Assembly (NCBI GenBank): GCA_021208685.1
Contig: JAJOJJ010000019.1
Location: forward strand, 1-64,000
Source: Saccharospirillaceae bacterium
GTDB lineage: Bacteria; Pseudomonadota; Gammaproteobacteria; Pseudomonadales; Oceanobacteraceae
DNA length: 64,000 bases
Direction: 5' to 3'
Part shown: one piece after another, positions 1 to 64,000 of the stretch
Position numbering within the stretch: the first letter of the stretch is position 1
Layout: every line of letters starts with the position of its first letter
Notes under the pieces: model-generated
Told to the model about the DNA's origin: nothing
The model's database searches: none
Seen by the model: the letters and a program-made list of their open reading frames with translations, nothing else
Made by a program: the position numbers and the translations under genes

Positions 1-82
1 TGCTGAAAACGTCCAGCTCGGTGTTGCCACGTTTTGGCGTAACCCGCTATGCCTTCAACGTGGCGCCTTGATCTGAACGTTT

Positions 83-244
83 TCAGTAAGCCGAAGCGGG
101 CACTGAATTATTCAGAGGTGCCTTAAATGCTTTGTTATAGATAACAATGGATGACGTCGTACTGACTGGCTGATCGGTATCTTCGGCTTCCGGCCCACAG
201 CCCAGCAAACCAAGCGTTAAAAAAGGAATAAACAGATTACGCAC
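83..244 (-). CDS. Small putative lipoprotein downstream of cobS
   Basis: A 53-residue reading frame starting at GTG (242-244) encodes a short lipoprotein-like signal, with Arg-Asn after the start, a hydrophobic stretch and an L-L-G-C lipobox placing the acylated Cys near residue 16. The mature part is only about 37 residues, acidic and Ser/Thr-rich at first, with no family I recognise. It lies on the cobS strand, 81 bases past the cobS stop, and could be the last gene of the cob operon. A longer version starting at GTG 304 is possible, but its extra residues would put a second hydrophobic run before the signal. The ribosome site is weak, so this may be a remnant of a longer gene. Confidence 0.3.
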   Translation of the reverse strand: MRNLFIPFLTLGLLGCGPEAEDTDQPVSTTSSIVIYNKAFKAPLNNSVPASAY

Positions 245-325
245 AATCAATATCCGTACAGTTTTTATAATAATCGGCAGAATAACACCGCCTTCCGCCA
301 GCACAAACCGCTGTTAAAAACAGCC

Positions 326-1111
326 TCACAGCGCGATAGCCGCCAGCAGCAGGGCCTCCTGAATTTCGATGCTGGCCCCCAGCGTATCCCCGGTACAGCC
401 CCCCAGACGTTTCATCATCATGTCTCTGGCCATCAGTAAAATGGTCAGCCATAACATCAGAATAAACAGCGCCTGAGTCTGTAAAAACACACCGGCCAAT
501 ACTGCCAGCAACGAACCCATTATTCCGACCACTAAGGGTGTGGCTCCCGCCACCAGCGCGCTGGCCAATCCTTGTTTACGCACATAAGGCGTGGTTGCCA
601 GCAAGCCCGGCACGGAACCACGGGCCAGCATAGGCACCAGCATCAAACCGGCGAGCAAAAGCCAGATATTCCACGTACCATTGCCGCTCTGCGCGTTATC
701 CAGCAAGGCATAAATGGCGGCAAATTTAACCAGCAAAACCACCACCACCAGGGTAACGCCCATCGGCCCGCTTTGCGGATCTTTCATAATGGCCAGCGTG
801 CGTTCTTGATTGCCCAGCCCGCCGACCCAGGCATCGGCGCTGTCGGCCAGACCATCAAGATGCAACGCACCACTGAACGCCACCCAGATGGATAACAATA
901 AAGCGGCTAACAGCAGCAGCGAAACCTGCGGATTATAAAAAACGCAGGCAGCGGTAAATGCCAGCAAGCTGAGGCCGAGCAAGCAACCGACCAGCGGATA
1001 AAACACCAGCGAACGGGCCGCAACCGCATCGTCCACGCGTTTTAAATAAGGGGTCGGCAGGCGGGTTAAAAACGCCATGGCATACCAGAAAGCCCACCAA
1101 GACACCGTCAC
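326..1111 (-). CDS. cobS: Adenosylcobinamide-GDP ribazoletransferase CobS
   Basis: Inner-membrane enzyme that joins adenosylcobinamide-GDP to alpha-ribazole (or its phosphate), the last step of cobalamin assembly. The 261-residue length is normal for the family. The sequence is almost wholly hydrophobic, with several membrane segments, and carries the conserved acidic motif HLDGLADSADAW at residues 84-95 and MKDPQSGPMG near 108-117. The ATG overlaps the cobC stop by four bases (ATGA), so the two are translationally coupled. It follows cobU, cobT and cobC on the same strand. The presence of these four genes without corrin-ring genes nearby fits a salvage role, though ring genes could lie outside the window. 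Confidence 0.96.
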   Translation of the reverse strand: MTVSWWAFWYAMAFLTRLPTPYLKRVDDAVAARSLVFYPLVGCLLGLSLLAFTAACVFYNPQVSLLLLAALLLSIWVAFSGALHLDGLADSADAWVGGLGNQERTLAIMKDPQSGPMGVTLVVVVLLVKFAAIYALLDNAQSGNGTWNIWLLLAGLMLVPMLARGSVPGLLATTPYVRKQGLASALVAGATPLVVGIMGSLLAVLAGVFLQTQALFILMLWLTILLMARDMMMKRLGGCTGDTLGASIEIQEALLLAAIAL

Positions 1112-1752
1112 AGCGATGCTCCGGCTTCAGGTCGTAATTCTGATCCGTCCATGCCTTCCAGGCTGACCCAGACCTGCTCGCAACCCTGATATTCGCTGTG
1201 ATCAATGTTAAAACGCAGCAAACCCGCGTAAGGAATCGCCAGACGATTCATCGCTTCCGGTGCCAGACTCAGCAGATGCTGCGCCAGAACACGCATCACA
1301 CCGCCATGGCTGACCAGCAGCAAATGTTCACCACGGTGATCATTCAGCAGCGCCTGCCATGCGGCCACCACCCGTTGCTGTAACTGCAGCACAGGCTCGC
1401 CATTCGGCGCACAGAAATTCAGCGGATCAGCCCACAAACGGCGGGTATCGTCGGCATGTTCAGCCATGACGTCGCTGACCTCGCGGTTTTCCCAGTCCCC
1501 GTAATCAATCTCCGCCCAGCGCTCATCACACAACAACGGCAGAGTACGGGCGCTGGCCAATTGTTCGGCCGCGCTGCGACAACGGCTTAACGGCGAGCTG
1601 ACAATGCGTGTCCAGTTGCTGTCAAAACGCCGCACCCGTTCGTTGAATTGCCAGCGGCCAAGCTCGGTCAGCGCGTGATCCGTACGGCCACGAAAGACGT
1701 TGCCGCCTTCCGGTTCGCCGTGGCGGATAAGATCGATCCGGGTGGTGCTCAT
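1108..1752 (-). CDS. cobC: Alpha-ribazole phosphatase CobC (histidine phosphatase family)
   Basis: Removes the 5'-phosphate from alpha-ribazole phosphate (or adenosylcobalamin phosphate) during nucleotide-loop assembly. The 214-residue protein has the phosphoglycerate-mutase-like signature R10-H11-G12-E13 with the catalytic His, an acidic residue in WAEIDYGDWE (around 79-88) and the second active-site His in LLLVSHGG (His149). It sits between cobT and cobS, with a four-base overlap into cobS and a 15-base gap after cobT. General histidine phosphatases look alike, so the assignment to CobC rests mainly on the operon position. Confidence 0.93.
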   Translation of the reverse strand: MSTTRIDLIRHGEPEGGNVFRGRTDHALTELGRWQFNERVRRFDSNWTRIVSSPLSRCRSAAEQLASARTLPLLCDERWAEIDYGDWENREVSDVMAEHADDTRRLWADPLNFCAPNGEPVLQLQQRVVAAWQALLNDHRGEHLLLVSHGGVMRVLAQHLLSLAPEAMNRLAIPYAGLLRFNIDHSEYQGCEQVWVSLEGMDGSELRPEAGASL

Positions 1753-1767
1753 CAGCGGCTTCCTTAT

Positions 1768-2823
1768 TCAGTTACCGGACTGTACCGCGGCCTCGGCAAA
1801 GGTTGCCATCTGGTTATGCAGCGCCAGCGCCTGCTGTACCAGACCCAGCGCCACTGCCGCACCGGAACCTTCGCCCAAACGCATGCCCAGCTGCACCAGC
1901 GGTTTGCCATCCAGCGCCGTCAGCAAAGCACGGTGACCGGGCTCGGCGGAACTGTGACCAAACAGCATCCAGTCACGCGCACCGGCGTTTAACTGCACCG
2001 CTAACAGCGCCGCGGAACTGGCAATAAAACCATCCACCAGTACCGGAATTCCCAACTGTGCGGCGCGCAGATAAGCACCGGCCATGGCCGCAATTTCCAG
2101 CCCACCCACCTGCTCCAGTGCGGCCAGTGGCGAATCGGCCAGCGGACGGGCACGCTCACAGCTTTGCGCCAGAATCTGTTGTTTATGGCTGAGGGCGTCG
2201 CCCTGTACACCGGTGCCCGGGCCAACCAGCGCATTCACATCCTGCGTTAACAACAGCGCACTCAGACAGCTGGCCGCTGAGGTATTGCCAATGCCCATTT
2301 CACCGGCAATAAACAAGTCACAACCTTCTGCCTGCAAACGCTCAATCTGTTCAGCTCCAATCTGTAACGCCTGCTGAGCCTGCTCATGGCTCATGGCGGC
2401 CTGCTGTGAAAAATCGTGGGTGCCGGGCATCACCGCACGCTGAATCACGCCACTGAGCTGATCAGCCGGGAACGCCGTACCGCAGTTCACCACCGACAGC
2501 CCCATATTGTGGAAACGCGCCAGCACCGAAATGGCCGCGCCACCGGTGACAAAGTTTTTCAGCATCTCAACCGTGACCGCCTGCGGAAATGCCGATACCC
2601 CCTGTGCGACCACACCATGATCACCGGCAAACACCACGCACTGCGGGTTGTTGATCTGCGGTTTAACCCGCCCCTGCCAGGCAGCAAAGGCCACGGCAAC
2701 GTCTTCCAGCAGGCCCAGCGAACCCGGTGGTTTGGTTAATTGTGACTGACGTTCCCGCGCCTGTTGCTGAATGTCGGCAGAGAAAGGAGCAGTGGCCTGT
2801 TGCCACCAGAATTCAACGGTCAT
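1768..2823 (-). CDS. cobT: Nicotinate-nucleotide--dimethylbenzimidazole phosphoribosyltransferase CobT
   Basis: Transfers phosphoribose from nicotinate mononucleotide to the lower-ligand base, giving alpha-ribazole phosphate. I place the start at the ATG ending at 2823, giving 351 residues, because a clear AGGTG site lies five bases upstream and the protein then begins MTVEFWWQQ; an upstream start adds 13 unlikely residues. The C-terminal motif RLGEGSGAA puts a Glu at about residue 318, matching the catalytic base of Salmonella CobT (Glu317). Glycine-rich segments such as GEMGIGNTSAA and GPGTG are typical of the family. Second gene of the cobU-cobT-cobC-cobS operon. Confidence 0.96.
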   Translation of the reverse strand: MTVEFWWQQATAPFSADIQQQARERQSQLTKPPGSLGLLEDVAVAFAAWQGRVKPQINNPQCVVFAGDHGVVAQGVSAFPQAVTVEMLKNFVTGGAAISVLARFHNMGLSVVNCGTAFPADQLSGVIQRAVMPGTHDFSQQAAMSHEQAQQALQIGAEQIERLQAEGCDLFIAGEMGIGNTSAASCLSALLLTQDVNALVGPGTGVQGDALSHKQQILAQSCERARPLADSPLAALEQVGGLEIAAMAGAYLRAAQLGIPVLVDGFIASSAALLAVQLNAGARDWMLFGHSSAEPGHRALLTALDGKPLVQLGMRLGEGSGAAVALGLVQQALALHNQMATFAEAAVQSGN

Positions 2824-2865
2824 AACACCTGTCTTATTGATTACATTATGAAAAATCAGCACACC

Positions 2866-3402
2866 TTAACCGCGCTTAACCGCCATGGGAATACCCGCGA
2901 CCACCAGCGTCACATCATGCGCCAGCCGGGCAATGTCCTGATGCAGTCGCCCGGCTTCATCAACGAAGCGCCGGCTCAGCTCGCCCATGGGGACAATGCC
3001 ATAGCCCACCTCATTGGACACCAGCAGCAGCGGCTGTTGTAACCGTTGCAGCTCGTCCAGTAAGGCGGCTTTCTGCCGTTCCCAGTCATCGCTCTGATCA
3101 CAGAGCAGACAATTGGTCAGCCACAGGGTCAGGCAATCGACCAGAATCACCGCCGCCGGATGCTCCTGACGCACACGCTGCAGGGCCACGGCCAGCTGCA
3201 ACGGCTCTTCCAGCGTCAGCCAGTGTGCCGGGCGCTGCTCGCGGTGGTGCATAATGCGTTGCTGCATTTCGCCGTCCAGCGCCTGCGCGGTGGCAATATA
3301 CACCACCTCTGCGGCCTCACCGGCCAGCTCTGCGGCCTGCGCCTCGGCGTAACGGCTTTTGCCTGAGCGTGCACCGCCCAATATCAGTTCAAGCTTACCC
3401 AT
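2866..3402 (-). CDS. cobU: Bifunctional adenosylcobinamide kinase / guanylyltransferase CobU
   Basis: Phosphorylates adenosylcobinamide and then attaches GMP, activating the corrinoid for CobS. The 178-residue protein begins with a P-loop, GGARSGKS (residues 9-16), and contains the family's VDCLTLWLTN and SNEVGYGIVP segments. It is the first gene of the cob operon, 42 bases before the cobT start. No cobalamin riboswitch is visible in front of it; upstream is the divergent PilZ gene only about 60 bases away, so the two promoters must share this short gap. Confidence 0.95.
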   Translation of the reverse strand: MGKLELILGGARSGKSRYAEAQAAELAGEAAEVVYIATAQALDGEMQQRIMHHREQRPAHWLTLEEPLQLAVALQRVRQEHPAAVILVDCLTLWLTNCLLCDQSDDWERQKAALLDELQRLQQPLLLVSNEVGYGIVPMGELSRRFVDEAGRLHQDIARLAHDVTLVVAGIPMAVKRG

Positions 3403-3461
3403 GTTGTTTATCAGCTCTGAGGTCTACACTGGAAACATCGAAACTTAGCAGAGAAAGATCA

Positions 3462-3812
3462 ATGAGCACGAACTCTGACCACGAACAACGCATGCATCCA
3501 CGCTGGATTCTGAAAAGCAACGTCAGTGTATTCGAACGGCAAAGCAAGGAATACCTGGGTCTGCTGGTCGACTGTTCAGAACAAGGCGTAATGATTTCTA
3601 CCTATGAACAACTGCAGCCCGGCACCAGACTGCAGATTGATCTGGTCGACATTGCCCCCAACGTCAACAGCCGCCGCACCGGCCAATGCAGTGCTGAAGT
3701 CGTCTGGTGCGATAAAATAACGCCCAGTCTGTACGGCAATGGTTGCCGTATCAGCCAGCAGGACGACATTCTGGGTGTGATGCTGAAAAGCTACAGCCAC
3801 GCGCACGATTAA
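3462..3812 (+). CDS. PilZ domain protein (c-di-GMP receptor)
   Basis: A 116-residue single-domain PilZ protein. Both c-di-GMP contact motifs are present: R10-M-H-P-R14 (RxxxR) and D37-C-S39-E-Q-G42 (D/NxSxxG). It is therefore expected to bind c-di-GMP and act as a stand-alone adaptor; the target is not evident. The ATG at 3462 is preferred because an AGAGAAAG purine run lies upstream and the PilZ motif then begins ten residues in; a longer upstream frame has no ribosome site. Divergent from cobU. Confidence 0.9.
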   Translation: MSTNSDHEQRMHPRWILKSNVSVFERQSKEYLGLLVDCSEQGVMISTYEQLQPGTRLQIDLVDIAPNVNSRRTGQCSAEVVWCDKITPSLYGNGCRISQQDDILGVMLKSYSHAHD

Positions 3813-3903
3813 TACTTCTCATAATTCTCCCTCCTGACAGTCTGTTGGCGAGCGCCTGCAGGCTGTTACACTGCCGCCCATGTCCTTCTGATGAGCCTTC
3901 ACC

Positions 3904-4821
3904 ATGCTGCAATTCGGCATCGACCTGGGTGGCACCAAAACTGAAATCATCGTCCTCGACCCACAGGGTAATACCCTGCTGCGTGAGCGCACCTCCACCC
4001 CTGCACACTCTTATGACGCCATTGTCGCCAATATTGCCGCCATGGTGGAACATGCCGCCAGCCGTCTTGGCTGCCACGACTTCTCCCTCGGCATCGGCAT
4101 TCCCGGCGCGGTCAGCCCCGCCACCGGCCGGATCAAAAACGCCAACACCGTCTGCCTGATCGGCCGCGATTTGCAGGGCGATTTACAGCAGCGGCTGCAC
4201 CCTCTGCTGCAACGCCCGCTGGTGCTGGCCAACGACGCCGATTGTTTTGCCCTGTCCGAAGCCAGCGATGGCAGCGGCGCGGGTTATGCCTCGGTTTTTG
4301 CAGTCATTATCGGCACCGGTTGCGGTGGCGGCTGGGTGATTAATGGCCGCCTGCTCAGCGGCCCCAATGCCATTGCCGGTGAATGGGGGCACAACCCCTT
4401 GCTGTGGCGCGATGCCGGCGACAGCGAAATTGACTGCTACTGCGGCCAGAAGGGTTGTCTGGAAACGCTGTTATCCGGCCCCGGTCTGCGTCAGCAGGCC
4501 GCGCAGGAAACCGGCCAGAGCCGCAGCGCACAGGAATGGAACGCACTGGCTGAACAACAGGACCCGCAGGCACAGGCCGTACTTGCGCGCTATTACCGGC
4601 GTCTGGCCAAAGCCCTGGCCGGGGTGATCAACCTGATCGACCCGCATGTGATTGTGCTGGGCGGCGGCGTCTCCAACCTGCCCGGCATTTATCAGGAAGT
4701 CCCCGGACTCTGGGCGGATTATGTATTTTCCGATACGGTCAGCACGCCGCTGAAACAGGCGCTGCACGGTGATTCCAGTGGCGTACGCGGTGCCGCCTGG
4801 CTGGGAGCGGCGGCATGCTGA
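3904..4821 (+). CDS. mak: ROK family sugar kinase, fructokinase (Mak)-like
   Basis: Cytoplasmic ATP-dependent hexose kinase. The 305-residue protein has the ROK phosphate motif GIDLGGTKTE (5-14), the catalytic pair N110-D111, the GEWGHN segment with His163, and the ROK zinc motif C178-Y-C180-G-Q-K-G-C185. The C-terminal HGDSSGVRGAAWL and the overall pattern resemble E. coli Mak (fructokinase) more than NagK as I recall them, so fructose is the likeliest substrate; glucose or N-acetylglucosamine remain possible. Its last seven bases overlap the start of the MerR gene that follows. Confidence 0.85.
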   Translation: MLQFGIDLGGTKTEIIVLDPQGNTLLRERTSTPAHSYDAIVANIAAMVEHAASRLGCHDFSLGIGIPGAVSPATGRIKNANTVCLIGRDLQGDLQQRLHPLLQRPLVLANDADCFALSEASDGSGAGYASVFAVIIGTGCGGGWVINGRLLSGPNAIAGEWGHNPLLWRDAGDSEIDCYCGQKGCLETLLSGPGLRQQAAQETGQSRSAQEWNALAEQQDPQAQAVLARYYRRLAKALAGVINLIDPHVIVLGGGVSNLPGIYQEVPGLWADYVFSDTVSTPLKQALHGDSSGVRGAAWLGAAAC

Positions 4822-5177
4822 TCGGCGCGGCATCAAAACAGACCGGGCTGAGCCAGAAAGCCATCCGCCTTTACGAACAGCAGGGCCTGATCCGACCGCA
4901 GCGTATTGGCCGTTACCGTCACTTTTCGGCTGCCGATATCGATCTGTTGCTGCTGATCCGCGAAGCCCGCGCTCTGGGTATTCCGCTGCAACGGCTGAAA
5001 GCCGCCATCCGTTATCAAAATCAGCAGCCTGACTGGAGCACACTGCGCACGTTTTTGCTGCAGTTCCGTGGCGAAGTCGAAGCCGAAGTGGTGCGGCAGC
5101 AACAACGCCTGCAGCAGCTCGACCATTGTTTGCACAGCATCAGCGATTGTCCGCTGGTGCCAGCAGAAAAAATATGA
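4815..5177 (+). CDS. MerR family transcriptional regulator
   Basis: A 120-residue MerR protein: an N-terminal winged helix-turn-helix (residues 3-70, containing IRLYEQQGLIRPQR and YRHFSAADI) followed by a long helix rich in Gln and Glu (about 75-110) that would form the antiparallel dimer coiled coil. The short tail DCPLVPAEKI has one Cys but no clear metal-binding loop, so a metal sensor is not indicated. It overlaps the kinase gene by seven bases and ends 93 bases before a quinone reductase whose promoter has a MerR-type operator; that gene is its probable target. Confidence 0.9.
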   Translation: MLIGAASKQTGLSQKAIRLYEQQGLIRPQRIGRYRHFSAADIDLLLLIREARALGIPLQRLKAAIRYQNQQPDWSTLRTFLLQFRGEVEAEVVRQQQRLQQLDHCLHSISDCPLVPAEKI

Positions 5178-5202
5178 CTCTGCCGCTTAATCCGGCCCGG
5201 TC

Positions 5203-5234
5203 TTGACTCTGCCCTTAGGGGCAGACCCGATACT
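5203..5234 (+). promoter_or_regulatory. MerR-type promoter and operator of the quinone reductase gene
   Basis: A -35 box TTGACT (5203-5208) and -10 box GATACT (5229-5234) are separated by an over-long 20-base spacer that holds a perfect 7-base dyad, TCTGCCC-TTAG-GGGCAGA (5208-5225). A long spacer with the operator inside it is the hallmark of MerR-activated promoters, which the regulator untwists. The MerR gene ends 25 bases upstream. Confidence 0.8.
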
Positions 5235-5270
5235 TGAAAACCCAACCATACATACCGGAGTTTTCTGTTT

Positions 5271-5858
5271 ATGCCTAAACACATTCTGATCCTGAACGGC
5301 CATCCTGACCGCAACCGCCTGTGCGGCGCACTGGCCGACGCTTACCAGAGCGCGGCGGCTGAAGGGGCTGAGATTCAGCGCTTTGATCTGGCTGATATGC
5401 AGTTTAATGCCGACCTCAGCCACGGCTATTCACAGGAAGCACCGCTGGAGCCCGATCTGCTGCGTTTTCAGCAGGCATTACGGGATTGCGATCACCTGCT
5501 GCTGGTTGCGCCCGTCTGGTGGGGAAGTGTTCCGGCGCGTCTGAAAGGCCTGTTCGACCGTACGTTTCTGCCCGGTTTTGCCTTTCGTTATGAAGCCGGT
5601 CAAACCCTGCAGGAGAAGCTGCTGCGCGGCAAAAGTGCTGAAGTTTTTCTGACACTGGATACCCCGCCCTGGTACTTCCGCTGGTTTCAGAAAGCCCCGG
5701 CCATTCATCAGCTGAACCATGCAACGCTGGGATTCTGTGGTGTTAAGCCGGTCACCACCACGCTGTTCGGTCCGGTGATTAAATCCGGCACCGAACAACG
5801 CCGGCAATGGCTGGAACAGGCTGCGGGCAAAGGCCGGAAAATCGGTTCAGGCCGCTGA
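5271..5858 (+). CDS. Flavodoxin-fold NAD(P)H:quinone oxidoreductase
   Basis: A 195-residue soluble flavoprotein of the Flavodoxin_2 (NQO1/MdaB/KefF-like) family. The N-terminus ILILNGHPDRNRLCGAL matches the FMN/FAD phosphate-binding strand-loop of this family, and PVWWGSVPARLKGLFDR (about 82-98) is its conserved flavin-ring segment. It probably performs two-electron reduction of quinones or related electrophiles. The MerR-type promoter suggests induction by a redox-active or electrophilic compound. Substrate not determinable from sequence. Confidence 0.88.
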   Translation: MPKHILILNGHPDRNRLCGALADAYQSAAAEGAEIQRFDLADMQFNADLSHGYSQEAPLEPDLLRFQQALRDCDHLLLVAPVWWGSVPARLKGLFDRTFLPGFAFRYEAGQTLQEKLLRGKSAEVFLTLDTPPWYFRWFQKAPAIHQLNHATLGFCGVKPVTTTLFGPVIKSGTEQRRQWLEQAAGKGRKIGSGR

Positions 5859-5880
5859 CCGGCACAGAGTGCCGGGCGCC

Positions 5881-7284
5881 TCAGGGCGCTTCCGGTATGG
5901 ATTCCGGATTCTGCGGTTCGCTCTTATGATGACGCATCAGCACCAGCACCAGCACAATGGCTGGCAGGCCCAGCGCCGCTGCCAGCACGAAGAATTCGGC
6001 GTAACCTGCCACATCCACCACCCAGCCCGAAAAGCCGGAAATAAACTTGCCCGGCAAGGTCATCAGTGAACTGAATAACGCATATTGCGTGGCGGTGTAG
6101 TTTTTATTGGCCAGGCTCGACAAATACGCAATGAAGGCCGTGCTGGCGATACCACCGCTGAGGTTGTCAGCACTGATCACCAGCGCCAGAGCAGGCAGTG
6201 GCGGAGTCCCCTGAGCACCGACCATGGCCAGCGTGGCAAACAACAGATTGGTTCCCGCCACCATCACCGCGCCCAGCAACAATGGCCGGAAAATACCGTA
6301 CTTCACCACCAGCACGCCGCACAGTACGGAACCGAAAATGGTCAGAAAGAAGCCGAACACTTTGGCCACGCTGGCGATCTCCGGCTTGCTGTAACCCAGA
6401 TCAAGGTAGAAGGGGTTGGCCATAATGCCCATGGTGATGTCACTGAGACGGTACAGCGCAATAAAGCTCAGAATCAGCAGCGCAAAACGACCGTTACGCT
6501 GGAAGAATTCCAGTACCGGACAGATCACCGCGCTCAGCAACCAGCGCTGCCAGCGCGGCCGCTGCTGCAGATGCATCGGCCGGCCCATGATGTCATCAAC
6601 CAGCAGAAGCTCGTTACGCACACGATCAGCATCGCTCTGATGCGGCGGTTCATCGGCCCAGAGAATCGCCAGCATGCCAACCACCATCAGCAGTGCCATC
6701 ACCAGATAGGTGATATGCCAGTTGGTAAACTCGGCGAGATACAAGGCTCCGGCCCCGGTCACCAGCAGCGCCAGCCGATAGCCAAAGACATAGGCCGCCG
6801 ACATCGCGCCCTGCTGTTCATCGGCGGCGGATTCAATCCGCAGCGCATCCAGTGCCACGTCCTGTGTGGCGGCCGAAAACGCCACCAGCAAGGCGGCCAG
6901 GGCAATCAGTAATAAGGAATTCTGCGGGTGGGCGATGCTCATCAGCATCAGGCCGGTGGCGATGCCGCACTGACCGAGAAAAATCCAGCTGCGGCGCTGC
7001 CCCAGCCGCTGCAACAACGGCAGGCGCAGGCGGTCGACCACCGGCGCCCAGAACACTTTGACCGAATAGGTAATACCGACCCAGGCAAAGAATCCGATGG
7101 TGGTACGTTCTATTCCTTCATCCCGCAGCCAGGCCGTCAGCGTGGTAAACACCAGCAGATAAGGCAAGCCAGCGCTGAAACCCAGCAAGGCAATGACCAG
7201 CACCGGCTTCTGCCGGTAAATGTCCCAGACCTCTTTCAGCCAGCGCCGGACCTGCGGCGGGATATAGAAATAGTGAACGAGCAT
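5881..7284 (-). CDS. ampG: AmpG-type muropeptide MFS permease
   Basis: A 467-residue inner-membrane transporter of the major facilitator superfamily with about twelve to fourteen hydrophobic segments. The N-terminal part (GFSAGLPYLLVFTTLTAWL, ATQDVALDALRIE) matches AmpG permeases, which import anhydro-muropeptides for cell-wall recycling. The start ATG shares one base with the yajQ stop (TGATG), so translation is coupled. No beta-lactamase or ampR is near. Other AmpG-like MFS proteins exist, so transport of muropeptides is inferred from family. Confidence 0.88.
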   Translation of the reverse strand: MLVHYFYIPPQVRRWLKEVWDIYRQKPVLVIALLGFSAGLPYLLVFTTLTAWLRDEGIERTTIGFFAWVGITYSVKVFWAPVVDRLRLPLLQRLGQRRSWIFLGQCGIATGLMLMSIAHPQNSLLLIALAALLVAFSAATQDVALDALRIESAADEQQGAMSAAYVFGYRLALLVTGAGALYLAEFTNWHITYLVMALLMVVGMLAILWADEPPHQSDADRVRNELLLVDDIMGRPMHLQQRPRWQRWLLSAVICPVLEFFQRNGRFALLILSFIALYRLSDITMGIMANPFYLDLGYSKPEIASVAKVFGFFLTIFGSVLCGVLVVKYGIFRPLLLGAVMVAGTNLLFATLAMVGAQGTPPLPALALVISADNLSGGIASTAFIAYLSSLANKNYTATQYALFSSLMTLPGKFISGFSGWVVDVAGYAEFFVLAAALGLPAIVLVLVLMRHHKSEPQNPESIPEAP

Positions 7285-7769
7285 CAGTCTTTAAAGTTCT
7301 TGAATGCCAGCGGCATATCAATGCTTTCGTCCGTGCGGAACATGGCCATTACGGCCTGCAGATCGTCACGGGCCTTGCCCTGAACGCGCACGGTTTCACC
7401 CTGCACAGACGCCTGTACTTTGATCTTACTGTCTTTGACCATCTTCACCATCTTACGGGCCAGATCGCTGTCGATGCCCTGACGCATGGTGGCTTTTACT
7501 TTAACCTGCTTACCTGAACCTTCGAGCTTACCGAACTCCAGACAAGTCACTTTGATGCCACGCTTGGTCATGGCACCGGTCAGCATGGATTTCATCTGAT
7601 CAATCTGGAATTCATGATCAGCGGTCATGGTCACCACCAGTTCTTTCAGCTCGAAACTGGCATTCACACCACGGAAATCGAAACGGGTGCTCAGCTCACG
7701 GTTGGCCTGATCGACCGCGTTCTGGGCTTCGTGCTTGTCGACTTCAGATACGACGTCAAATGAAGGCAT
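7284..7769 (-). CDS. yajQ: YajQ family nucleotide-binding protein
   Basis: A 161-residue protein beginning MPSFDVVSEVDKHEAQNAVDQ, the signature N-terminus of the YajQ (UPF0234) family; members are reported to bind tRNA/nucleotides, and a Xanthomonas member binds c-di-GMP. An AGGAGAA ribosome site fixes the start at 7769 rather than an in-frame start upstream. The full length matches the family. Its stop overlaps the ampG start by one base. Confidence 0.95.
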   Translation of the reverse strand: MPSFDVVSEVDKHEAQNAVDQANRELSTRFDFRGVNASFELKELVVTMTADHEFQIDQMKSMLTGAMTKRGIKVTCLEFGKLEGSGKQVKVKATMRQGIDSDLARKMVKMVKDSKIKVQASVQGETVRVQGKARDDLQAVMAMFRTDESIDMPLAFKNFKD

Positions 7770-7955
7770 AAAAATTCTCCTGCTATGGCCTGACGACGGC
7801 CGGTAAAAATCTGGGAGCCAGCGGGATAACAACCAGCACCACGAAAGAGCGGCATTGTATACCGTCCGCGACGGATAAAGCCAAACACTGCGCTGACCGG
7901 CTCAGGTGACGTGGTGTCACTGGCGGCTATACAAAAGTCAGCTAATATTTTTGCT

Positions 7956-8987
7956 ATGCAAACAAAAATGACCCTGCACGGCGCCGGAGTGTATTACTTC
8001 GCAGTGACCGGAGCGAAAGACCAACCCATATTCAACTCAGTATTCGAGTTTGAATATGGCCTGAATATTCTGTCCAAAGTGACCGGAACCCGTCTGCTCG
8101 CCTATGTACTGGACGATCAGCAGATGCAGTTTGTACTGCGCTGCCAGCGTGACTGGACCGAAGTCATGGACGATATCCAGACGGCATTCGACAACCTGCA
8201 CGAACGCTGCTGGCACAGACGCCGTCAGGTTCTGTCCGATCAGGGCGTCGTGCTGCTGGTGGATGAACGTGCCAGCCTGGTCGATCTCATACTGCAACTG
8301 CACCACTCACCGGTGCACGGCGGTAAAGTGGCCGACGCCAGCCTCTGGCCCTGGAGCAGCGACCGCTACTACCGTGAGCCGACACCGCCGGTCTGGCTGG
8401 ATACCGAATCCATGCTCAACCTGCTGGTGAATGGCCGCCGTAACCGCGCCCAGCATTATATCGATGTGATGAAAGCGCCGTTCAAACCCAGACTTGATCT
8501 GGTTCACGGCAGCCATCCGCTGTATCAGGCACTGGCTCGCGATCCGTGGATTGATCAGCACCTGAAAAAAGAAGCGCTGATTCAGTCCGCCTATTCTCGC
8601 AGCGACATTCAGCGCCTGTTTGATGATGCCTGCCAGCTGGTTGCCCGGCAATTTAACCTGACCACCGCCGAGCTGTGCGACAAGATGAACCGGCGGCGCT
8701 TTCATCACCTGATGCCGCTGGTGATCTGGCTGCTGCGTGAACGCGGTGTGCATCCGGAGGCCATGACCCAACTGGTGGACGAAGACGAAGTTCGCCTGCA
8801 GCTGTGGCTGCGTAATCTGCCCGCCGATCACACCCGCAATATCCGTGACAAGCTCGCCCGCCAGTGGTCACCGGCTGCGCCGGAACTGGCCGTCATGGCA
8901 ACCGCAGGTGTTCCGGAAACAGACAGCCCGGAGACAGAACCTCTGGCCACAACCGAACCTGAAACCGGCAGCGTAACCCCTCATTAA
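7956..8987 (+). CDS. Y1/REP-associated transposase-like protein lacking the HUH motif
   Basis: About 343 residues from the ATG at 7956 (other starts at 7911 and 7968). The N-terminal 130 residues follow the layout of Y1 (IS200/REP-associated) transposases: GAGVYYFAVTGAKDQPIF corresponds to the usual 'YHVxxRGNxRxxIF' strand, then a helix, then LLAYVLDDQQMQFVLR where active enzymes have 'YVLMPNHVHLLL'. The catalytic His-hydrophobic-His is therefore Q56-M57-Q58, so single-strand DNA cleavage is unlikely. The C-terminal part (about 225-300) looks like a DNA-binding helical domain and the tail is acidic, low-complexity Pro/Thr/Glu. The gene is full length and its codon use looks like its neighbours, so it is probably domesticated rather than decaying. 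Function unknown. Confidence 0.6.
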   Translation: MQTKMTLHGAGVYYFAVTGAKDQPIFNSVFEFEYGLNILSKVTGTRLLAYVLDDQQMQFVLRCQRDWTEVMDDIQTAFDNLHERCWHRRRQVLSDQGVVLLVDERASLVDLILQLHHSPVHGGKVADASLWPWSSDRYYREPTPPVWLDTESMLNLLVNGRRNRAQHYIDVMKAPFKPRLDLVHGSHPLYQALARDPWIDQHLKKEALIQSAYSRSDIQRLFDDACQLVARQFNLTTAELCDKMNRRRFHHLMPLVIWLLRERGVHPEAMTQLVDEDEVRLQLWLRNLPADHTRNIRDKLARQWSPAAPELAVMATAGVPETDSPETEPLATTEPETGSVTPH

Positions 8988-9041
8988 GGCTCAGGGCCGG
9001 CGGTGGCTGCTTTCCGCGCCCGGCCTGCCTATAATCGCGCG

Positions 9042-9992
9042 ATGACGATTTCATCCCCTTCTGCTCAGAACACAATCCGGCCACTCCCGCTCAGCATTGG
9101 CCTGCTGGGCATGGGGGCGGTTGGCACACTGATGGCCAGCCACTGGCGGCAACACAGGGTGTTTGCCCTGCCGCGCGATCAGACGTCTGCGGTTACCCTT
9201 AACCTGTATCTCCCCGAGAACAAACCGGCTGAACAAACGCGGCAATGGCAACTGCCCTGCTGGCAGGGCGAACCCCTTGACTGGCTGGTGGTCACCACCA
9301 AAGCCGCCGATACCCTGAACGCTCTGCACCCCTGGCTTGGCGGTCTGCCACAGGTGAAAAACCTGCTGTTACTGCAGAATGGTATGGGTCAGCAGCAGCA
9401 GTGCGCGGACTGGCTGGCACAGCAGCAGCGGCCACTCAGACTCTGGGCGGGAATATCCACCGCCGGAGGATACCGGCGTGCGGCCAATAATCCTCAGGGC
9501 AGCGAAGTCGTCTATGCCGGAACCGGACAAACCATTGCCGGACGCTGGGCAGAAGAAAACCCGGCGGCTGATGACAACAAAGATTCAACACCGCTGCCTC
9601 CGGGGATAGAAGCCACCAGCGATATCCACCACAGAATGCGCGAAAAACTGGCGGTGAATGCCGTGATCAATCCGCTGACAGCCGTACACCGTTGCTATAA
9701 CGGCGAGCTGATCAGCAACCCGCTTTACCACTCACAGTTACAGGCGCTGGCGACGGAAGTTGAGGCACTATACCGGCAGCTGCGCTGGCCGCTGCCTCAG
9801 CCTCTGCATCAGCGGGTACAACAGGTAGCACAGTCCACGGCCACCAACCGCTCCTCAACCCTGCAGGATATTCTGGCTGGCAGACCCAACGAACTTGAGT
9901 TTATTTGTGGTTATCTGCAACAACAGGCACAAAGACTGGGCCATACTCTGCCACTGACGACACAATTGATGCGGCAGTTAATGCAGGCATGA
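9042..9992 (+). CDS. panE: 2-dehydropantoate 2-reductase
   Basis: NADPH-dependent reduction of ketopantoate to pantoate in coenzyme A synthesis. The protein is 316 residues from the ATG at 9042; a GTG 39 bases upstream is less likely. The dinucleotide motif G23-M-G25-A-V-G28 follows a short N-terminal extension, and the catalytic segment EKLAVNAVINPLTA near residue 200-215 holds the family's Lys and Asn. TNRSSTLQDILAGRPNELEF near the C-terminus is the other conserved block. Single gene, followed after 46 bases by a sensor kinase on the same strand. Confidence 0.92.
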   Translation: MTISSPSAQNTIRPLPLSIGLLGMGAVGTLMASHWRQHRVFALPRDQTSAVTLNLYLPENKPAEQTRQWQLPCWQGEPLDWLVVTTKAADTLNALHPWLGGLPQVKNLLLLQNGMGQQQQCADWLAQQQRPLRLWAGISTAGGYRRAANNPQGSEVVYAGTGQTIAGRWAEENPAADDNKDSTPLPPGIEATSDIHHRMREKLAVNAVINPLTAVHRCYNGELISNPLYHSQLQALATEVEALYRQLRWPLPQPLHQRVQQVAQSTATNRSSTLQDILAGRPNELEFICGYLQQQAQRLGHTLPLTTQLMRQLMQA

Positions 9993-10038
9993 GGGATAGC
10001 AGGATGCGGCTGAACATACACCAGAGATTTCCGTCACC

Positions 10039-12000
10039 ATGCTGTTAGCGCGGCAAAAAGCCATGCTGGCCACCGTGACGGTCTGTGCGCTGATTATTAT
10101 CCTCACCACGCTGGCCTATATAGCGGCCGCTGACCGCGTGGGGCGCGAACAATTAGCACCGCAAATCAGCGATGCGTTTGCCGATATTCTGCAGATTCAG
10201 CTCACACACGACATCACCGATCTGCCAACACTGCAGTCGATGCTTGAACGTTTTACACGCCATTTTCAGATCCGCGAAGCGGCGCTTTACAATACGGATG
10301 GCGAACGCATCGGCCACAGCTACCACCACACCCCTCAATTGTCGGCCAGTCTCGACGACAGCCTGCTGATCGCCTCACTGCACCAATACCGGCTCAGCAG
10401 CACGCGCGGCGAACTGCAATTACTGATCATCAGTGATCGCTCCCTGCCCGGCTTCTTTATACTGGATACCCTGACCACCACCTTATTTGTGGTCAGTATT
10501 TCTGCCCTGCTGATTTTTGCCTTATATACCTTTACCCGACGCTGGCAAAAACGGCCTTACCTGCAATTACTCAGCAGCGTACGCCGCGCCACCCGCGATG
10601 GCGAAAAAGAAGAAGCGATGATTATCCACAGCGATGATGCTGATATTCAGCCACTGACCAATGCCCTGAATGATTTGCTCTGGCAGTACGATCAACGCAC
10701 ACGGAATTTACGCAATGCTCACCAACAGGCTGAAAGCGCCCGCCTGCGGGCAACCCGGCTGTCCACCGAAACCCGCCAGATAAACGAAAATCTGGCGCAG
10801 GAAATTTCCGTGCGGCGCGGTATTGAAAACCAGCTTAAAAACACCCAGACGCTGCTCGACGGAATCATTAACGCCATGCCGTCAGCGCTGTTTACACTGG
10901 ATTCCCAACTGCGCATCGTACAATGCAATCAGCAGGCCGGTGACTGGCTGGGGAAACAGCGCCAGCAATTAACCGGCCGCCACCTGCTGCAACTGATTCC
11001 GGAACTTGTCCCCCATGCCGACCTGCTGAATGCCGCCGGACAGAATTCAGCCACTCATAAACTGGAAAGGCTGGCGATTAACAGTTTTATTCAGCCGCTG
11101 ATGACCGACACCATGATTTATCCGCTGCCGGAACAGCAGCAGGCCAGACGGGTATTGCGCATTGATGATGTCTCACAGCGCCTGCAGCTGGAAGAAATTA
11201 TGGTGCACAGCGAAAAGATGATGACGGTTGCCGGGCTGGCAACCGGGATTGCCCATGAAATCAATAACCCGCTCGGCGCGATTCTTCAGAATCTGCAAAA
11301 CATCCGCCGCCGGCTGCAACCAGGCCTGCCAGCGAATGAACGCATCGCAACAGAAACCGGCCTGCCGCTGGACAATCTTGAGCGCTATCTGCAGCAACGC
11401 GATATCCTGCAATTTATGGATAATATCCAGCAGGCAGGAGAACGCGCAGCCAACATCATTGCCAACATGCTGCAATTTTCCCGCAGCGATCAGCAACAAA
11501 AACACCGTGTTGACCTTAATATACTGATCAACAACGCCCTGACGATCGCCAGCGGTGACTTTGGCTTCCGCCATATTCAATTACAATTTTCCGCCAGTCC
11601 CGATCCCGCCTGGGTCGAATGCCTGCCCGGCGAGATTGAACAGGTGCTGCTGAATCTGCTGAAAAATGCCGTTCAGGCTCTGAGTGATTTCCAGCCGCAA
11701 GACCCACACTGGCAACCCACAATCCGGCTCAGTACAGAACACCGCGATCAACAGCAAATTATTGTGCTGACAGACAACGGACCGGGCATACCCACCGCCA
11801 TTGCTGCGCATATTTTTGAGCCTTTTTACACCACCAAGGATGTCGGAGAAGGCACCGGGCTGGGACTGTTCGTTTCGTATTTTATTATCACCAGTCACCA
11901 CCACGGACAACTTCGTTACCGTCCTGCCAGCCCGGAAGGCGGAGCCTGTTTTGAAATTGCCCTGCCAGCGGGAGACGGAATCCGGCAGGCCAGCGCCTGA
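10039..12000 (+). CDS. Orphan membrane sensor histidine kinase with PAS domain
   Basis: A 653-residue two-component kinase. Order: a membrane helix (about 10-30), a periplasmic sensor of roughly 110 residues, a second helix (about 140-165), a coiled linker, a PAS domain (about 275-375), the phosphoacceptor helix GIAHEINNPLGA with His406, and an ATPase domain with LLNLLKNAVQAL, DNGPGIP and GTGLGLFVSYFI. The pattern is NtrB/PAS-like. No response regulator lies beside it, so the partner is elsewhere. It is followed by the B12 riboswitch region, with no evidence of a functional link. Confidence 0.93.
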   Translation: MLLARQKAMLATVTVCALIIILTTLAYIAAADRVGREQLAPQISDAFADILQIQLTHDITDLPTLQSMLERFTRHFQIREAALYNTDGERIGHSYHHTPQLSASLDDSLLIASLHQYRLSSTRGELQLLIISDRSLPGFFILDTLTTTLFVVSISALLIFALYTFTRRWQKRPYLQLLSSVRRATRDGEKEEAMIIHSDDADIQPLTNALNDLLWQYDQRTRNLRNAHQQAESARLRATRLSTETRQINENLAQEISVRRGIENQLKNTQTLLDGIINAMPSALFTLDSQLRIVQCNQQAGDWLGKQRQQLTGRHLLQLIPELVPHADLLNAAGQNSATHKLERLAINSFIQPLMTDTMIYPLPEQQQARRVLRIDDVSQRLQLEEIMVHSEKMMTVAGLATGIAHEINNPLGAILQNLQNIRRRLQPGLPANERIATETGLPLDNLERYLQQRDILQFMDNIQQAGERAANIIANMLQFSRSDQQQKHRVDLNILINNALTIASGDFGFRHIQLQFSASPDPAWVECLPGEIEQVLLNLLKNAVQALSDFQPQDPHWQPTIRLSTEHRDQQQIIVLTDNGPGIPTAIAAHIFEPFYTTKDVGEGTGLGLFVSYFIITSHHHGQLRYRPASPEGGACFEIALPAGDGIRQASA

Positions 12001-12072
12001 CCGGACAGCACCCGGTTGAAGTATTTTCAAGCCAACCCTGTGAATAATTCACTGCCTTTTGTGCCAGCGCTA

Positions 12073-12099
12073 TTGACCCATCACACAGGGCTCTATACC
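12073..12099 (+). promoter_or_regulatory. Possible promoter of the riboswitch-btuB operon
   Basis: TTGACC (12073-12078) and TATACC (12094-12099) lie just upstream of the riboswitch. The 15-base spacer is shorter than ideal, so this is a weak proposal based only on position and box likeness. Confidence 0.3.
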
Positions 12100-12107
12100 C
12101 TTCGCGC

Positions 12108-12297
12108 TTTCAGGTGCCCTGAGCCTACTGGCTGACAAGGGTTAAACGGGAAGACTGGTGTTACGTATTTACGTCAATCCAGCGCTGCCCCCGCAACGGT
12201 GATCGACCATACTGACAGCGTTATGCCACTGTGCTCTGCATGGGAAGGTGTTGTCAGCGAGCTAATGCTCAGGTCGTAAGCCCGGATACCGGCCTGA
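12108..12297 (+). promoter_or_regulatory. Cobalamin riboswitch
   Basis: The leader contains the ordered conserved blocks of the AdoCbl riboswitch: AGGTGCC near 12112, GGGAAGACTGGTG near 12148-12160, the segment AATCCAGCGCTGCCCCCGCA (12176-12195), AACGGTGAT after it, and a B12 box AGCCCGGATACCGGCC at about 12279-12294. It should lower expression of the following BtuB gene when cobalamin is plentiful. GC-rich segments that follow (GGCGACGGAGG near 12319 and CCTCCGCC near 12380) could form the expression-platform helix near the start codon. Confidence 0.93.
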
Positions 12298-12413
12298 ATA
12301 ACGATACTGATGTTGCGGTGGGCGACGGAGGGTGATCGCAAACCGTTGCCTGTAATGCAGCGCACCTTGCTTTTTACGCCTCCGCCACTGCAACCGTTTT
12401 TCTGGGTTTGCGG

Positions 12414-14378
12414 ATGAGCACTCTGAATACTGTTTTTTTACAACGCTGTGGTTTTTGCTCTCTTGTCACACTGGTTTGTTTAGCCGGTGGAGCATCATTG
12501 CATGCGGAAGACGCTCAGCTGAGTACAGTAGAGACACACGCGTCTTCACCGCAGACGCTGAATCGACCCGGATATCAGTTTTTTTCGCGGGCGGATGTTG
12601 AACATCGGTTTGCCAATCTCAGTGAATTTCTCAGTCAAATAAATGGAATACAAATACAACAGCTAAGCGGATTGGGTAATCCGGCGCTTATTTCCATTCG
12701 CGGTGCCACAACACAGCAAACCAAAGTGCTCATTAACGGCATCGAAAGCTCCAATGCACAAAATGGTGGTTATGATCTCAACCAGTTACCGATCAGCCAG
12801 ATTGAAAGCATTGAAATTTCTCAGGATGGTAGCAGTAATGGCTACGCTGATCGCGCAATCGGCGGAACCATCAATATTATTACCCGTAAGACAAAAAGCA
12901 ATTCTCAGCTCGGTATTCAGGCGGGCTCTTATGGAACCTACCGGGCATTGTTAAGCCAACAGGCTTCGGAAAATGTCAATATTCAACTGGAACACGAACA
13001 GAGTAATAACAACTATCTCTATCCGGTGACAAGCCCGGCCTTTGACAGCCAAAATCGCAATAACGAAGAAACACTCAATAATGCCGGTTTTTCGCGTCAA
13101 TCATTACAGGTTAATAGTGGTTCTGAGCAATTAACGGCACGTCTGCGTTTATCTCAACAAAAAAAGAATATTCCTGATTATTACCGTAACCATCCTGGCA
13201 ATGATGCACACCTGAGTGAACGCAATACTGTTGTGGAATTAAATGGTGAACAGAACCTTTACCGCATGCAACAAAAATGGCGGATAGGACATTCTCAGCG
13301 TTTTGAAAACTTCTACAATACTCAGGGGCTGATCGGACTCAGCCAAAGTGATAACCACTATCGTTATGAAAAAAATTATCTGTCTGTTGCCAATAAAACG
13401 ACCTGGACACAATGGCAACACCGCATCGACCTGAACGTCAGTGAAGAAACCTATCGCAGCGACTACCGTTTAGACGACGACAGTAAGCACTGCCTAACGC
13501 CTCAAGGCAATTGTGATGCTTTTTCATTTCAGCAAAGCACCAGCATCGGATCGCAACTTAACTGGAACAGCAAGAGTCAGCAACAACAGGTGTATATCGA
13601 TATATACCGGCAGAATACCAGCGATATAAGTCGTCAACGTTATGCCATTGCAGACGAAAGCACTCAGAGTGATGCGTTTATTGGTGCTGCGACCGGCTAC
13701 CTCTGGTATTCAGATCACAGTGACTGGAGTTTAACCTGGAAACGTGCTGCACGAATTCCAACCTTGTATGAGCGTTACGGCAATCACGGTCTTTTTTTAA
13801 GTAACCCTGACCTGCAACAGGAGATAAGCAATACGCTTACACTGAATAGTTTATGGCGAATGACTGAAAAAATTCAGCTATCCGGTTCAGCCTTTTATCG
13901 CGACCTTGATGATGCCATTGTACCTGTCTATGACGCACGCGGTATTGGTCGCTACGAAAATACCAGCCAGGCAACCCTGACTGGGATTGAATGGACTGCA
14001 GCTTATTGTGCCGATTATTGGTTCAGCACACTGTCTGGCAGTCATTATGACAGCCTGACAACCAGTGAGATAAAATCGTTTGATGAGAAGAAATTACCAG
14101 GCACTTATCACACCAGCCTGAAAGCCAGCACTGGGTTCAATATTTCAAAGCACCACATTGAATCCAGCATTGAATACAGTGACGATTTATACATTGACAG
14201 AAGCAATCTGATTGAGGGCGAAGCACGCTCGCTGATCAATCTTTCATACCGCTATCAGGCAACTGAGTATGAAGCAGGTCTTCGTATCATTAATCTCAGC
14301 AATAACCGTTTTCTTGATTTCACCAATCGACCGACAACTGGTCGGGAATGGTTGATTTTTCTTAACACCCGTTTTTAA
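12414..14378 (+). CDS. btuB: TonB-dependent vitamin B12 receptor (BtuB-like)
   Basis: Outer-membrane gated porin for cobalamin or related corrinoids. The 654-residue product has a cleavable signal peptide (ending near LHAEDA), a plug domain (about 50-160, including NPALISIRGATTQQTKVLINGIE and IGGTINIITRK) and a beta-barrel ending in an aromatic residue (LNTRF). Length is near E. coli BtuB (about 614). The clearest evidence for the substrate is the cobalamin riboswitch directly in front and the adenosyltransferase two genes later. ATG at 12414 is chosen over a TTG two codons upstream. Confidence 0.93.
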   Translation: MSTLNTVFLQRCGFCSLVTLVCLAGGASLHAEDAQLSTVETHASSPQTLNRPGYQFFSRADVEHRFANLSEFLSQINGIQIQQLSGLGNPALISIRGATTQQTKVLINGIESSNAQNGGYDLNQLPISQIESIEISQDGSSNGYADRAIGGTINIITRKTKSNSQLGIQAGSYGTYRALLSQQASENVNIQLEHEQSNNNYLYPVTSPAFDSQNRNNEETLNNAGFSRQSLQVNSGSEQLTARLRLSQQKKNIPDYYRNHPGNDAHLSERNTVVELNGEQNLYRMQQKWRIGHSQRFENFYNTQGLIGLSQSDNHYRYEKNYLSVANKTTWTQWQHRIDLNVSEETYRSDYRLDDDSKHCLTPQGNCDAFSFQQSTSIGSQLNWNSKSQQQQVYIDIYRQNTSDISRQRYAIADESTQSDAFIGAATGYLWYSDHSDWSLTWKRAARIPTLYERYGNHGLFLSNPDLQQEISNTLTLNSLWRMTEKIQLSGSAFYRDLDDAIVPVYDARGIGRYENTSQATLTGIEWTAAYCADYWFSTLSGSHYDSLTTSEIKSFDEKKLPGTYHTSLKASTGFNISKHHIESSIEYSDDLYIDRSNLIEGEARSLINLSYRYQATEYEAGLRIINLSNNRFLDFTNRPTTGREWLIFLNTRF

Positions 14379-14390
14379 AAAGGAAAAAAG

Positions 14391-15572
14391 ATGAAAAGGT
14401 ACTCAGTCATTATTCTGGCAAGCGCACTATTAGCAGGATGTTTTGGGGACGATGACAACAAATCAACCCCATTGACTGAAGGCTCCTATGCCGTACAAAC
14501 CGTCGCTGCTGATTACACAAGCAGCTCCGTCGTTACCGGAAATATTCTGGGTGAACGATCTGTTTCACAAACCATTCTGGTAAAAGACAAGTCGGATTTT
14601 ACCGTTAATACATACGGAAAATACCTCTACCATATCGGTCGTTACAACATCGATAGTATCGCTCGCTATGATTCTTCCGATAGTCTGAACGTAGCCCAAT
14701 GGGAGTACAGCACCAACGATAATGGAGCGGATAGATCTAATCCGTATAAAATCATTCATGTCTCCGATGATAAAGCTTACGTAATCCGTTACGGTGCAAA
14801 GACCATATGGCAGATTAATCCTCAAGCAGAAAGTGCCGGCCAGTTGGTTGTGGATACCATTGACCTTTCAGCCTACAACTATCCTGGTGCAGACTTTCCC
14901 CGCATGAGTGAAGCCGCAGTCTATAACGACAAACTGTTTGTAGTTATGCAACGTCTTGATAATAACTATAAACCACAAACCGCTTATGTTGCCGTGATAG
15001 ATACTGCTGATAATACAGAAATTGATACCGACCCGGGTACAAGCGGTTTAAAAGGTATTCCACTGTCCGTCACCAACCCTGTTGCAGCAGAGGCTGACAA
15101 CGGCTATCTCTACATTGCTGGTCGCGGCAACTTCGGTTCAGATACTGGTGGTCTGGAACAAATTGACATGACAACCTTGGTTGCCAGCAACATTATTAGC
15201 GACACTACATTTTCATCGCTGAATAATACTGAAACCAACACTTACTTTCATATCACAGATGTTGCACTGGCCAGCGATCAACACGGCTATGTCACGGTAA
15301 ATATTGAAAAAGGCTACGATACTCTATCGTCAAAAGTGTATGAATTTAATCGAATCAGTAAGACGGTGGGCCAGCCGCTCAATATGACCTCATTGAATGA
15401 TGTTATCATTTCAGATATTGCAATCGATACCAACCAACGCCTTTGGGTAGGCGTTGCCAACAAAGAAGATCCAGGCATCGTCGTGATCGACACCGACACT
15501 AACACTCAAAGCGGCAATCGTATTGAACTGCAAATGCCGCCTAAATCCATTAACTTCCTGAGCATCGACTGA
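14391..15572 (+). CDS. Beta-propeller-like lipoprotein between btuB and pduO (BtuG-like by context)
   Basis: A 393-residue lipoprotein: signal MKRYSVIILASALLAGC with Cys17, then an acidic DDD linker. The mature part repeats a pattern of short strands (for example KLFVVMQ, TAYVAVIDTADNT, GYLYIAGRG, RLWVGVANK, GIVVIDTDTNT) about every 45-55 residues, as in YncE/SMP30-type beta-propellers. It starts 12 bases after the btuB stop and ends 11 bases before pduO, so all three are under the riboswitch. In Bacteroides, BtuG is a surface beta-propeller lipoprotein that binds B12 with extreme affinity and caps BtuB; a similar job here is inferred. The residue after Cys is Phe, not Asp, so outer-membrane location is expected. 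Confidence 0.8.
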   Translation: MKRYSVIILASALLAGCFGDDDNKSTPLTEGSYAVQTVAADYTSSSVVTGNILGERSVSQTILVKDKSDFTVNTYGKYLYHIGRYNIDSIARYDSSDSLNVAQWEYSTNDNGADRSNPYKIIHVSDDKAYVIRYGAKTIWQINPQAESAGQLVVDTIDLSAYNYPGADFPRMSEAAVYNDKLFVVMQRLDNNYKPQTAYVAVIDTADNTEIDTDPGTSGLKGIPLSVTNPVAAEADNGYLYIAGRGNFGSDTGGLEQIDMTTLVASNIISDTTFSSLNNTETNTYFHITDVALASDQHGYVTVNIEKGYDTLSSKVYEFNRISKTVGQPLNMTSLNDVIISDIAIDTNQRLWVGVANKEDPGIVVIDTDTNTQSGNRIELQMPPKSINFLSID

Positions 15573-15583
15573 ACGGAGATCAC

Positions 15584-16153
15584 ATGGGCAACCGCTTATC
15601 CAAAATTGTAACCAAAACCGGCGACGGTGGCGAAACTGGTCTGGGGGATGGCTCTCGCGTCAGCAAAAGCAGTGAGCGTATACACGCGATTGGTGATGTG
15701 GATGAGCTGAATTCCTGGATGGGATTGCTGCGTGCCGAGCTGAGTGCCGAGGATGAACTGCAACCCTTGCTGCACCAGATTCAGCATGATTTATTTGATC
15801 TTGGCGGTGAGCTGTCGGTTCCGGGGTTTTATGCCCTGAGCGAAGAGCTGCTGCAGGATATTGAAGATAATCTGGAAGCCCTTAATGATACCCTGCCCCC
15901 CTTAAAGGATTTTATTTTACCGGGAGGAAATCGTTGTGCGGCCTGCGCGCATATGGCGCGTACCGTTTGTCGTCGTGCCGAACGTTCGCTGGTTGAAATG
16001 GCCCGCACTGAAACCGTCAGTACACTGGCGTTGCGCTATCTTAACCGCTTATCAGACCTGCTGTTTATTCTTGCCCGGGTTCTCGCCCGGCGAGACAATG
16101 GTCAGGAAGTTATCTGGCAAAGCCGGCATAAGCGCAACGACGATAATTCCTGA
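15584..16153 (+). CDS. pduO: PduO-type cob(I)alamin adenosyltransferase
   Basis: Transfers the adenosyl group of ATP to cob(I)alamin, making the coenzyme form. The 189-residue protein shows the PduO ATP-binding motif TKTGDGGETGLGDGSRVSK (about 9-27) and the helix RYLNRLSDLLFILARV (about 151-166) with the conserved Arg, Asn and Asp. Third gene of the riboswitch operon, so imported corrinoid can be adenosylated at once. A second, unrelated adenosyltransferase of the CobO type is encoded at 22850. Confidence 0.95.
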   Translation: MGNRLSKIVTKTGDGGETGLGDGSRVSKSSERIHAIGDVDELNSWMGLLRAELSAEDELQPLLHQIQHDLFDLGGELSVPGFYALSEELLQDIEDNLEALNDTLPPLKDFILPGGNRCAACAHMARTVCRRAERSLVEMARTETVSTLALRYLNRLSDLLFILARVLARRDNGQEVIWQSRHKRNDDNS

Positions 16154-16176
16154 TGCCGTAGTCTGACGCACCATAA

Positions 16177-16206
16177 AAAAAACGCCCACGGAATCGTGGG
16201 CGTTTT
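16177..16206. terminator. Bidirectional terminator between pduO and the chemoreceptor gene
   Basis: An eight-pair GC-rich stem, CGCCCACG (16183-16190) with CGTGGGCG (16195-16202), has a four-base loop, an A-run on the left and TTTT on the right. It can stop transcripts from both convergent genes. Confidence 0.9.
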
Positions 16207-16228
16207 CAGGTCATATCAGCGGTATTTA

Positions 16229-18244
16229 TCAAACCTTAAATTGTTCAACCCGCTGCGCCAGTGAATCGGTAATGGCTTGCGTCTGCCGTACCGCCTGCAC
16301 TGTCCCTTCGGCGTTACTGGACGTCTGCTGACCACTTTCACGGATGGCTTCCAGATTGTGTTCGAGATCGGCAGCACTGCGTTTTTGTTCGTTGGCAGTC
16401 ACCACGATATCGGTCGTCTTTTTCTGAATATCCCCCATGCTGACCTGAATTTCATTCAGTGTCGTACTGACATTTTCAGAATGGGAAACCGTACTTTCGA
16501 CCATTTTCCGGTTCACTTCCATGGTATCAACGGCGCTGATAATATTTTTCTGCACTTCACTGATCAGACCTTCAATTTCCTGTGCGGAGCCCTGAGTCCG
16601 GCTGGCCAGGGTCCGCACCTCGTCAGCAACCACAGCAAAACCACGACCCTGTTCACCCGCGCGCGCCGCTTCAATGGCGGCATTCAGTGCCAGTAAGTTA
16701 GTTTGTTCTGCAATGCCCTTGATGGTTGCCAGGATGCTGCTGATGCTGGATGAATTGTCTGCCAGACGGTTAACCGCCTTCATTGAATTGGCCATTTCAT
16801 CGGCCAGACTGCGAACCTGATCCATTACCTGAGTCACAACCTTTCCGGCTTCATCCGATTTTTTATGACCGCTGTGTGCTGCCTTTTCTGCGTCTTCCGC
16901 TAATTGAGTCACGGTAACCGCACGGTCAGCCATATCACGGATAATCTGTGAAACCTGATTGGTCTGATCGAGCTGAACCTGTATCGCCTGACGGCTGCGA
17001 TTGGCAATGCTTTCTACTTCGTTCACGTTGGCGCTGACAGAGCCTGCACTGTCTTTAACAGCTGTCAGTGTGTTGCGGATATTGCCGATCATGTCATTAA
17101 AAGCATCACGCAATTGCCCCATTTCATCGCGACCATTAAAGCTTATTTCATGGGTAAGATCGCCATTGGCAATATCACGGGCCGTTCCGGAAAAGCGTTT
17201 AATGGTGTAGCGGATCGACATAAAAAAGGCGAGATACAGATATACAATGATGGTCAGCGCCGACAGCAGAACCAGTGCAAGCACACCGATACGCTTTTGC
17301 TGTCCGTCAAGCCGCGACTGCAGTTTACGGTGGATCAGCGGGAAGACTTTATCTTCAACTTCTTTAATCATTTGCCCTTGCGCCTGATAAAACCGGTCAA
17401 AATCCTGCCAGCTGGATTCAATGGTTGCTGCGGCAATGATTTCTTCATCTATTTTAGTGCGGATATTTTCAACGGATTCAATAGCCGACTGAGCTGCAGT
17501 CAGGAGATCGGCATCACCAACAGCCTCGGCACTGCTGACCATCAGTTGCATATTGGGCTGTATCGCCAGCAGCTGATCGTAAACAACGTTCATAAGATCA
17601 TAGGTTGCCGATTGCAGGTACTGCTCTACGAATGCATAGATACCGGCCGCGTGCCCCATGCCGATAACGGTTTTGGTTTCCGGCAGGCTCATCACAATAC
17701 CGACCAGTCGCTGAATATCACCATCCGGGTCGAGGGAAATACCCGATGACTGGGTGTACTGGCGAATAACAAGATACAGCTCATCAATCACAAGCTGATA
17801 ATATTTATACTGATCACGGAAGGTTGGCTGGCGGTGTTCCCCTGTCATTTTCAGGCGGTAAGCGTATTTTTTCTCCCAGCTTTTCACCAGAGAAATAAGT
17901 TCTTCATCGTCGGTGCTCTGCAACAATGTCTGAATATTTTGAGGAATATCATTCATGCGCTGCTCAGCCAGTGTCCGCAGCTCATCATTATTTTTATGGG
18001 ATACAACGGCGGCCAGATCACGGAATGCTTCGAGTTCATGCGCAAATCCGAACAGCCGCTGAGTTGTTTGTAATCCACTCAGTTCCAGTTCGGTTTTTTT
18101 CATGGAATCAAATGCAGCCAGAAACACCTGCCCACTCAGTACGACCAGTGGCACCATAAACAGGAAGCTGATCAGGCCGAATTTGGCAGCATAATTCAGC
18201 TGCCCCATGAATTTTATTGCCGGCCACATTAGTGCTTTCAGCAT
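16229..18244 (-). CDS. Methyl-accepting chemotaxis protein
   Basis: A 671-residue chemoreceptor. Two membrane helices (about 22-45 and 320-345) flank a large, mostly helical periplasmic sensor domain of roughly 270 residues; then a HAMP domain ([23 protein letters not shown]) and the methyl-accepting signalling domain, whose hairpin tip [28 protein letters not shown] is diagnostic (here cited in part: [18 protein letters not shown]). There is no C-terminal pentapeptide tether for CheR/CheB. The ligand cannot be told from sequence. Single gene, convergent with pduO. Confidence 0.95.
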
Positions 18245-18375
18245 AGACTCCTCACACCCTTACTTATGCTTGTTATCTGGAAAACTGCCGGCGTCAGGAT
18301 CGTTCACCGGCAACTCTCTGGGTACTCTTTATTGCTTATGCAGCGCTGGCTGAACGTCTGGCTGCAAGAGCACCA

Positions 18376-20049
18376 CTACATCAGAACATCGCGTAAATCC
18401 TGCAGGTACATCACCAGTCGCTGGCTGAACCGCGCCGCCTCAGCACCATCAATCACACGATGGTCATAGGACAGTGATAACGGCAGCATCAGGCGTGGCA
18501 CAAATGCCGTTCCATCCCATACCGGCAGCACGGATGCCTTCGATAACCCAAGGATGGCGACTTCCGGAGGATTCACAATGGGGGTAAACGCAGTACCACC
18601 AATGCCTCCGAGACTGGACAGACTAAAGCAGCCGCCCTGCATATCCGTTAATGGTAGCTTACCCAGACGCGCCAGCCCGGCCTTATCGTTAAGCTCTTGT
18701 GTAATTTGTGTAACAGACTTCTGATTAACATCGCGGATAACCGGTACCAGTAATCCTTTTGGCGTATCAACTGCCACACCGATATGTACGTAGTGTTTCA
18801 GAATTAATGTTTCACCATCCGCACTGAGCGAGGCATTGAAGGATGGAAAATCGTCCAGGGCTTTGGCAATGGCTTTGAGGACGAAAGGGACAATGGAAAA
18901 TTTTATTCCCTGCCGGGCAAAACGCTCGTTTTGCTGTTTGCGATATTCTTCCAGACTGGTGATATCCGCCTGATCAAATTGCGTCACTTGCGGCACATTC
19001 AGCCAGGCGGTTGTCATGGCCCTTGCCGTCGCCCGTTTGATGTTATTCAGCGGACGTTCACTGACCGCCCCGAATCGGGAAAAATCCACCACAGGGACGG
19101 CAGGAATACCAGAACCGCCAACAACGGAGGCCGTAGCACTGTTTAACCGTTGTTTCACATAATTCTGAACATCATCTTTGGTGATCCGCTGTTTTGGGCC
19201 ACTGCCTTTAACCGAAGCCAACGCCACACCGAATTCACGCGCCAGTTTGCGTACTGCCGGGCCGGCATGAACTTCAGCAGCGGAAGAGGACACATCAGCA
19301 GCAGTCGTTGCAGCGACAGTTGCAGCGACAGTTGCAACGGTTGTTTTTGGTGTTGCTCCCTGTGTTGCTGCTTTTTCTGTTGATACCGGCTCAGCCGCTA
19401 CAGATTCGGCCGTGTTATTTGCCGCAGATACAGCACTTCCAGCGGCTGGCTGCACGGTAAGCATCACATCACCGGCACTGACTTTATCACCGGTTTTAAC
19501 CGCAATACGGATGATAGTACCAGCCTGACCGGCCGGAATTTCCATGGAGGCTTTATCCGATTCGAGCACCAGTACGGTTTGTTCTGCATCAATCACATCA
19601 CCGGTACTGACCTGAATTTCAATAACCTCCACCGATTCAGAGCCGCCAAGATCCGGAATAACAATATCAACGGCAGCCAATGGCTTATCCGTGGTCAGCG
19701 GTGCGACATTGTCTGACGCAACCGGCGTCTGAACGTCGGTCGTTTTCTGTTCTGCCACAGGCGCAGAATGGGCCGATTTTACTTCAGAGGCGCTTTCATC
19801 AGAGTATGTGCCTGCGGCATCGCTCTCCAGTTCAGCATAAGCGTCCCCCGTGCTGACTTTATCGCCCAGATTAACGCTCAGATTTTTAATCACGCCAGCC
19901 GCTTCAGCCGGAATTTCCATCGTTGCTTTATCGGTTTCCAGCACAATCAATGCCTGTTCCGCTTCCACCCTATCACCGGGCTTCACCAGAATTTCGATCA
20001 CCTCAACCTGGCTGGCACCACCGAGATCCGGGATTTTCAGAGTCGTCAT
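18376..20049 (-). CDS. aceF: Pyruvate dehydrogenase E2, dihydrolipoyllysine acetyltransferase
   Basis: Core subunit of the pyruvate dehydrogenase complex. The 557-residue protein has two N-terminal lipoyl domains with lipoyl-lysines at K41 (ETDKATMEIPA) and K166 (ESDKASMEIPA), joined by Ala/Pro/Thr-rich linkers; a peripheral-subunit-binding domain (GPAVRKLAREFGVALASVKG, about 275-310); and the acetyltransferase domain ending in SYDHRVIDGAEAARF with the catalytic His. E. coli AceF has three lipoyl domains, so two is within the known range. The start at 20049 lies 10 bases after aceE, showing a common transcript. The E3 gene (lpd) is not in the window. Confidence 0.96.
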   Translation of the reverse strand: MTTLKIPDLGGASQVEVIEILVKPGDRVEAEQALIVLETDKATMEIPAEAAGVIKNLSVNLGDKVSTGDAYAELESDAAGTYSDESASEVKSAHSAPVAEQKTTDVQTPVASDNVAPLTTDKPLAAVDIVIPDLGGSESVEVIEIQVSTGDVIDAEQTVLVLESDKASMEIPAGQAGTIIRIAVKTGDKVSAGDVMLTVQPAAGSAVSAANNTAESVAAEPVSTEKAATQGATPKTTVATVAATVAATTAADVSSSAAEVHAGPAVRKLAREFGVALASVKGSGPKQRITKDDVQNYVKQRLNSATASVVGGSGIPAVPVVDFSRFGAVSERPLNNIKRATARAMTTAWLNVPQVTQFDQADITSLEEYRKQQNERFARQGIKFSIVPFVLKAIAKALDDFPSFNASLSADGETLILKHYVHIGVAVDTPKGLLVPVIRDVNQKSVTQITQELNDKAGLARLGKLPLTDMQGGCFSLSSLGGIGGTAFTPIVNPPEVAILGLSKASVLPVWDGTAFVPRLMLPLSLSYDHRVIDGAEAARFSQRLVMYLQDLRDVLM

Positions 20050-20059
20050 GCATCCATCC

Positions 20060-22771
20060 TCAGCTGTACAGTGGATCGGGTTTAGCAGCGTCAATATTCA
20101 GCTCACTGCGCCACTGCTCAAGTTCACCGGCGTTTAACGCACCGCTCCTGACCAGCTCGGTACCGGATGCCCAGGCCACATGCTGCCAGTCGACTTCAAA
20201 GAAACGACGTAAATTCTCGCGCGAATCACTGCGCCCAAAGCCATCCGTTCCTAATGTTTTGTAGCGCCGTCCATCCGGTATGAATGCACGGATTTGTTCG
20301 GCATAGCTTTTCATGTGATCGGTTGTTGCGATGATCGGGCCGTCACTCTCTTTAAGCTGACGGGTTACCCAGGGTTCAGGGGCCTGAATTCCTGCGGAGA
20401 ATAAATCGGTACGGTCACAGGCCAGACCATCGCGACGCAGTTCGTTAAAGGACGTAACGCTCCAGACATCCGCTGCAATGCCCTTTTCTTCCAGCCACAC
20501 AGCCGCCTGTTCCACCTGACGTAAAATTGAGCCGCAGCCCAGAAGTTGTACCCGTGCCGGAGTTTTGATTTTTCCATCGTTAATGACGGATGTTTTCAGA
20601 CGATAGAGCCCGCGTTTAATGCCTTCTTCCACGCCCTGAGGCATAGGCGGATGCACGTAGTTTTCATTGAGGCTGGTGATGTAGTAAAAGACTTTCTCTT
20701 TCTTCTCGTACATACGCTTCAGGCCATCCTGAATAATCACCGCCAGCTCATAAGCGTATGTCGGATCGTAGCTGATGCAGTTAGGAATGGTGGAGGCCAG
20801 AATATGACTGTGGCCATCCTGATGCTGCAAGCCTTCACCATTCAGTGTGGTGCGCCCGGAAGTCGCGCCAATTAAAAATCCCTGACACTGCATGTCACCA
20901 GCAGCCCAGGCTAAATCGCCGATGCGCTGGAACCCAAACATGGAGTAATAAATATAAAACGGAATCATTGCCAGGCCGTTGGTGCTGTACGAACTGCCCG
21001 CAGCCATCCAGGCCGCAAATGCACCAGCCTCATTAATACCTTCCTCCAGAATCCGGCCTTTTTTATCCTCGCGGTAATACATCACCTGACCCTGATCAAC
21101 CGGCTCGTATAACTGGCCTTCGGATGAATAAATACCTAACTGGCGGAATAAACCTTCCATTCCAAAGGTACGGGCTTCATCCGGCACGATAGGCACCACC
21201 CGATCCCCCATGATTTTATCTTTTACCAGCTGCGACATAATGCGCACAAAGGCCATGGTGGTGGATATTTCACGCTCACCGCTGCCTTCGGTCTGGGCTT
21301 TAAAAAATTCCAGATCCGGTGCGGTTAATGCTGTCCAGTTTTCTGTACGCTGCGGTAAATAGCCGCCGAGTTTCTCCCGCTGCTTGCGCATATAGGTCAG
21401 CTCCGGGCTGTCTGCCGGTGGCCGGTAAAAAGGCAAATGCGGCAGATCCTCATCACGAACCGGAATATCGAAACGGTCGCGAAAGGCTTTAATACTTTCT
21501 ATATCGAGTTTTTTAACCGAGTGCGCCTGATTTTGCCCTTCGGCTTCGGCGCCCATGCCATAGCCTTTAATGGTATGAGCCAGAATAACCGTTGGCTGAC
21601 CTTTGTGATTCACCGCTGCGTGATACGCGGCATACACTTTATACGGGTCGTGGCCGCCACGGTTCAGACGGAAAATATCGTCATCGGATAAATCTTTAAT
21701 TAATTCCGTCAGCTCCGGGTATTTATCAAAAAAATGTTCGCGGGTGTATTTTCCGCCTTTGGCTTTGTAATTCTGATATTCACCGTCAACGGTTTCGTCC
21801 ATGCGCTTCTGCAGCATGCCTTTACGGTCTTTGGCTAACAGCGGGTCCCAATGCCTTCCCCATACCACTTTAATCACATTCCATCCGGCGCCACGAAACT
21901 GACTTTCAAGCTCCTGAATAATTTTACCGTTACCCCGCACCGGACCATCAAGACGCTGCAGATTGCAGTTAACCACAAAGATTAAATTCTCTAATTTTTC
22001 CCGACCGGCCAGGCCAATAGCCCCCAGGGTTTCTGGCTCGTCACACTCCCCATCACCCAAAAAGGCCCACACTTTGCGTCCCTTGCGTGGCAACAATCCA
22101 CGGGCTGACATATAGCGCATAAAATGCGCCTGATAAATCGCCTGCAACGGCCCAAGACCCATCGATACGGTTGGAAATTGCCAGTAATCCGGCATCAGTT
22201 TCGGATGCGGGTACGAGGATAATCCCGGTGCCAGCGCTTCGCGGCGGAAGCGCTCCAGATCGGATTCCTGAAAACGGCCTTCCAGATAAGAACGGGCATA
22301 AATACCCGGCGCCACATGGCCCTGATAATAAATCAGATCACCCAGTGGCGACTCATCACTGCTGGCATTCGGCGCACGGAAAAAATGGTTAAAGGCCACA
22401 TCATACAGTGTGGCACTGGAAGCAAAACTGGAAATATGACCGCCTAAATCACCCGCGCCTTCTTTGTTGGCGCGCAACACCATGGCCAGCGCATTCCAGC
22501 GCACCAGCGAGCGGATTCGGCGTTCCATAAACAGATCACCGGGCATTGGGGCTTCGTTTTCCGGGGCAATGGTATTTCGGTACGGCGTCGTCAGCGCGTA
22601 AGGCAGCGGCATGCCATCACGGGTGGCACGCTCTGCAATGCGTTCGATCAGAAAATGGGCGCGCTCAACGCCCTCGGCGCGGATTACGGAATGAATGGCA
22701 TCGACCCATTCTTTGGTTTCCTGCGGATCAGGATCGACCGTAACATCCTGATTTAACTTGCGTTCATCCAT
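20060..22771 (-). CDS. aceE: Pyruvate dehydrogenase E1 component (homodimeric)
   Basis: Thiamine-diphosphate-dependent decarboxylase of the pyruvate dehydrogenase complex. The product from the ATG at 22771 is 903 residues (E. coli 887) and begins MDERKLNQDVTVDPDPQETK. The cofactor-binding segment GDGECDEPETLGAIGLAGRE and following NLIFVVNCNLQRLDGPVRGN are diagnostic of the single-chain E1. The frame is open upstream for about 360 more bases, but that stretch lies opposite the cobO gene and is rejected. First gene of aceEF; divergent from cobO with a 78-base gap. Confidence 0.97.
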   Translation of the reverse strand: MDERKLNQDVTVDPDPQETKEWVDAIHSVIRAEGVERAHFLIERIAERATRDGMPLPYALTTPYRNTIAPENEAPMPGDLFMERRIRSLVRWNALAMVLRANKEGAGDLGGHISSFASSATLYDVAFNHFFRAPNASSDESPLGDLIYYQGHVAPGIYARSYLEGRFQESDLERFRREALAPGLSSYPHPKLMPDYWQFPTVSMGLGPLQAIYQAHFMRYMSARGLLPRKGRKVWAFLGDGECDEPETLGAIGLAGREKLENLIFVVNCNLQRLDGPVRGNGKIIQELESQFRGAGWNVIKVVWGRHWDPLLAKDRKGMLQKRMDETVDGEYQNYKAKGGKYTREHFFDKYPELTELIKDLSDDDIFRLNRGGHDPYKVYAAYHAAVNHKGQPTVILAHTIKGYGMGAEAEGQNQAHSVKKLDIESIKAFRDRFDIPVRDEDLPHLPFYRPPADSPELTYMRKQREKLGGYLPQRTENWTALTAPDLEFFKAQTEGSGEREISTTMAFVRIMSQLVKDKIMGDRVVPIVPDEARTFGMEGLFRQLGIYSSEGQLYEPVDQGQVMYYREDKKGRILEEGINEAGAFAAWMAAGSSYSTNGLAMIPFYIYYSMFGFQRIGDLAWAAGDMQCQGFLIGATSGRTTLNGEGLQHQDGHSHILASTIPNCISYDPTYAYELAVIIQDGLKRMYEKKEKVFYYITSLNENYVHPPMPQGVEEGIKRGLYRLKTSVINDGKIKTPARVQLLGCGSILRQVEQAAVWLEEKGIAADVWSVTSFNELRRDGLACDRTDLFSAGIQAPEPWVTRQLKESDGPIIATTDHMKSYAEQIRAFIPDGRRYKTLGTDGFGRSDSRENLRRFFEVDWQHVAWASGTELVRSGALNAGELEQWRSELNIDAAKPDPLYS

Positions 22772-22849
22772 TGTGCATTCCCGGTTCAGGCGATGGTTGT
22801 AATCCAGTATAGTTAAGACCCTGTTATTTACCTTCACAGCGGCCAATCC

Positions 22850-23470
22850 ATGACCAATATTCAGAAAGACGCAGCAGCCGATACCGATCGCCACCAGCAG
22901 AAAATGCAAAAGCATAAAGAAAAGGTCGATGCTGCCATCGCCCGTGCTCAGGAAGAGCGCGGTGTGATCATCGTGCTTACCGGCAATGGCAAAGGAAAAA
23001 GCAGCTCCGGCTTCGGCACACTGATACGCACGCTGGGCCATGGCTATAAGGCGGGTCTGGTGCAATTTATTAAAGGCACCTGGGACTGCGGCGAAGCCAG
23101 AATTCTGGCCACCCTGCCGGGTCTTACCCATGAAGTGATGGGCTCGGGTTTTACCTGGGAAACCCAGGACAAAGAGCAGGATCAGCGCGCCTTTGATTCG
23201 GTCTGGCCAAAGGCCAAAGCCATGCTCAGCAATCCTGAGCTACGCACCGTGATGCTGGATGAAATCACCTATATGCTGGCGTACGATCTGCTGGATTTTG
23301 ACGACTTAAAAACGGCGCTGGAAAACCGCCCGCCCGAACAGAACGTCATCCTGACCGGACGCGGTGCACCCACAGCCCTGCGCGATCTGGCCGATACCGT
23401 CACCGATATGAAAATGGAAAAACACGCCTTTAAAGCCGGAGTGAAAGCTCAGGCCGGTATTGAGTGGTAA
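22850..23470 (+). CDS. cobO: CobO/BtuR-type corrinoid adenosyltransferase
   Basis: ATP:cob(I)yrinic acid a,c-diamide / cobalamin adenosyltransferase of the CobA-CobO-BtuR family, structurally unrelated to PduO. The 206-residue protein has a charged N-terminal helix, the P-loop GNGKGKSSSGFG (about 45-56), the VQFIKGTWDCGE segment, LDEITYML (Walker B) and NVILTGRGAP. All are typical. It acts in corrinoid salvage or assembly with cobUTCS. It is a lone gene here, without a riboswitch that I can see. Confidence 0.95.
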   Translation: MTNIQKDAAADTDRHQQKMQKHKEKVDAAIARAQEERGVIIVLTGNGKGKSSSGFGTLIRTLGHGYKAGLVQFIKGTWDCGEARILATLPGLTHEVMGSGFTWETQDKEQDQRAFDSVWPKAKAMLSNPELRTVMLDEITYMLAYDLLDFDDLKTALENRPPEQNVILTGRGAPTALRDLADTVTDMKMEKHAFKAGVKAQAGIEW

Positions 23471-23478
23471 TTCCGCAA

Positions 23479-23820
23479 TCAGTCCTCGCGGATCATCACC
23501 AGCGCAAAACCGCTTTCTGCCATCAGGCTCAGTGACTGTCCGCTGAGTCTGAATAAATCCCCGCGCTGTAAACGCTGCCCATCGGCACTGATGGCCGTGC
23601 CACGGAATACATAACCCTGCGCATCATCGTCAAGCGTCCACTCATCGCCTGCCGCCAGTTGCAGCACATCCCAGCATTCTTCGCGCACATGATGACCAAA
23701 CCGGCGCGGGTCCATTACCAGCACACGTTCGCGGATGCCGCCAAAACCGGAAATCTCAATCTGCTCTTCTGCCAGCACCTCTAAGGCCACGCCCTGTTCT
23801 CCGTTAGGGCGGTGCTGCAT
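23479..23820 (-). CDS. Small cupin-like protein of unknown function
   Basis: A 113-residue soluble protein with alternating short strands and the spacing of a single cupin barrel (HHVREECWDVLQLAAGDEW, GYVFRGTAISADGQRL, RGDLFRLSGQ). The His-His and Glu of the first part could bind a metal, but the second cupin motif is not clear. It is convergent with cobO, eight bases between the stops. No specific function can be assigned. Confidence 0.6.
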   Translation of the reverse strand: MQHRPNGEQGVALEVLAEEQIEISGFGGIRERVLVMDPRRFGHHVREECWDVLQLAAGDEWTLDDDAQGYVFRGTAISADGQRLQRGDLFRLSGQSLSLMAESGFALVMIRED

Positions 23821-23900
23821 TGCACCGCCTGAGACGGTTTACACCACTGACGCCAGCTGTGCGAACAATCGGGCCAATGATGTAAAACGTAAGTACCAAA

Positions 23901-23945
23901 GTTTCAAAAAACTGTAACGGCGCTGACACAGAGCCTGCCTAGACT
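23901..23945 (+). promoter_or_regulatory. Pho box and -10 element in front of phoD
   Basis: Three 7-base repeats occur at an 11-base period: GTTTCAA (23901), CTGTAAC (23912) and CTGACAC (23923), the last two matching the PhoB consensus CTGTCAT-type repeats. A -10 like box TAGACT (23940-23945) starts exactly ten bases after the last repeat, the standard layout where PhoB replaces the -35 box. Strongly suggests phosphate-starvation control. Confidence 0.7.
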
Positions 23946-23995
23946 CGCGCATTCTTCAGCACGCACCACACTCACCCTATAAAAAAGGAGTCCAC

Positions 23996-25588
23996 ATGGA
24001 TATCAGCCGCCGTAAATTTTTATCCCGTACCGGCGCCGGCGTTGCCGGTATGGGTGCCCTAAGCCAATCCGGTCTGAGCCTGGCAATGAGCAGCCCGAAA
24101 CCGATTGAAGCCAATGATCCCGGCCACTTTAACTATGGCGTTGCCAGTGGCGACCCGCGTGCCGACCGCGTCATTCTGTGGACCCACTTTCTGCCGGAAG
24201 TGAACATGCCCGTCACGGTCAGCTGGGAAGTCGCTCTTGATGAAGGCATGACTCAGGTCGTTCGCAGTGGCGACTTCCGTACTGACGCCAGCCGTGACTA
24301 CACCGTCAAAGTGGATGCCGATGGCCTGCAATCCGGCACCACGTATTTCTACCGGTTCAGCGCTCTGGGCAAAACCTCTGAAGTGGGACGCACCCGCACC
24401 GCTCCGGAAGGCGATATCGACAGCGCCCGTTTTGCCGTGGTGTCCTGCTCCAGCTATCCGCACGGCTACTTTAACGTGTACCGCGCGCTGGCCAACCGCA
24501 ATGATCTGGATGCCATTATTCACCTCGGTGATTACATCTATGAATACGCTCAGGACAAATACGGTGAACTGCTGCTGCGGGAAAAGCGCGCACTGGCCCC
24601 GGCTCATGAAATTGTCAGCCTGTCGGATTACCGCCGCCGCCACGCCATGTACAAACTGGACGAGGATTTAAAAGCCGCTCACCAGCGCCATCCGTTTATC
24701 ACCGTCTGGGATGACCACGAATTTGCCAACGACGCCAATGTCTACGGCGCCGAAAACCACAACGACGGCGAAGGTGACTGGAACGAGCGTAAAGCAGCGG
24801 CCAAACAAGCCTATTTTGAGTGGATGCCAATCCGTGAAAACAGCAACGGCACCATCAGCCGTAACCTGCGTTACGGCGATCTGCTCGATCTGCTGATGCT
24901 CGACACCCGCATCGAAGGACGCGATGAAGCACCGGAAGGCAGTGATAAACAGCGCGAAGCCAAAGACCAAAACCGTACGCTGCTCGGTTTTGAACAGGAA
25001 GCCTGGCTGCACCAGCAGTTACAGAGCAGCAGTGCACGCTGGAAGATCGTGGGTCAGCAGGTGATGATGGCGCAACGCTACTTTATTAACCTGCCGGATC
25101 ATTTTGGTGGTGGCGCGTCGCTCTGGCTCGACAGCTGGGATGGCTACAGCGCCACCCGCGACCGTTTGCTGGCACTGCTGCGCAACGAGCAGATTGATAA
25201 CGTGGTGATTCTCACCGGCGACGTTCACAGCTCGTTTGCTGCCGATCTGAGCGACAACCCTTACGACCGCAACAACTACAACCGCTACAGCGGTGAAGGT
25301 TCTCTGGCGGTGGAATTTGTCTGCCCATCGGTCACCTCTCCGGGTTTTCCGCCGGTCATTGCCGAAGCCGGTGCACAGACCATTATGGACGCCAGCCCGC
25401 ACATCAAATTTGCCGAACTGCGCCAGCACGGTTTTATCCTGCTGAGTGCCAGCCGCAATCAGGTGCAGGCTGACTGGTACTATGTGCCGCAGATCCTTAA
25501 ACGCTCTGCCGACACCTACCACGCCCGCAGTTACCGCACCGTTAATGGTGCTAACCGCCTGCAACGGGTGGCTGAGCCTCTGGCCTGA
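23996..25588 (+). CDS. phoD: PhoD family alkaline phosphatase/phosphodiesterase
   Basis: Exported Ca/Fe-dependent phosphatase that releases phosphate from organic esters. The 530-residue protein starts with a twin-arginine signal (SRRKFLSRTGAGVAG), then a PhoD N-terminal beta domain (about 45-140), then the catalytic domain with VVSCSSYPHGYFNVY, HLGDYIYEY, WDDHEFANDAN and LTGDVHSSF metal-binding motifs. A strong AAGGAG ribosome site precedes the ATG. A Pho box lies about 70 bases upstream. A terminator follows. Confidence 0.95.
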   Translation: MDISRRKFLSRTGAGVAGMGALSQSGLSLAMSSPKPIEANDPGHFNYGVASGDPRADRVILWTHFLPEVNMPVTVSWEVALDEGMTQVVRSGDFRTDASRDYTVKVDADGLQSGTTYFYRFSALGKTSEVGRTRTAPEGDIDSARFAVVSCSSYPHGYFNVYRALANRNDLDAIIHLGDYIYEYAQDKYGELLLREKRALAPAHEIVSLSDYRRRHAMYKLDEDLKAAHQRHPFITVWDDHEFANDANVYGAENHNDGEGDWNERKAAAKQAYFEWMPIRENSNGTISRNLRYGDLLDLLMLDTRIEGRDEAPEGSDKQREAKDQNRTLLGFEQEAWLHQQLQSSSARWKIVGQQVMMAQRYFINLPDHFGGGASLWLDSWDGYSATRDRLLALLRNEQIDNVVILTGDVHSSFAADLSDNPYDRNNYNRYSGEGSLAVEFVCPSVTSPGFPPVIAEAGAQTIMDASPHIKFAELRQHGFILLSASRNQVQADWYYVPQILKRSADTYHARSYRTVNGANRLQRVAEPLA

Positions 25589-25640
25589 TCCCCGCCCCTG
25601 CGCTTACGCAGGTAAGGCAGGGAGAGGATCACACAATGAA

Positions 25641-25674
25641 AACGCCGCAGCGGTTTCCCGTTGCGGCGTTTTTT
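25641..25674 (+). terminator. Rho-independent terminator after phoD
   Basis: Stem AACGCCGCA (25641-25649) with TGCGGCGTT (25662-25670) followed by a run of six T (25669-25674). Confidence 0.88.
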
Positions 25675-25828
25675 ATGGCAGCAAAGTGTGACCTGCCTCA
25701 CAAATAGCCATCAAATACCGAACTAAGTAAAAAGTACTGATTTTTTATGTGCGGTTATTCCGTACAGATATAAAAAATACGGGTAAAAATGCGCTCAATA
25801 ACCAAAACATCATGAAAGAGAGCACATT

Positions 25829-28800
25829 ATGGTCATTACCCGGCCAATTTCCGTTCTTGCTTTAGCGTTACTCCTGAGCGCCTGTGGCGGTGGCAGCGGT
25901 GACGACAACAACGTATTCAAAGACCCCTCGTCAGAAACACCATCCCCTGAAAATCCGGCGCCTGAAAATCCAGCGCCTGAAAACCCGGCTCCTGAAAATC
26001 CGGCGCCTGACAATCCAGCGCCTGACAATCCGGCTCCTGAAAATCCGGTGCCTGACAATCCGGTGCCTGACAATCCGGTGCCGGACAACACGGCCACACT
26101 GGCGGCGATGAATGTTCAGCTCAACAACCTGGCCAGCGCTCTGCCCGTCGCCTTCACCCACCTGCCCTATGAAAGTCCGGCCATCAGCAACCTGCTGAGT
26201 GGCGTACCAGAGTACAGCGCCGATGCATTGCCTGCGTGGGCCAGTATCGACAGCAACAGCGGCGTTATCCGTGGCACACCAGGCGCAGACGATGCCAGTG
26301 CGGCGGTGAATGTTACCCTGAATCTGACGCTGGATGACCTCAGCGTCAGCCAGCCGGTAACACTGACCGTACGCCATGGGGCGGAATACAAAACCGCCGC
26401 CGGAATCGATTTTTACGCCGAACAGTTTGGTGGCGGAGAACGCCCGTTGCGTAACGATCTGAACGGTAATCTGCAGGGCGAAGTGCAGTTTGTGCAATCG
26501 CACAGCGTGCGTCCGGCCAATAACTATGTGCGTGACAGCGGTGATGAGACCAACAGCATCTACAGTCCGCGTCTGGTAGCCCTGCGCGATGCACTGCTGG
26601 TCTTTATTCCGACCAACATTGAGCAGGCGGATATTGTCACCGTTGATGCCGAAATCCGCGTCAACGGTGATGTACAGCAGCGTCTGTCACTGCATCACCC
26701 CAATGACCTGCCAGCCGCAGATTACAACGGTGCCAGTGAGGTCAGGTTTTCCCGCCGCGCCTGGAGTGCGGTGCTGCCCTGGCAACAGGTACGCAATGGC
26801 TTATCGGTACGCTTTATCGTCAATGCCGGTGCCACCAGCGAACGTGATGGCGTGCTGAGCGCCAGCGCGGTGGATATCGGTGATGCCAGCCAGATTGTGT
26901 TCCAGAGTCTGCGCCTCGGCATGCTCACTCACTTCAATAAAACCAATGGCCACTTCACCCTGAACAATCCGCTGCTGGCTGCCACCGATTACTTCCAGAC
27001 CCTGCCGGTGTCGCGACTGGTAATGGGCTCCTATGCCGATATGCAGCTCGATAAAGTCATTATCGGCAGCGGTGTTATCTATGACGAGATCAGCGCCAGC
27101 AACGGTGATATCTACAGTGGCGATATGCGCGGTGACGTAGCCAAAGCCCAGGTCAGCACCGGAATCAACCTGGCCAACTACGGCATTCCCAGCCACAACA
27201 TGAACCAGAGCTACCCGCATCTGTTCAAGCAAATCACCAACCACCACGCCTGGGGCAACTATCAGAATGGCCGCCAGCAACACGGTCTGAGCGGGGGTAA
27301 CGGCATCGGGACTCTGGTCGACAGCCGTGGCAACGAAGCCAGCCACGAATGGGGCCATGCCTATGGTCTGGGGCATTATCCGGGCAGCAAGCTGACCGAA
27401 GACGGTCGCTTTCAGCGTCACCATGCCGACAGTGGCTGGGGCTATATCGCATACCGCAACCGTCTGCGCGACAGTCTGAACGACAACCGAGAAGCCGCCG
27501 ACGAACAACCCCGCAGCTTTCACCTGAATGGTCGTATTCCCTATGGGCACGATGCCATGTCCGGTGGCAGCCCGAACTCGCAGTTCTCGGTTTACACCCA
27601 CTACACCGCCTATTCTGCCCGCATTATTCAGAACGATCTGGAACGCTTCCCGCTGCCGGATGCCAGCTTTGCCAGCGGCTATAAAAAATGGGATACGAAC
27701 CTGGGTGCCTATGCTGAGCACCGCTTCCCTGAAGCAGAACAGCGTCTGCCGCCCAGACAGGTCGGCGTCGCCGTCGCCACCATTCTGGGCGGCTACGATC
27801 CGCAGGGCAGCAGCGCCCTGATTTACCCGGTATTTCATGGCAACTACGGTAATGTGTTCGATCTGCCATCACCCGATCTGGACGATAACCGCGATCAGTG
27901 CTGGCTCAGCGTCAGCAACGCTGCCGGTGCTGAGCGCAAGATCGCCCTGGCCGCCAGCCGCTATGCCAGCAACCGCATTAACCAGCTGCACATCAATCTG
28001 GAAGCCGAATTCCGCCCGACCCTCGCCGTGCTGAGCTGTCGCCGCAACGGTGTCGATACCGAACTGACGCGCACCCCTTTCGACGGCCAGATCCCGGAAT
28101 TACCAGCGCTCGCGGTTGTCGGTCAGGAAGAAGGCTTCAGCAGGCTGCAGGCTGTGGAAATGGAAACCCTGAGCACGGTATTGGCCAGTCAGCAGGACGC
28201 CACACTGCCGGTACTGAGCAACCAGCAACTGGCGATGCTCGACAGCTACTCCGATGCCCGATTGCGCAATGATCTGAGCGCTGCGGCCCTGCCGGTGTAT
28301 GAACGCCTGCGTTCAACCCGCGATCATATTGCCCGGCTGGAGCTGACCCTGAACAAACTCAGCGCTGACCACATCAGTGCCGCAGAACAAACCCAGATTC
28401 TGCGCCGGTTCCTGCATGACACCGGCCTGCTGGCCAGCGATGACAACCTGCCAACCACCGGCAACCGGATTCAGGGGCCAAAATTCTTCAGCCGTGCAGG
28501 TGCAGAAGCCGATGGTTACGTCAGCGCTGTCAATACCTCAGCAGAAGCCAGCGCCTGGCTGATCAGCGCTCAGGGGCGGATTCATCCGGCGGAAACCCCC
28601 TGGCTGTGCCTGACCCCGGCCAACGGACGTCTGGCACTGAACAACTGCAGCAACGGCCAGAGTAATCAGTCATGGCTGCGTACCGAACACAACACGCTGA
28701 AAAATCAGGGCAGCGGTCAGTGTGTGGATTTCGCCCACCATAATGGCACGCTGATTACTTACAGCTGCCACAACGGCTGGAACCAGCAATGGAGCGCGCC

Positions 28801-28879
28801 GCTTGCCAGCGACAACCTGTTGCTGGCATTGCTGAACGGCAGCACGCTGCAGCGCCTGTATGAGCTGCTTGGGGAATAA
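25829..28879 (+). CDS. M66 (StcE/TagA-like) metalloprotease lipoprotein with lectin-like C-terminus
   Basis: A 1016-residue surface lipoprotein. Order: signal with lipobox LLLSAC (Cys19); a proline-rich stalk of 5-residue repeats (about 40-87); an Ig/cadherin-like domain (about 95-190); an M66-type protease region with zinc motif H506-E-W-G-H510-A-Y-G-L-G-H516, followed by Y and P as in StcE; a long middle region; and a ricin-B-like segment near 930-995 (WLCLTPANGR, QSWLRT, GQCVDFAHHNG, NQQWS). StcE/TagA proteases cleave mucin-type glycoproteins, so a glycoprotein or mucin-like substrate is inferred. Single gene between two terminators, with an AGAGAG ribosome site. Confidence 0.88.
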   Translation: MVITRPISVLALALLLSACGGGSGDDNNVFKDPSSETPSPENPAPENPAPENPAPENPAPDNPAPDNPAPENPVPDNPVPDNPVPDNTATLAAMNVQLNNLASALPVAFTHLPYESPAISNLLSGVPEYSADALPAWASIDSNSGVIRGTPGADDASAAVNVTLNLTLDDLSVSQPVTLTVRHGAEYKTAAGIDFYAEQFGGGERPLRNDLNGNLQGEVQFVQSHSVRPANNYVRDSGDETNSIYSPRLVALRDALLVFIPTNIEQADIVTVDAEIRVNGDVQQRLSLHHPNDLPAADYNGASEVRFSRRAWSAVLPWQQVRNGLSVRFIVNAGATSERDGVLSASAVDIGDASQIVFQSLRLGMLTHFNKTNGHFTLNNPLLAATDYFQTLPVSRLVMGSYADMQLDKVIIGSGVIYDEISASNGDIYSGDMRGDVAKAQVSTGINLANYGIPSHNMNQSYPHLFKQITNHHAWGNYQNGRQQHGLSGGNGIGTLVDSRGNEASHEWGHAYGLGHYPGSKLTEDGRFQRHHADSGWGYIAYRNRLRDSLNDNREAADEQPRSFHLNGRIPYGHDAMSGGSPNSQFSVYTHYTAYSARIIQNDLERFPLPDASFASGYKKWDTNLGAYAEHRFPEAEQRLPPRQVGVAVATILGGYDPQGSSALIYPVFHGNYGNVFDLPSPDLDDNRDQCWLSVSNAAGAERKIALAASRYASNRINQLHINLEAEFRPTLAVLSCRRNGVDTELTRTPFDGQIPELPALAVVGQEEGFSRLQAVEMETLSTVLASQQDATLPVLSNQQLAMLDSYSDARLRNDLSAAALPVYERLRSTRDHIARLELTLNKLSADHISAAEQTQILRRFLHDTGLLASDDNLPTTGNRIQGPKFFSRAGAEADGYVSAVNTSAEASAWLISAQGRIHPAETPWLCLTPANGRLALNNCSNGQSNQSWLRTEHNTLKNQGSGQCVDFAHHNGTLITYSCHNGWNQQWSAPLASDNLLLALLNGSTLQRLYELLGE
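25946..26089 (+). repeat. 15-base tandem repeat coding a Pro-Glu/Asp-Asn-Pro stalk
   Basis: Nine full 15-base units (consensus CCTGAAAATCCGGCG) and a partial tenth encode PENPA/PDNPA/PENPV/PDNPV in frame. They form an extended stalk between lipid anchor and protease. Adjacent units are nearly identical, so the copy number is likely to vary by slippage. Confidence 0.95.
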
Positions 28880-28905
28880 TCCCCGCGCCCCCATGCACGC
28901 TCAAT

Positions 28906-28942
28906 AAAAAACGCCGCTGCGGGCAACCGCAGCGGCGTTTTG
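28906..28942. terminator. Bidirectional terminator between the protease and modC
   Basis: A perfect 12-pair stem (28911-28922 with 28927-28938) closed by a GCAA tetraloop, with AAAAA on the left and TTTT on the right. It serves both convergent genes. Confidence 0.92.
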
Positions 28943-28970
28943 GGTTTCTGCTGTGTTCTGAGCAATACGG

Positions 28971-30071
28971 CTAACCGGCCAGCGCCACCGACTTCACCTG
29001 CGCCCAGACCTGCATGCCCGCCTGTAAACCAAGCTGAGCAACCGAGCGTTGCGTCAGCCGGGCACGCAATACACCGCCACCGGACAACCGCAGGGTCAGC
29101 AACACCGAAGATCCGTTATGATCGAGGTGTTCAATCCTGACCGGCAGAATATTCAGAATACTGCTGTCGCCGGCCCGGCTGAGACTGAGGCTGACATCCC
29201 GCGCCAGTACGCGGGCTCTCAGCCGCTCACCCACCGCAGCCTGAGGAGCACTCAGCCACAACCCGGTATCCCCCGCCGCTTGCTCATCGGTATACAACGC
29301 CAGACGGGCCAGACCATCCGGTTCCTGAGCGACCACCCTGCCTTCAAGCACCACGCCGGTTTCATCGCCCAGATTCAGTGTGGCCAACACCTCGGCCAGC
29401 CAGCCCTGAGTGTTCATCCTCCCGCTCTCCAGCACCAACAGCTGATCGGCCAGTTGTAGCACCTCGTCCAGCGCATGACTGACGTACAGCATCGGCCCCT
29501 GATACACCTGATGTAAACGGCGCAGATACGGCAAAACCTCTTGCTTACGCGCGGTATCGAGTGCTGACAGCGGTTCATCGAGCAGCAGCAGCCGGGGATT
29601 GATCAGCAGTGCCCGGGCCAGCGCCACGCGCTGTTGTTCGCCACCGGACAAACGCTGAACAGGACGTTGCAGCAGTGGCAACAGATCGAGCAGCTCCAGC
29701 ACCTGCTGAGCCTGCGCCGGTGGCAGCGGTGTCAGCCCCCGTTTGTGTGCACGTTTAACGCCGTAATCCAGATTGCCCTGTACATTCAGATGCTTCAGCA
29801 GACCCGCATCCTGAAACACCAGCGCCAGCGGACGCTTGTGCGCTGGCAGGCTTTGCCGCGCACCGCTCCAGAGTTCATCTCCCAGGCGAATCTCACCGCC
29901 CTGCTCCAGCCCGGCAATGCAGCGCAACAGCGTGGTTTTGCCACAGCCCGACGGGCCAAAAACAGCCGTAACCCCCTGCCCGGCAAGGGTGGTATTAAGC
30001 TGCAGCCGGAAGTCGCCACGGCGGCAGTCAATGTTCAGATGCAAATCGTTTGGATGGTTGGAAGCGGTCAT
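28971..30071 (-). CDS. modC: Molybdate ABC transporter ATPase ModC
   Basis: ATP-binding subunit of the ModABC molybdate importer, 366 residues. Walker A GPSGCGKT (about 39-46), Q-loop VFQDAGLL, signature LSGGEQQR, Walker [13 protein letters not shown] and the switch His in YVSHALDE are all present. The C-terminal third holds two Mop/TOBE-like halves (the second ending [10 protein letters not shown]) that bind molybdate. Start overlaps the end of modB by four bases. Last gene of modABC. Confidence 0.96.
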
Positions 30072-30762
30072 GCGCGACTCAGTGAAAAATTCAGACGACT
30101 GTGGCGGTTAAGGCTGTACATCAGCAATAACACCACAAAGGAGAACACCAGCATCAACAACGACAAGGCATGCGCCTGAGCGTAATTGAGCGCTTCCACA
30201 TGATCGTAAATCTGCACCGAAATCACCCGCGTTTCGCCGGGAATATTACCGCCAATCATCAACACCACACCAAACTCCCCCACTGTATGGGCAAAACCAA
30301 GCACCGCGGCGGTCAGCAAGCCGGGCTTAGCCTGCGGCAGCACCACGGTAAAAAACCGGTCAGCGGCCCGGCGCCCAGCGTAGCGGCAACTTCCAGCGGG
30401 CGCTCGCCAATGGCTTCCAGCGCATTCTGGATGGGCTGTACCACAAAGGGTAACGAATACAGCACCGAAGCCAGCACCAGACCATTAAAGGTAAAAGGCA
30501 ACAGTCCAAACCCCAGTGCCTGGGTTAATTGCCCCAGCGAACCATTCGGACCAGCGGCCAGCAACAGGTAAAAGCCCAGTACTGTCGGCGGTAACACCAG
30601 AGGCAAAGCCACCAGTGCCGAAACCGGCCCGCGCCAGACTGAACGGGTACGTGCCAGCCACCAGGCCAGCGGGGTACCCAACAGCAGCAACAACAAGGTT
30701 ACCCAGGCGGCCAGCTTAAACGTCAGCCAGACCGCTTCCCAGTCGGCGGCAGTTAATAACAT
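30068..30762 (-). pseudogene. modB: modB, molybdate permease, interrupted by a one-base frameshift
   Basis: Two adjoining frames together give one ModB permease. The first (from ATG 30762) reads normally through [15 protein letters not shown] and then derails to a stop at 30313; the second frame resumes at [18 protein letters not shown] and runs to 30068 with the [18 protein letters not shown] permease motif. The break lies in a run of six A (30350-30355; six T on the coding strand): one more T would restore a full 231-residue protein. The modA stop is five bases before the start and the stop overlaps modC, so the operon is otherwise intact. Either a recent inactivating deletion, phase variation in a homopolymer, or a sequencing error. 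Confidence 0.9.
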
Positions 30763-30767
30763 AGGGG

Positions 30768-31541
30768 TTACTCCCGGTGGTATCCGTAACGCCGGATCAG
30801 GTGCGCGGCATCATCCGACTGCAGAAAACTCAGTAAGGCTTCAGCGGCGGCATTGTGCCGGCCTTTTTTCAGAAGAACCGCATCCTGACGGATCGGCTGA
30901 TGCAAAGCGGAGGGCACGACCCATGCACTGCCGCTGCTGATCTGACCCGCCGCCATAATCTGCGACAGCGCGACAAAACCAAGGTCTGCATTACCGCTGG
31001 ACACAAACTGCCAGGTCTGGGAAATGTTCTCGCCCATGACCTGCCGGTGCGCGACCGTGTTCTGCAAACCCAGTGCTGCCAGTGTCTGCACAGCGGCTTC
31101 GCCGTAGGGAGCCAGACGGGGATTGGCCAGTGCCAGCCGGTTAAACGATCCGTCCTGCAGTTGCTTCAGAACATCAGCGCCGCCCTTTGCGCTCCACAAA
31201 GCCAGCGTTCCCTGAGCGTAAGTAAAACGGCTGTCGGCTTCTGCCAGGCCTGCACGGACTAACGCTTCCGGCTTGGCCTGATCCGCCGACAAAAAGACGT
31301 CAAACGGTGCCCCATGCTGAATCTGAGCGGTAAATTTCCCGGAAGATCCGAACGACAGAGTGGCACGGTGGCCACTGTTCTGTGAAAAACGGGCGGCCAG
31401 CTCCTGCATCGGCAACGCAAAGTTTGATGCAACGGCCACCATGACTTCTCCGGCTCTGGCCTGTGACGGAATCAACAGGGGCATGACCAGCAGGCACATT
31501 AAGGCCAGTGGACGGGTTCCGTGTCGGTGAAATCTGAGCAT
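30768..31541 (-). CDS. modA: Periplasmic molybdate-binding protein ModA
   Basis: Substrate-binding protein of the molybdate importer, 257 residues from the ATG at 31541, which has a GAGG site eight bases upstream; an in-frame start 69 bases earlier is less likely. The signal peptide ends near SQARAGE. Conserved binding segments are SNFALPMQELAARF, SFGSSGKFTAQI and GAPFDVFLSADQ. First gene of modABC. I saw no convincing ModE operator upstream. Confidence 0.94.
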   Translation of the reverse strand: MLRFHRHGTRPLALMCLLVMPLLIPSQARAGEVMVAVASNFALPMQELAARFSQNSGHRATLSFGSSGKFTAQIQHGAPFDVFLSADQAKPEALVRAGLAEADSRFTYAQGTLALWSAKGGADVLKQLQDGSFNRLALANPRLAPYGEAAVQTLAALGLQNTVAHRQVMGENISQTWQFVSSGNADLGFVALSQIMAAGQISSGSAWVVPSALHQPIRQDAVLLKKGRHNAAAEALLSFLQSDDAAHLIRRYGYHRE

Positions 31542-31757
31542 TCGGTAAACCTCTTCAGCCCGCCATGGCGCCTGGATGACGGAGTCTGGTGATTTTCGGG
31601 TTGCGGACAACGGATTTTATACCGCTTATGCGCTCAGGAACATTTTCACAGGATGCGGCAGAAAACCCGGAGTGCCGCGCCTCCGTATTTCATCCTAAAA
31701 CATGCCCGGATCAACAACCTGCCCCTCACCCACCTTACGTAAAAATAGCCATCGCCA

Positions 31758-31783
31758 TTACCTGTACCGACAATCGCAGGTAA
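31758..31783 (+). promoter_or_regulatory. Lux-box-like dyad in front of the LuxR-type gene
   Basis: TTACCTG (31758-31764) and CAGGTAA (31777-31783) form a perfect 7-base dyad with a 12-base centre, 36 bases before the LuxR start. It contains the ACCTG/CAGGT half-sites of lux boxes, although the spacing is two bases longer than the classical 20-base box. Possible autoregulatory site. Confidence 0.4.
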
Positions 31784-31818
31784 AATCGCCCGCTGACAAG
31801 GAAGTCTGAGGAGCAACT

Positions 31819-32553
31819 ATGCACCGCCAACGCGAACGCGAACGCATTATTGAACAGATGGAAAAACAGCAAAATGCCAGACAACTGTGGCAGTGTCTGT
31901 TTCAGACATTTTCTGACGAAGGTTTCGACCGGATTATTCACCTGTCCGGAGATACCCGCCGCATACAGATTGTGTCTAACTTTGATGCGAGCTGGAATGA
32001 GTACTACATAGAAAAAGGGTTTATGGAACGGGACCCTTTTCTGCGTTACTGCACCACCAGTTACCGCACCGTACGCACCGGTATAGATCATGTCCGCGAG
32101 CACCCTTATCTGAACGATGCTGAAATTCAGGTGATTGAAGAGGCGTCCGAATGCGGATTTCGTTCAGGATTTTCCAGTACCCTGCAGCGTTTTGACGGTA
32201 ATCAGGTCAATGCCTGGAATATCGGTTCACATCTGAATGCCGCCGAAGTGACAGACATACTGCAGGAAAAGCTCCCCTACCTGCAGATGATCAGTTATTA
32301 CGGCTCCCTGTTCGCCGCTAACCTGCACCATCCCAATCCTGTTGTCGATGTCGCGGACCTGCTCACTGCCCGCGAGCGACGCTGTCTGGAACTCAGTGCC
32401 TGTGGGTTGCGTACCCGTGATATTGCCGAACTGCTTAAACGCTCAGAAGCCACTATTGAGTTTCATCTGCGTAATGCCCGGGAAAAACTCGGTGCACGTA
32501 CGCGGGAGCACGCCATCTACCTGGCCATGAAGCTTAATCTGATCTCACCGTAA
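31819..32553 (+). CDS. LuxR-type regulator with autoinducer-binding domain (no synthase nearby)
   Basis: A 244-residue quorum-sensing-type regulator. The N-terminal domain (about 20-165) shows the acyl-homoserine-lactone pocket pattern: W and Y in SWNEYYIEKGFMERDPF followed by the conserved Asp-Pro. The C-terminal LuxR helix-turn-helix (about 180-240) includes LTARERRCLEL and SEATIEFHLRNAREKLG. No luxI homologue is in the window, so it is a LuxR 'solo' here that may sense external or self-made signals. It lies directly upstream, on the same strand, of three related lipoprotein genes that may be its targets. Confidence 0.92.
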   Translation: MHRQRERERIIEQMEKQQNARQLWQCLFQTFSDEGFDRIIHLSGDTRRIQIVSNFDASWNEYYIEKGFMERDPFLRYCTTSYRTVRTGIDHVREHPYLNDAEIQVIEEASECGFRSGFSSTLQRFDGNQVNAWNIGSHLNAAEVTDILQEKLPYLQMISYYGSLFAANLHHPNPVVDVADLLTARERRCLELSACGLRTRDIAELLKRSEATIEFHLRNAREKLGARTREHAIYLAMKLNLISP

Positions 32554-32614
32554 AAAACCTAAGGAAATCCTCAGTTAAGACCTGATGCCTTTTATCCCAT
32601 CATAGTGGTGAAAG

Positions 32615-32634
32615 GCACAGGTACGCGCCTGTGC
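32615..32634 (+). promoter_or_regulatory. 20-base palindrome upstream of the lipoprotein island
   Basis: GCACAGG-N6-CCTGTGC, arms perfect, total 20 bases, the size of a lux box and sharing the ACAGGTA/TACCTGT half-site with the dyad in front of the LuxR gene. It ends 40 bases before the first lipoprotein start and precedes a TATAAA-like box. It could also be a hairpin ending the LuxR transcript, but there is no T-run. Confidence 0.4.
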
Positions 32635-32674
32635 AGCCATCGTCCGCAACGGATGTATAAACAGGGAAAAACGT

Positions 32675-33415
32675 ATGACTCGCTATTACACCCCCGGTAT
32701 TACGCTGTCCACGGTGATATTCAGTTGCCTGCTGTTCACTGCCTGCGGTGGCTCGTCCGGCCAATCTGACAGCAACAGCAATAATCAAAACGGAAATCAT
32801 CAAAGCAGTATATGCAGCCGTATCGTGCAGGCAGGCATTCCGATACCGGAAATTAATGATGGTATTAACCGTAAATATGCAGACACATTTGATGGTAATT
32901 GTGCGGCGTTTCAACAATACACGGGAACAGAATACCAGAGCTCAGTGAATGGTATTACCACGACCATCCGTCAGGAAAGTAACGGTGATTTCGTACTGAT
33001 AAAAAACGGCACATCCACCACGGGCGGCAGTAACTTCAATAACTGGGTTGCATTCCGCTATCAATCATACGACAGCGGTGACATCCGCGGGATTTTTTAT
33101 TATTACGCGACTGGCAGTACGGATATTTATTCAAAAACCACCTATTACCGCGATGGTCGTGCTCATTACGACTTCAGCAGCTCAGCCCCGGATACTTATT
33201 ATTTTCCCGGCCAGAACGACCAGCGTTTTATTACCGATTTTGGTTATATCACCATTGGCGCCAATCAAATTCATAACGGCTATACCGTCGTCACAATCAG
33301 TAACCGTGTGGCGACCAGCTATCTCGGCTGCAAAGGCGATCTGGCAACATTACAACTTGCGTCAGCGACTGCGCTGAACAACCAATGCAACAGCAACTCT
33401 GCCGAAAATCTGTGA
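32675..33415 (+). CDS. Lipoprotein of unknown function, paralogue 1
   Basis: A 246-residue lipoprotein: lipobox LFTAC at Cys24 followed by Gly-Gly and a Ser/Asn/Gln-rich linker. The folded part (about 70-235) contains VNGITTTIRQESNGDFVLIKNG, FNNWVAFRYQSYDSGDIRG and TTYYRDGRAHYDF, and ends with a Cys-Lys-Gly-Asp-Leu...Cys pair that could form a disulfide. The same order of elements recurs in the next two genes, showing a paralogous family. The pattern of short antiparallel strands suggests a lipocalin-like or beta-sandwich fold, which is inference. No known family recognised. Ribosome site CAGGGA precedes the ATG. Confidence 0.82.
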   Translation: MTRYYTPGITLSTVIFSCLLFTACGGSSGQSDSNSNNQNGNHQSSICSRIVQAGIPIPEINDGINRKYADTFDGNCAAFQQYTGTEYQSSVNGITTTIRQESNGDFVLIKNGTSTTGGSNFNNWVAFRYQSYDSGDIRGIFYYYATGSTDIYSKTTYYRDGRAHYDFSSSAPDTYYFPGQNDQRFITDFGYITIGANQIHNGYTVVTISNRVATSYLGCKGDLATLQLASATALNNQCNSNSAENL

Positions 33416-33424
33416 GGAAAACCC

Positions 33425-34087
33425 ATGAAACATTTATTGTTATCCGCGGCTTTTATCTGCATATCCGGACTGTTAAGCGCCTGCGGCGGCAGCGATAACG
33501 ACTCATCCGATACGTCTCCGGCTAAAACCGATAAACTGACGCTGCCCTACTCCGGCGATAATGCTTATGTTCAGTCGTTTAATCTTGGTCATCTGTGGAG
33601 TTCTTCATTCTCCGCTGTTGACGGCTTTCAGGTAACCATTGACGGACTGACCCAGACACTGCACCTCTCTTCTGGCAATAATAGCTGGCACGTTACCTGG
33701 AACGGTGAATACGAAGGTGAACAGTTCAATAACTGGACAGCCTTTGGCTATGAAGATACTCCGGCGGACAACGAGATTACCGGTCGCTTCCGTTTTTATC
33801 ATTACAACAGCCATGTTTTCAGCAGTGAGCTGAGCTACTACCGCGATGGACGCATCCATCTGACCGTTCAGGATGATAATGGATCGCCGGAAAGTGCAGC
33901 CTTACTGGTACCACTGAACAGTAATGGCATCCGTATTATTAACCGCGACGCCAGTGACACTTCAGCCACCGTAGTGGATCTCATTGATGCAGAAGGATCA
34001 CAAGGCATCGGTTACGAAGGCTGTACAGCTGATCTATTCACCCTTGCCACGAATGTCAGCAGCTGTTCAAGCTCGGTGGCTTTTTAA
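33425..34087 (+). CDS. Lipoprotein of unknown function, paralogue 2
   Basis: A 220-residue lipoprotein starting nine bases after the first (signal MKHLLLSAAFICISGLLSAC, Cys20, then Gly-Gly). It shares with its neighbour the elements FNNWTAFGYEDTP, LSYYRDGRIHLTV and a C-terminal GCTADLFTL...C pair, but lacks the long Asn/Gln linker and has diverged elsewhere. Cotranscription with the first gene is likely from the spacing. Function unknown. Confidence 0.82.
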   Translation: MKHLLLSAAFICISGLLSACGGSDNDSSDTSPAKTDKLTLPYSGDNAYVQSFNLGHLWSSSFSAVDGFQVTIDGLTQTLHLSSGNNSWHVTWNGEYEGEQFNNWTAFGYEDTPADNEITGRFRFYHYNSHVFSSELSYYRDGRIHLTVQDDNGSPESAALLVPLNSNGIRIINRDASDTSATVVDLIDAEGSQGIGYEGCTADLFTLATNVSSCSSSVAF

Positions 34088-34107
34088 GCATAAATGGCGA
34101 CCAGAAA

Positions 34108-34165
34108 TTCTCTGAATAATTCACCAGAAATCCGTTTAATGAACACGGCAGAATGATTCAGAGAA
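34108..34165 (+). repeat. Widely spaced inverted repeat between paralogues 2 and 3
   Basis: TTCTCTGAAT (34108-34117) and its exact complement ATTCAGAGAA (34156-34165) flank 38 bases. There is no T-run, so it is not an obvious terminator; it may be an operator pair or a processing hairpin before the third gene. Confidence 0.6.
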
Positions 34166-34214
34166 CATCCGAATTACATCAGAGTCATTTTATCTGCCTC
34201 ATGAGGATTCAATC

Positions 34215-35099
34215 ATGAAATATCCGGTTATTATGTCCAGTCGGTATTTTTTACCCTTACTGCTTACCACTTTGATCACTGCCTGTGGGGGTGATAACGG
34301 TGAAGATAACTCCGGAGTTAATACAGACAACAAACCGGCTGAGCAGAATAATACCCATAACGAGCAAAGCCCCGGTAATGACCAGAACGCCGGTAATGAC
34401 CAGAACCCCGACAATGACCAGAACCCCGGCAGTGACCAGAACGCCGGCAGTGACCAGAACGCCGGCAGTGACCAGAACACTGACGATGACCAGAACCCCG
34501 GTAATAACCAGAACACTGACGATGACCAGAACACTGACACCGGCAATCCTCAGACATTTGAAGCCAAAGGCGGAAGTTATGGTTCATTATTCAATGCCTG
34601 GAAATTTCCTTATCTGCTCTTTAACGATAATGTGAATAAGCAGGTCGCAAACGGTATAACCTATACTCTGATCCGCTCAGCGAATGGTGACTGGGATATA
34701 ACAATGGACGGTCGCGATACAGTTCTGAATACCCGTTACGATGATTATCTTCAGGGAAGCTGGCGTTACAGCACTCAGAACGGTATCGCTGCCATTTATG
34801 AAACGTACGACATCGATAATGACACGACACGGCTGACATATTTCGACAATGGCCGGATTTATCGACAACTTTTTGATGGCGATGACTTACTGACCGAACA
34901 TTGGTATCTGGATAACGGCAGTGAAATACGGATTGCTTACGATGCCTGGGATCTGGACAGCGAACTGACGATTACCACTCCGGACGGAAGCAGTGCATTG
35001 ATCTATTACAACTGCACATCCACAGCGATCTCGATATTAACGATGACGATTCAGCAGCTGAACAACGACTGCCGCAGCAACGCGCAGGAATACAATTAA
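34215..35099 (+). CDS. Lipoprotein of unknown function, paralogue 3, with DQN repeat linker
   Basis: A 294-residue lipoprotein with lipobox LITAC (Cys24) and Gly-Gly after it. Residues 55-108 are nine 6-residue units of the type NDQNPG/SDQNAG/DDQNTD, an unusually long acidic, Asp/Asn-rich stalk. The folded part carries VANGITYTLIRSANGDWDI, GSWRYSTQNGIAAIYE, RLTYFDNGRIYRQLFDGDD and a final C...C pair, in the same order as paralogues 1 and 2. The Asp-rich repeats could bind calcium, but this is speculation. It is 127 bases after paralogue 2 and may have its own promoter. Confidence 0.82.
   Translation: MKYPVIMSSRYFLPLLLTTLITACGGDNGEDNSGVNTDNKPAEQNNTHNEQSPGNDQNAGNDQNPDNDQNPGSDQNAGSDQNAGSDQNTDDDQNPGNNQNTDDDQNTDTGNPQTFEAKGGSYGSLFNAWKFPYLLFNDNVNKQVANGITYTLIRSANGDWDITMDGRDTVLNTRYDDYLQGSWRYSTQNGIAAIYETYDIDNDTTRLTYFDNGRIYRQLFDGDDLLTEHWYLDNGSEIRIAYDAWDLDSELTITTPDGSSALIYYNCTSTAISILTMTIQQLNNDCRSNAQEYN
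34377..34538 (+). repeat. 18-base tandem repeat coding the DQN stalk
   Basis: Nine 18-base units with a GACCAGAAC core encode (N/S/D)DQN(A/P/T)(G/D) in frame. Several neighbouring copies are almost identical, so the number of units may change by slippage and alter stalk length. Confidence 0.93.
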
Positions 35100-35125
35100 A
35101 GGAAAACATTTTATCGGCTGACAAA

Positions 35126-35160
35126 CTGATATCTGAGGACTATTAATCCTCAGATATCAG
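35126..35160. terminator. Long hairpin between convergent genes
   Basis: A perfect 14-pair stem, CTGATATCTGAGGA (35126-35139) with TCCTCAGATATCAG (35147-35160), and a seven-base loop. No T-run on either side, so it is a possible but atypical terminator or mRNA-stabilising hairpin for both genes. Confidence 0.5.
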
Positions 35161-35176
35161 GGCCTCTTAACACTTA

Positions 35177-36700
35177 TTAAACAGTCCCAGGCTCCGTTCC
35201 TGGATGAAACTGATCACTGCCGTATAATTCTGACAGCAGCTTTGCTTCACCATTCGGTTGTACCATACGAGCATGATGACGGGTTAACTGACGCGGCTCA
35301 GCAACCCCACAGGAATGGGCAATCATACCGACTTCCTGATTCAGAATTTCAACAAAATGCGCAACCCGTGCCGCTTTATCAACCGGAACCAACCCACGCT
35401 GTAAGCGCGGATTATGAGTAGTAATACCCGTCGGACAGGTATTTTTATTGCACTGCAATGCCTGAATACAGCCGAGCGCGAACATAAACCCACGCGCACT
35501 GGTCACAAAGTCAGCGCCGACACATAACGCCCAGGCGACCCGGTCAGGCGTAATTAATTTACCCGAGGCCACAATTTTAATCCGTGGTCTCAGTTTGTAT
35601 TCATCCAGCACATCCACCAGCATCGGCAACGCCTGCGCCAATGGCAGCCCCATATAGTCCATCAAAGACTGCGGTGCAGCACCAGTCCCTCCCTCTGCAC
35701 CGTCAAGAGTCATAAAATCCGGGGCTGATTCTGTCCCGCGCATATGAATGGCACGACATAAATCACGGATCCAGCCAATCTCACCCAGTACGGCTTTAAA
35801 ACCCACTGGCTTACCGGTAATCGCCCTGACCTGAGCAATCATATCCAGTAAATCATCCACTGAGCGGATTTCCGGATGACCATTAGGTGAGATGGAGTCT
35901 TCACCAACAGGAATGTGGCGGATAGCCGCAATTTCAGCCGTGACTTTTTCACCGGGCAAAATGCCACCTTTACCCGGCTTAGCACCCTGACTGAGTTTAA
36001 TCTCAAACATACGCACCTGTTCGTGAGCGGCAATGGCGCGCAGTTTTTCCGCGTCAAGCTCACCGAACTCATTCCGAACACCGTATTTGGCCGTACCAAT
36101 CTGGAAGACAATATCAGCACCACCTTCAAGGTGATAAGGTGACAACCCTCCTTCGCCGGTGTTCATCCAGCAACCAGCCAATCGGGCCCCTTTAGATAAG
36201 GCCAATACCGCTGGTCGGGAAATGGCTCCAAAACTCATTCCGGAGATATTAATCAGCGACGAGGTTGTATAAGGCGTACGGCAATATTCGCCCAGCGTCA
36301 CAGGGCCGGCATCCGCAAAGTCATGTTTCAGCGCCGGAAATGCGCTGTTCACAAATAAAATGGTGCCAGGAACATCCAGTCTGCGGGTTGAACCGAAGGC
36401 AACGGTGGTATTTTCATTTTTTGCAGCGCGATAGACCCAGGCGCGCTCCGCACGGTTAAAAGGCAACTCTTCTCGGTCCTGAGCAAAAAAATACTGCCGG
36501 AAAAACTCGCCCAGATGCTCAAAGAAATACCGAAACCGGCCGATCACCGGAAAGTTGCGGCGAACAGTATGGCGGGTCTGGGTAATATCCACGATATAAG
36601 CCATCAATATCCAGCCAGCAGCCAACAGCACCGTAACACCTAACAGACCAACTAAAGCAATCACACCATAAGCGGCAATCAACAATACGTCATCAGACAT
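35177..36700 (-). CDS. Membrane-anchored FMN-binding glutamate synthase family protein
   Basis: A 507-residue protein from the ATG at 36700 (MSDDVLL). One N-terminal membrane helix (about 5-35) precedes a domain equivalent to the FMN-binding core of glutamate synthase large subunit: GEGGLSPYHLEGGADIVFQIGTAKYGV, GAKPGKGGILPGEKVT, TLDGAEGGTGAAPQSL and a Cys-rich CNKNTCPTGIT (3Fe-4S-like) segment, cited in pieces. It lacks the glutamine amidotransferase domain, so it is not a complete GltB. The physiological reaction of these stand-alone proteins is not established. Single gene. Confidence 0.88.
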   Translation of the reverse strand: MSDDVLLIAAYGVIALVGLLGVTVLLAAGWILMAYIVDITQTRHTVRRNFPVIGRFRYFFEHLGEFFRQYFFAQDREELPFNRAERAWVYRAAKNENTTVAFGSTRRLDVPGTILFVNSAFPALKHDFADAGPVTLGEYCRTPYTTSSLINISGMSFGAISRPAVLALSKGARLAGCWMNTGEGGLSPYHLEGGADIVFQIGTAKYGVRNEFGELDAEKLRAIAAHEQVRMFEIKLSQGAKPGKGGILPGEKVTAEIAAIRHIPVGEDSISPNGHPEIRSVDDLLDMIAQVRAITGKPVGFKAVLGEIGWIRDLCRAIHMRGTESAPDFMTLDGAEGGTGAAPQSLMDYMGLPLAQALPMLVDVLDEYKLRPRIKIVASGKLITPDRVAWALCVGADFVTSARGFMFALGCIQALQCNKNTCPTGITTHNPRLQRGLVPVDKAARVAHFVEILNQEVGMIAHSCGVAEPRQLTRHHARMVQPNGEAKLLSELYGSDQFHPGTEPGTV

Positions 36701-37013
36701 GATCCATCCCCGGTTATTGAACTCTGCTGTTGAGAAACACCCAGCCAGAGGCTGAGGGTTAGCGGTCATCACTCACCAGAGCCTGTTAACAGAACGCGGT
36801 GATACGACACAAGCACGGTGAAGGATAAAACACTGAGTCACGATGTGCACCTGTAAAGCAACAGCAATAGAACCGGCCGCGTTCAGGATTCTGTACCGTT
36901 CATCGGTCGTTATTTATAGGATAGTTGCCACATGATCAGGCCAATGCCCGGCCTGAATGCCGGAATACAACACCAATCTGAACGCCTCAGCAATGCCGAA
37001 GCAATTAAATGGT
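36701..37013. other. Intergenic region with no supported gene
   Basis: About 310 bases between the promoter side of the glutamate-synthase-like gene and the terminator of the lipoprotein gene. I see no convincing frame, repeat or operator in it. Confidence 0.6.
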
Positions 37014-37040
37014 AAAAAAAACGCACTCAATTGAGTGCGC
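37014..37040 (-). terminator. Rho-independent terminator of the repeat lipoprotein gene
   Basis: On the minus strand the palindrome GCGCACTCAATTGAGTGCG is followed by eight T (37014-37021 as A on the plus strand), directly after the stop at 37065. Confidence 0.9.
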
Positions 37041-37064
37041 TAAAAGGGTAATTGTTACGAATAA

Positions 37065-38633
37065 TTAAATGGATACACCCAGTGCCTTAATGGTTTGCAT
37101 ATTCAGATACTGATCAACCGGCAAATCATTCTCTTTCTGGAAGGCATTTACCGCGTTCATAGTATCCCGGCCAACAACTCCATCAATCTTTCCCGGGTTG
37201 TAGCCACGGGATTGCAGTGCCCGCTGGATATCTGCAACGGTACCGTTATCCATGTTTGTTTCACACAGGATTGAGCGCCATTCCATATACCCTTCTTTAT
37301 CCAGGTGGCGAAGCTCGATGTCTTTATATTCTTCGGGAATGTTGATTTCACGGGTTTCCGCTGCCGAAACCAGTTTCGTCACTTTCAGAGTGTCAAACTC
37401 AGCGGGAACATCAACTTTACGACTGCTGGCTGGTACTTTTACCACCTGACGGGTCACTGTTTCATAACGCGCTGGTTGCTCAACGAGACAGATCTGATTT
37501 CCGGTACGGCTTTGCTTATTCATCGTTTTATCGTGAATTTCATGCCAGACAAAACTTGGCTCAGAAACCTGTTTAGTGACAGTGGCCGTTCTGAATTTTG
37601 CAGGTATCGTTTTCCGTACTTCACCAGCCGCTGAAACCAGCTCCTTTACTTTTACCGTTTTATATTCAGCAGGAATTTCGACTACGGAAGTACTCGCTGG
37701 CGAAACCATAACGGTTTTTTCGACCGTTTTATACGTCGCAGGAACCTCAACCAGACACATAATCTCACCCGTCGCTTCATTCAGCTTCTGGATAGGACCA
37801 GTGCCCTTCTTCCAGACCGAGTGAGCTGGTACATCGACAACCTGTTCAGTAACTGTTTTATAAACAGCCGGTATTTCTTCAATCCGGGTCGATGCTTCAC
37901 GAACCAGAATTTGTTTTTCCACCCAGCGATATTCTGCTTCAGTAGGCTCTATCACTTCATAGGCTTCTGCAACCAACACATTTTCTTCAGTATCTTCAAA
38001 TTTGGCTGGAATAAAGTGTTCATGGTAACAGGTACCCGGCTGAGTACTGCCAAGATCGATACCGTGTGCAGCCGCTTTGTTCAGAAGCTCATCGCCAGCA
38101 GGCGCTGAGTTAATGGTATTATCAATACGCCAATATCGACCACCTTCCTGAACAAGCTTTTCTTCGGTAACGGTTTCATAGGTTGCCGGAATAACTTCAA
38201 CAAAAGATGAGGCCGGCTTAACCTCTACCGTTTCTTCCACGGTTTCATATTTAGCCGGGATAATTTCGTATTTCTTTGTCGCTTCTTTAACCAGAACCCG
38301 CTCACTGACTTTTTTATAGGTCGGTTCTACCCAAACCCGGGCGTAACATTCGCCCTGCTTAGCTCCGGGAGGAAGAAGATCTGAGACTAAAGAGCCTCCG
38401 GATTGATATGAAGCCGCATCCTGAGACTGAGCTGCGGACATGCTCTGAAGCTCAGCTTCTTTTTTGGCAAGCTCCGCTTCTTTGGCCAACAGTGCTTCAT
38501 TACGCGTCTGAAGTTCCTCAGCGGTAATACCTGAAACAGTATTGGTACTGGTGTTTGTCGCAGTAGTACTGCATGCCGCGATACCAGTGATCGCCATAAA
38601 AACGGTAATTTTTCGCAGAGTTACTAAGTTCAT
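37065..38633 (-). CDS. Repeat-rich lipoprotein with C-terminal peptidoglycan-binding domain
   Basis: A 522-residue lipoprotein (lipobox GIAAC, Cys21). A short coiled stretch (AKEAELAKKEAEL, about 50-62) precedes nine or so degenerate repeats of roughly 35-45 residues built on 'IPAxYxTVxExVxVxPAS', some preceded by a conserved Cys segment (ECYARVWVEPTYK, TCYHEHFIPA, MCLVEVPATYK, ICLVEQPARYE). The last 65 residues form a PG_binding_1 domain (IQRALQSRGYNPGKIDGVVG). The protein would span from outer membrane to cell wall, like a structural tether. The repeat family has no assigned function that I know. Single gene with its own terminator. Confidence 0.85.
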   Translation of the reverse strand: MNLVTLRKITVFMAITGIAACSTTATNTSTNTVSGITAEELQTRNEALLAKEAELAKKEAELQSMSAAQSQDAASYQSGGSLVSDLLPPGAKQGECYARVWVEPTYKKVSERVLVKEATKKYEIIPAKYETVEETVEVKPASSFVEVIPATYETVTEEKLVQEGGRYWRIDNTINSAPAGDELLNKAAAHGIDLGSTQPGTCYHEHFIPAKFEDTEENVLVAEAYEVIEPTEAEYRWVEKQILVREASTRIEEIPAVYKTVTEQVVDVPAHSVWKKGTGPIQKLNEATGEIMCLVEVPATYKTVEKTVMVSPASTSVVEIPAEYKTVKVKELVSAAGEVRKTIPAKFRTATVTKQVSEPSFVWHEIHDKTMNKQSRTGNQICLVEQPARYETVTRQVVKVPASSRKVDVPAEFDTLKVTKLVSAAETREINIPEEYKDIELRHLDKEGYMEWRSILCETNMDNGTVADIQRALQSRGYNPGKIDGVVGRDTMNAVNAFQKENDLPVDQYLNMQTIKALGVSI

Positions 38634-39390
38634 CGCACTGAAATTCCACTAAGGCCCTAGTTGATGGTTTCGCGTGGGCAGAATACATAGGAAAATATAA
38701 CAGAACAGAACAAGACGGATCGTTTCAGTCGTTTTACTTAAATTTCCCACTGATCCGAACGAAAATCCGTAAAATAAACACTCATACCCATTGAGTAACA
38801 ATGAGCCGATGAAAGCTTAAAACCTCGACACCTTAATATGCACAAAGGTACAAAAACCAATATTGCCGGATAAAAATATTATTTATAAATTATTTAATGA
38901 ATAAAATTATCTTCAACAGAAGAACAAAAGTACCATTCGTTTGATTTTCATCGTCATAATAAATTTAATATTTGCGCACTGCCTTTCAATCGACAGGATT
39001 GCATTGAAATCCGTCAAGCGTACATAACACTGTTCTGAATCGCGATGGACCCCAATAAATTCCACCGCCAACAATCTGATAACCATCCGGTTATCCGCTG
39101 TAATCCGTGTCTTGCCAGACGTATCGGATCAATATCCATGGAGCACTGTCATTTTTCAGGATGATCCTGACCATCTGACAGACCCGCTGAACAAATCCCA
39201 CCCGAAGCGGCGATCCGAAGTATTGGATGAAACAATATCCATGTCCGCTCACAGCACGTTGTCTGTTGAACACGCCCGGCAGCCCGGAGGCTGGGGTTTA
39301 ACGGTGATAACGGACAAACAGCGCAATAAGATGCACGGCAAACCGGGAAGGATTAAGTGCTGAGTCGCCAGACGCGCCGGGCAAAAAAAA
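38634..39390. other. AT-rich intergenic region with no supported gene
   Basis: About 750 bases. The part at 38780-38990 is visibly AT-rich compared with the rest of the window and probably holds the promoter of the lipoprotein gene. Short frames exist (an 83-codon one at 39112-39363, a 39-codon one at 39045) but have no ribosome site, no recognisable product and atypical composition, so I do not call them. It may contain remnants of older genes. Confidence 0.5.
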
Positions 39391-39407
39391 GAGCAGCCAG
39401 GCTGCTC
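39383..39407 (-). terminator. Terminator of the 109-residue protein gene
   Basis: Stem GAGCAGC (39391-39397) with GCTGCTC (39401-39407), loop of three, followed on the minus strand by eight T (39383-39390 as A on plus). Confidence 0.85.
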
Positions 39408-39516
39408 AGGGAACGAAGTATGATCGGGTGCTGTGATCATGCGCTAAGGGTGCTGCGAAAAATTGTGCCAGGATGTTTCTGCCCGCCTCCTGGCTGACGG
39501 TAACCGGACCGGCGGC

Positions 39517-39846
39517 TTATGCCGTCGGTGTAATGTTTTTTACGTTTTTGGCAGTGAAGTATGAAAATCCGCCTTCCATATCGCCCACCTCTACCCGGTT
39601 CGGGGAAAGCGGTGAGCTTTTGATCGCGGCGATATACAGGCCGCGACAGGCAATCAGATTTTTATCAACATCATTGAAGTGTGGCTGGGAAAAGGCAAAG
39701 GTCTTACGTTCACAGCCACGCTCCAGTGTGACAATCAGTTGCGCATCGGTCAGCTCGTTAGCCCGTGAATAGTTCACGTAGGTGACACGATACGCCTGAT
39801 CGAATTCGTACAAATATTGATCGAGTGTTTGGCGGCTGATGCTCAT
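39517..39846 (-). CDS. Conserved-looking small protein of unknown function
   Basis: A 109-residue soluble protein (MSISRQTLDQYLYEFDQAYRV at the start, of which the first twenty matter), no signal peptide or membrane segment. The mix of helix, then short strands, and a clean terminator after it support a real gene. It contains FSQPHFNDVDKNLIACRGLY and GGFSYFTAKNVKN, which I cannot place in a family. It stands alone, with about 280 bases to the next gene upstream. Confidence 0.65.
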   Translation of the reverse strand: MSISRQTLDQYLYEFDQAYRVTYVNYSRANELTDAQLIVTLERGCERKTFAFSQPHFNDVDKNLIACRGLYIAAIKSSPLSPNRVEVGDMEGGFSYFTAKNVKNITPTA

Positions 39847-39948
39847 GAATACATTAAACCTTTATCGGTGACTGGCGAGATATCTTTAGGTTTAGTCGCC
39901 ACCGGATGTCATCGCAATGCGGGATAACACAAATCTACAGATATTTGT

Positions 39949-39980
39949 AAGCGTCATTTTTCAGTTAAAAAACGACGCTT
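39949..39980. terminator. Possible terminator hairpin
   Basis: AAGCGTC (39949-39955) pairs with GACGCTT (39974-39980), with an inner T5/A6 pairing, followed by TTT. It lies about 150 bases beyond the end of the epimerase gene and in front of the 109-residue protein gene; either reading is possible. Confidence 0.4.
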
Positions 39981-40125
39981 TTTAGCTGCAAATGGTACGA
40001 ATTGATAGGAAAGTCAGGCGTCAATCTTTTGCTGCGTTACAGGAGACAAACAGATTATTACAAAAGAGAGTCAGGCGATCTTCTGCCGGATTCCGTCACA
40101 CACAGACTGCTGCGCATACGATGAC

Positions 40126-41052
40126 TTACCAATGGCGCACAATGTCTTTCAGCGCAGTATCAATGTCGGCAAAGTCATAATTGAATCCGAGCTCCCGTAA
40201 ACGCTGAGGCCTGACATCCTGTCCTTTCAGCAGCAGCTCACTCATTTCGCCAAACAGCAGTTTTGCAACATATTCCGGCATCGGGAATAGCGCGGGGCGT
40301 TGCAGCTGACGGGCCAGGGTTTGTGTAAAGCCGCCGTTGGTAACCGGCACAGGTGCCGTCATATTAACAACACCACTGAGGGTCTTATCAGCGCTGTTGC
40401 TGAGTAAGAAATCGACTGCCCGGCAATAATCCTGCAAATGAATCCATGACAGATTCTGCTGACCGTTACCGATGACACCCCCCAACCCCAGACTGAACGG
40501 CAACCAAAGACGCTTCAGCATACCGCCATGCACGCCCAGCACTACGCCGGTACGCAGAATCAGAAAACGCTCGGCCAGCGGTCGCAAGGGTTCTGCCGCC
40601 GCCTCCCAGTCAACACAGAGCTGCGCAGCAAAGTCAGAGCCCGGTGCTTCCTGCTCACTGTGCGGTGTATCCTCACCACCGGAGTAACCACCGTAATAAC
40701 CGATGGCTGATCCGCTGAGCACCACCCGAAAGCGCTGACCGCTTCGGCTGGCCCAGGCGGCAAGATCACGGGTCAGGGCAATACGGCTGTCTCTTAATGC
40801 CTGCTTGCGTGCCCGGCTCCAGCGTTTATCAGCAATGCCCTCACCCGCCAGATTGACTAACACATCAAACTCACCGCTGAGCTGCTCAAGCCCTGACACC
40901 GCTTTGACGACACCTCCCCAGCGCCGCTGCACCCAGGCCGGACGACGGCTGAGTACAGTAACGGCGGCGCTCTGGGCCAGCCAGCGGTTAATCAGGGCCT
41001 GGCCTATAAAGCCGGTTCCACCGGTAATCAGAATGCGTTGTTGTATCATCAT
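40126..41052 (-). CDS. TIGR01777/YfcH family NAD(P)-binding epimerase-like protein
   Basis: A 308-residue member of the extended short-chain dehydrogenase family known as TIGR01777 (E. coli YfcH, SulA-like). The N-terminus ILITGGTGFIGQALINRWL is the dinucleotide motif; NLAGEGIADKRW, VLSGSAIGYYGG and the C-terminal DUF1731 block (LFPMPEYVAKLLFGEM, QRLRELGFNYDF) are diagnostic. Substrate unknown for the family. It lies 31 bases after the stop of the acyl-CoA dehydrogenase gene on the same strand and may be cotranscribed. Confidence 0.93.
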   Translation of the reverse strand: MMIQQRILITGGTGFIGQALINRWLAQSAAVTVLSRRPAWVQRRWGGVVKAVSGLEQLSGEFDVLVNLAGEGIADKRWSRARKQALRDSRIALTRDLAAWASRSGQRFRVVLSGSAIGYYGGYSGGEDTPHSEQEAPGSDFAAQLCVDWEAAAEPLRPLAERFLILRTGVVLGVHGGMLKRLWLPFSLGLGGVIGNGQQNLSWIHLQDYCRAVDFLLSNSADKTLSGVVNMTAPVPVTNGGFTQTLARQLQRPALFPMPEYVAKLLFGEMSELLLKGQDVRPQRLRELGFNYDFADIDTALKDIVRHW

Positions 41053-41083
41053 GTTCTCCTTACCGATGGTTTGCCCGGACGGA

Positions 41084-42853
41084 TCAGAACTGACCGACGG
41101 CCATATCCATCAGACTCTCTTTACCGGCTTCAATTTCACTCAGCAGAGCTTCGGTTTGTGGCAGCAGTTTGTCCATATAGAAACGTGCACTGTGCACTTT
41201 CGCCTGATAGAAGTCGGTTTCCGTCGAACCGGCATCAAGCTGCTGCTGTGCGACCAGTGCCATCCTGCTCCAGAAATATCCCACCGCCGTCAGGGCAAAC
41301 AAGCGCAGGTAAGGCGTTGCCGCGGAGCCTGCCTGCTCACGGTCGCTCATGCCATTCTGCATCAGCCACATAGTGGCTTTTTGTAAGCGCGCAATGGCTG
41401 CTTTCAGTTTTGGCAGGTGCGGAGCCTGTGGGTTGTCATTCATGAAGCTGTCCAGCAGGGCAAAGAAGCGCTTCAGTGCACGGCCACCGTGCATTCCGAT
41501 TTTACGCCCGACCAGATCCAGCGCCTGAATGCCGTTGGTACCCTCATATATCCGGGTAATACGGGCATCACGCACCAGTTGCTCCAGCGGCCAGTCCTGA
41601 GTGAAGCCAGAGCCACCCATCAGTTGCAGACCATCGTTGGCACAGAAGAAGCCTTCATCGGTCAGGAAGGCTTTGACCACCGGCGTCAGCAGCTGCACCA
41701 TGTCATCGGCATATTCACGCTCTGCCGGGTCTTCTGCGGTGTGCGCAATATCCAGATTCAGTGCCGTGAAGTACGCCAGAGCGCGGCTGCCTTCAATGGT
41801 GGCTTTCTGACGCAGCAGCATACGACGCACATCGGGGTGAACGATGATCGGATCGGCGGGCTTATCCGGGGCCTGCGGACCCGCCAGCGAGCGGCTCTGC
41901 AGACGGTCTTTGGCAAAGCCTAAAGAAACCTGATACGCCGCTTCAGCCACACCCAATCCCTGCAGACCAACCATAAGACGGGCACTGTTCATCATCACAA
42001 ACATGGCCTGCAGACCTTTGTGCGGCTCACCAATCAGCCAGCCTTTCGCTGCTTCAAAGTTCATCACACAGGTCGCAGAACCCTTGATGCCCATCTTGTG
42101 TTCCAGACCACCGCAAAATGCCGGGTTACGGCTGCCATCTTCCAGCACTTTAGGCACAAGGAAGAGTGAGATACCTTTGGAGCCAGCCGGTGCATCCGGC
42201 AGTTTCGCCAAGACCAGATGAATGATGTTATCAACCAGATCGTGCTCGCCACCGGTGATCCAGATTTTGGTACCGGACACCGCGTAAGAGCCATCCGCCT
42301 GAGGTTCTGCCTTAGTGCGGATCAGACCCAGATCAGTACCACAATGCGGTTCCGTCAGACACATAGTACCGGTCCACTCACCGCTGATCAGGCGCGGCAG
42401 GAAATAGTCTTTCTGTTCGTTGGTGCCATAGCCTAACAGAGCATTGACAGCACCATGGGTCAGACCCGGATACATACCCAGTGACAGGTTAGCTGAACAC
42501 ATCATCTCTTCGGCCAGCGTGTTCAGCGTATGCGGCATGCCCTGACCGCCGTATTCAACCGGGGCAGACAATGCGGTCCAGCCCGCTTCGGCAAACTGCT
42601 TATAAGCTTCTTTAAAGCCATCCGGGGTCGTTACATTTTTTGTTTGCGGGTCGTAGTGACAACCCTGACGATCCCCCTGGGTATTGGTAGGTGCAATCAC
42701 GTTCTGAGCCAGCTTGGCACCTTCGGTCAGCATGGCATCCATGATGTCGCGCGTTGCATCTTCGTAGCCAGGCAGTGCCGGCAGAATCTCGTCACCTTTT
42801 AACAGTTCATACAGCACAAATTGCATGTCACGCAGGGGAGCCTGATAACTCAT
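41084..42853 (-). CDS. Acyl-CoA dehydrogenase (large, with extra C-terminal domain)
   Basis: A 589-residue FAD enzyme of the acyl-CoA dehydrogenase family that introduces the alpha-beta double bond. Conserved blocks: MCLTEPHCGTDLG (FAD/substrate), GTKIWITGGEHDL, the catalytic-base region RITRIYEGTNGIQALDLVGR, and an added C-terminal helical domain of about 120 residues. This long form includes fatty acyl-CoA and methylmercaptopropionyl-CoA (DmdC-type) dehydrogenases; the exact substrate is not settled by sequence. Divergent from the renalase-like gene across a 165-base gap. Confidence 0.92.
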   Translation of the reverse strand: MSYQAPLRDMQFVLYELLKGDEILPALPGYEDATRDIMDAMLTEGAKLAQNVIAPTNTQGDRQGCHYDPQTKNVTTPDGFKEAYKQFAEAGWTALSAPVEYGGQGMPHTLNTLAEEMMCSANLSLGMYPGLTHGAVNALLGYGTNEQKDYFLPRLISGEWTGTMCLTEPHCGTDLGLIRTKAEPQADGSYAVSGTKIWITGGEHDLVDNIIHLVLAKLPDAPAGSKGISLFLVPKVLEDGSRNPAFCGGLEHKMGIKGSATCVMNFEAAKGWLIGEPHKGLQAMFVMMNSARLMVGLQGLGVAEAAYQVSLGFAKDRLQSRSLAGPQAPDKPADPIIVHPDVRRMLLRQKATIEGSRALAYFTALNLDIAHTAEDPAEREYADDMVQLLTPVVKAFLTDEGFFCANDGLQLMGGSGFTQDWPLEQLVRDARITRIYEGTNGIQALDLVGRKIGMHGGRALKRFFALLDSFMNDNPQAPHLPKLKAAIARLQKATMWLMQNGMSDREQAGSAATPYLRLFALTAVGYFWSRMALVAQQQLDAGSTETDFYQAKVHSARFYMDKLLPQTEALLSEIEAGKESLMDMAVGQF

Positions 42854-42925
42854 GGGATTTCCTCATTGTTCAACGGACCGATAACGGCAGTTTATTTTGT
42901 TAAAGCATTGCAAGGCATCTGAAAA

Positions 42926-43000
42926 CGATACAAAGCATTTTCAAAGCTATGCAATAGTTATACATCACAGAGAAAAACGGTACAATGGAAACTTGTACAA
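42926..43000 (+). promoter_or_regulatory. Promoter with TTRTACA-type operators before the renalase-like gene
   Basis: Related sites CGATACAAAG (42926), GTTATACAT (42957) and TTGTACAA (42993) lie in the 165-base divergent gap. A good promoter can be drawn with -35 TTATAC (42958-42963), 17-base spacer and -10 TACAAT (42981-42986), so the sites overlap the promoter as repressor operators would. The TTGTACA core equals the half-site reported for the MerR-family regulator MlrA and recurs before the photolyase operon. Confidence 0.55.
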
Positions 43001-43018
43001 ACCCTATCAGGATTTTAT

Positions 43019-44053
43019 ATGGCCCACATAGCAATCATCGGTGCCGGCATGGCCGGCCTCAGTGCCCTGCAACACCTTGCAGATCAGGGCCACGAAGTCA
43101 CCGTATTTGATAAAAGCCGCGGATCAGGAGGACGCATGGCCAGCAAGAGGGTCGATAACGCCAGCTGGGACATGGGGGCGCAGTTTATCCGCGCACACAG
43201 TGCCGCCTTTACGGCGCAATTGCAGCAATGGCAACGATATGGCTGGATCGGGGAGTGGAACATAACCCCATGGACCGCCAGCGCCTCAGGCCTGAACCCT
43301 TCGCCGGATAATGTTCAGCGCTATGTCGGCATGCCCCGCATGACCGGGCTCAGCCGCTCATTACTGGAACCGGCGGCTGCCTTTATCGCCAGCACCCGCA
43401 TCGTCAGCGCCAGTCATGAAGCCAGTTCAGGTCAATGGCTACTGAACAGCGATAACGGCAACACATTCGGCCCGTTCGACGGGCTGCTCATTAATACGCC
43501 ACCACAGCAGGCCATTCCGCTGCTGACGGCCAATCCCAAACTGGCGGCACAGTGCGAACAGGTGGATATGCTGCCTTGCTGGACACTGCTGCTGACCCTG
43601 CCGGAAGCCATAAGCCGTGCGCCGGATGCCGTGTTCGTTAAACAGGGAGCCATCAGCTGGATAGCCCGCAACAGCAGCAAACCCGGACGCGACGATCAGG
43701 AAAACGGGCAGGAAAACGGAAAAGAAACCTGGGTCATTCAGGCCGATCACCACTGGAGCAGCCAGTGCATCGATGCCCCCCACGAACAGGTACAGCAGGC
43801 ATTACTGAGCGCCTTTTTTGCCACCCTGCAACAGCCCCCGCAACAACCGGACACCCTGTGGCTGCACCGCTGGTTGTACGCAATACCGGCGAATAGCCTT
43901 ACACTGGGCGCACTGAGTGACATCGGGCAGCATCTTGTTGTGTGTGGCGACTGGTGCCACAGCCCCAGCCTTGAAGGCGCCTGGCTGAGTGGCCAACAAG
44001 CCGCACGAACATTACTGACCACCCTTCCGACCAGAGCAGAAGAATCACTATGA
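43019..44053 (+). CDS. Renalase-like FAD-dependent oxidoreductase
   Basis: A 344-residue flavoprotein with an N-terminal Rossmann motif IAIIGAGMAGLSAL, the FAD segment VFDKSRGSGGRMASKR, and the C-terminal FAD-binding block VVCGDWCHSPSLEGAWLSGQQAA. This pattern is typical of bacterial renalase-type amine/NAD(P)H-derivative oxidases. The natural substrate is unclear. It overlaps cbiX by four bases and is preceded by operators like those of the photolyase operon, suggesting it belongs to the same regulon. Confidence 0.88.
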   Translation: MAHIAIIGAGMAGLSALQHLADQGHEVTVFDKSRGSGGRMASKRVDNASWDMGAQFIRAHSAAFTAQLQQWQRYGWIGEWNITPWTASASGLNPSPDNVQRYVGMPRMTGLSRSLLEPAAAFIASTRIVSASHEASSGQWLLNSDNGNTFGPFDGLLINTPPQQAIPLLTANPKLAAQCEQVDMLPCWTLLLTLPEAISRAPDAVFVKQGAISWIARNSSKPGRDDQENGQENGKETWVIQADHHWSSQCIDAPHEQVQQALLSAFFATLQQPPQQPDTLWLHRWLYAIPANSLTLGALSDIGQHLVVCGDWCHSPSLEGAWLSGQQAARTLLTTLPTRAEESL

Positions 44054-44442
44054 CATTGAAAACCGCTTCCATTCTGCTGGCCCATGGCAGCAGCGATCCG
44101 CATTGGCTGGCCCCCTTCGATCAGCTGCTGCAACGCATACGCAGCAGCCTGACGGACCCGCAGGCAAGGGCTGAACTGGCCTACATGGAACTGGCTGAAC
44201 CCTCATTGCAAACACAGGTAAAACGTCTTGCCAGTGAGGGCTACAAGCGCATTGATGTGTTGCCGCTGTTTTTTGCCGCTGGCCGTCATTTGCGTAAAGA
44301 CGTTCCCGCCATGCTCGACGAACTGCAGCAGCAGCTTCAGCAGCAGGACATTGAGATAAGCATCCACCTGCATACGCCGATTGGCCTGGAGCCAGAAGTC
44401 GCCGATGCCATCAGTCAGGTAGTCCTGCGCCAGATGCAATAA
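44050..44442 (+). CDS. cbiX: CbiX/SirB-type sirohydrochlorin chelatase
   Basis: A 130-residue single-domain chelatase of the CbiX/SirB family, which inserts cobalt or ferrous iron into sirohydrochlorin. The metal-binding His is in ILLAHGSSDP (His12) and the second conserved His in PLFFAAGRHLRKDVP (about His79). Length fits the short CbiX form. Translation is coupled to the renalase-like gene (ATGA overlap). It could serve siroheme or cobalamin synthesis; the coupling to a flavoprotein is unusual. Confidence 0.88.
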   Translation: MTLKTASILLAHGSSDPHWLAPFDQLLQRIRSSLTDPQARAELAYMELAEPSLQTQVKRLASEGYKRIDVLPLFFAAGRHLRKDVPAMLDELQQQLQQQDIEISIHLHTPIGLEPEVADAISQVVLRQMQ

Positions 44443-44475
44443 CACCCGTCATAAGGCAGGCTGCAGCCGCAATGC

Positions 44476-44565
44476 AGCCTTGCTCCCTCCCGGCACCGAC
44501 CAGAGCCGTCGACAATCTGAAGCCTTGCTCCCTCCCGGCACCGACCAGAGCCGTCGACAATCTGA
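44476..44565. repeat. Perfect 45-base tandem duplication
   Basis: Bases 44476-44520 are repeated exactly at 44521-44565, followed by six more bases of the unit (AGCCTT). It lies in the gap between cbiX and the photolyase operon. The unit length is a multiple of three but no supported gene covers it. A recent duplication is the simplest reading. Confidence 0.95.
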
Positions 44566-44681
44566 AGCCTTCATCAGCAACCATGGCAAAGGCTGTTTTT
44601 GCGCTATGGTGCACTATTACCGGCGAATCCTTCACAGAGATCCCCCGGTCAGACGGTAATGTTCTCTTAAAAATCATAACC

Positions 44682-44780
44682 TTATACAAAGCGCAGAAAT
44701 ATTGTACAAATATGATTGACTTGTAGAACGTACTGGCGCCAGAATAATCTTATACAACAAACGATGCATAGGTTATACAT
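44682..44780 (+). promoter_or_regulatory. Operator cluster of the photolyase operon
   Basis: Four related sites precede the first gene: TTATACAAA (44682), TTGTACAAA (44702), TTATACAA (44750) and TTATACAT (44773, touching the ATG). A possible promoter is TTGACT (44716) or TTGTAG (44721) with TAATCT (44745). The sites fit a MerR-type repressor such as the one encoded two genes on, binding at and downstream of the promoter. Confidence 0.6.
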
Positions 44781-45785
44781 ATGGCTCAGCAGCATCCTCT
44801 CAAGACCACAGGCAACCCCACTGACAACCGCCGTATCGCGGTTGGCATCAGTGCCTGCCTGATGGGACAACCGGTACGCTTCAATGGTTCGCACAAACGC
44901 TCCCGCTTCTGTACCGACACGCTGAGTCAGTATTTCGACTTTGTATCCATCTGTCCGGAAGTGGCCATCGGTATGGGGACCCCACGCGAACCTATCCGCC
45001 TGGTCAGCCAGCATTCTGCCGATGAAAGCGTGCGTGCTCTGGGGGTCGTCGACAGCAGCATCGATGTTACCGATGCGCTGGCAGAATACGGTGCCCGGCA
45101 GGCTCAGCAACAACAGAATCTGTGCGGCTATATTTTCATGCAGAAAAGTCCGAGCTGCGGCCTCTTCGGAGTTAAACGCTATCTTGCCAACGGGCATCCG
45201 GAAGGCAGCACCCGGGGCATATATGCCGATGCATTCTGCAAAGCCCACCCATTACTGCCTGTTGAAGAAGCTGGCCGGCTGAATGATGCGGTATTACGCG
45301 AAAACTTTATGACCCGCGTTTTCGCCTATCACGATTTTCAGCAGTTCAAAGCCGCAGGCATTGATCGTAAAGGACTGATTGATTTCCACTCGCGCTACAA
45401 ATATCTGGTTATGGCTCACAGCCTGCTGCATTACAAAAGCATGGGACGTTTACTTGCAAACCTGCGCGACAGCAACCTTGAAACGCTGGCAAATAATTAC
45501 TTTGTCCAGCTGATGACCGCTCTGGCCAAACCCGCCAGCCGCAAAATGCACAGCAATACTCTTATGCATCTTCAGGGGTATTTAAAACAGCTCATTTCTG
45601 CTGCCGATAAAGCAGAACTGAGCGAGATCATCGATCAGTACCGTCAGGGAATTGTGCCTCTTGTCGTTCCACTGACCCTGTTAAAACATCATCTGAATCA
45701 TCATGGCGATGTTAATCAGTACGCCTGTCAGCAGGTTTATCTTAATCCACACCCCTACGAACTGGGATTACGGAACGCGTTATGA
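44781..45785 (+). CDS. DUF523/DUF1722 fusion protein (YbgA-like)
   Basis: A 334-residue protein with an N-terminal DUF523 domain (GISACLMGQPVRFNG with the conserved Cys, FVSICPEVAIGMGTPREPIRL, QKSPSCGLFGVKRY) and a C-terminal DUF1722 domain (about 195-310, FHSRYKYLVMAHS). Such fusions are frequent beside photolyase genes. The Cys residues suggest a metal or Fe-S role, which is inference. First gene of the operon, overlapping the regulator gene by four bases. Confidence 0.92.
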   Translation: MAQQHPLKTTGNPTDNRRIAVGISACLMGQPVRFNGSHKRSRFCTDTLSQYFDFVSICPEVAIGMGTPREPIRLVSQHSADESVRALGVVDSSIDVTDALAEYGARQAQQQQNLCGYIFMQKSPSCGLFGVKRYLANGHPEGSTRGIYADAFCKAHPLLPVEEAGRLNDAVLRENFMTRVFAYHDFQQFKAAGIDRKGLIDFHSRYKYLVMAHSLLHYKSMGRLLANLRDSNLETLANNYFVQLMTALAKPASRKMHSNTLMHLQGYLKQLISAADKAELSEIIDQYRQGIVPLVVPLTLLKHHLNHHGDVNQYACQQVYLNPHPYELGLRNAL

Positions 45786-46687
45786 ACCGGCTTGATGACA
45801 GCGGAACCTACCCTATAAGGGAATTTGCACGCATCACCGGCGTTAATCCGGTGACTCTGCGTGCCTGGGAAAGACGCTACGGTATTATCCAACCGGAGCG
45901 TACCGAAAAGGGTCACCGATTTTATACCGAAGAACATATTCAGCATGTGCGCCACATTCTGTACTGGCTGGATCAGGGCTACCCTATCCGCCAGGTAAAA
46001 TTACTGCTGAAAGACGGGCCGGAACACACTAAAAACAACAGCGATGACTGGCTGGAACAACAACAACAGGTTATCCGTGCGGCTCAGCGTCTTAATACAC
46101 AGCATCTCGATGAATTATGGAATGCGGGGTTTTCCAGCTATCCATTGGCCGTCTATTTTGAGCGCTGCCTGTTACCCGTGCTGAATTTCCTGCGCAGCAG
46201 CAGTACCCCGCCGGTGGTTATTCATGCCCTGGAATATCTCCTGAAACGAAAATTCGGTGCCATGCTGCTGCAACAACAGCGGCATAACAAAGGGCCGGTA
46301 TTATTACTGGCAACCAATCATGAACATGCTGAAATTGACACCCTTGCCTGTGCCTGTGCACTGGGCGCAGCCGAATTCCGGGTCGAATATTTTGGCCCGC
46401 ACTCCACACCTGCGGATCTGCAACTGACGCTGGCGATGATTCCGGCAGCCAACGTATGGATACACTTCCATCCATTGAATCCTGCGCATCAGCAACAATG
46501 GCTGGAATATCTGAGTCACTCCTGTGTACCTCATTTTCTGTCCGGTGCCACACCACTCACCAATACGTCCGGTAAAACCGTCATCGTACTGCCCGACCAA
46601 TTATCCAAACAGGTACGAACCTTTATTACCGGCATTGCAGAACACAAAGACAGCGCGTTTAAAGAGCACAGCGGAGGTTTTCATTGA
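45782..46687 (+). CDS. MerR-family LitR/MlrA-like regulator without B12-ligand residues
   Basis: A 301-residue regulator. Residues 10-78 form a MerR DNA-binding domain of the LitR/CarH/MlrA subgroup (ITGVNPVTLRAWERRYGIIQ, GHRFYTEEHIQHV). The C-terminal half has the size and layout of the cobalamin-binding module of LitR/CarH, but the W-x9-E-H motif is absent and the axial-His motif ExHxxG reads HEHAEID, without the Gly and with His one position off. It therefore resembles the 'class II' LitR proteins, which do not sense light through B12. It lies within the operon it probably controls; TTRTACA sites precede the operon. Overlaps its neighbours by four bases on both sides. Confidence 0.9.
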   Translation: MNRLDDSGTYPIREFARITGVNPVTLRAWERRYGIIQPERTEKGHRFYTEEHIQHVRHILYWLDQGYPIRQVKLLLKDGPEHTKNNSDDWLEQQQQVIRAAQRLNTQHLDELWNAGFSSYPLAVYFERCLLPVLNFLRSSSTPPVVIHALEYLLKRKFGAMLLQQQRHNKGPVLLLATNHEHAEIDTLACACALGAAEFRVEYFGPHSTPADLQLTLAMIPAANVWIHFHPLNPAHQQQWLEYLSHSCVPHFLSGATPLTNTSGKTVIVLPDQLSKQVRTFITGIAEHKDSAFKEHSGGFH

Positions 46688-48138
46688 CTCATCTGGTCTG
46701 GTTCCGCAGCGATTTACGCAGCCGTGATAATCCGGCCCTTTGGCATGCCTGCCAAGACCCGGATAACAGCGTCATGGGTGTCGTGTTCACGACCCGGCAA
46801 CAATGGCAGCAACATGGTCTGGGTGAACGGAAAATGCAACTGCTTGAAAATGCAATGCTGGCATTAAGAGCAGAACTGAAACAGATCAATATTCCTCTGC
46901 TGATCATTCCGGCGGACACATTTGCCGACTGCAACCGTACCCTGCAGCGGATTATTATTCAGCTGAACATCCGCTCAGTTGCCTTTAATATTGAGTACGA
47001 GGTGAATGAACGCCGGCGTGATATTGAATTCAGCCGCTGGTGTCGTGAGCAACAGGTAACGGTTTGTAAATTTCACGATCAGTGCATCGTGCCTCCCGGA
47101 GAAGTCCGTACCAAACAGGATTTACCTTTCAAAGTATTTACCCCATTCAAACGGGCCTGGATACAACAGGCTGAAAATCATATCAGCCCTCCGCTGCCAA
47201 AACCCCGGCAGCGCAATCCTGACATTCAGGATGCGTTAGCCGGACTGGCCAGCCTGCAGGGAAATATTCCGGCGACAGCAGCCCTTGCCGATCCACTCTG
47301 GCCTGCTCATGAAGATGAAGCTCATAAACGGCTTAATGATTTTGCTGCGGAGCGCGGCCGCGCCTATAAAGAATTACGCGATCTTCCCGCCAGAGATGCG
47401 ACCAGCCGGTTATCGGTTTATTTATCACTCGGACTGATTTCTCCGCGCCAGTGTCTGCACACGGCTCTCAGTCATAATAAAGGACGCTTAACCGGCAACA
47501 ATCCGGGGTTCGATACCTGGATCAGCGAATTAATATGGCGCGAATTTTATCGTCATCTGCTGGTTGCTTTCCCGCAATTGTGCAAGCACAAGGCCTTTAA
47601 ACCCGATACAGAGCAGGTTCCATGGCGTCACAGCGAGTCTGATTTTAAAGCGTGGTGCGAAGGTCGTACCGGCTATCCGATTGTTGATGCGGCACAAAAG
47701 CAACTGCTGGCAGAAGGCTGGATGCATAACCGCCTGCGCATGATCAGTGCCATGTTTTTAACCAAGCACCTGCTCATTGACTGGCGTAAAGGCGAAGCAT
47801 TCTTTAATCAATGGCTGCTGGACGCTGATCTTGCTTCCAATAACGGCGGCTGGCAGTGGAGTGCCTCAACCGGTGCGGATGGCGTACCTTACTTCCGGAT
47901 TTTTAATCCGACAACCCAATCACAACGCTTTGATACCGACGGTGAATTTATTGCCCGATATATTCCGCAGCTGGCCGGATTACCGGCAGCAGCGCGTCAT
48001 CAACCCGACAGCTTACAACGAAAACGCTGTGGCTATGACGCGCCAATAGTGGAGCATACATTTGCCCGTCAGCGTGCACTGGATGCATTTAAACTTACGT
48101 TAACCGCGGCCGACGCCGGAGAAAACAATGACGAATAA
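46684..48138 (+). CDS. phrB: Deoxyribodipyrimidine photolyase (class I)
   Basis: A 484-residue light-driven DNA repair enzyme. The start is TTG, overlapping the regulator's stop (TTGA). The N-terminal antenna-binding domain begins [18 protein letters not shown]; the FAD domain has [47 protein letters not shown] and [18 protein letters not shown] with the residues contacting FAD and the CPD lesion. Length and motifs match E. coli PhrB. Position in a lipid-modifying operon is typical of light/singlet-oxygen response clusters. Confidence 0.96.
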
Positions 48139-49117
48139 GGACGCATCACCCCCAGAGCAAGCGCCAAACAGACATTGGCTGCGCAATGTTCTGCGTTGGA
48201 TTGATTCAGACATTGATAATGATGAAGAGATGAGCAGTACCGAATTTAACTGGCTGAGAGTCATGCCATTTATTGTCCTGCATCTTATCTGCCTGCTGGC
48301 ATTCTTTCTGCCCGTCAGCACGACAGCAATAGCCTTTTGCTTCGGCCTGTACTGGCTGAGATTATTTGCCATTACGGCATTTTATCACCGGTATTTTTCT
48401 CACCGCGCTTATAAAACCAACCGCTTCTGGCAATTTATCTTTGCATTACTGGGCAATATGGCGGCTCAGCGCGGACCGCTGTGGTGGGCAGCCCATCACC
48501 GCGCCCATCATCAGCATGCCGATACCGATCAAGATCTGCACTCACCGGTAAAGCGCGGTTTCTGGTGGAGTCATGCAGGCTGGTTTACCTGTGACGCCTC
48601 CTTCCGTACCCAGCACCAGCGCATCAAAGACTTTTCCCGTTTTCCGGAATTACGCTGGCTTGACCGCTATGACAGCTTTGCCCCCGTACTGCTGATTGTA
48701 CTCCTTTATGTTGCCGGTGAATGGCTGGCCAATGCAGCACCTCAGTTAAATACCAGCGGATTACAGTTGGTGGTCTGGGGATTTTTTATATCAACCGTAT
48801 TGCTCTTTCATTCCACGGTTACCATTAATTCGCTGGGTCATATCTGGGGGAAGAAGCGCTTTCCGACCAAAGATGAAAGCCGCAATAACGCTTTTCTGGC
48901 ATTACTGACACTGGGGGAAGGCTGGCATAACAACCATCATCGCTGGGCAGTATCGGCCCGTCAGGGGTTCTACTGGTGGGAACTGGATATTACCTATTTA
49001 ATTCTCAAGGCCATGAGCTGGGTTGGTATTGTACGGGAACTGAATCCGGTCCCCCGTCACATACTCGACGAGGGACGCCAGCTGACGCTGGAAAAATCTG
49101 TGGAGAAATCGTCGTGA
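48128..49117 (+). CDS. Membrane fatty-acid desaturase (acyl-CoA/acyl-lipid type)
   Basis: A 329-residue integral membrane di-iron desaturase with the three histidine boxes H87-RYFS-H92, H124-RA-H127-H128 and H267-NN-H270-H271, and four membrane helices. It resembles delta-9 stearoyl-type desaturases. It overlaps phrB by eleven bases. In this operon the unsaturated chain it makes could feed the CFA-synthase-like methyltransferase encoded five genes later (inference). Confidence 0.93.
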   Translation: MTNKDASPPEQAPNRHWLRNVLRWIDSDIDNDEEMSSTEFNWLRVMPFIVLHLICLLAFFLPVSTTAIAFCFGLYWLRLFAITAFYHRYFSHRAYKTNRFWQFIFALLGNMAAQRGPLWWAAHHRAHHQHADTDQDLHSPVKRGFWWSHAGWFTCDASFRTQHQRIKDFSRFPELRWLDRYDSFAPVLLIVLLYVAGEWLANAAPQLNTSGLQLVVWGFFISTVLLFHSTVTINSLGHIWGKKRFPTKDESRNNAFLALLTLGEGWHNNHHRWAVSARQGFYWWELDITYLILKAMSWVGIVRELNPVPRHILDEGRQLTLEKSVEKSS

Positions 49118-49566
49118 ATACACTGGTCGCCGTACCTGACAGAACTAAAGCAGAACGCTTTCAGGCGCTTTATCACGGTCTTAACCGCGATACCGTATCG
49201 CGTGCTCTTTTAAGCACCTGCTACGCCGATAATGTTGTTTTCTGCGATCCTTTTCATGAAGTTAAAGGCATCAGTGCATTGACCGACTATTTTATCGGCA
49301 TGTACAGCAACGTAAACCATATCGATTTTATTTTTACCAGCCACTGGCATCAGGATGAACGCAGTATGCTGCGCTGGACCATGAATTTCCGTCACCCGCG
49401 TCTGCGCAAAGGCGAATTAATCAGTATCGAAGGTTGCAGCGAACTGCGCTGGGAAAATGATCGTATTATTTACCATCGTGATTTTTTTGATGCCGGCGCC
49501 ATGCTGTATGAGCATCTTCCGCTCTTTGGCTGGGCGATCCGCAAGCTGAAGGAGCGCATGCAATGA
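49114..49566 (+). CDS. NTF2/SnoaL-like protein
   Basis: A 150-residue soluble protein from the GTG at 49114, which overlaps the desaturase stop by four bases; an earlier in-frame ATG would lie deep in the desaturase gene. It has the cone-shaped NTF2-like pattern: an N-terminal helix region, STCYADNVVFCDPFHEVKG, then strands HIDFIFTSHWHQDERSMLRW and GCSELRWENDRIIYHRDFFD. It could be a small enzyme or binding protein; such genes recur in photolyase/SDR/DUF1365 clusters. Confidence 0.85.
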   Translation: MNTLVAVPDRTKAERFQALYHGLNRDTVSRALLSTCYADNVVFCDPFHEVKGISALTDYFIGMYSNVNHIDFIFTSHWHQDERSMLRWTMNFRHPRLRKGELISIEGCSELRWENDRIIYHRDFFDAGAMLYEHLPLFGWAIRKLKERMQ

Positions 49567-50381
49567 CAACATCATGGTCTGAACATTCTCAGCCACGGCC
49601 ATTTTCAGAGCAGATAATCTGGTTAACAGGAGCCTCCAGTGGCATTGGTGAAGCACTGGTACATGCTTTACAGGCTGAGTGCCGTCATCTGATTATCAGC
49701 GCCCGCAATGCTCAGGCACTGCAGGAACTGGCAGAAAGATACAACAACGTCAGCATTCAGGTCGCGGATATTACCAATGCCTCACAGATGCTGGCGGCAG
49801 CGGCGGCCATTAAAGCGCAGTTTGGTTATATTGACACACTGATCGCCAATGCAGGCACCTGTGAATATGTTGATGTCGACCAGTTCGATTCAGCATTAAT
49901 CCGCCGCGTTATTGATACCAATTTTTTCGGTCTGATTAATACGGTTGAAGCCGCCCTGCCATTGCTTCAGAAAAGTCCGCGCGGATACATTGCCGGTATG
50001 AGCAGCAGCGTAACCTGGCTGGCAATGCCACGTGCCCAGGCCTATGGCGCCAGTAAGGCCGCAGTGCGTCATTTTCTCGAATGCATGCAAGCCGACCTTA
50101 AACACAAAGGGGTTGATGTCGGCATTATCTCACCAGGATTTGTGCAGACGCCTCTGACTGATCGGAATGACTTCCCGATGCCGGGAAAAATTGATGCAGA
50201 AGAAGCCGCCATTATCATTATTAAAGGCCTGAAAAGACGCCAGCTGGAAATCCGTTTTCCGTTCTTATTCACCCTGATATTACGGATTATCGGTGCATTA
50301 CCAGCCCGCCTTCGCCTGAAAATCACCAGTGCCATGGCACGCAACAACCAACAGCCGGACACCGGAGACCGTCACTCATGA
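49563..50381 (+). CDS. Short-chain dehydrogenase/reductase
   Basis: A 272-residue classical SDR with T22-G-A-S-S-G-I-G cofactor motif, NAG at the end of strand 4 (IANAGTCEY), catalytic Ser in GMSSSVTW and Y-x-x-x-K in AYGASKAAV. A C-terminal hydrophobic stretch (FPFLFTLILRIIGALPARL) may bring it to the membrane. Overlaps genes on both sides by four bases. Substrate likely an oxidised or modified acyl chain, by context only. Confidence 0.92.
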   Translation: MTTSWSEHSQPRPFSEQIIWLTGASSGIGEALVHALQAECRHLIISARNAQALQELAERYNNVSIQVADITNASQMLAAAAAIKAQFGYIDTLIANAGTCEYVDVDQFDSALIRRVIDTNFFGLINTVEAALPLLQKSPRGYIAGMSSSVTWLAMPRAQAYGASKAAVRHFLECMQADLKHKGVDVGIISPGFVQTPLTDRNDFPMPGKIDAEEAAIIIIKGLKRRQLEIRFPFLFTLILRIIGALPARLRLKITSAMARNNQQPDTGDRHS

Positions 50382-51637
50382 AAGAACGTATTGCTATTAT
50401 TGGCTCGGGCATTTCCGGTCTGACATCGGCCTGGCTGCTGCGTGAAAAGTATGATGTTCATCTTTACGAAGCCGGTGATTACCTGGGCGGTCATACTCAG
50501 ACTAACGATATTGAAGTTGACGGTAAAACGTATCCGGTGAACAGCGGCTTTATTGTTTTTAACGACTGGACTTACCCAAATTTTATTCGTCTGATGGATC
50601 AGCTGGGGGTTGCCGCAGAAGATTCTGATATGAGCTTCAGCGTTAAATGTGAGCGTTCAGGCATTGAATATAATGGCCATACTCTGGATTCCCTGTTTGC
50701 CCAACGCAAAAATATCATTAATTTCCGTTTTCTGTGGATGATCCGTGACATTCTGAAATTTAATAAAGAAACCCGTGCTGAACTGGAATCCGGAATGGTC
50801 AGCAACTGTGAAACTCTGGGCAGCTATCTGGAGCGTAAAGGTTACAGCGATTATTTCCGCCGCTATTACATTATCCCGATGGGCGCTGCGATCTGGTCAG
50901 CCAGTGAAGCCATGATGATGGACTTCCCGGTCTATTTCTTCCTGCGCTTTTTTAACAACCACGGCATGCTGAGTGTTGATGATCGTCCTCAATGGCGGGT
51001 CATCAGTCATGGTTCGCGCAGCTATGTAAAACGTATCGAGCAGGATTTAGTCAAGGATAACGTTTATCTCAATACCGAAGTCACCAGGGTAGAGCGGGAT
51101 GACCTGGGCGTTATTCTGTATTCACCCCGCGGTGCAGAGCGGTTTTCTCAGGTGATATTTGCCTGCCACAGTGATCAGGCCCTGAGAATGCTGGCGCACC
51201 CAACATCCAGTGAACAGGAAATCCTGGGGGCGATACCCTACAAAATGAATGATGTGGTTCTGCACACCGACAGCAGCATTCTTCCAGAGAATAAAAAGGC
51301 CTGGGCGGCCTGGAACTATCATATCGGGCAAAAGAATCAGGATACGGTAGCCGTAACCTATTATATGAATCGTTTGCAGAATTTCTCTGACGCACCGGTA
51401 GATTTCTGCGTCACCCTGAACAAAACCCAGGATATTGATCCGGCTAAAATCCTCCGCACATTCCGCTATGCTCACCCGGTATTCACCTTAGAAGGAATGG
51501 CAGCGCAAAAGCGTCATGCTGAGATCAGTGGCAATAACCGCAGTCATTACTGCGGGGCTTATTGGTTTAACGGTTTCCATGAAGATGGTGTTAAAAGTGC
51601 TCTGCGGGTAACGGAGTCTCTGGGAGTTTCGCTGTGA
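50378..51637 (+). CDS. FAD-dependent amine-oxidase-like oxidoreductase
   Basis: A 419-residue flavoprotein: [17 protein letters not shown] dinucleotide motif, the second FAD segment [38 protein letters not shown] and a C-terminal [20 protein letters not shown] block. It belongs to the amine oxidase/desaturase-like group regularly found with DUF1365 and CFA-type methyltransferase genes. Members of these clusters have been tied to furan fatty acid or cyclopropane lipid formation in other bacteria, so an acyl-chain oxidising role is inferred. Four-base overlaps both sides. Confidence 0.9.
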
Positions 51638-52587
51638 TATTCAGCCGCAGCCATTCGCTGAAGCGCGATGAAAAATCCGCAGATATCGTTCGTCACAGTG
51701 CGATATATACCGGCTGGGTCAGACATCGGCGTTTTACACGTGCTGATAATAAGCTGCGCTACCATGTATTTATGGTCATGCTGGATCTGGACGAAGTTGA
51801 TCAGGTGATGGCATTGCACCCTCTATGGAAATCCGGTCACAAAGGCATGGCATTGATTCGTTTCTGCCGCGACGACTATTTCGCAGCACAACAGAAAATC
51901 ACTGATCAGTCTTCCGACCTGAAACGGTTAATGGTGAATACCTTTTATCAGGAGCTGGGAGAACGTGTCGAACGTATTTCCCTGCTGACCAATCTGCGCA
52001 GCTTTGGCTATCTGATTAATCCGGTCAGTTTTTACTTCGGCTACCGCGCCGATGGCAGTCTGGCGGGAATTCTGGCTGAAATTACCAACACCCCCTGGGA
52101 TGAACGCTTTCATTACACGCTGGCAACCACCGACCAGTCGGCAACGGAAATGCATCAGGGAATTACACCATCCCGCATTATAGCCAGCTCATCCGTAAAC
52201 GGATTTCACGGTTACGAATATCGATTTCATAAGAACTTCCATGTGTCGCCATTTAATCCGATGTCAATGGAATATCGCTGGGTTATTCAGGAACCCGGTG
52301 AAGAGTTGCTGATTCATATGGATACATTCAATCTTGAACATCAGGGCCACAAAGATTTTGACGCAACCCTGAAACTTCAGAAGCAGGCATTTTCCCGCAC
52401 AATGATGAGCAGAATGCTATGGCGCTTTCCTTTTATGACCATGAAAGTCCTGGCCGGAATTTACTGGAATGCTCTTAAACTGTGGCTTCGCCGTTCACCG
52501 TTTTACGATCATCCGGGAACACCAGTCCACAACCACTCACTACCTTCCAAATCTGAGGCCAGTTCTGGCCGGGAGCAACCACGATGA
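51634..52587 (+). CDS. DUF1365 family protein
   Basis: A 317-residue cytoplasmic or membrane-associated protein of the DUF1365 family: [20 protein letters not shown] near the start, [19 protein letters not shown] and [19 protein letters not shown] in the middle (all conserved family blocks). Biochemical function unknown; it is nearly always encoded between an FAD oxidoreductase and a CFA-synthase-like methyltransferase, as here. Overlaps both neighbours by four bases. Confidence 0.93.
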
Positions 52588-53840
52588 AAACCCTGACCAT
52601 GAACCCGGTAAAAATGCACTGGCTGGATCGCTTATGCCGTAATGCACTGTTCCGCACTCTGGAAAATCTGCACACCGGTTGCATCCGTTTACACGAAGGC
52701 AGCCAGCAACATATTTTTGGTGATAGCAGTGATACTGCATTCTCGGTTTCATTGCACATACACGATGCCGAGGCTTACCGGAATATTGCCCTGAATGGCA
52801 GCGTCGGTGCCGGCGAATCCTATATGACCGGAGACTGGAGCAGCGATAACCTGCCATTACTGATCCGTGTTCTGGCACGGAATAAAGATGTGGTCGACAG
52901 CATCGACAGCGGTCTGGCCAATATTGGTAAAGTATTGCTCAAAGGTTTTCATTACCTTAACCGCAATACCGAAAAAGGCTCTCGCCGGAACATCGCAGCG
53001 CATTACGATCTGGGTAACGATATGTTTGAGCTGTTCCTGGATCCGACCATGATGTACTCCAGCGGTATATTTCCGGCCGAGTCATCCACCATGGAAGAAG
53101 CTTCTGTTTATAAACTGGATCGTATCTGTCAGAAACTGCAACTCACACCCGAAGATCATCTGGTGGAAATTGGTACTGGCTGGGGCAGCATGGCGATACA
53201 TGCCGCCAAACACTACGGCTGCAAAGTCACGACCACCACCATTTCTGAAGAACAGTTCAGCTGGGCTGAACGTCGCGTCCGCGAAGAAGGTCTGGAAGAT
53301 AAAATCACCCTGCTGAAAAAGGATTACCGTGCGCTGGACGGTCAGTTTGATAAATTAGTGTCGATTGAAATGATTGAGGCGGTAGGCCATCAGTTTCTGA
53401 ATACCTATATCAAAACCTGCAGCCGCCTGCTGAAGGATGATGGCATAGCACTGATACAGGCCATTACCATTGACGATCAGCGCTATGAACAGGCTAAAAA
53501 TGAAGTCGACTTTATTAAGCGCTATATATTCCCCGGAAGTTTTATTCCTTGTGTCACGGCGATTGCTCAGGCCGTAAGTCGTGCCAGTGATATGAAGATG
53601 ATTCATATGGAAGATATTACACCGCACTACGCCCGCACTCTGGACGCCTGGCGTCAGCGTTTTCTCAATAATAAAGAGCAGATTAAAGCACTGGGTTATG
53701 ACGATACTTTTATACGCTTATGGGATTTTTACTTTGCGTACTGCGAAGGCGGCTTTGCTGAACGGGTAATCGGAGATGTCCAGCTTATTTTTGCCAAACC
53801 GTTAAACCGGCGTCCGCCATTACTGGGAGCGCTGAGCTGA
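52584..53840 (+). CDS. Cyclopropane-fatty-acid-synthase-like methyltransferase
   Basis: A 418-residue SAM-dependent lipid methyltransferase. The N-terminal lipid-interacting part leads into [30 protein letters not shown], the SAM loop [16 protein letters not shown] (about 192-207), [13 protein letters not shown] and [11 protein letters not shown], all CFA-synthase signatures. It could make cyclopropane fatty acids or, like UfaM-type enzymes, methylate acyl chains on the way to furan fatty acids. The neighbouring desaturase and flavoproteins fit either path. Confidence 0.93.
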
Positions 53841-53841
53841 C

Positions 53842-54351
53842 ATGAATCTGCCGGTAAGCCGTCATTCAGCAGGTAGTAAAACCGCATTACTGATCAACAT
53901 TGCAGGTTTTCAGCTGTGCTGGGCTGCCTGTGTTATCGGCGGCACACTCTGGGCCGTAATCTGTGTGCCCCTGTTTTTGGGTTGGCACTGGACACAGCGT
54001 AAACCCGGGGAATTATGGCTGATTACGCTGATAACGCTTGGCGGCAGTTTGTTTGACAGCTTATTACTGAACCTGAATTTACTCCATTTCCCTGATTATG
54101 AAGGAGCCATTATTCCGTTATGGCTGGTCCTGTTATGGAGTGCCTTTGCCGCGACCCTGCGTCACTCGATGGCCTGGCTACTGGAAAAGCCGTTATTGGC
54201 CGCCCTGCTCGGTGGAATTGCTGCCCCCTGGAGTTATTATGCCGGTTCACTGTTTGATGTGATTCAGCTGACGACGCCGGTTCTGGTACTGATCGGTATA
54301 GCCTGGGCATTATTATTAGCCGCATTAAGTCTTTATTGGCGGGAGAGATAA
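53842..54351 (+). CDS. DUF2878 membrane protein
   Basis: A 169-residue protein with about five membrane helices and little else (WAVICVPLFLGWHW, LWLITLITLGGSLFDSLLL, WLVLLWSAFAATLRHSM). It fits the DUF2878 family that follows DUF1365 and CFA-type genes in many gammaproteobacteria. Function unknown. One base after the methyltransferase stop and three before the next gene. Confidence 0.85.
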   Translation: MNLPVSRHSAGSKTALLINIAGFQLCWAACVIGGTLWAVICVPLFLGWHWTQRKPGELWLITLITLGGSLFDSLLLNLNLLHFPDYEGAIIPLWLVLLWSAFAATLRHSMAWLLEKPLLAALLGGIAAPWSYYAGSLFDVIQLTTPVLVLIGIAWALLLAALSLYWRER

Positions 54352-54354
54352 ACC

Positions 54355-55128
54355 ATGATTACTCCGTTATTGAAGCATTGCGCGGCAATCCTGTCTGGGT
54401 TGGCCGCATTCCTGCCTGTCGCCGGTAATGCACAGACTGGTGATACCGATGTTATGGTTTACTATGGTGAAGCCTACGCTCTGGATGAGCCCACAACGCT
54501 GATCTATCGCGAAGAACACCGGCTGCAGTTACGGGATGGTAAACCCTATCAGCGGGATGTGAATTACTTCGATGCTGAAGGAAAAATGATTGCACAAAAA
54601 GAAAATCGCTATTTTAACAATGCTGCGGCTCCTGATTTCCGTCTGCAGGATCTGCGCAACAACTACCGTGAGCAGGCACTCTATAACGACGATGGCAGTC
54701 TGACATTAGGTCTGCAGGAAAGTGACGGACAGGCGTGGCAAGAAAAGCGCATAAAAAGCCTGCCCGATGATCTGATTATTGATGCCGGGTTTGATGAATT
54801 TGTACGTCGTCATTGGCAAACTCTGCTGGCAGGAAAGCAGGTTACTTTCAGCTTTGCATCCGCGGCCAGACAGGATCTGGTGAACTTCCGGCTGCAAACG
54901 CAATCCGCCGATGAGCACAGGCTGGTGCTCAGCATGCGCCTCCAGTCGCGCATGTTATCCTGGCTGCTCAGTCCTATTGAGCTGACATACGACCGTCAAA
55001 GTCAGCGTTTGCTGCGTTATCGGGGACTGAGCAATATTCTTGATGAACAAGGCAACAGCTATCAGGCGGATATCCGTTATCAGTATCCGGCTGCGGTGGT
55101 CGGGACAAGTACCGCCAGCCGTGATTGA
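54355..55128 (+). CDS. Exported protein of unknown function in the photolyase operon
   Basis: A 257-residue protein with a signal peptide ending near VAGNAQTG. The mature part is rich in charged strands (YREEHRLQLRDGKPYQRDVNYF, LTYDRQSQRLLRYRGLSNIL cited in part), suggesting a periplasmic beta-rich fold such as a lipid-binding barrel (inference). No lipobox. I do not recognise a named family with confidence. It starts three bases after the DUF2878 gene. Confidence 0.8.
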   Translation: MITPLLKHCAAILSGLAAFLPVAGNAQTGDTDVMVYYGEAYALDEPTTLIYREEHRLQLRDGKPYQRDVNYFDAEGKMIAQKENRYFNNAAAPDFRLQDLRNNYREQALYNDDGSLTLGLQESDGQAWQEKRIKSLPDDLIIDAGFDEFVRRHWQTLLAGKQVTFSFASAARQDLVNFRLQTQSADEHRLVLSMRLQSRMLSWLLSPIELTYDRQSQRLLRYRGLSNILDEQGNSYQADIRYQYPAAVVGTSTASRD

Positions 55129-55232
55129 TGCGCGACCGCAACAGGGCAGAATGGTTCACTTTGCATTCATATTCAGCCGTTATGATAACCACTATGAATA
55201 CGTCTGCGACCAGCCAACAGGGAACCCGTACG

Positions 55233-57314
55233 ATGAAATCACTGCTTAAACGACGTCAGCATTCTGCTCAATCCGGGCGTCAGAGAATGCGATTACTGAT
55301 GCTTCCGGCGCTGCTTTTGGCTCAGGTTGCAGCAGCAGAAGAAAGCGATACCGTTAAACTGGATACGGTGCAGATCAGCGGTCAGGAAGAGAAACTGACG
55401 GAAATCTCCACCGAAAAACTGCTGAAAATTCCGGGCTCAGGGAATGACCCGTTGCGGGCCATTGAAAGCCTGCCCGGCGTGACCTTTTCCGGTGGCCGCA
55501 CCTCCGCTCCGGCCGTACGTGGTTCATCACCTGATGATAACGCCTACATCATCGACTTTATCCCGGTTGGTTATATTTTTCATACCGACTCGTCGAGTAT
55601 TTTAAGCGATAACGTTGTTGAAGATTTCACCCTCGAAACGGCGGCCTTTCCGGCGCAATACAACAATGCGACCGGGGCGGTCATTGATGCCACATCGCGT
55701 TCCCCCTATTACGACCGCAGCCAGTTTATTATTGATGCCAGCCTGCTGAAAGCCGGTGTTTTTATCGAACAGCCCATCAGTGAAAACCAGAGTTTTTACA
55801 TCGCCGCGCGCCAGAGTTTATTCCAGTACTACATCGAAAACTTCCTTGATGATGAGGACTTTGAATTTACCACCGTCCCGGAATATTACGATTATCAGGG
55901 TAAATACGAATACCGCATCAGCGCCACTGAAACACTGTCATTCCAGGCTATAGGCTCACGCGATAAAGCCGGATTATTGTTCGCCGAAGATTCTGACACG
56001 GTTTTGCAAGACCCGGGATTATCCGGCGGTCTGGATTTTGAAGCCTTTTTCAACAGTCAGGGACTGGTCTGGGAAAAGCTGTATACCAGTGGCATGACCC
56101 ATAAGATCGGCCTGTCGCAAATGGAGCAGAAATTCGGCTTCCGCATTGGCCGGGAAAATAATATTGACGTTAAAGTAAACGACTATAACCTGCGCAGCCA
56201 GTTCAGCTATCCATTGAATTACGAACATGAATTACGCTGGGGTGTTGAGCTTAAAGAAAGCCAGATCAGCTATAAAGGCCGCTTTGAAGCCCCACCCTGT
56301 GATGAATTCACCCCGGATTGCCGTATTGTTGACGGTACAGAAGTTCTGGAAGGGGATGGCAAGCCAACGATTTACCATTACGATGCACATCTGGCGGATG
56401 CGTGGAATGTCACCCCGGACTGGACTTTAATTCCCGGTGTGGCGTTGTCTTATGACGATTATACCGAGGAATACTTCACCGAGCCGCGCCTGCAGAGCCG
56501 CTGGCAATTTACTGACCGCTGGTGGTTTACCAGTGCTTATGGCCAGCACCATATCTTGCCGGATAATTTCGGCAGCTATGTAACGCCGTTCGGTAATCCG
56601 GATCTCAGGCAACCAACCGCCACGCATTATGAGTTAGGACTGGAAAATCAGCTGGATAACGACATGCTGTGGAAAGTCGAGGTCTATTACAAGGATCTGG
56701 AAAACATCATCATTTCCCGTCCGGGCCCGGAAAACTACAGCAACCTTACCGACGCTGAATATAATGATCTGCCGCTTTACACCAACGATGCCGACGGCAA
56801 AGCCTGGGGAATGGAATTCTTCCTCAATAAAAACCTGACCGAACGCTGGTATGGCTGGGTATCGGTGGCTTATTCACGCACCTTCCGCACCAATAATTTA
56901 ACCGGTGATGATTTCAGCTATAACTACGACCAGCCAGTCATTATCAACAGCGTGGCCAATTACCAGCTGAATAAAGACTGGCAAATTGGCTTTAAATGGC
57001 GTTATCAGAGTGGTCAGCTGATTACGCCACTGGAAGATGCGGTTCAGGATGCCGATGATCCGGCGCTTTACAATCCGGTGTATGGCGGCGTCAACTCTGA
57101 ACGCTTACCGGCGTATCACAAACTGGATGTACGTGCGGATCGTACCTTTCGTTTCCAAAGTGGCTGGGAAATGGATTTCTATGCAGAAATTCTTAACCTC
57201 TACGGACGTGATAACGTCACCGGCTATGAATACAAAGGTGCGGATTACAGCGAGAAAGAGGAAGTTACTGACTTACCGACCATTGTCTCTTTTGGCATAA
57301 AAGCCAAGATTTAA
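55233..57314 (+). CDS. TonB-dependent receptor at the end of the photolyase operon
   Basis: A 693-residue outer-membrane receptor: signal peptide (MRLLMLPALLLAQVAAAEES lies at its core), plug domain (about 50-170, including PLRAIESLPGVTFSGGR and APAVRGSSPDDNAYIIDFIP) and a long beta-barrel. Start choice: ATG at 55233 has an AGGGA site; ATG at 55287 gives a shorter signal peptide; ATG at 55128, coupled to the previous stop, would add 35 residues. Substrate unknown. A receptor as last gene of a photoprotective lipid operon is unusual. Confidence 0.9.
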   Translation: MKSLLKRRQHSAQSGRQRMRLLMLPALLLAQVAAAEESDTVKLDTVQISGQEEKLTEISTEKLLKIPGSGNDPLRAIESLPGVTFSGGRTSAPAVRGSSPDDNAYIIDFIPVGYIFHTDSSSILSDNVVEDFTLETAAFPAQYNNATGAVIDATSRSPYYDRSQFIIDASLLKAGVFIEQPISENQSFYIAARQSLFQYYIENFLDDEDFEFTTVPEYYDYQGKYEYRISATETLSFQAIGSRDKAGLLFAEDSDTVLQDPGLSGGLDFEAFFNSQGLVWEKLYTSGMTHKIGLSQMEQKFGFRIGRENNIDVKVNDYNLRSQFSYPLNYEHELRWGVELKESQISYKGRFEAPPCDEFTPDCRIVDGTEVLEGDGKPTIYHYDAHLADAWNVTPDWTLIPGVALSYDDYTEEYFTEPRLQSRWQFTDRWWFTSAYGQHHILPDNFGSYVTPFGNPDLRQPTATHYELGLENQLDNDMLWKVEVYYKDLENIIISRPGPENYSNLTDAEYNDLPLYTNDADGKAWGMEFFLNKNLTERWYGWVSVAYSRTFRTNNLTGDDFSYNYDQPVIINSVANYQLNKDWQIGFKWRYQSGQLITPLEDAVQDADDPALYNPVYGGVNSERLPAYHKLDVRADRTFRFQSGWEMDFYAEILNLYGRDNVTGYEYKGADYSEKEEVTDLPTIVSFGIKAKI

Positions 57315-57322
57315 GCTGCGCG

Positions 57323-57356
57323 ATGCCCATCCGCTGAGCCGTCAGCCGATGGGCAT
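57323..57356. terminator. Hairpin between the convergent receptor and GNAT genes
   Basis: ATGCCCATC (57323-57331) pairs with GATGGGCAT (57348-57356), with an inner GCTGA/TCAGC extension. It spans the GNAT stop codon. T-tracts are short, so efficiency is uncertain. Confidence 0.6.
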
Positions 57357-57968
57357 TTCCATATATTCATGACTGCCAACACGGCCAAAAGCGGAGCTGA
57401 AACCACCGTGGCGGATGATGCGTGGTTTAAACCCAAGACGCAGATAAAGCGCACGGGCCCGTGGATTATGATCAGCAACATCCAGAGCAACATGGGTCAG
57501 ACTCTGAGCCTGAGCGCGGATGATCAATTGCTGTATTAACTGTTCACCGATACCACAACCGCGTCTCTCTGGTTTAACCCCTAACTGATAAATTAAGCCC
57601 CGGTTTGCCTGAGGCGGACGGATGACCCGTTCGGTGCGCAATCCGCGTAAGATCACACCGGGTATGTGCCTGGCAGGATAAAATCCGTTGATGTCACGCA
57701 ACGCCGCCAGCATAAACCCGGCACTTTCCGGCTGTGACCGTAATGCCCCCACCGCCACCACCTCGTCATTAATGAGGGCCGCAAGATGCTGCTGGAATCC
57801 GAACTCGGAACGACCGTTAACAAAAGCATGGTGGAGAAAATCCTGTGCTTCCTGCTCATGACGAGCGCAAAACACATAATTGAATGCCCCGGGGCCGGAG
57901 CTGTATATCAACGGCACAGCGGCATGGACATCAGCCGCAAGACAGGGACGAAAACTCAGCTCATTCAT
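57342..57968 (-). CDS. GNAT family N-acetyltransferase
   Basis: A 208-residue acetyltransferase from the ATG at 57968 (MNELSFRPC); an upstream start adds 17 residues. The acetyl-CoA site is VKPERRGCGIGEQLIQQLI (Q/RxxGxG/A type), followed by HVALDVADHNPRARALYLRLGF, the usual C-terminal block. The N-terminal half is longer than in minimal GNATs. Substrate unknown. Divergent from the LysR gene. Confidence 0.88.
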   Translation of the reverse strand: MNELSFRPCLAADVHAAVPLIYSSGPGAFNYVFCARHEQEAQDFLHHAFVNGRSEFGFQQHLAALINDEVVAVGALRSQPESAGFMLAALRDINGFYPARHIPGVILRGLRTERVIRPPQANRGLIYQLGVKPERRGCGIGEQLIQQLIIRAQAQSLTHVALDVADHNPRARALYLRLGFKPRIIRHGGFSSAFGRVGSHEYMEMPIG

Positions 57969-58161
57969 AGGGCAGCCAGCATCCTTTATTTTTTGGTACC
58001 AAGGTACACTTTTAAGCAATACCCGTCCAGAGTGCAGTCAAGCCAGAAAAGAAGAGAAAACTTTGGCTAATCATGTTTTTTTTATAGCCATTGTTCCAAA
58101 ATCACCTTTAAAATTCATAAATAACCCCCATACTGAGTCCATTCGCAAGAGGAACTGTCCC

Positions 58162-59151
58162 ATGTTGATTGGTAAGCGTGAAGAATTTGACCTGAACGAG
58201 ATGGCTATCTTCGTTCATGTTGTTGAAGCTGGCAGCTTTACCGGTGCCGCTAAAAATCTAGGACTCCCCAAATCCACGGTCAGCCGCAAAATCACTCAGC
58301 TGGAAGAGCGTCTTGGCGTGCGGCTGATTCAGCGCACCACCCGCAGCCTGCGTCTGACCGATACCGGTAACGCTTATTACAATCACTGCGCACGTATTCT
58401 CAGTGAAATAGAAGAAGCCAATATTGCAGTAATACAGATGCAAAGCACTCCGACCGGCACACTGCGCATTACGGCGCCGGTCTTGTTTGGCTCGACGGTG
58501 CTGTCGAGCCTGGTGGCTGAATTTATGGATCAGCATCCGCAGGTGATGGTTGATCTGGTACTGTCCGATCAGCGTCTGGATCTGGTACAGGAAGGCATTG
58601 ATGTGGCTTTCCGTATTGGTCAGCTGGAAGATTCTTCGCTGATTGGCCGCTATCTGGGTGATGTCAGGGCGATACTCTGTGCCAGCCCTGAGTATCTGGA
58701 ACGCCACGGCATGCCCAGCCATCCGGAGCAATTACACGAGCATCGTCTGCTGACGGGCTCACAATGGTTACAGTGGCCAATGAATGGCCCACAGGAAGAA
58801 CAATACACCGTTCAGGTTAAACCGCGTCTGCAGGTGAACGATTTCGCCAGCCTGTATGCCCTGACCCTGTCCGGCGCTGGTATTTCCCCCGTTCCCATGC
58901 TGATTGCTGCCCCGGCCATCCGCGCCGGCAATCTGGTACCCGTGCTGTGCGACTGGCCGTTTGAAGCCAGCCCGATTCATGCGCTCTACCCGAGCAATCG
59001 CCACCTGTCCGCCAAGGTTCGCAGTTTCGTCGATTTCGTGATCGACAGTATCCGCCCCAATCCCCCGTGGGAAGTGGAGCTGCTGGAAAGCGCCTGTCCC
59101 AACGACAGTAAAGAGAAAGTAAGCGCCGGACAGAAACCGGCCGTACACTGA
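58162..59151 (+). CDS. LysR family transcriptional regulator
   Basis: A 329-residue LysR regulator. Winged helix-turn-helix at about residues 10-70 (AIFVHVVEAGSFTGAAKNLG, PKSTVSRKITQLEERLGVRL) and an effector domain of the periplasmic-binding type (GTLRITAPVLFGSTVLSSLV, GIDVAFRIGQLEDSSLIGR). It belongs to the large group often regulating efflux or detoxification genes. The ATG at 58162 has a GAGGAA site; the frame is open upstream but lacks a better start. Likely divergent target: the GNAT gene about 190 bases away. Confidence 0.93.
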   Translation: MLIGKREEFDLNEMAIFVHVVEAGSFTGAAKNLGLPKSTVSRKITQLEERLGVRLIQRTTRSLRLTDTGNAYYNHCARILSEIEEANIAVIQMQSTPTGTLRITAPVLFGSTVLSSLVAEFMDQHPQVMVDLVLSDQRLDLVQEGIDVAFRIGQLEDSSLIGRYLGDVRAILCASPEYLERHGMPSHPEQLHEHRLLTGSQWLQWPMNGPQEEQYTVQVKPRLQVNDFASLYALTLSGAGISPVPMLIAAPAIRAGNLVPVLCDWPFEASPIHALYPSNRHLSAKVRSFVDFVIDSIRPNPPWEVELLESACPNDSKEKVSAGQKPAVH

Positions 59152-59319
59152 GCACGGCCACAAGGGACAGACAGGGGACATGGGATGCGGCTTAGGTACT
59201 GCCCGGCCTTCATTGCCTCTGGCAGAAACCGGCCGGGCCAGCTATCTGGCCAAGAGTGAAAGTAACAAACGAATCAGACTGCGTTTGCGCAACCTCTGAA
59301 CCCGTGCCGGAATTGGTCA

Positions 59320-60495
59320 TCAGGCGTCGCCGCTTTTCGGCATCATATCCAGCAGAGCCTGAACTTTTTGCGGGTCCACATGCTCCGCAGAAAAGACCTG
59401 ATCAACCTGCTGCAGAAATGCGCTCAGACCTTCATCAACCCGCATTCCCTCGTTAAAAACCCGGCTGGTTTCAACGATGCCGGTTTCCATAATCTTCTGC
59501 ATCGTCGCTTCCTGACGCTCATCCATGCCCAGAAACTGCAGGCTCTGTTCAACGCCATCGGCCATGTTTTCCACCACATCGGCAATGTCACGCATCACTT
59601 GCTGATAGGACGTATCCACCGACGACATGATATGGCTCATCTGGCTGCTCAGTCGTTTCACCAGACAACTCTCCAGCGCCAGGGACTGCAGATTATCCAG
59701 CGCCTGAATGCGGGCATCGCAGCCTTGCAGCAGGGAAAATACATTGTCTTTGATCGCGCCATATTTTTTCTCATCATCCACCGGCATATTTTTCACCAGT
59801 AAGGATACGCTGCCATAATTCATGATCGAACGACGGCCAAAATCAACATAGCGACCCATGTCTTTGCATTCGCTCATCAGCACGGATTCCATATCCTTTG
59901 CCATGCCATTGGCTTCCATATTTTTTACACCGTAACGGCTGCGCATCTGCAGGCTGCAGTTGATGGCATAACTCTGCAACGCCTGAAACAGACGCATGCC
60001 CAGCTCATCAATGTTGTTGCAGCGGTTTACGTCGAGTAAAAACTGAATATTCACGCCCAGATCGGACGTATCGGACATGGCAATAAAAGCCATTTCGTTG
60101 GCTTGTTTCAGCTGCATTTTCAGCTGATCGTTGGCAATTTTGTTGAACAGCACCCGATCCAGCCGGGCCCTCAGTTCAAACATCATGGACGGTGACAGGT
60201 AATCATCACAACCGGCGTCATAAGCATCCAGCTTGTGCTGCAGCGCCTCCTGATTACCGAGCACCACAACCGGCAATTCGCTGCTGTCTTTCAGCTGCCG
60301 GCAGGCAGTAATCAGCGCGTCGGCGCTAAAGCAGTTACCGTCGATCAGAATCAGTTTAAGGTCGTATTCATGGGCCAGTGGTGATATCCCACCGGTGTCG
60401 GCGGCGTACAAAAGGTGATATTTGTCGCCCAGCTGCTCACTCAGTTTTCCATCCGGCTGCGTGGTCAGTACAACCGCTGTGTATCGCGTTGTCAT
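59320..60495 (-). CDS. Degenerate receiver-domain protein with helical output region
   Basis: A 391-residue protein. Residues 1-125 follow a response-regulator receiver, with an Asp at the phospho-acceptor place (LILIDGN) and the DDYL turn, but the conserved Lys after it is Ser (DDYLSPSM) and the Thr/Ser switch is Gly (VVVLGNQ), so phosphorylation signalling is doubtful. The rest (about 130-391) is mostly helical with long amphipathic stretches and no helix-turn-helix or GGDEF/EAL motif. Proteins of this type may act by protein contact. No kinase beside it. Confidence 0.8.
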   Translation of the reverse strand: MTTRYTAVVLTTQPDGKLSEQLGDKYHLLYAADTGGISPLAHEYDLKLILIDGNCFSADALITACRQLKDSSELPVVVLGNQEALQHKLDAYDAGCDDYLSPSMMFELRARLDRVLFNKIANDQLKMQLKQANEMAFIAMSDTSDLGVNIQFLLDVNRCNNIDELGMRLFQALQSYAINCSLQMRSRYGVKNMEANGMAKDMESVLMSECKDMGRYVDFGRRSIMNYGSVSLLVKNMPVDDEKKYGAIKDNVFSLLQGCDARIQALDNLQSLALESCLVKRLSSQMSHIMSSVDTSYQQVMRDIADVVENMADGVEQSLQFLGMDERQEATMQKIMETGIVETSRVFNEGMRVDEGLSAFLQQVDQVFSAEHVDPQKVQALLDMMPKSGDA

Positions 60496-60628
60496 AGTCG
60501 GTCCATCAAATAATCGTCCTCCTCAATGTTTAGTTGAGGAAAACGCATCCCGCCAGCCGGTTTACTGACATAAAGCGGGATAAGGCCGATTATTTATGCC
60601 GCGAATAAAAGGTGTGACGGACGGCAAC

Positions 60629-63256
60629 TCAGATCAGCTGCAGTTCTTTGGCGCGATGAATGGCCTGTGTACGACTTTTGGCGGCCAGCTTGACGTTGAT
60701 CTTGCGGGCGTGGGTTTTCACGGTGTGCAGGGAGATAAACAGCTGATCGGCAATTTCCTGATTTGACAGACCTTCTGCGATTTTTCGTAACACTTCCAGC
60801 TCACGTTCACTGAGGCTGACCGCCTGACCGGATGCTTCTGTTTCCGCCCGCGCCGACAGAGTGTCACTGATATCCGGCACCCAGAACAGCAAATCCAGCC
60901 CTATGCCCTCGCGCTGCAGTACCCGGGCAGACTGAGTAAAAATCTGCTGGCTTTCCAGTTGTTGGTTTTGCGCACGCAATGCCGCACCCCGCAGTAATTG
61001 CAGCAGCATCATGCTCAGATTGTGATTACGCTGACGCAGCCAGCTGTCAATTTCATGCAGACATTCCACCGGTTTACCGGCCAGCAGGTATAACCGTGCC
61101 TGGGTCGCCACCGCCAGACCCGGAAGCATCGGAAACAACTCCGGCCGCGGCAGTTGTGCACAGCTTTGCCCCTGCAGTAACTGATCAATAACGCTTTGTG
61201 CGCGACTGAGCTTGCCCTGAGAAATCCAGACGTTGGCCTTAACCATCATCAGCCACTGATAACTGTCGGCTTCCACCTGCCAGCGCTGCATCAGCCGTTC
61301 GGCACTGTCGAGGGCGTTCAGCGCCGCCGGGTATTCTGCCGCCGCCGTGCAGCGCATGGCTATGACGGCATAGCCATAACACACCGAGACATCGTGCACC
61401 TCGGTACTGGCGGCGATGCCCTGCTGCAGGGTTTCATCCAATAACGTGTCATCGTGACCGCCGAGCCAGCGCAACACCGCACGGTAGAGCAGTAAACGCC
61501 CTCGCGGTAACAGTTCGCCGTGTTCACCGTAGCCGCTCAGCAATGCCAGTCCGCGCTCGACGATTTCGCGGCTGTGGGCAATATGACCGCGATTCAGTTC
61601 AATACGGGCGTAATCAAACAGTGCCAGCGCTTCCATCGCAGGGGCATTATTCTGCCGCGCCAGATCCTGCGCTAAGCGGTTCCAGATACGGGCTCCGTCA
61701 GCGTCATGCTGAGCCAGACGCAACTGAGCCAGCGTTGAACTCATCAGAATACGCAGGGTAAAACGCGCCGGAGGCAAACTCTCCAGCGCCTGTTTGCATA
61801 AAGGTTCGGCCTGACTGAGCTGACCTTTGAGGCGCGCCAGATAGCCTTGCAAAGCAGCTTCTTCAAAGTGGGCCAGGCAGCGGCGTTGCAGCAGACGGCT
61901 GATGATGTTTTCTGCTTTTTCACGCTGGTGCGTCAGCAGCCATGACCAGGCGGCAATGGCCATCAGTCGCGGCGAGGCGTACAACAACTCATCGCCCAAC
62001 AACTCAAACCAGGACAGCAGCCCGGCAATATCCAGATTCGCCAGAATGGTTTCAGCTTCGTGTTCAACCCATCCCTGAACCTCTTCGCTCAGTCCTGCCG
62101 CACGGGCATGATGCAGTGCGGAAACCGGCTGCTGTTGCTGGCTCAGCCACTCATACGCCAGATGATGCAGACGGCGGCATTCCTGCTGTGGCAACTGCCG
62201 CGCCAGAAGATCCGCCATCACCGGGTGCATGCGGAACCAGCCGGGGCGATGCTGCTGCGGTTCGATAAACAGGTTCAGCCGGATAGCCTGTTGCAAGGGC
62301 TGGTGATATTCGGACGAGCCGGTACAGTGCTGCAGCAATTCCTCGTTAAAACTGCCAAGCACAGCCGCCTGCTGCACAAACTGCTGAACATTCGCCGCCA
62401 AGCGGTGCAGTGTTTCGCCCGACAGATAGTCTCCCAGTTCCTGCTGAGCCATGTGCGCCGCGGGCTCCAGTGGCCGCCCGGCGGCACGGTAACAGGCCAG
62501 CCAGATGGCCAGACCCGCAGGCCAGCCGGCCAGTCGCTGAATCAGCTGCTGTATCTGCTGTGGGCTGATATTCACATCATGCATCAACAGCAACTGCTGG
62601 GTTTCATCATCGCTGAATGCCAGCTCGCTGACCCCCAGCCAGCCCAGGCCGGTATTCAGGCGTAAACGCCCGAGATGATTGGGTATATAACGCGACGCCA
62701 GCACCATGCTGACGCCCGCAGGCAACTGTTCAACAATCAGGTTCAGTACCTGCCAGCTGTCGCTGTCCTGCAGGCTGTGAACATCATCAAAACAGAGCAG
62801 CAGCGGCCGCTCAAAACTGGCCAGTTCCTGCAGCCACAACAACAATACCTGTTCAACATCAACATGCCCGCGACGTTTGGTTTCATGCCAGTGCGCCAGA
62901 GCATCGGTGGCCACGCCCGGCAGCTGACGTTCCGCCGCTTCGAGAAAATGGCGCAGGAAAAAAGCATCAGGGGTATCGCGGCTGTCGAGGGTCAGCCAGA
63001 TAACGGAAGTACCGTGGCGTTCAGCCTGCCGCGCGGCATCGGCCAATAAGACGGTTTTTCCGTAACCGGCCGGGGCATTCACCCACACCACACGGGTCTG
63101 CTCCAGCGCCTCCAGTAACAAAGCCGCACGGTCAAGTGCGTGCAGCGGAGCATCCGGACGACGGCATTTAAGCGTCACCCAGGCGGCTACGGCTTTCTGA
63201 TCGAGGGATTCCAGCCAGGGCGACTGTGGGGCATCGGGCTTTGCTGTAAACACCAT
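60629..63256 (-). CDS. MalT/AlkS-like ATP-dependent LuxR regulator
   Basis: An 875-residue regulator of the LAL/MalT group from the ATG at 63256. Order: STAND-type ATPase with Walker [13 protein letters not shown] (about 58-69) and Walker [12 protein letters not shown], a winged region, a long TPR-like superhelix (about 400-780), and a C-terminal LuxR helix-turn-helix ([34 protein letters not shown]). These proteins are activated by small effectors and ATP; AlkS (alkane use) and MalT (maltose) are examples. The target cannot be identified from this window. Confidence 0.93.
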
Positions 63257-63414
63257 GAAACTGTCTGACTCGGCTGACGGATCTGAAACCACCGTCGCTG
63301 GCTGACAACAACGATGTGCAGTGGTTGAGTTGCAAGCATATTACACGAAGTAAGGCGGTGGTACCCGTAACCGGCTGACAATGCGCTCAGGGCAGGCAAA
63401 CAGAGGTAAGTGCG

Positions 63415-64000
63415 TCAGAATCCGCGCTTACGGCTGAACCAGATCCAGGCGCCGGATAACGCCAGAAATAACAGCATCAGTGCTGCAGCATCCACCAGCC
63501 ATACCCCCCACGAGCCAAACCAGCGACCGGAGTGAAGATCCAGCAACACCCGCTGCCAGCTGATGGATTCATTGCGGGCAACCGCCAGCTGCGACGGTAA
63601 AAACTGCCGAGGTTGCGCGCGCTCAACCGGAACGGCAGCCGGTGTCAGCTGATAGCTGAGCAGATCCAGCGTGAACCAGCTGCTGGCAATATTCAGCTGA
63701 TAGGCCCCATCACTCCAGACCACAGCCTTCAGCGGTTCTTCGCTGAATAATGAAGGCTCGAGCACATCAAGCAGTTGATTGCTGCTATCCAGCAACAGCC
63801 ACTGGCTGCTGCAATCGACAAACTGCGAATCATCACCCCGCGCATAGCCCTGCAGCTGACGGCAGTCGCCCAGTACCTGCTGACCGAGCCGCAGCTGACC
63901 ATCGGCGCTCCACAGCCACTGAGCGTCCACAGCAAAGCCCTGCGGGCGACTGAGAGCATGCTGGTAAGGCGTCAGAATCAGGGCGTTCTGAGGATAAAGG
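63415..64000 (-). CDS. PepSY-type membrane protein, 5' end outside the window
   Basis: The last 195 or so residues of a protein that continues past base 64000. It has a beta-rich domain (LWSADGQLRLGQQVLGDCRQ, QWLLLDSSNQLLDVL), then LLDLHSGRWFGSWGVWLVDA and a final membrane helix (AAALMLLFLALSGAWIWFSR) with the C-terminal RKRGF. HSGRWFG before a last helix with SGxxxW is typical of PepSY-associated membrane proteins, often linked to siderophore or heme receptors. The missing N-terminus limits the call. Confidence 0.7.
   Translation of the reverse strand, partial: LYPQNALILTPYQHALSRPQGFAVDAQWLWSADGQLRLGQQVLGDCRQLQGYARGDDSQFVDCSSQWLLLDSSNQLLDVLEPSLFSEEPLKAVVWSDGAYQLNIASSWFTLDLLSYQLTPAAVPVERAQPRQFLPSQLAVARNESISWQRVLLDLHSGRWFGSWGVWLVDAAALMLLFLALSGAWIWFSRKRGF

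Follow-up and report, generated by a model that had tools for sequence, protein, structure and literature searches.

A predicted beta-propeller lipoprotein encoded with a divergent BtuB in Gammaproteobacteria, a candidate surface lid for vitamin B12 capture

Why would a gammaproteobacterium encode a lipoprotein between its vitamin B12 receptor gene and an adenosyltransferase gene, in an operon under a cobalamin riboswitch? This arrangement lies within the window, the whole stretch of 64,000 nucleotides of Saccharospirillaceae DNA analysed here. The original prediction held that the lipoprotein (LP) is a B12 capture protein analogous to BtuG of the Bacteroides BtuB-BtuG system, a seven-bladed propeller surface lipoprotein (PF16819). 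In excerpts of the relevant papers, BtuG is encoded in 106 of 109 btuB operons (PMC6143338), BtuG and lipoprotein-capped transporters are called exclusive to Bacteroidetes, and capturing B12 with the help of a lid is said to be advantageous in the gut (both PMC6143338, PMC10404256). The accompanying statement that no proteobacterial counterpart had been described agrees with these two sources, and none was reported in titles or abstract openings among the literature matches listed. We favour, with a probability of roughly 0.65, the reading that LP is dedicated to one particular class of BtuB, over which it would form a BtuG-like surface lid that captures B12.

Layout of the operon and its genomic context

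All features of the operon are on the forward strand. It begins with a cobalamin riboswitch aptamer at 12094 to 12311 (RF00174), which cmscan matched over the full model (1-189) at 93.3 bits (E 7e-22), the gathering score being 31.5; the riboswitch had been predicted correctly, with the correction that its aptamer begins 14 bases before the position first given. No second RF00174 copy was found in the genome at E <= 0.01. Positions 12312 to 12394 hold a long hairpin followed by CCGUUUUU, a terminator-like arrangement that is probably the expression platform. The predicted fold of 12305 to 12412 reached -39.7 kcal/mol (z -1.9), with 7 of 200 shuffles equally good, and since a simple terminator scan did not return the hairpin, its regulatory role is one that we infer.

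The btuB gene (12414 to 14378) encodes a TonB-dependent receptor with a plug domain (PF07715, 1.7e-15); its open reading frame was called from a TTG at 12408, and the in-frame ATG at 12414 is, judged by eye, the likelier start. LP follows at 14391 to 15572 and encodes 393 residues, with a signal peptide (14391 to 14441, read from the sequence) ending in the lipobox LAGC, whose cysteine, Cys17, would carry the lipid; an acidic linker (FGDDD) comes next. The third gene, pduO (15584 to 16153), encodes a cob(I)alamin adenosyltransferase (PF01923, 1.1e-57; TIGR00636, 1.2e-58) and is of the PduO type, scoring 197.6 bits against the TIGR00636 cut-off of 108.45. With gaps of 12 bases between btuB and LP and 11 bases between LP and pduO, the operon is real as first described, on the strength of RF00174, PF07715, the lipobox and PF01923/TIGR00636. 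The lipobox pattern recurred in 55 of 57 LP family members, the other two reading LNGC by eye, which marks the family as lipoproteins; Asp occupied position +2 in 5 of the 55.

The btuB of E. coli is likewise riboswitch-controlled; it stands solo, followed by murI, with no lipoprotein, and its product lies outside the LP-linked clade described below. The window's genome encodes MetH and, on contig C11, candidates for BtuF (208 bits, below the cut-off of 234), CbiB, CobD and CobQ. MetH and the BtuF candidate speak for the lid reading, whereas the presence of late cobalamin genes means that the bacterium may not rely on outside B12. Because the genome has its own BtuF candidate, LP is unlikely to be a BtuF replacement.

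Pairing and joint exchange of btuB and LP

We examined 57 LP loci, made up of the window locus and two sets of 26 and 30. In every one of them btuB lay directly upstream of LP on the same strand, with a median gap, on recheck of 56/56 loci, of about 29 bases and a maximum of about 420 by the model's start. A cobalamin riboswitch was present in 52 of the 57 and lay 5' of btuB on btuB's strand in all 51 loci checked; two loci (L054 and L127) where it was absent though upstream sequence was present count against the lid explanation. Encoded with btuB in riboswitch loci at these frequencies, the LP family is BtuG-like in its gene context, and its homologues adjoin btuB throughout, where the original prediction had allowed that they might mostly sit away from it. 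Among 55 relatives, LP and the LP-type BtuB were both present in 27, both missing in 28 and never found singly (0/0), a pattern that together with the 57 loci rules out LP as a chance neighbour of btuB. Eighteen further riboswitch loci, 17 of them from genomes without LP, held a BtuB-like gene in 15 cases and LP in none.

In several relatives without LP, the corresponding site held a btuB that stood alone. Four solo btuB-pduO operons from such relatives (L139, L141, L143 and L147) had the riboswitch and pduO as in the window and, by eye, the same chemoreceptor gene behind pduO, but they encoded no lipoprotein, and their BtuBs fell outside the LP-linked clade and were shorter in three of the four. 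Across 15 loci, pairwise distances correlated far more closely between LP and BtuB (r 0.96) than between LP and PduO (0.43) or BtuB and PduO (0.44), and a Mantel test on these distances gave 0 of 5000 permutations as high; with all 17 loci that had a pduO row, the values were 0.96, 0.46 and 0.50, respectively. One genome, G003, had flanks 80-97% identical to those of the window around a BtuB of 25% and an LP of 27% identity. Its PduO grouped with that of the window (support 100/98), whereas its BtuB and LP were placed inside another clade (100 and 99). The swap only shows that btuB and LP go together. Tentatively, and with somewhat less than even confidence, we suggest a wider scenario: a propeller lid for BtuB that arose in Gammaproteobacteria independently of Bacteroidetes, as part of a BtuB-lid cassette that, at a single conserved site between riboswitch and pduO, both competes with and is exchanged for solo BtuB and differing alleles that also have a lid.

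Fold of LP and features of its receptor

Aligning the LP profile to itself revealed internal repeats at a spacing of about 54 residues, with one clear match (E 2.3e-5, probability 76%) and others at shifts near 52 and 222 with probabilities of 9% and 1%. The repeats bore out the propeller-type strands originally read by eye, with only one or two matches notable. A homologue in G011 is circularly permuted by one blade. Two fold models, each from three near-identical sequences, had pLDDT values of 53 and 44.5, the model of mature LP alone being poorer than the first. The first model placed BtuG1 with cyanocobalamin at rank 2, XusB at rank 4 and BtuG3 at rank 11; no TM-score reached 0.6 among the 50 matches listed and the designed propeller Pizza6 stood above BtuG, so the model matches propellers at large. 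XusB ranked first in the second, poorer search. Taken together, the repeats, the permuted homologue and the low-confidence models point to a beta-propeller, possibly of roughly seven blades, rather than to the non-propeller fold against which the prediction was to be checked. At the sequence level, LP could be tied to a solved propeller only weakly: the match of the LP profile to 4a2l (E 4.2e-5) was spread over several short stretches, the best single one at only 0.69, and the single LP sequence gave nothing below 0.23 against solved structures.

We found no sequence relation between LP and BtuG using PF16819, which matched none of 25 LP members at E<=1 and nothing in this genome, while matching three control genomes (two above cut-off). 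DUF4374, the XusB family, was likewise unseen in 25 LP members, and a DUF4430 hit in 1 of 25 (0.0034) was taken as chance. The idea of an analogous capture protein in a gammaproteobacterium keeps its pairing with btuB and its low-confidence propeller evidence and loses any sequence tie to PF16819; on our best reading LP is either convergent with BtuG or diverged from it beyond recognition.

The LP-linked BtuBs formed one clade (SH-aLRT 99) and averaged 664 residues, versus 616 for solo BtuBs. Of the 48 extra residues, 31 fell within three stretches that, going by the general topology of such receptors, are probably extracellular loops. Solved Bacteroides BtuB chains similarly exceed E. coli BtuB in length. 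The best NCBIfam model for the window BtuB was TIGR01779 (TonB-B12) at 98.3 bits, so far under the equivalog cut-off of 599.7 that it is a divergent BtuB. TIGR01779 matched 13/13 LP-linked BtuBs scanned and gave the lowest E of any model (9.2e-37), although the siderophore-receptor model NF038079 likewise matched all 13. Against solved structures, a profile of 13 LP-linked BtuBs had E. coli BtuB as its top match (4.8e-42), followed by chains of XusA and of Bacteroides BtuB; the window BtuB alone matched XusA (9gbc) best, via its N-terminal plug region. PF07715, TIGR01779 and the BtuB structures agree in giving this class the plug and barrel of a B12 receptor.

Another TonB-dependent receptor, on contig C46, scored 126 bits against TIGR01779 versus 95 for the window BtuB. 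A genome scan found no cobalamin riboswitch beside it, and it adjoins ExbB/TonB-like genes (named by eye); it may be a second transporter. The low score of the window BtuB and the existence of this higher-scoring receptor count against the lid explanation.

A proposed lid over BtuB and its alternatives

The favoured reading of LP as a lid starts from features seen in the sequences: an operon with a riboswitch, a lipoprotein signal, internal repeats, and a lengthened BtuB that always accompanies LP and is exchanged together with it. To these it would add a propeller of about seven blades, exposure at the surface, a lid-like placement on BtuB, binding of corrinoids and their transfer to the receptor, and repression by the riboswitch. 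LP would be exported, lipidated at Cys17, inserted in the outer membrane and displayed on its outer face, where the propeller may be seated over the barrel on the enlarged loops of BtuB. There it could capture cobalamin or related corrinoids even when these are very dilute and pass them to BtuB for TonB-driven import, after which PduO would adenosylate the imported cobalamin; the riboswitch would turn the operon off when the cofactor is plentiful. As in BtuB-BtuG, a (here predicted) propeller lipoprotein is encoded beside btuB in cobalamin-riboswitch loci with nearly universal linkage, but LP lacks a PF16819 match, comes from Gammaproteobacteria and has pduO inside its operon. XusA-XusB of Bacteroides also pairs a propeller lipoprotein with a TonB-dependent receptor, although that system takes up iron-siderophores, not corrinoids. 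In pathogenic proteobacteria, TbpA-TbpB combines a TonB-dependent receptor and a surface lipoprotein, as proposed for BtuB-LP, for protein-bound iron and with other lipoprotein folds, so capped receptors are not, strictly speaking, confined to Bacteroidetes for all substrates.

LP might instead be anchored in the outer membrane on its periplasmic face, aiding BtuB from below in assembly, plug gating or B12 transfer to BtuF; we consider this reading unlikely. BamB is a propeller lipoprotein on just that face in gammaproteobacteria, and the second, poorer fold search listed BAM-complex chains (ranks 18 and 38). A search for a system that would export LP to the surface found none, which also counts against the lid, but it was uninformative because its SLAM control matched nowhere. 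However, the enlargements of LP-linked BtuBs fit extracellular loops, BtuG and XusB, both high in the fold searches, are described in the source excerpts as surface proteins of their receptors, and the gene for the BtuF candidate lies in another part of the genome.

It is less probable again that the pair imports a related molecule and not cobalamin itself, such as cobinamide, another cobamide or protein-bound B12. Excerpts on BtuG2 describe binding of a variety of corrinoids (PMC10404256), and the window BtuB is far under the B12-receptor cut-off (98 vs 599.7 bits), but the riboswitch in 52/57 loci, the adjacent adenosyltransferase and E. coli BtuB as top profile match speak for cobalamin, although all three fit a corrinoid without saying which. 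We give very little weight to LP being mainly a shield of BtuB against phages or bacteriocins, with capture incidental. Phages and colicins use BtuB as a receptor, and selection on it could have produced the exchange of btuB-LP between conserved flanks; that exchange shows just that both genes travel together, however, and both the fold and the control by a riboswitch suggest a role in uptake.

Were LP a lid, lid-assisted B12 capture would be a solution to vitamin scarcity that holds generally, beyond Bacteroidetes; there would be a case with matched lidded and lidless relatives, and it would raise the question of how gammaproteobacteria bring this lipoprotein to the surface. The LP family, named by no library searched, would become annotatable. 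It gave no match in the plasmid collection and none confirmed in viral contigs, and in the samples searched it occurred in Gammaproteobacteria only, among them Thalassolituus alkanivorans with an 89%-identical LP (L029); the nearest named kin are Thalassolituus, marine hydrocarbon degraders.

The riboswitch operon and its genome

The operon had the content given in the original prediction: a cobalamin riboswitch (12094-12311) upstream of btuB (ending at 14378), a 393-residue lipoprotein (LP; 14391-15572, plus strand) and pduO (15584-16153). Btween btuB and LP there are 12 bases, and LP is separated from pduO by 11. The riboswitch was the only cobalamin riboswitch found in the 4.0-Mb genome, where the operon was situated on contig C16. 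Between riboswitch and btuB, a predicted hairpin (z -1.9) with a U-run behind it is probably the expression platform; the hairpin was missing from the list produced by the terminator scan. As the genome encoded MetH and candidates for BtuF, CbiB, CobD and CobQ, it uses cobalamin and may salvage or make it. The closest named records were Thalassolituus alkanivorans and a Thalassobium MAG, with LP proteins sharing 89% and 90% identity, respectively, with that of the window. On another contig of the same genome (C46; locus L137, 6000-7853), a 617-residue TonB-dependent receptor adjoined genes that resembled ExbB/TonB by eye; under the B12-receptor model (NCBIfam TIGR01779) it outscored the BtuB of the window, and no riboswitch was found at this receptor. 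Elsewhere in the window, 25829-28879 encoded a 1016-residue protein with Pfam M66 peptidase, TagA lipoprotein and ricin-type lectin domains, and 55125-57314 a 729-residue protein with zero Pfam matches at 1e-5, whose middle-to-later stretch weakly matched the B12-receptor model.

A lipoprotein family tied to btuB

LP belongs to a conserved family tied to btuB. A protein search detected it in 27 of 55 related genomes. A profile built from 25 members hit 19 of the 293 genomes sampled from the order, 22 of 369 from the class and 1 of 398 from the phylum. The window genome is included in every count, and the survey covered these four sets. We fetched 26 LP loci from the related set and 30 from the order and class sets (10/10 new order genomes and 20/21 new class genomes), giving 57 with the window. 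In all 57, btuB was immediately upstream of LP on the same strand; a recheck without the window gave 56/56 and a median gap of about 29 bases, the largest gaps being about 420 bases by the model's start (L118 and L120). A cobalamin riboswitch was present at 52 of the 57 loci, and was ahead of btuB on the same strand in 51/51 checked. Among loci lacking one, L036, L110 and L114 were cut by a contig end, L054 had just ~500 bases of upstream sequence, and L127 was the weakest LP match fetched. Directly behind LP, pduO was found in the window and in 15 of the 56 other loci. At L035, a TwoAYGGAY RNA (8232-8361; score 43.9, gathering score 43) was located 3' of the btuB-LP pair.

LP-linked BtuBs and joint exchange

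At E <= 1e-60, a profile of 13 BtuBs encoded beside LP (LP-linked) hit all 27 LP-bearing genomes of the 55 and not one of the 28 relatives lacking it. This result depends on the threshold: many LP-less genomes encode BtuB-like proteins outside the LP-linked clade. Nineteen further riboswitch loci came from LP-less genomes (18) and from a second locus of genome G008; L156 was too short, and LP was found in none of the 18 examined. A BtuB-like gene was on the riboswitch strand in 15 of these (last of several genes in L148), and L142, L154 and L155 had no btuB within reach of the riboswitch. Four loci (L139, L141, L143 and L147) carried a btuB without LP (solo) at the window's site, followed by pduO and the same chemoreceptor gene, an arrangement shared by L140 but with one extra gene ahead of pduO. 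In a quick tree of 73 BtuBs (57 LP-linked, 15 solo and that of E. coli), with some long branches, one branch (SH-aLRT 99) set the LP-linked BtuBs apart from the others, and LP linkage required one change versus a shuffled mean of 14.7.

The btuB-LP pair moves as a unit. Across 15 loci with pduO, distances correlated at 0.96 for LP-BtuB, 0.43 for LP-PduO and 0.44 for BtuB-PduO; the partial LP-BtuB correlation given PduO was 0.95, a level matched by none of 5000 Mantel permutations. LP-BtuB correlation was 0.92 in a 12-locus set, versus 0.23 and 0.25 for the PduO pairings, and 0.88 over the 57 loci; all 17 pduO rows gave 0.96 (LP-BtuB), 0.46 (LP-PduO) and 0.50 (BtuB-PduO). The plainest case was G003, a genome of the same genus (L055, 3677-7800), whose BtuB and LP were 25% and 27% identical to those of the window, with flanking identities of 97% (PduO), 90% (chemoreceptor), 89% (kinase), 82% (AceF) and 80% (ApbA-like); the kinase was named from Pfam, and the chemoreceptor, AceF and ApbA-like genes by eye. 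G003 grouped with the window in the PduO tree (100/98), and with L051, L052, L053 and L056 in the BtuB and LP trees (100 and 99). Exchange of btuB and LP together, with neighbours unchanged, would be expected of two proteins that fit each other physically, though it is not proof of contact. By eye, L055 had a break near the btuB leader, which was still like that of L032.

Fold and possible role of the lipoprotein

No Pfam or NCBIfam match named a fold for LP. Seven of 25 members gave sub-threshold matches to the propeller motif Reg_prop (best E 0.0096), and the only match below 0.01 of the LP profile to solved structures was 4a2l, a propeller-bearing sensor (E 4.2e-5, over short stretches). 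Self-alignment of the profile (54 members) gave matches offset by roughly 167, 105, 52 and 222 residues (E 2.3e-5, 4e-4, 0.004 and 0.04; probabilities 76, 35, 9 and 1%), consistent with about seven units of ~54 residues each. In the LP of genome G011 (L047, 6047-7225, minus strand), a segment matching the last 56 residues (query 338-393) was at the N-terminus, with the rest after it; this order amounts to a circular permutation of roughly one blade, the sort of change that is open to a closed ring. The two structure models were each built from just three close sequences, and their pLDDT values of 53 and 44.5 call for cautious reading. The first had 382 PDB matches at E <= 1e-3; of the 50 listed, most were propellers by title and known fold, with BtuG1-cyanocobalamin at rank 2, XusB (a lipoprotein on the XusA receptor) at rank 4 and BtuG3 at rank 11. 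The second had 11 matches at E <= 1e-3, led by XusB, with BtuG3 at rank 30 (E 2.6e-3). LP is likely a propeller; the matches do not establish special kinship with BtuG, the Bacteroidetes lipoprotein capping BtuB to which LP was originally likened.

None of the 25 LP members scanned matched PF16819, the BtuG family. PF16819 is described as a propeller that neighbours TonB-dependent receptors and DUF4465 proteins, which bind B12 (PMC13398666). On the basis of 313 strains from the human gut, BtuG is given as exclusive to Bacteroidetes (PMC6143338); lipoprotein-capped transporters are likewise called exclusive to that group (PMC10404256). XusAB is described in PMC13142918. A gammaproteobacterial counterpart was unreported in titles and abstract openings of the open-licence literature, among the matches listed.

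The lipobox pattern was found in 55 of 57 LP members, with LNGC seen by eye in the other two; in L049, among the 55, it was placed at the wrong Cys, though LSAC was seen. Mature LP was strongly acidic (median net charge -35, n=55, range -70 to -12). By analogy with BtuG2, for which passages discuss acidic charge attracting corrinoids (PMC10404256, PMC6143338), this acidity may attract corrinoids, or it may merely reflect salt-water bacterial proteins. Our best reading is that LP is a surface lid for its BtuB, which would capture corrinoid at the cell surface and pass it to that receptor. The main rival is that LP is a BamB-like helper on the periplasmic face. LP-linked BtuBs averaged 664 residues and solo BtuBs 616; 31 of the 48 extra residues fell at E. 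coli precursor positions 196-210, 346-360 and 376-390 (+11, +8 and +12), presumably extracellular loops, and 9 at the N-terminus, where start calls are uncertain. Three solo BtuBs were not short (660-684 residues) and were those nearest the LP-linked clade; on long branches, L139 (G004), L157 (G037) and L152 (G054) may represent the state before LP gain or after LP loss.
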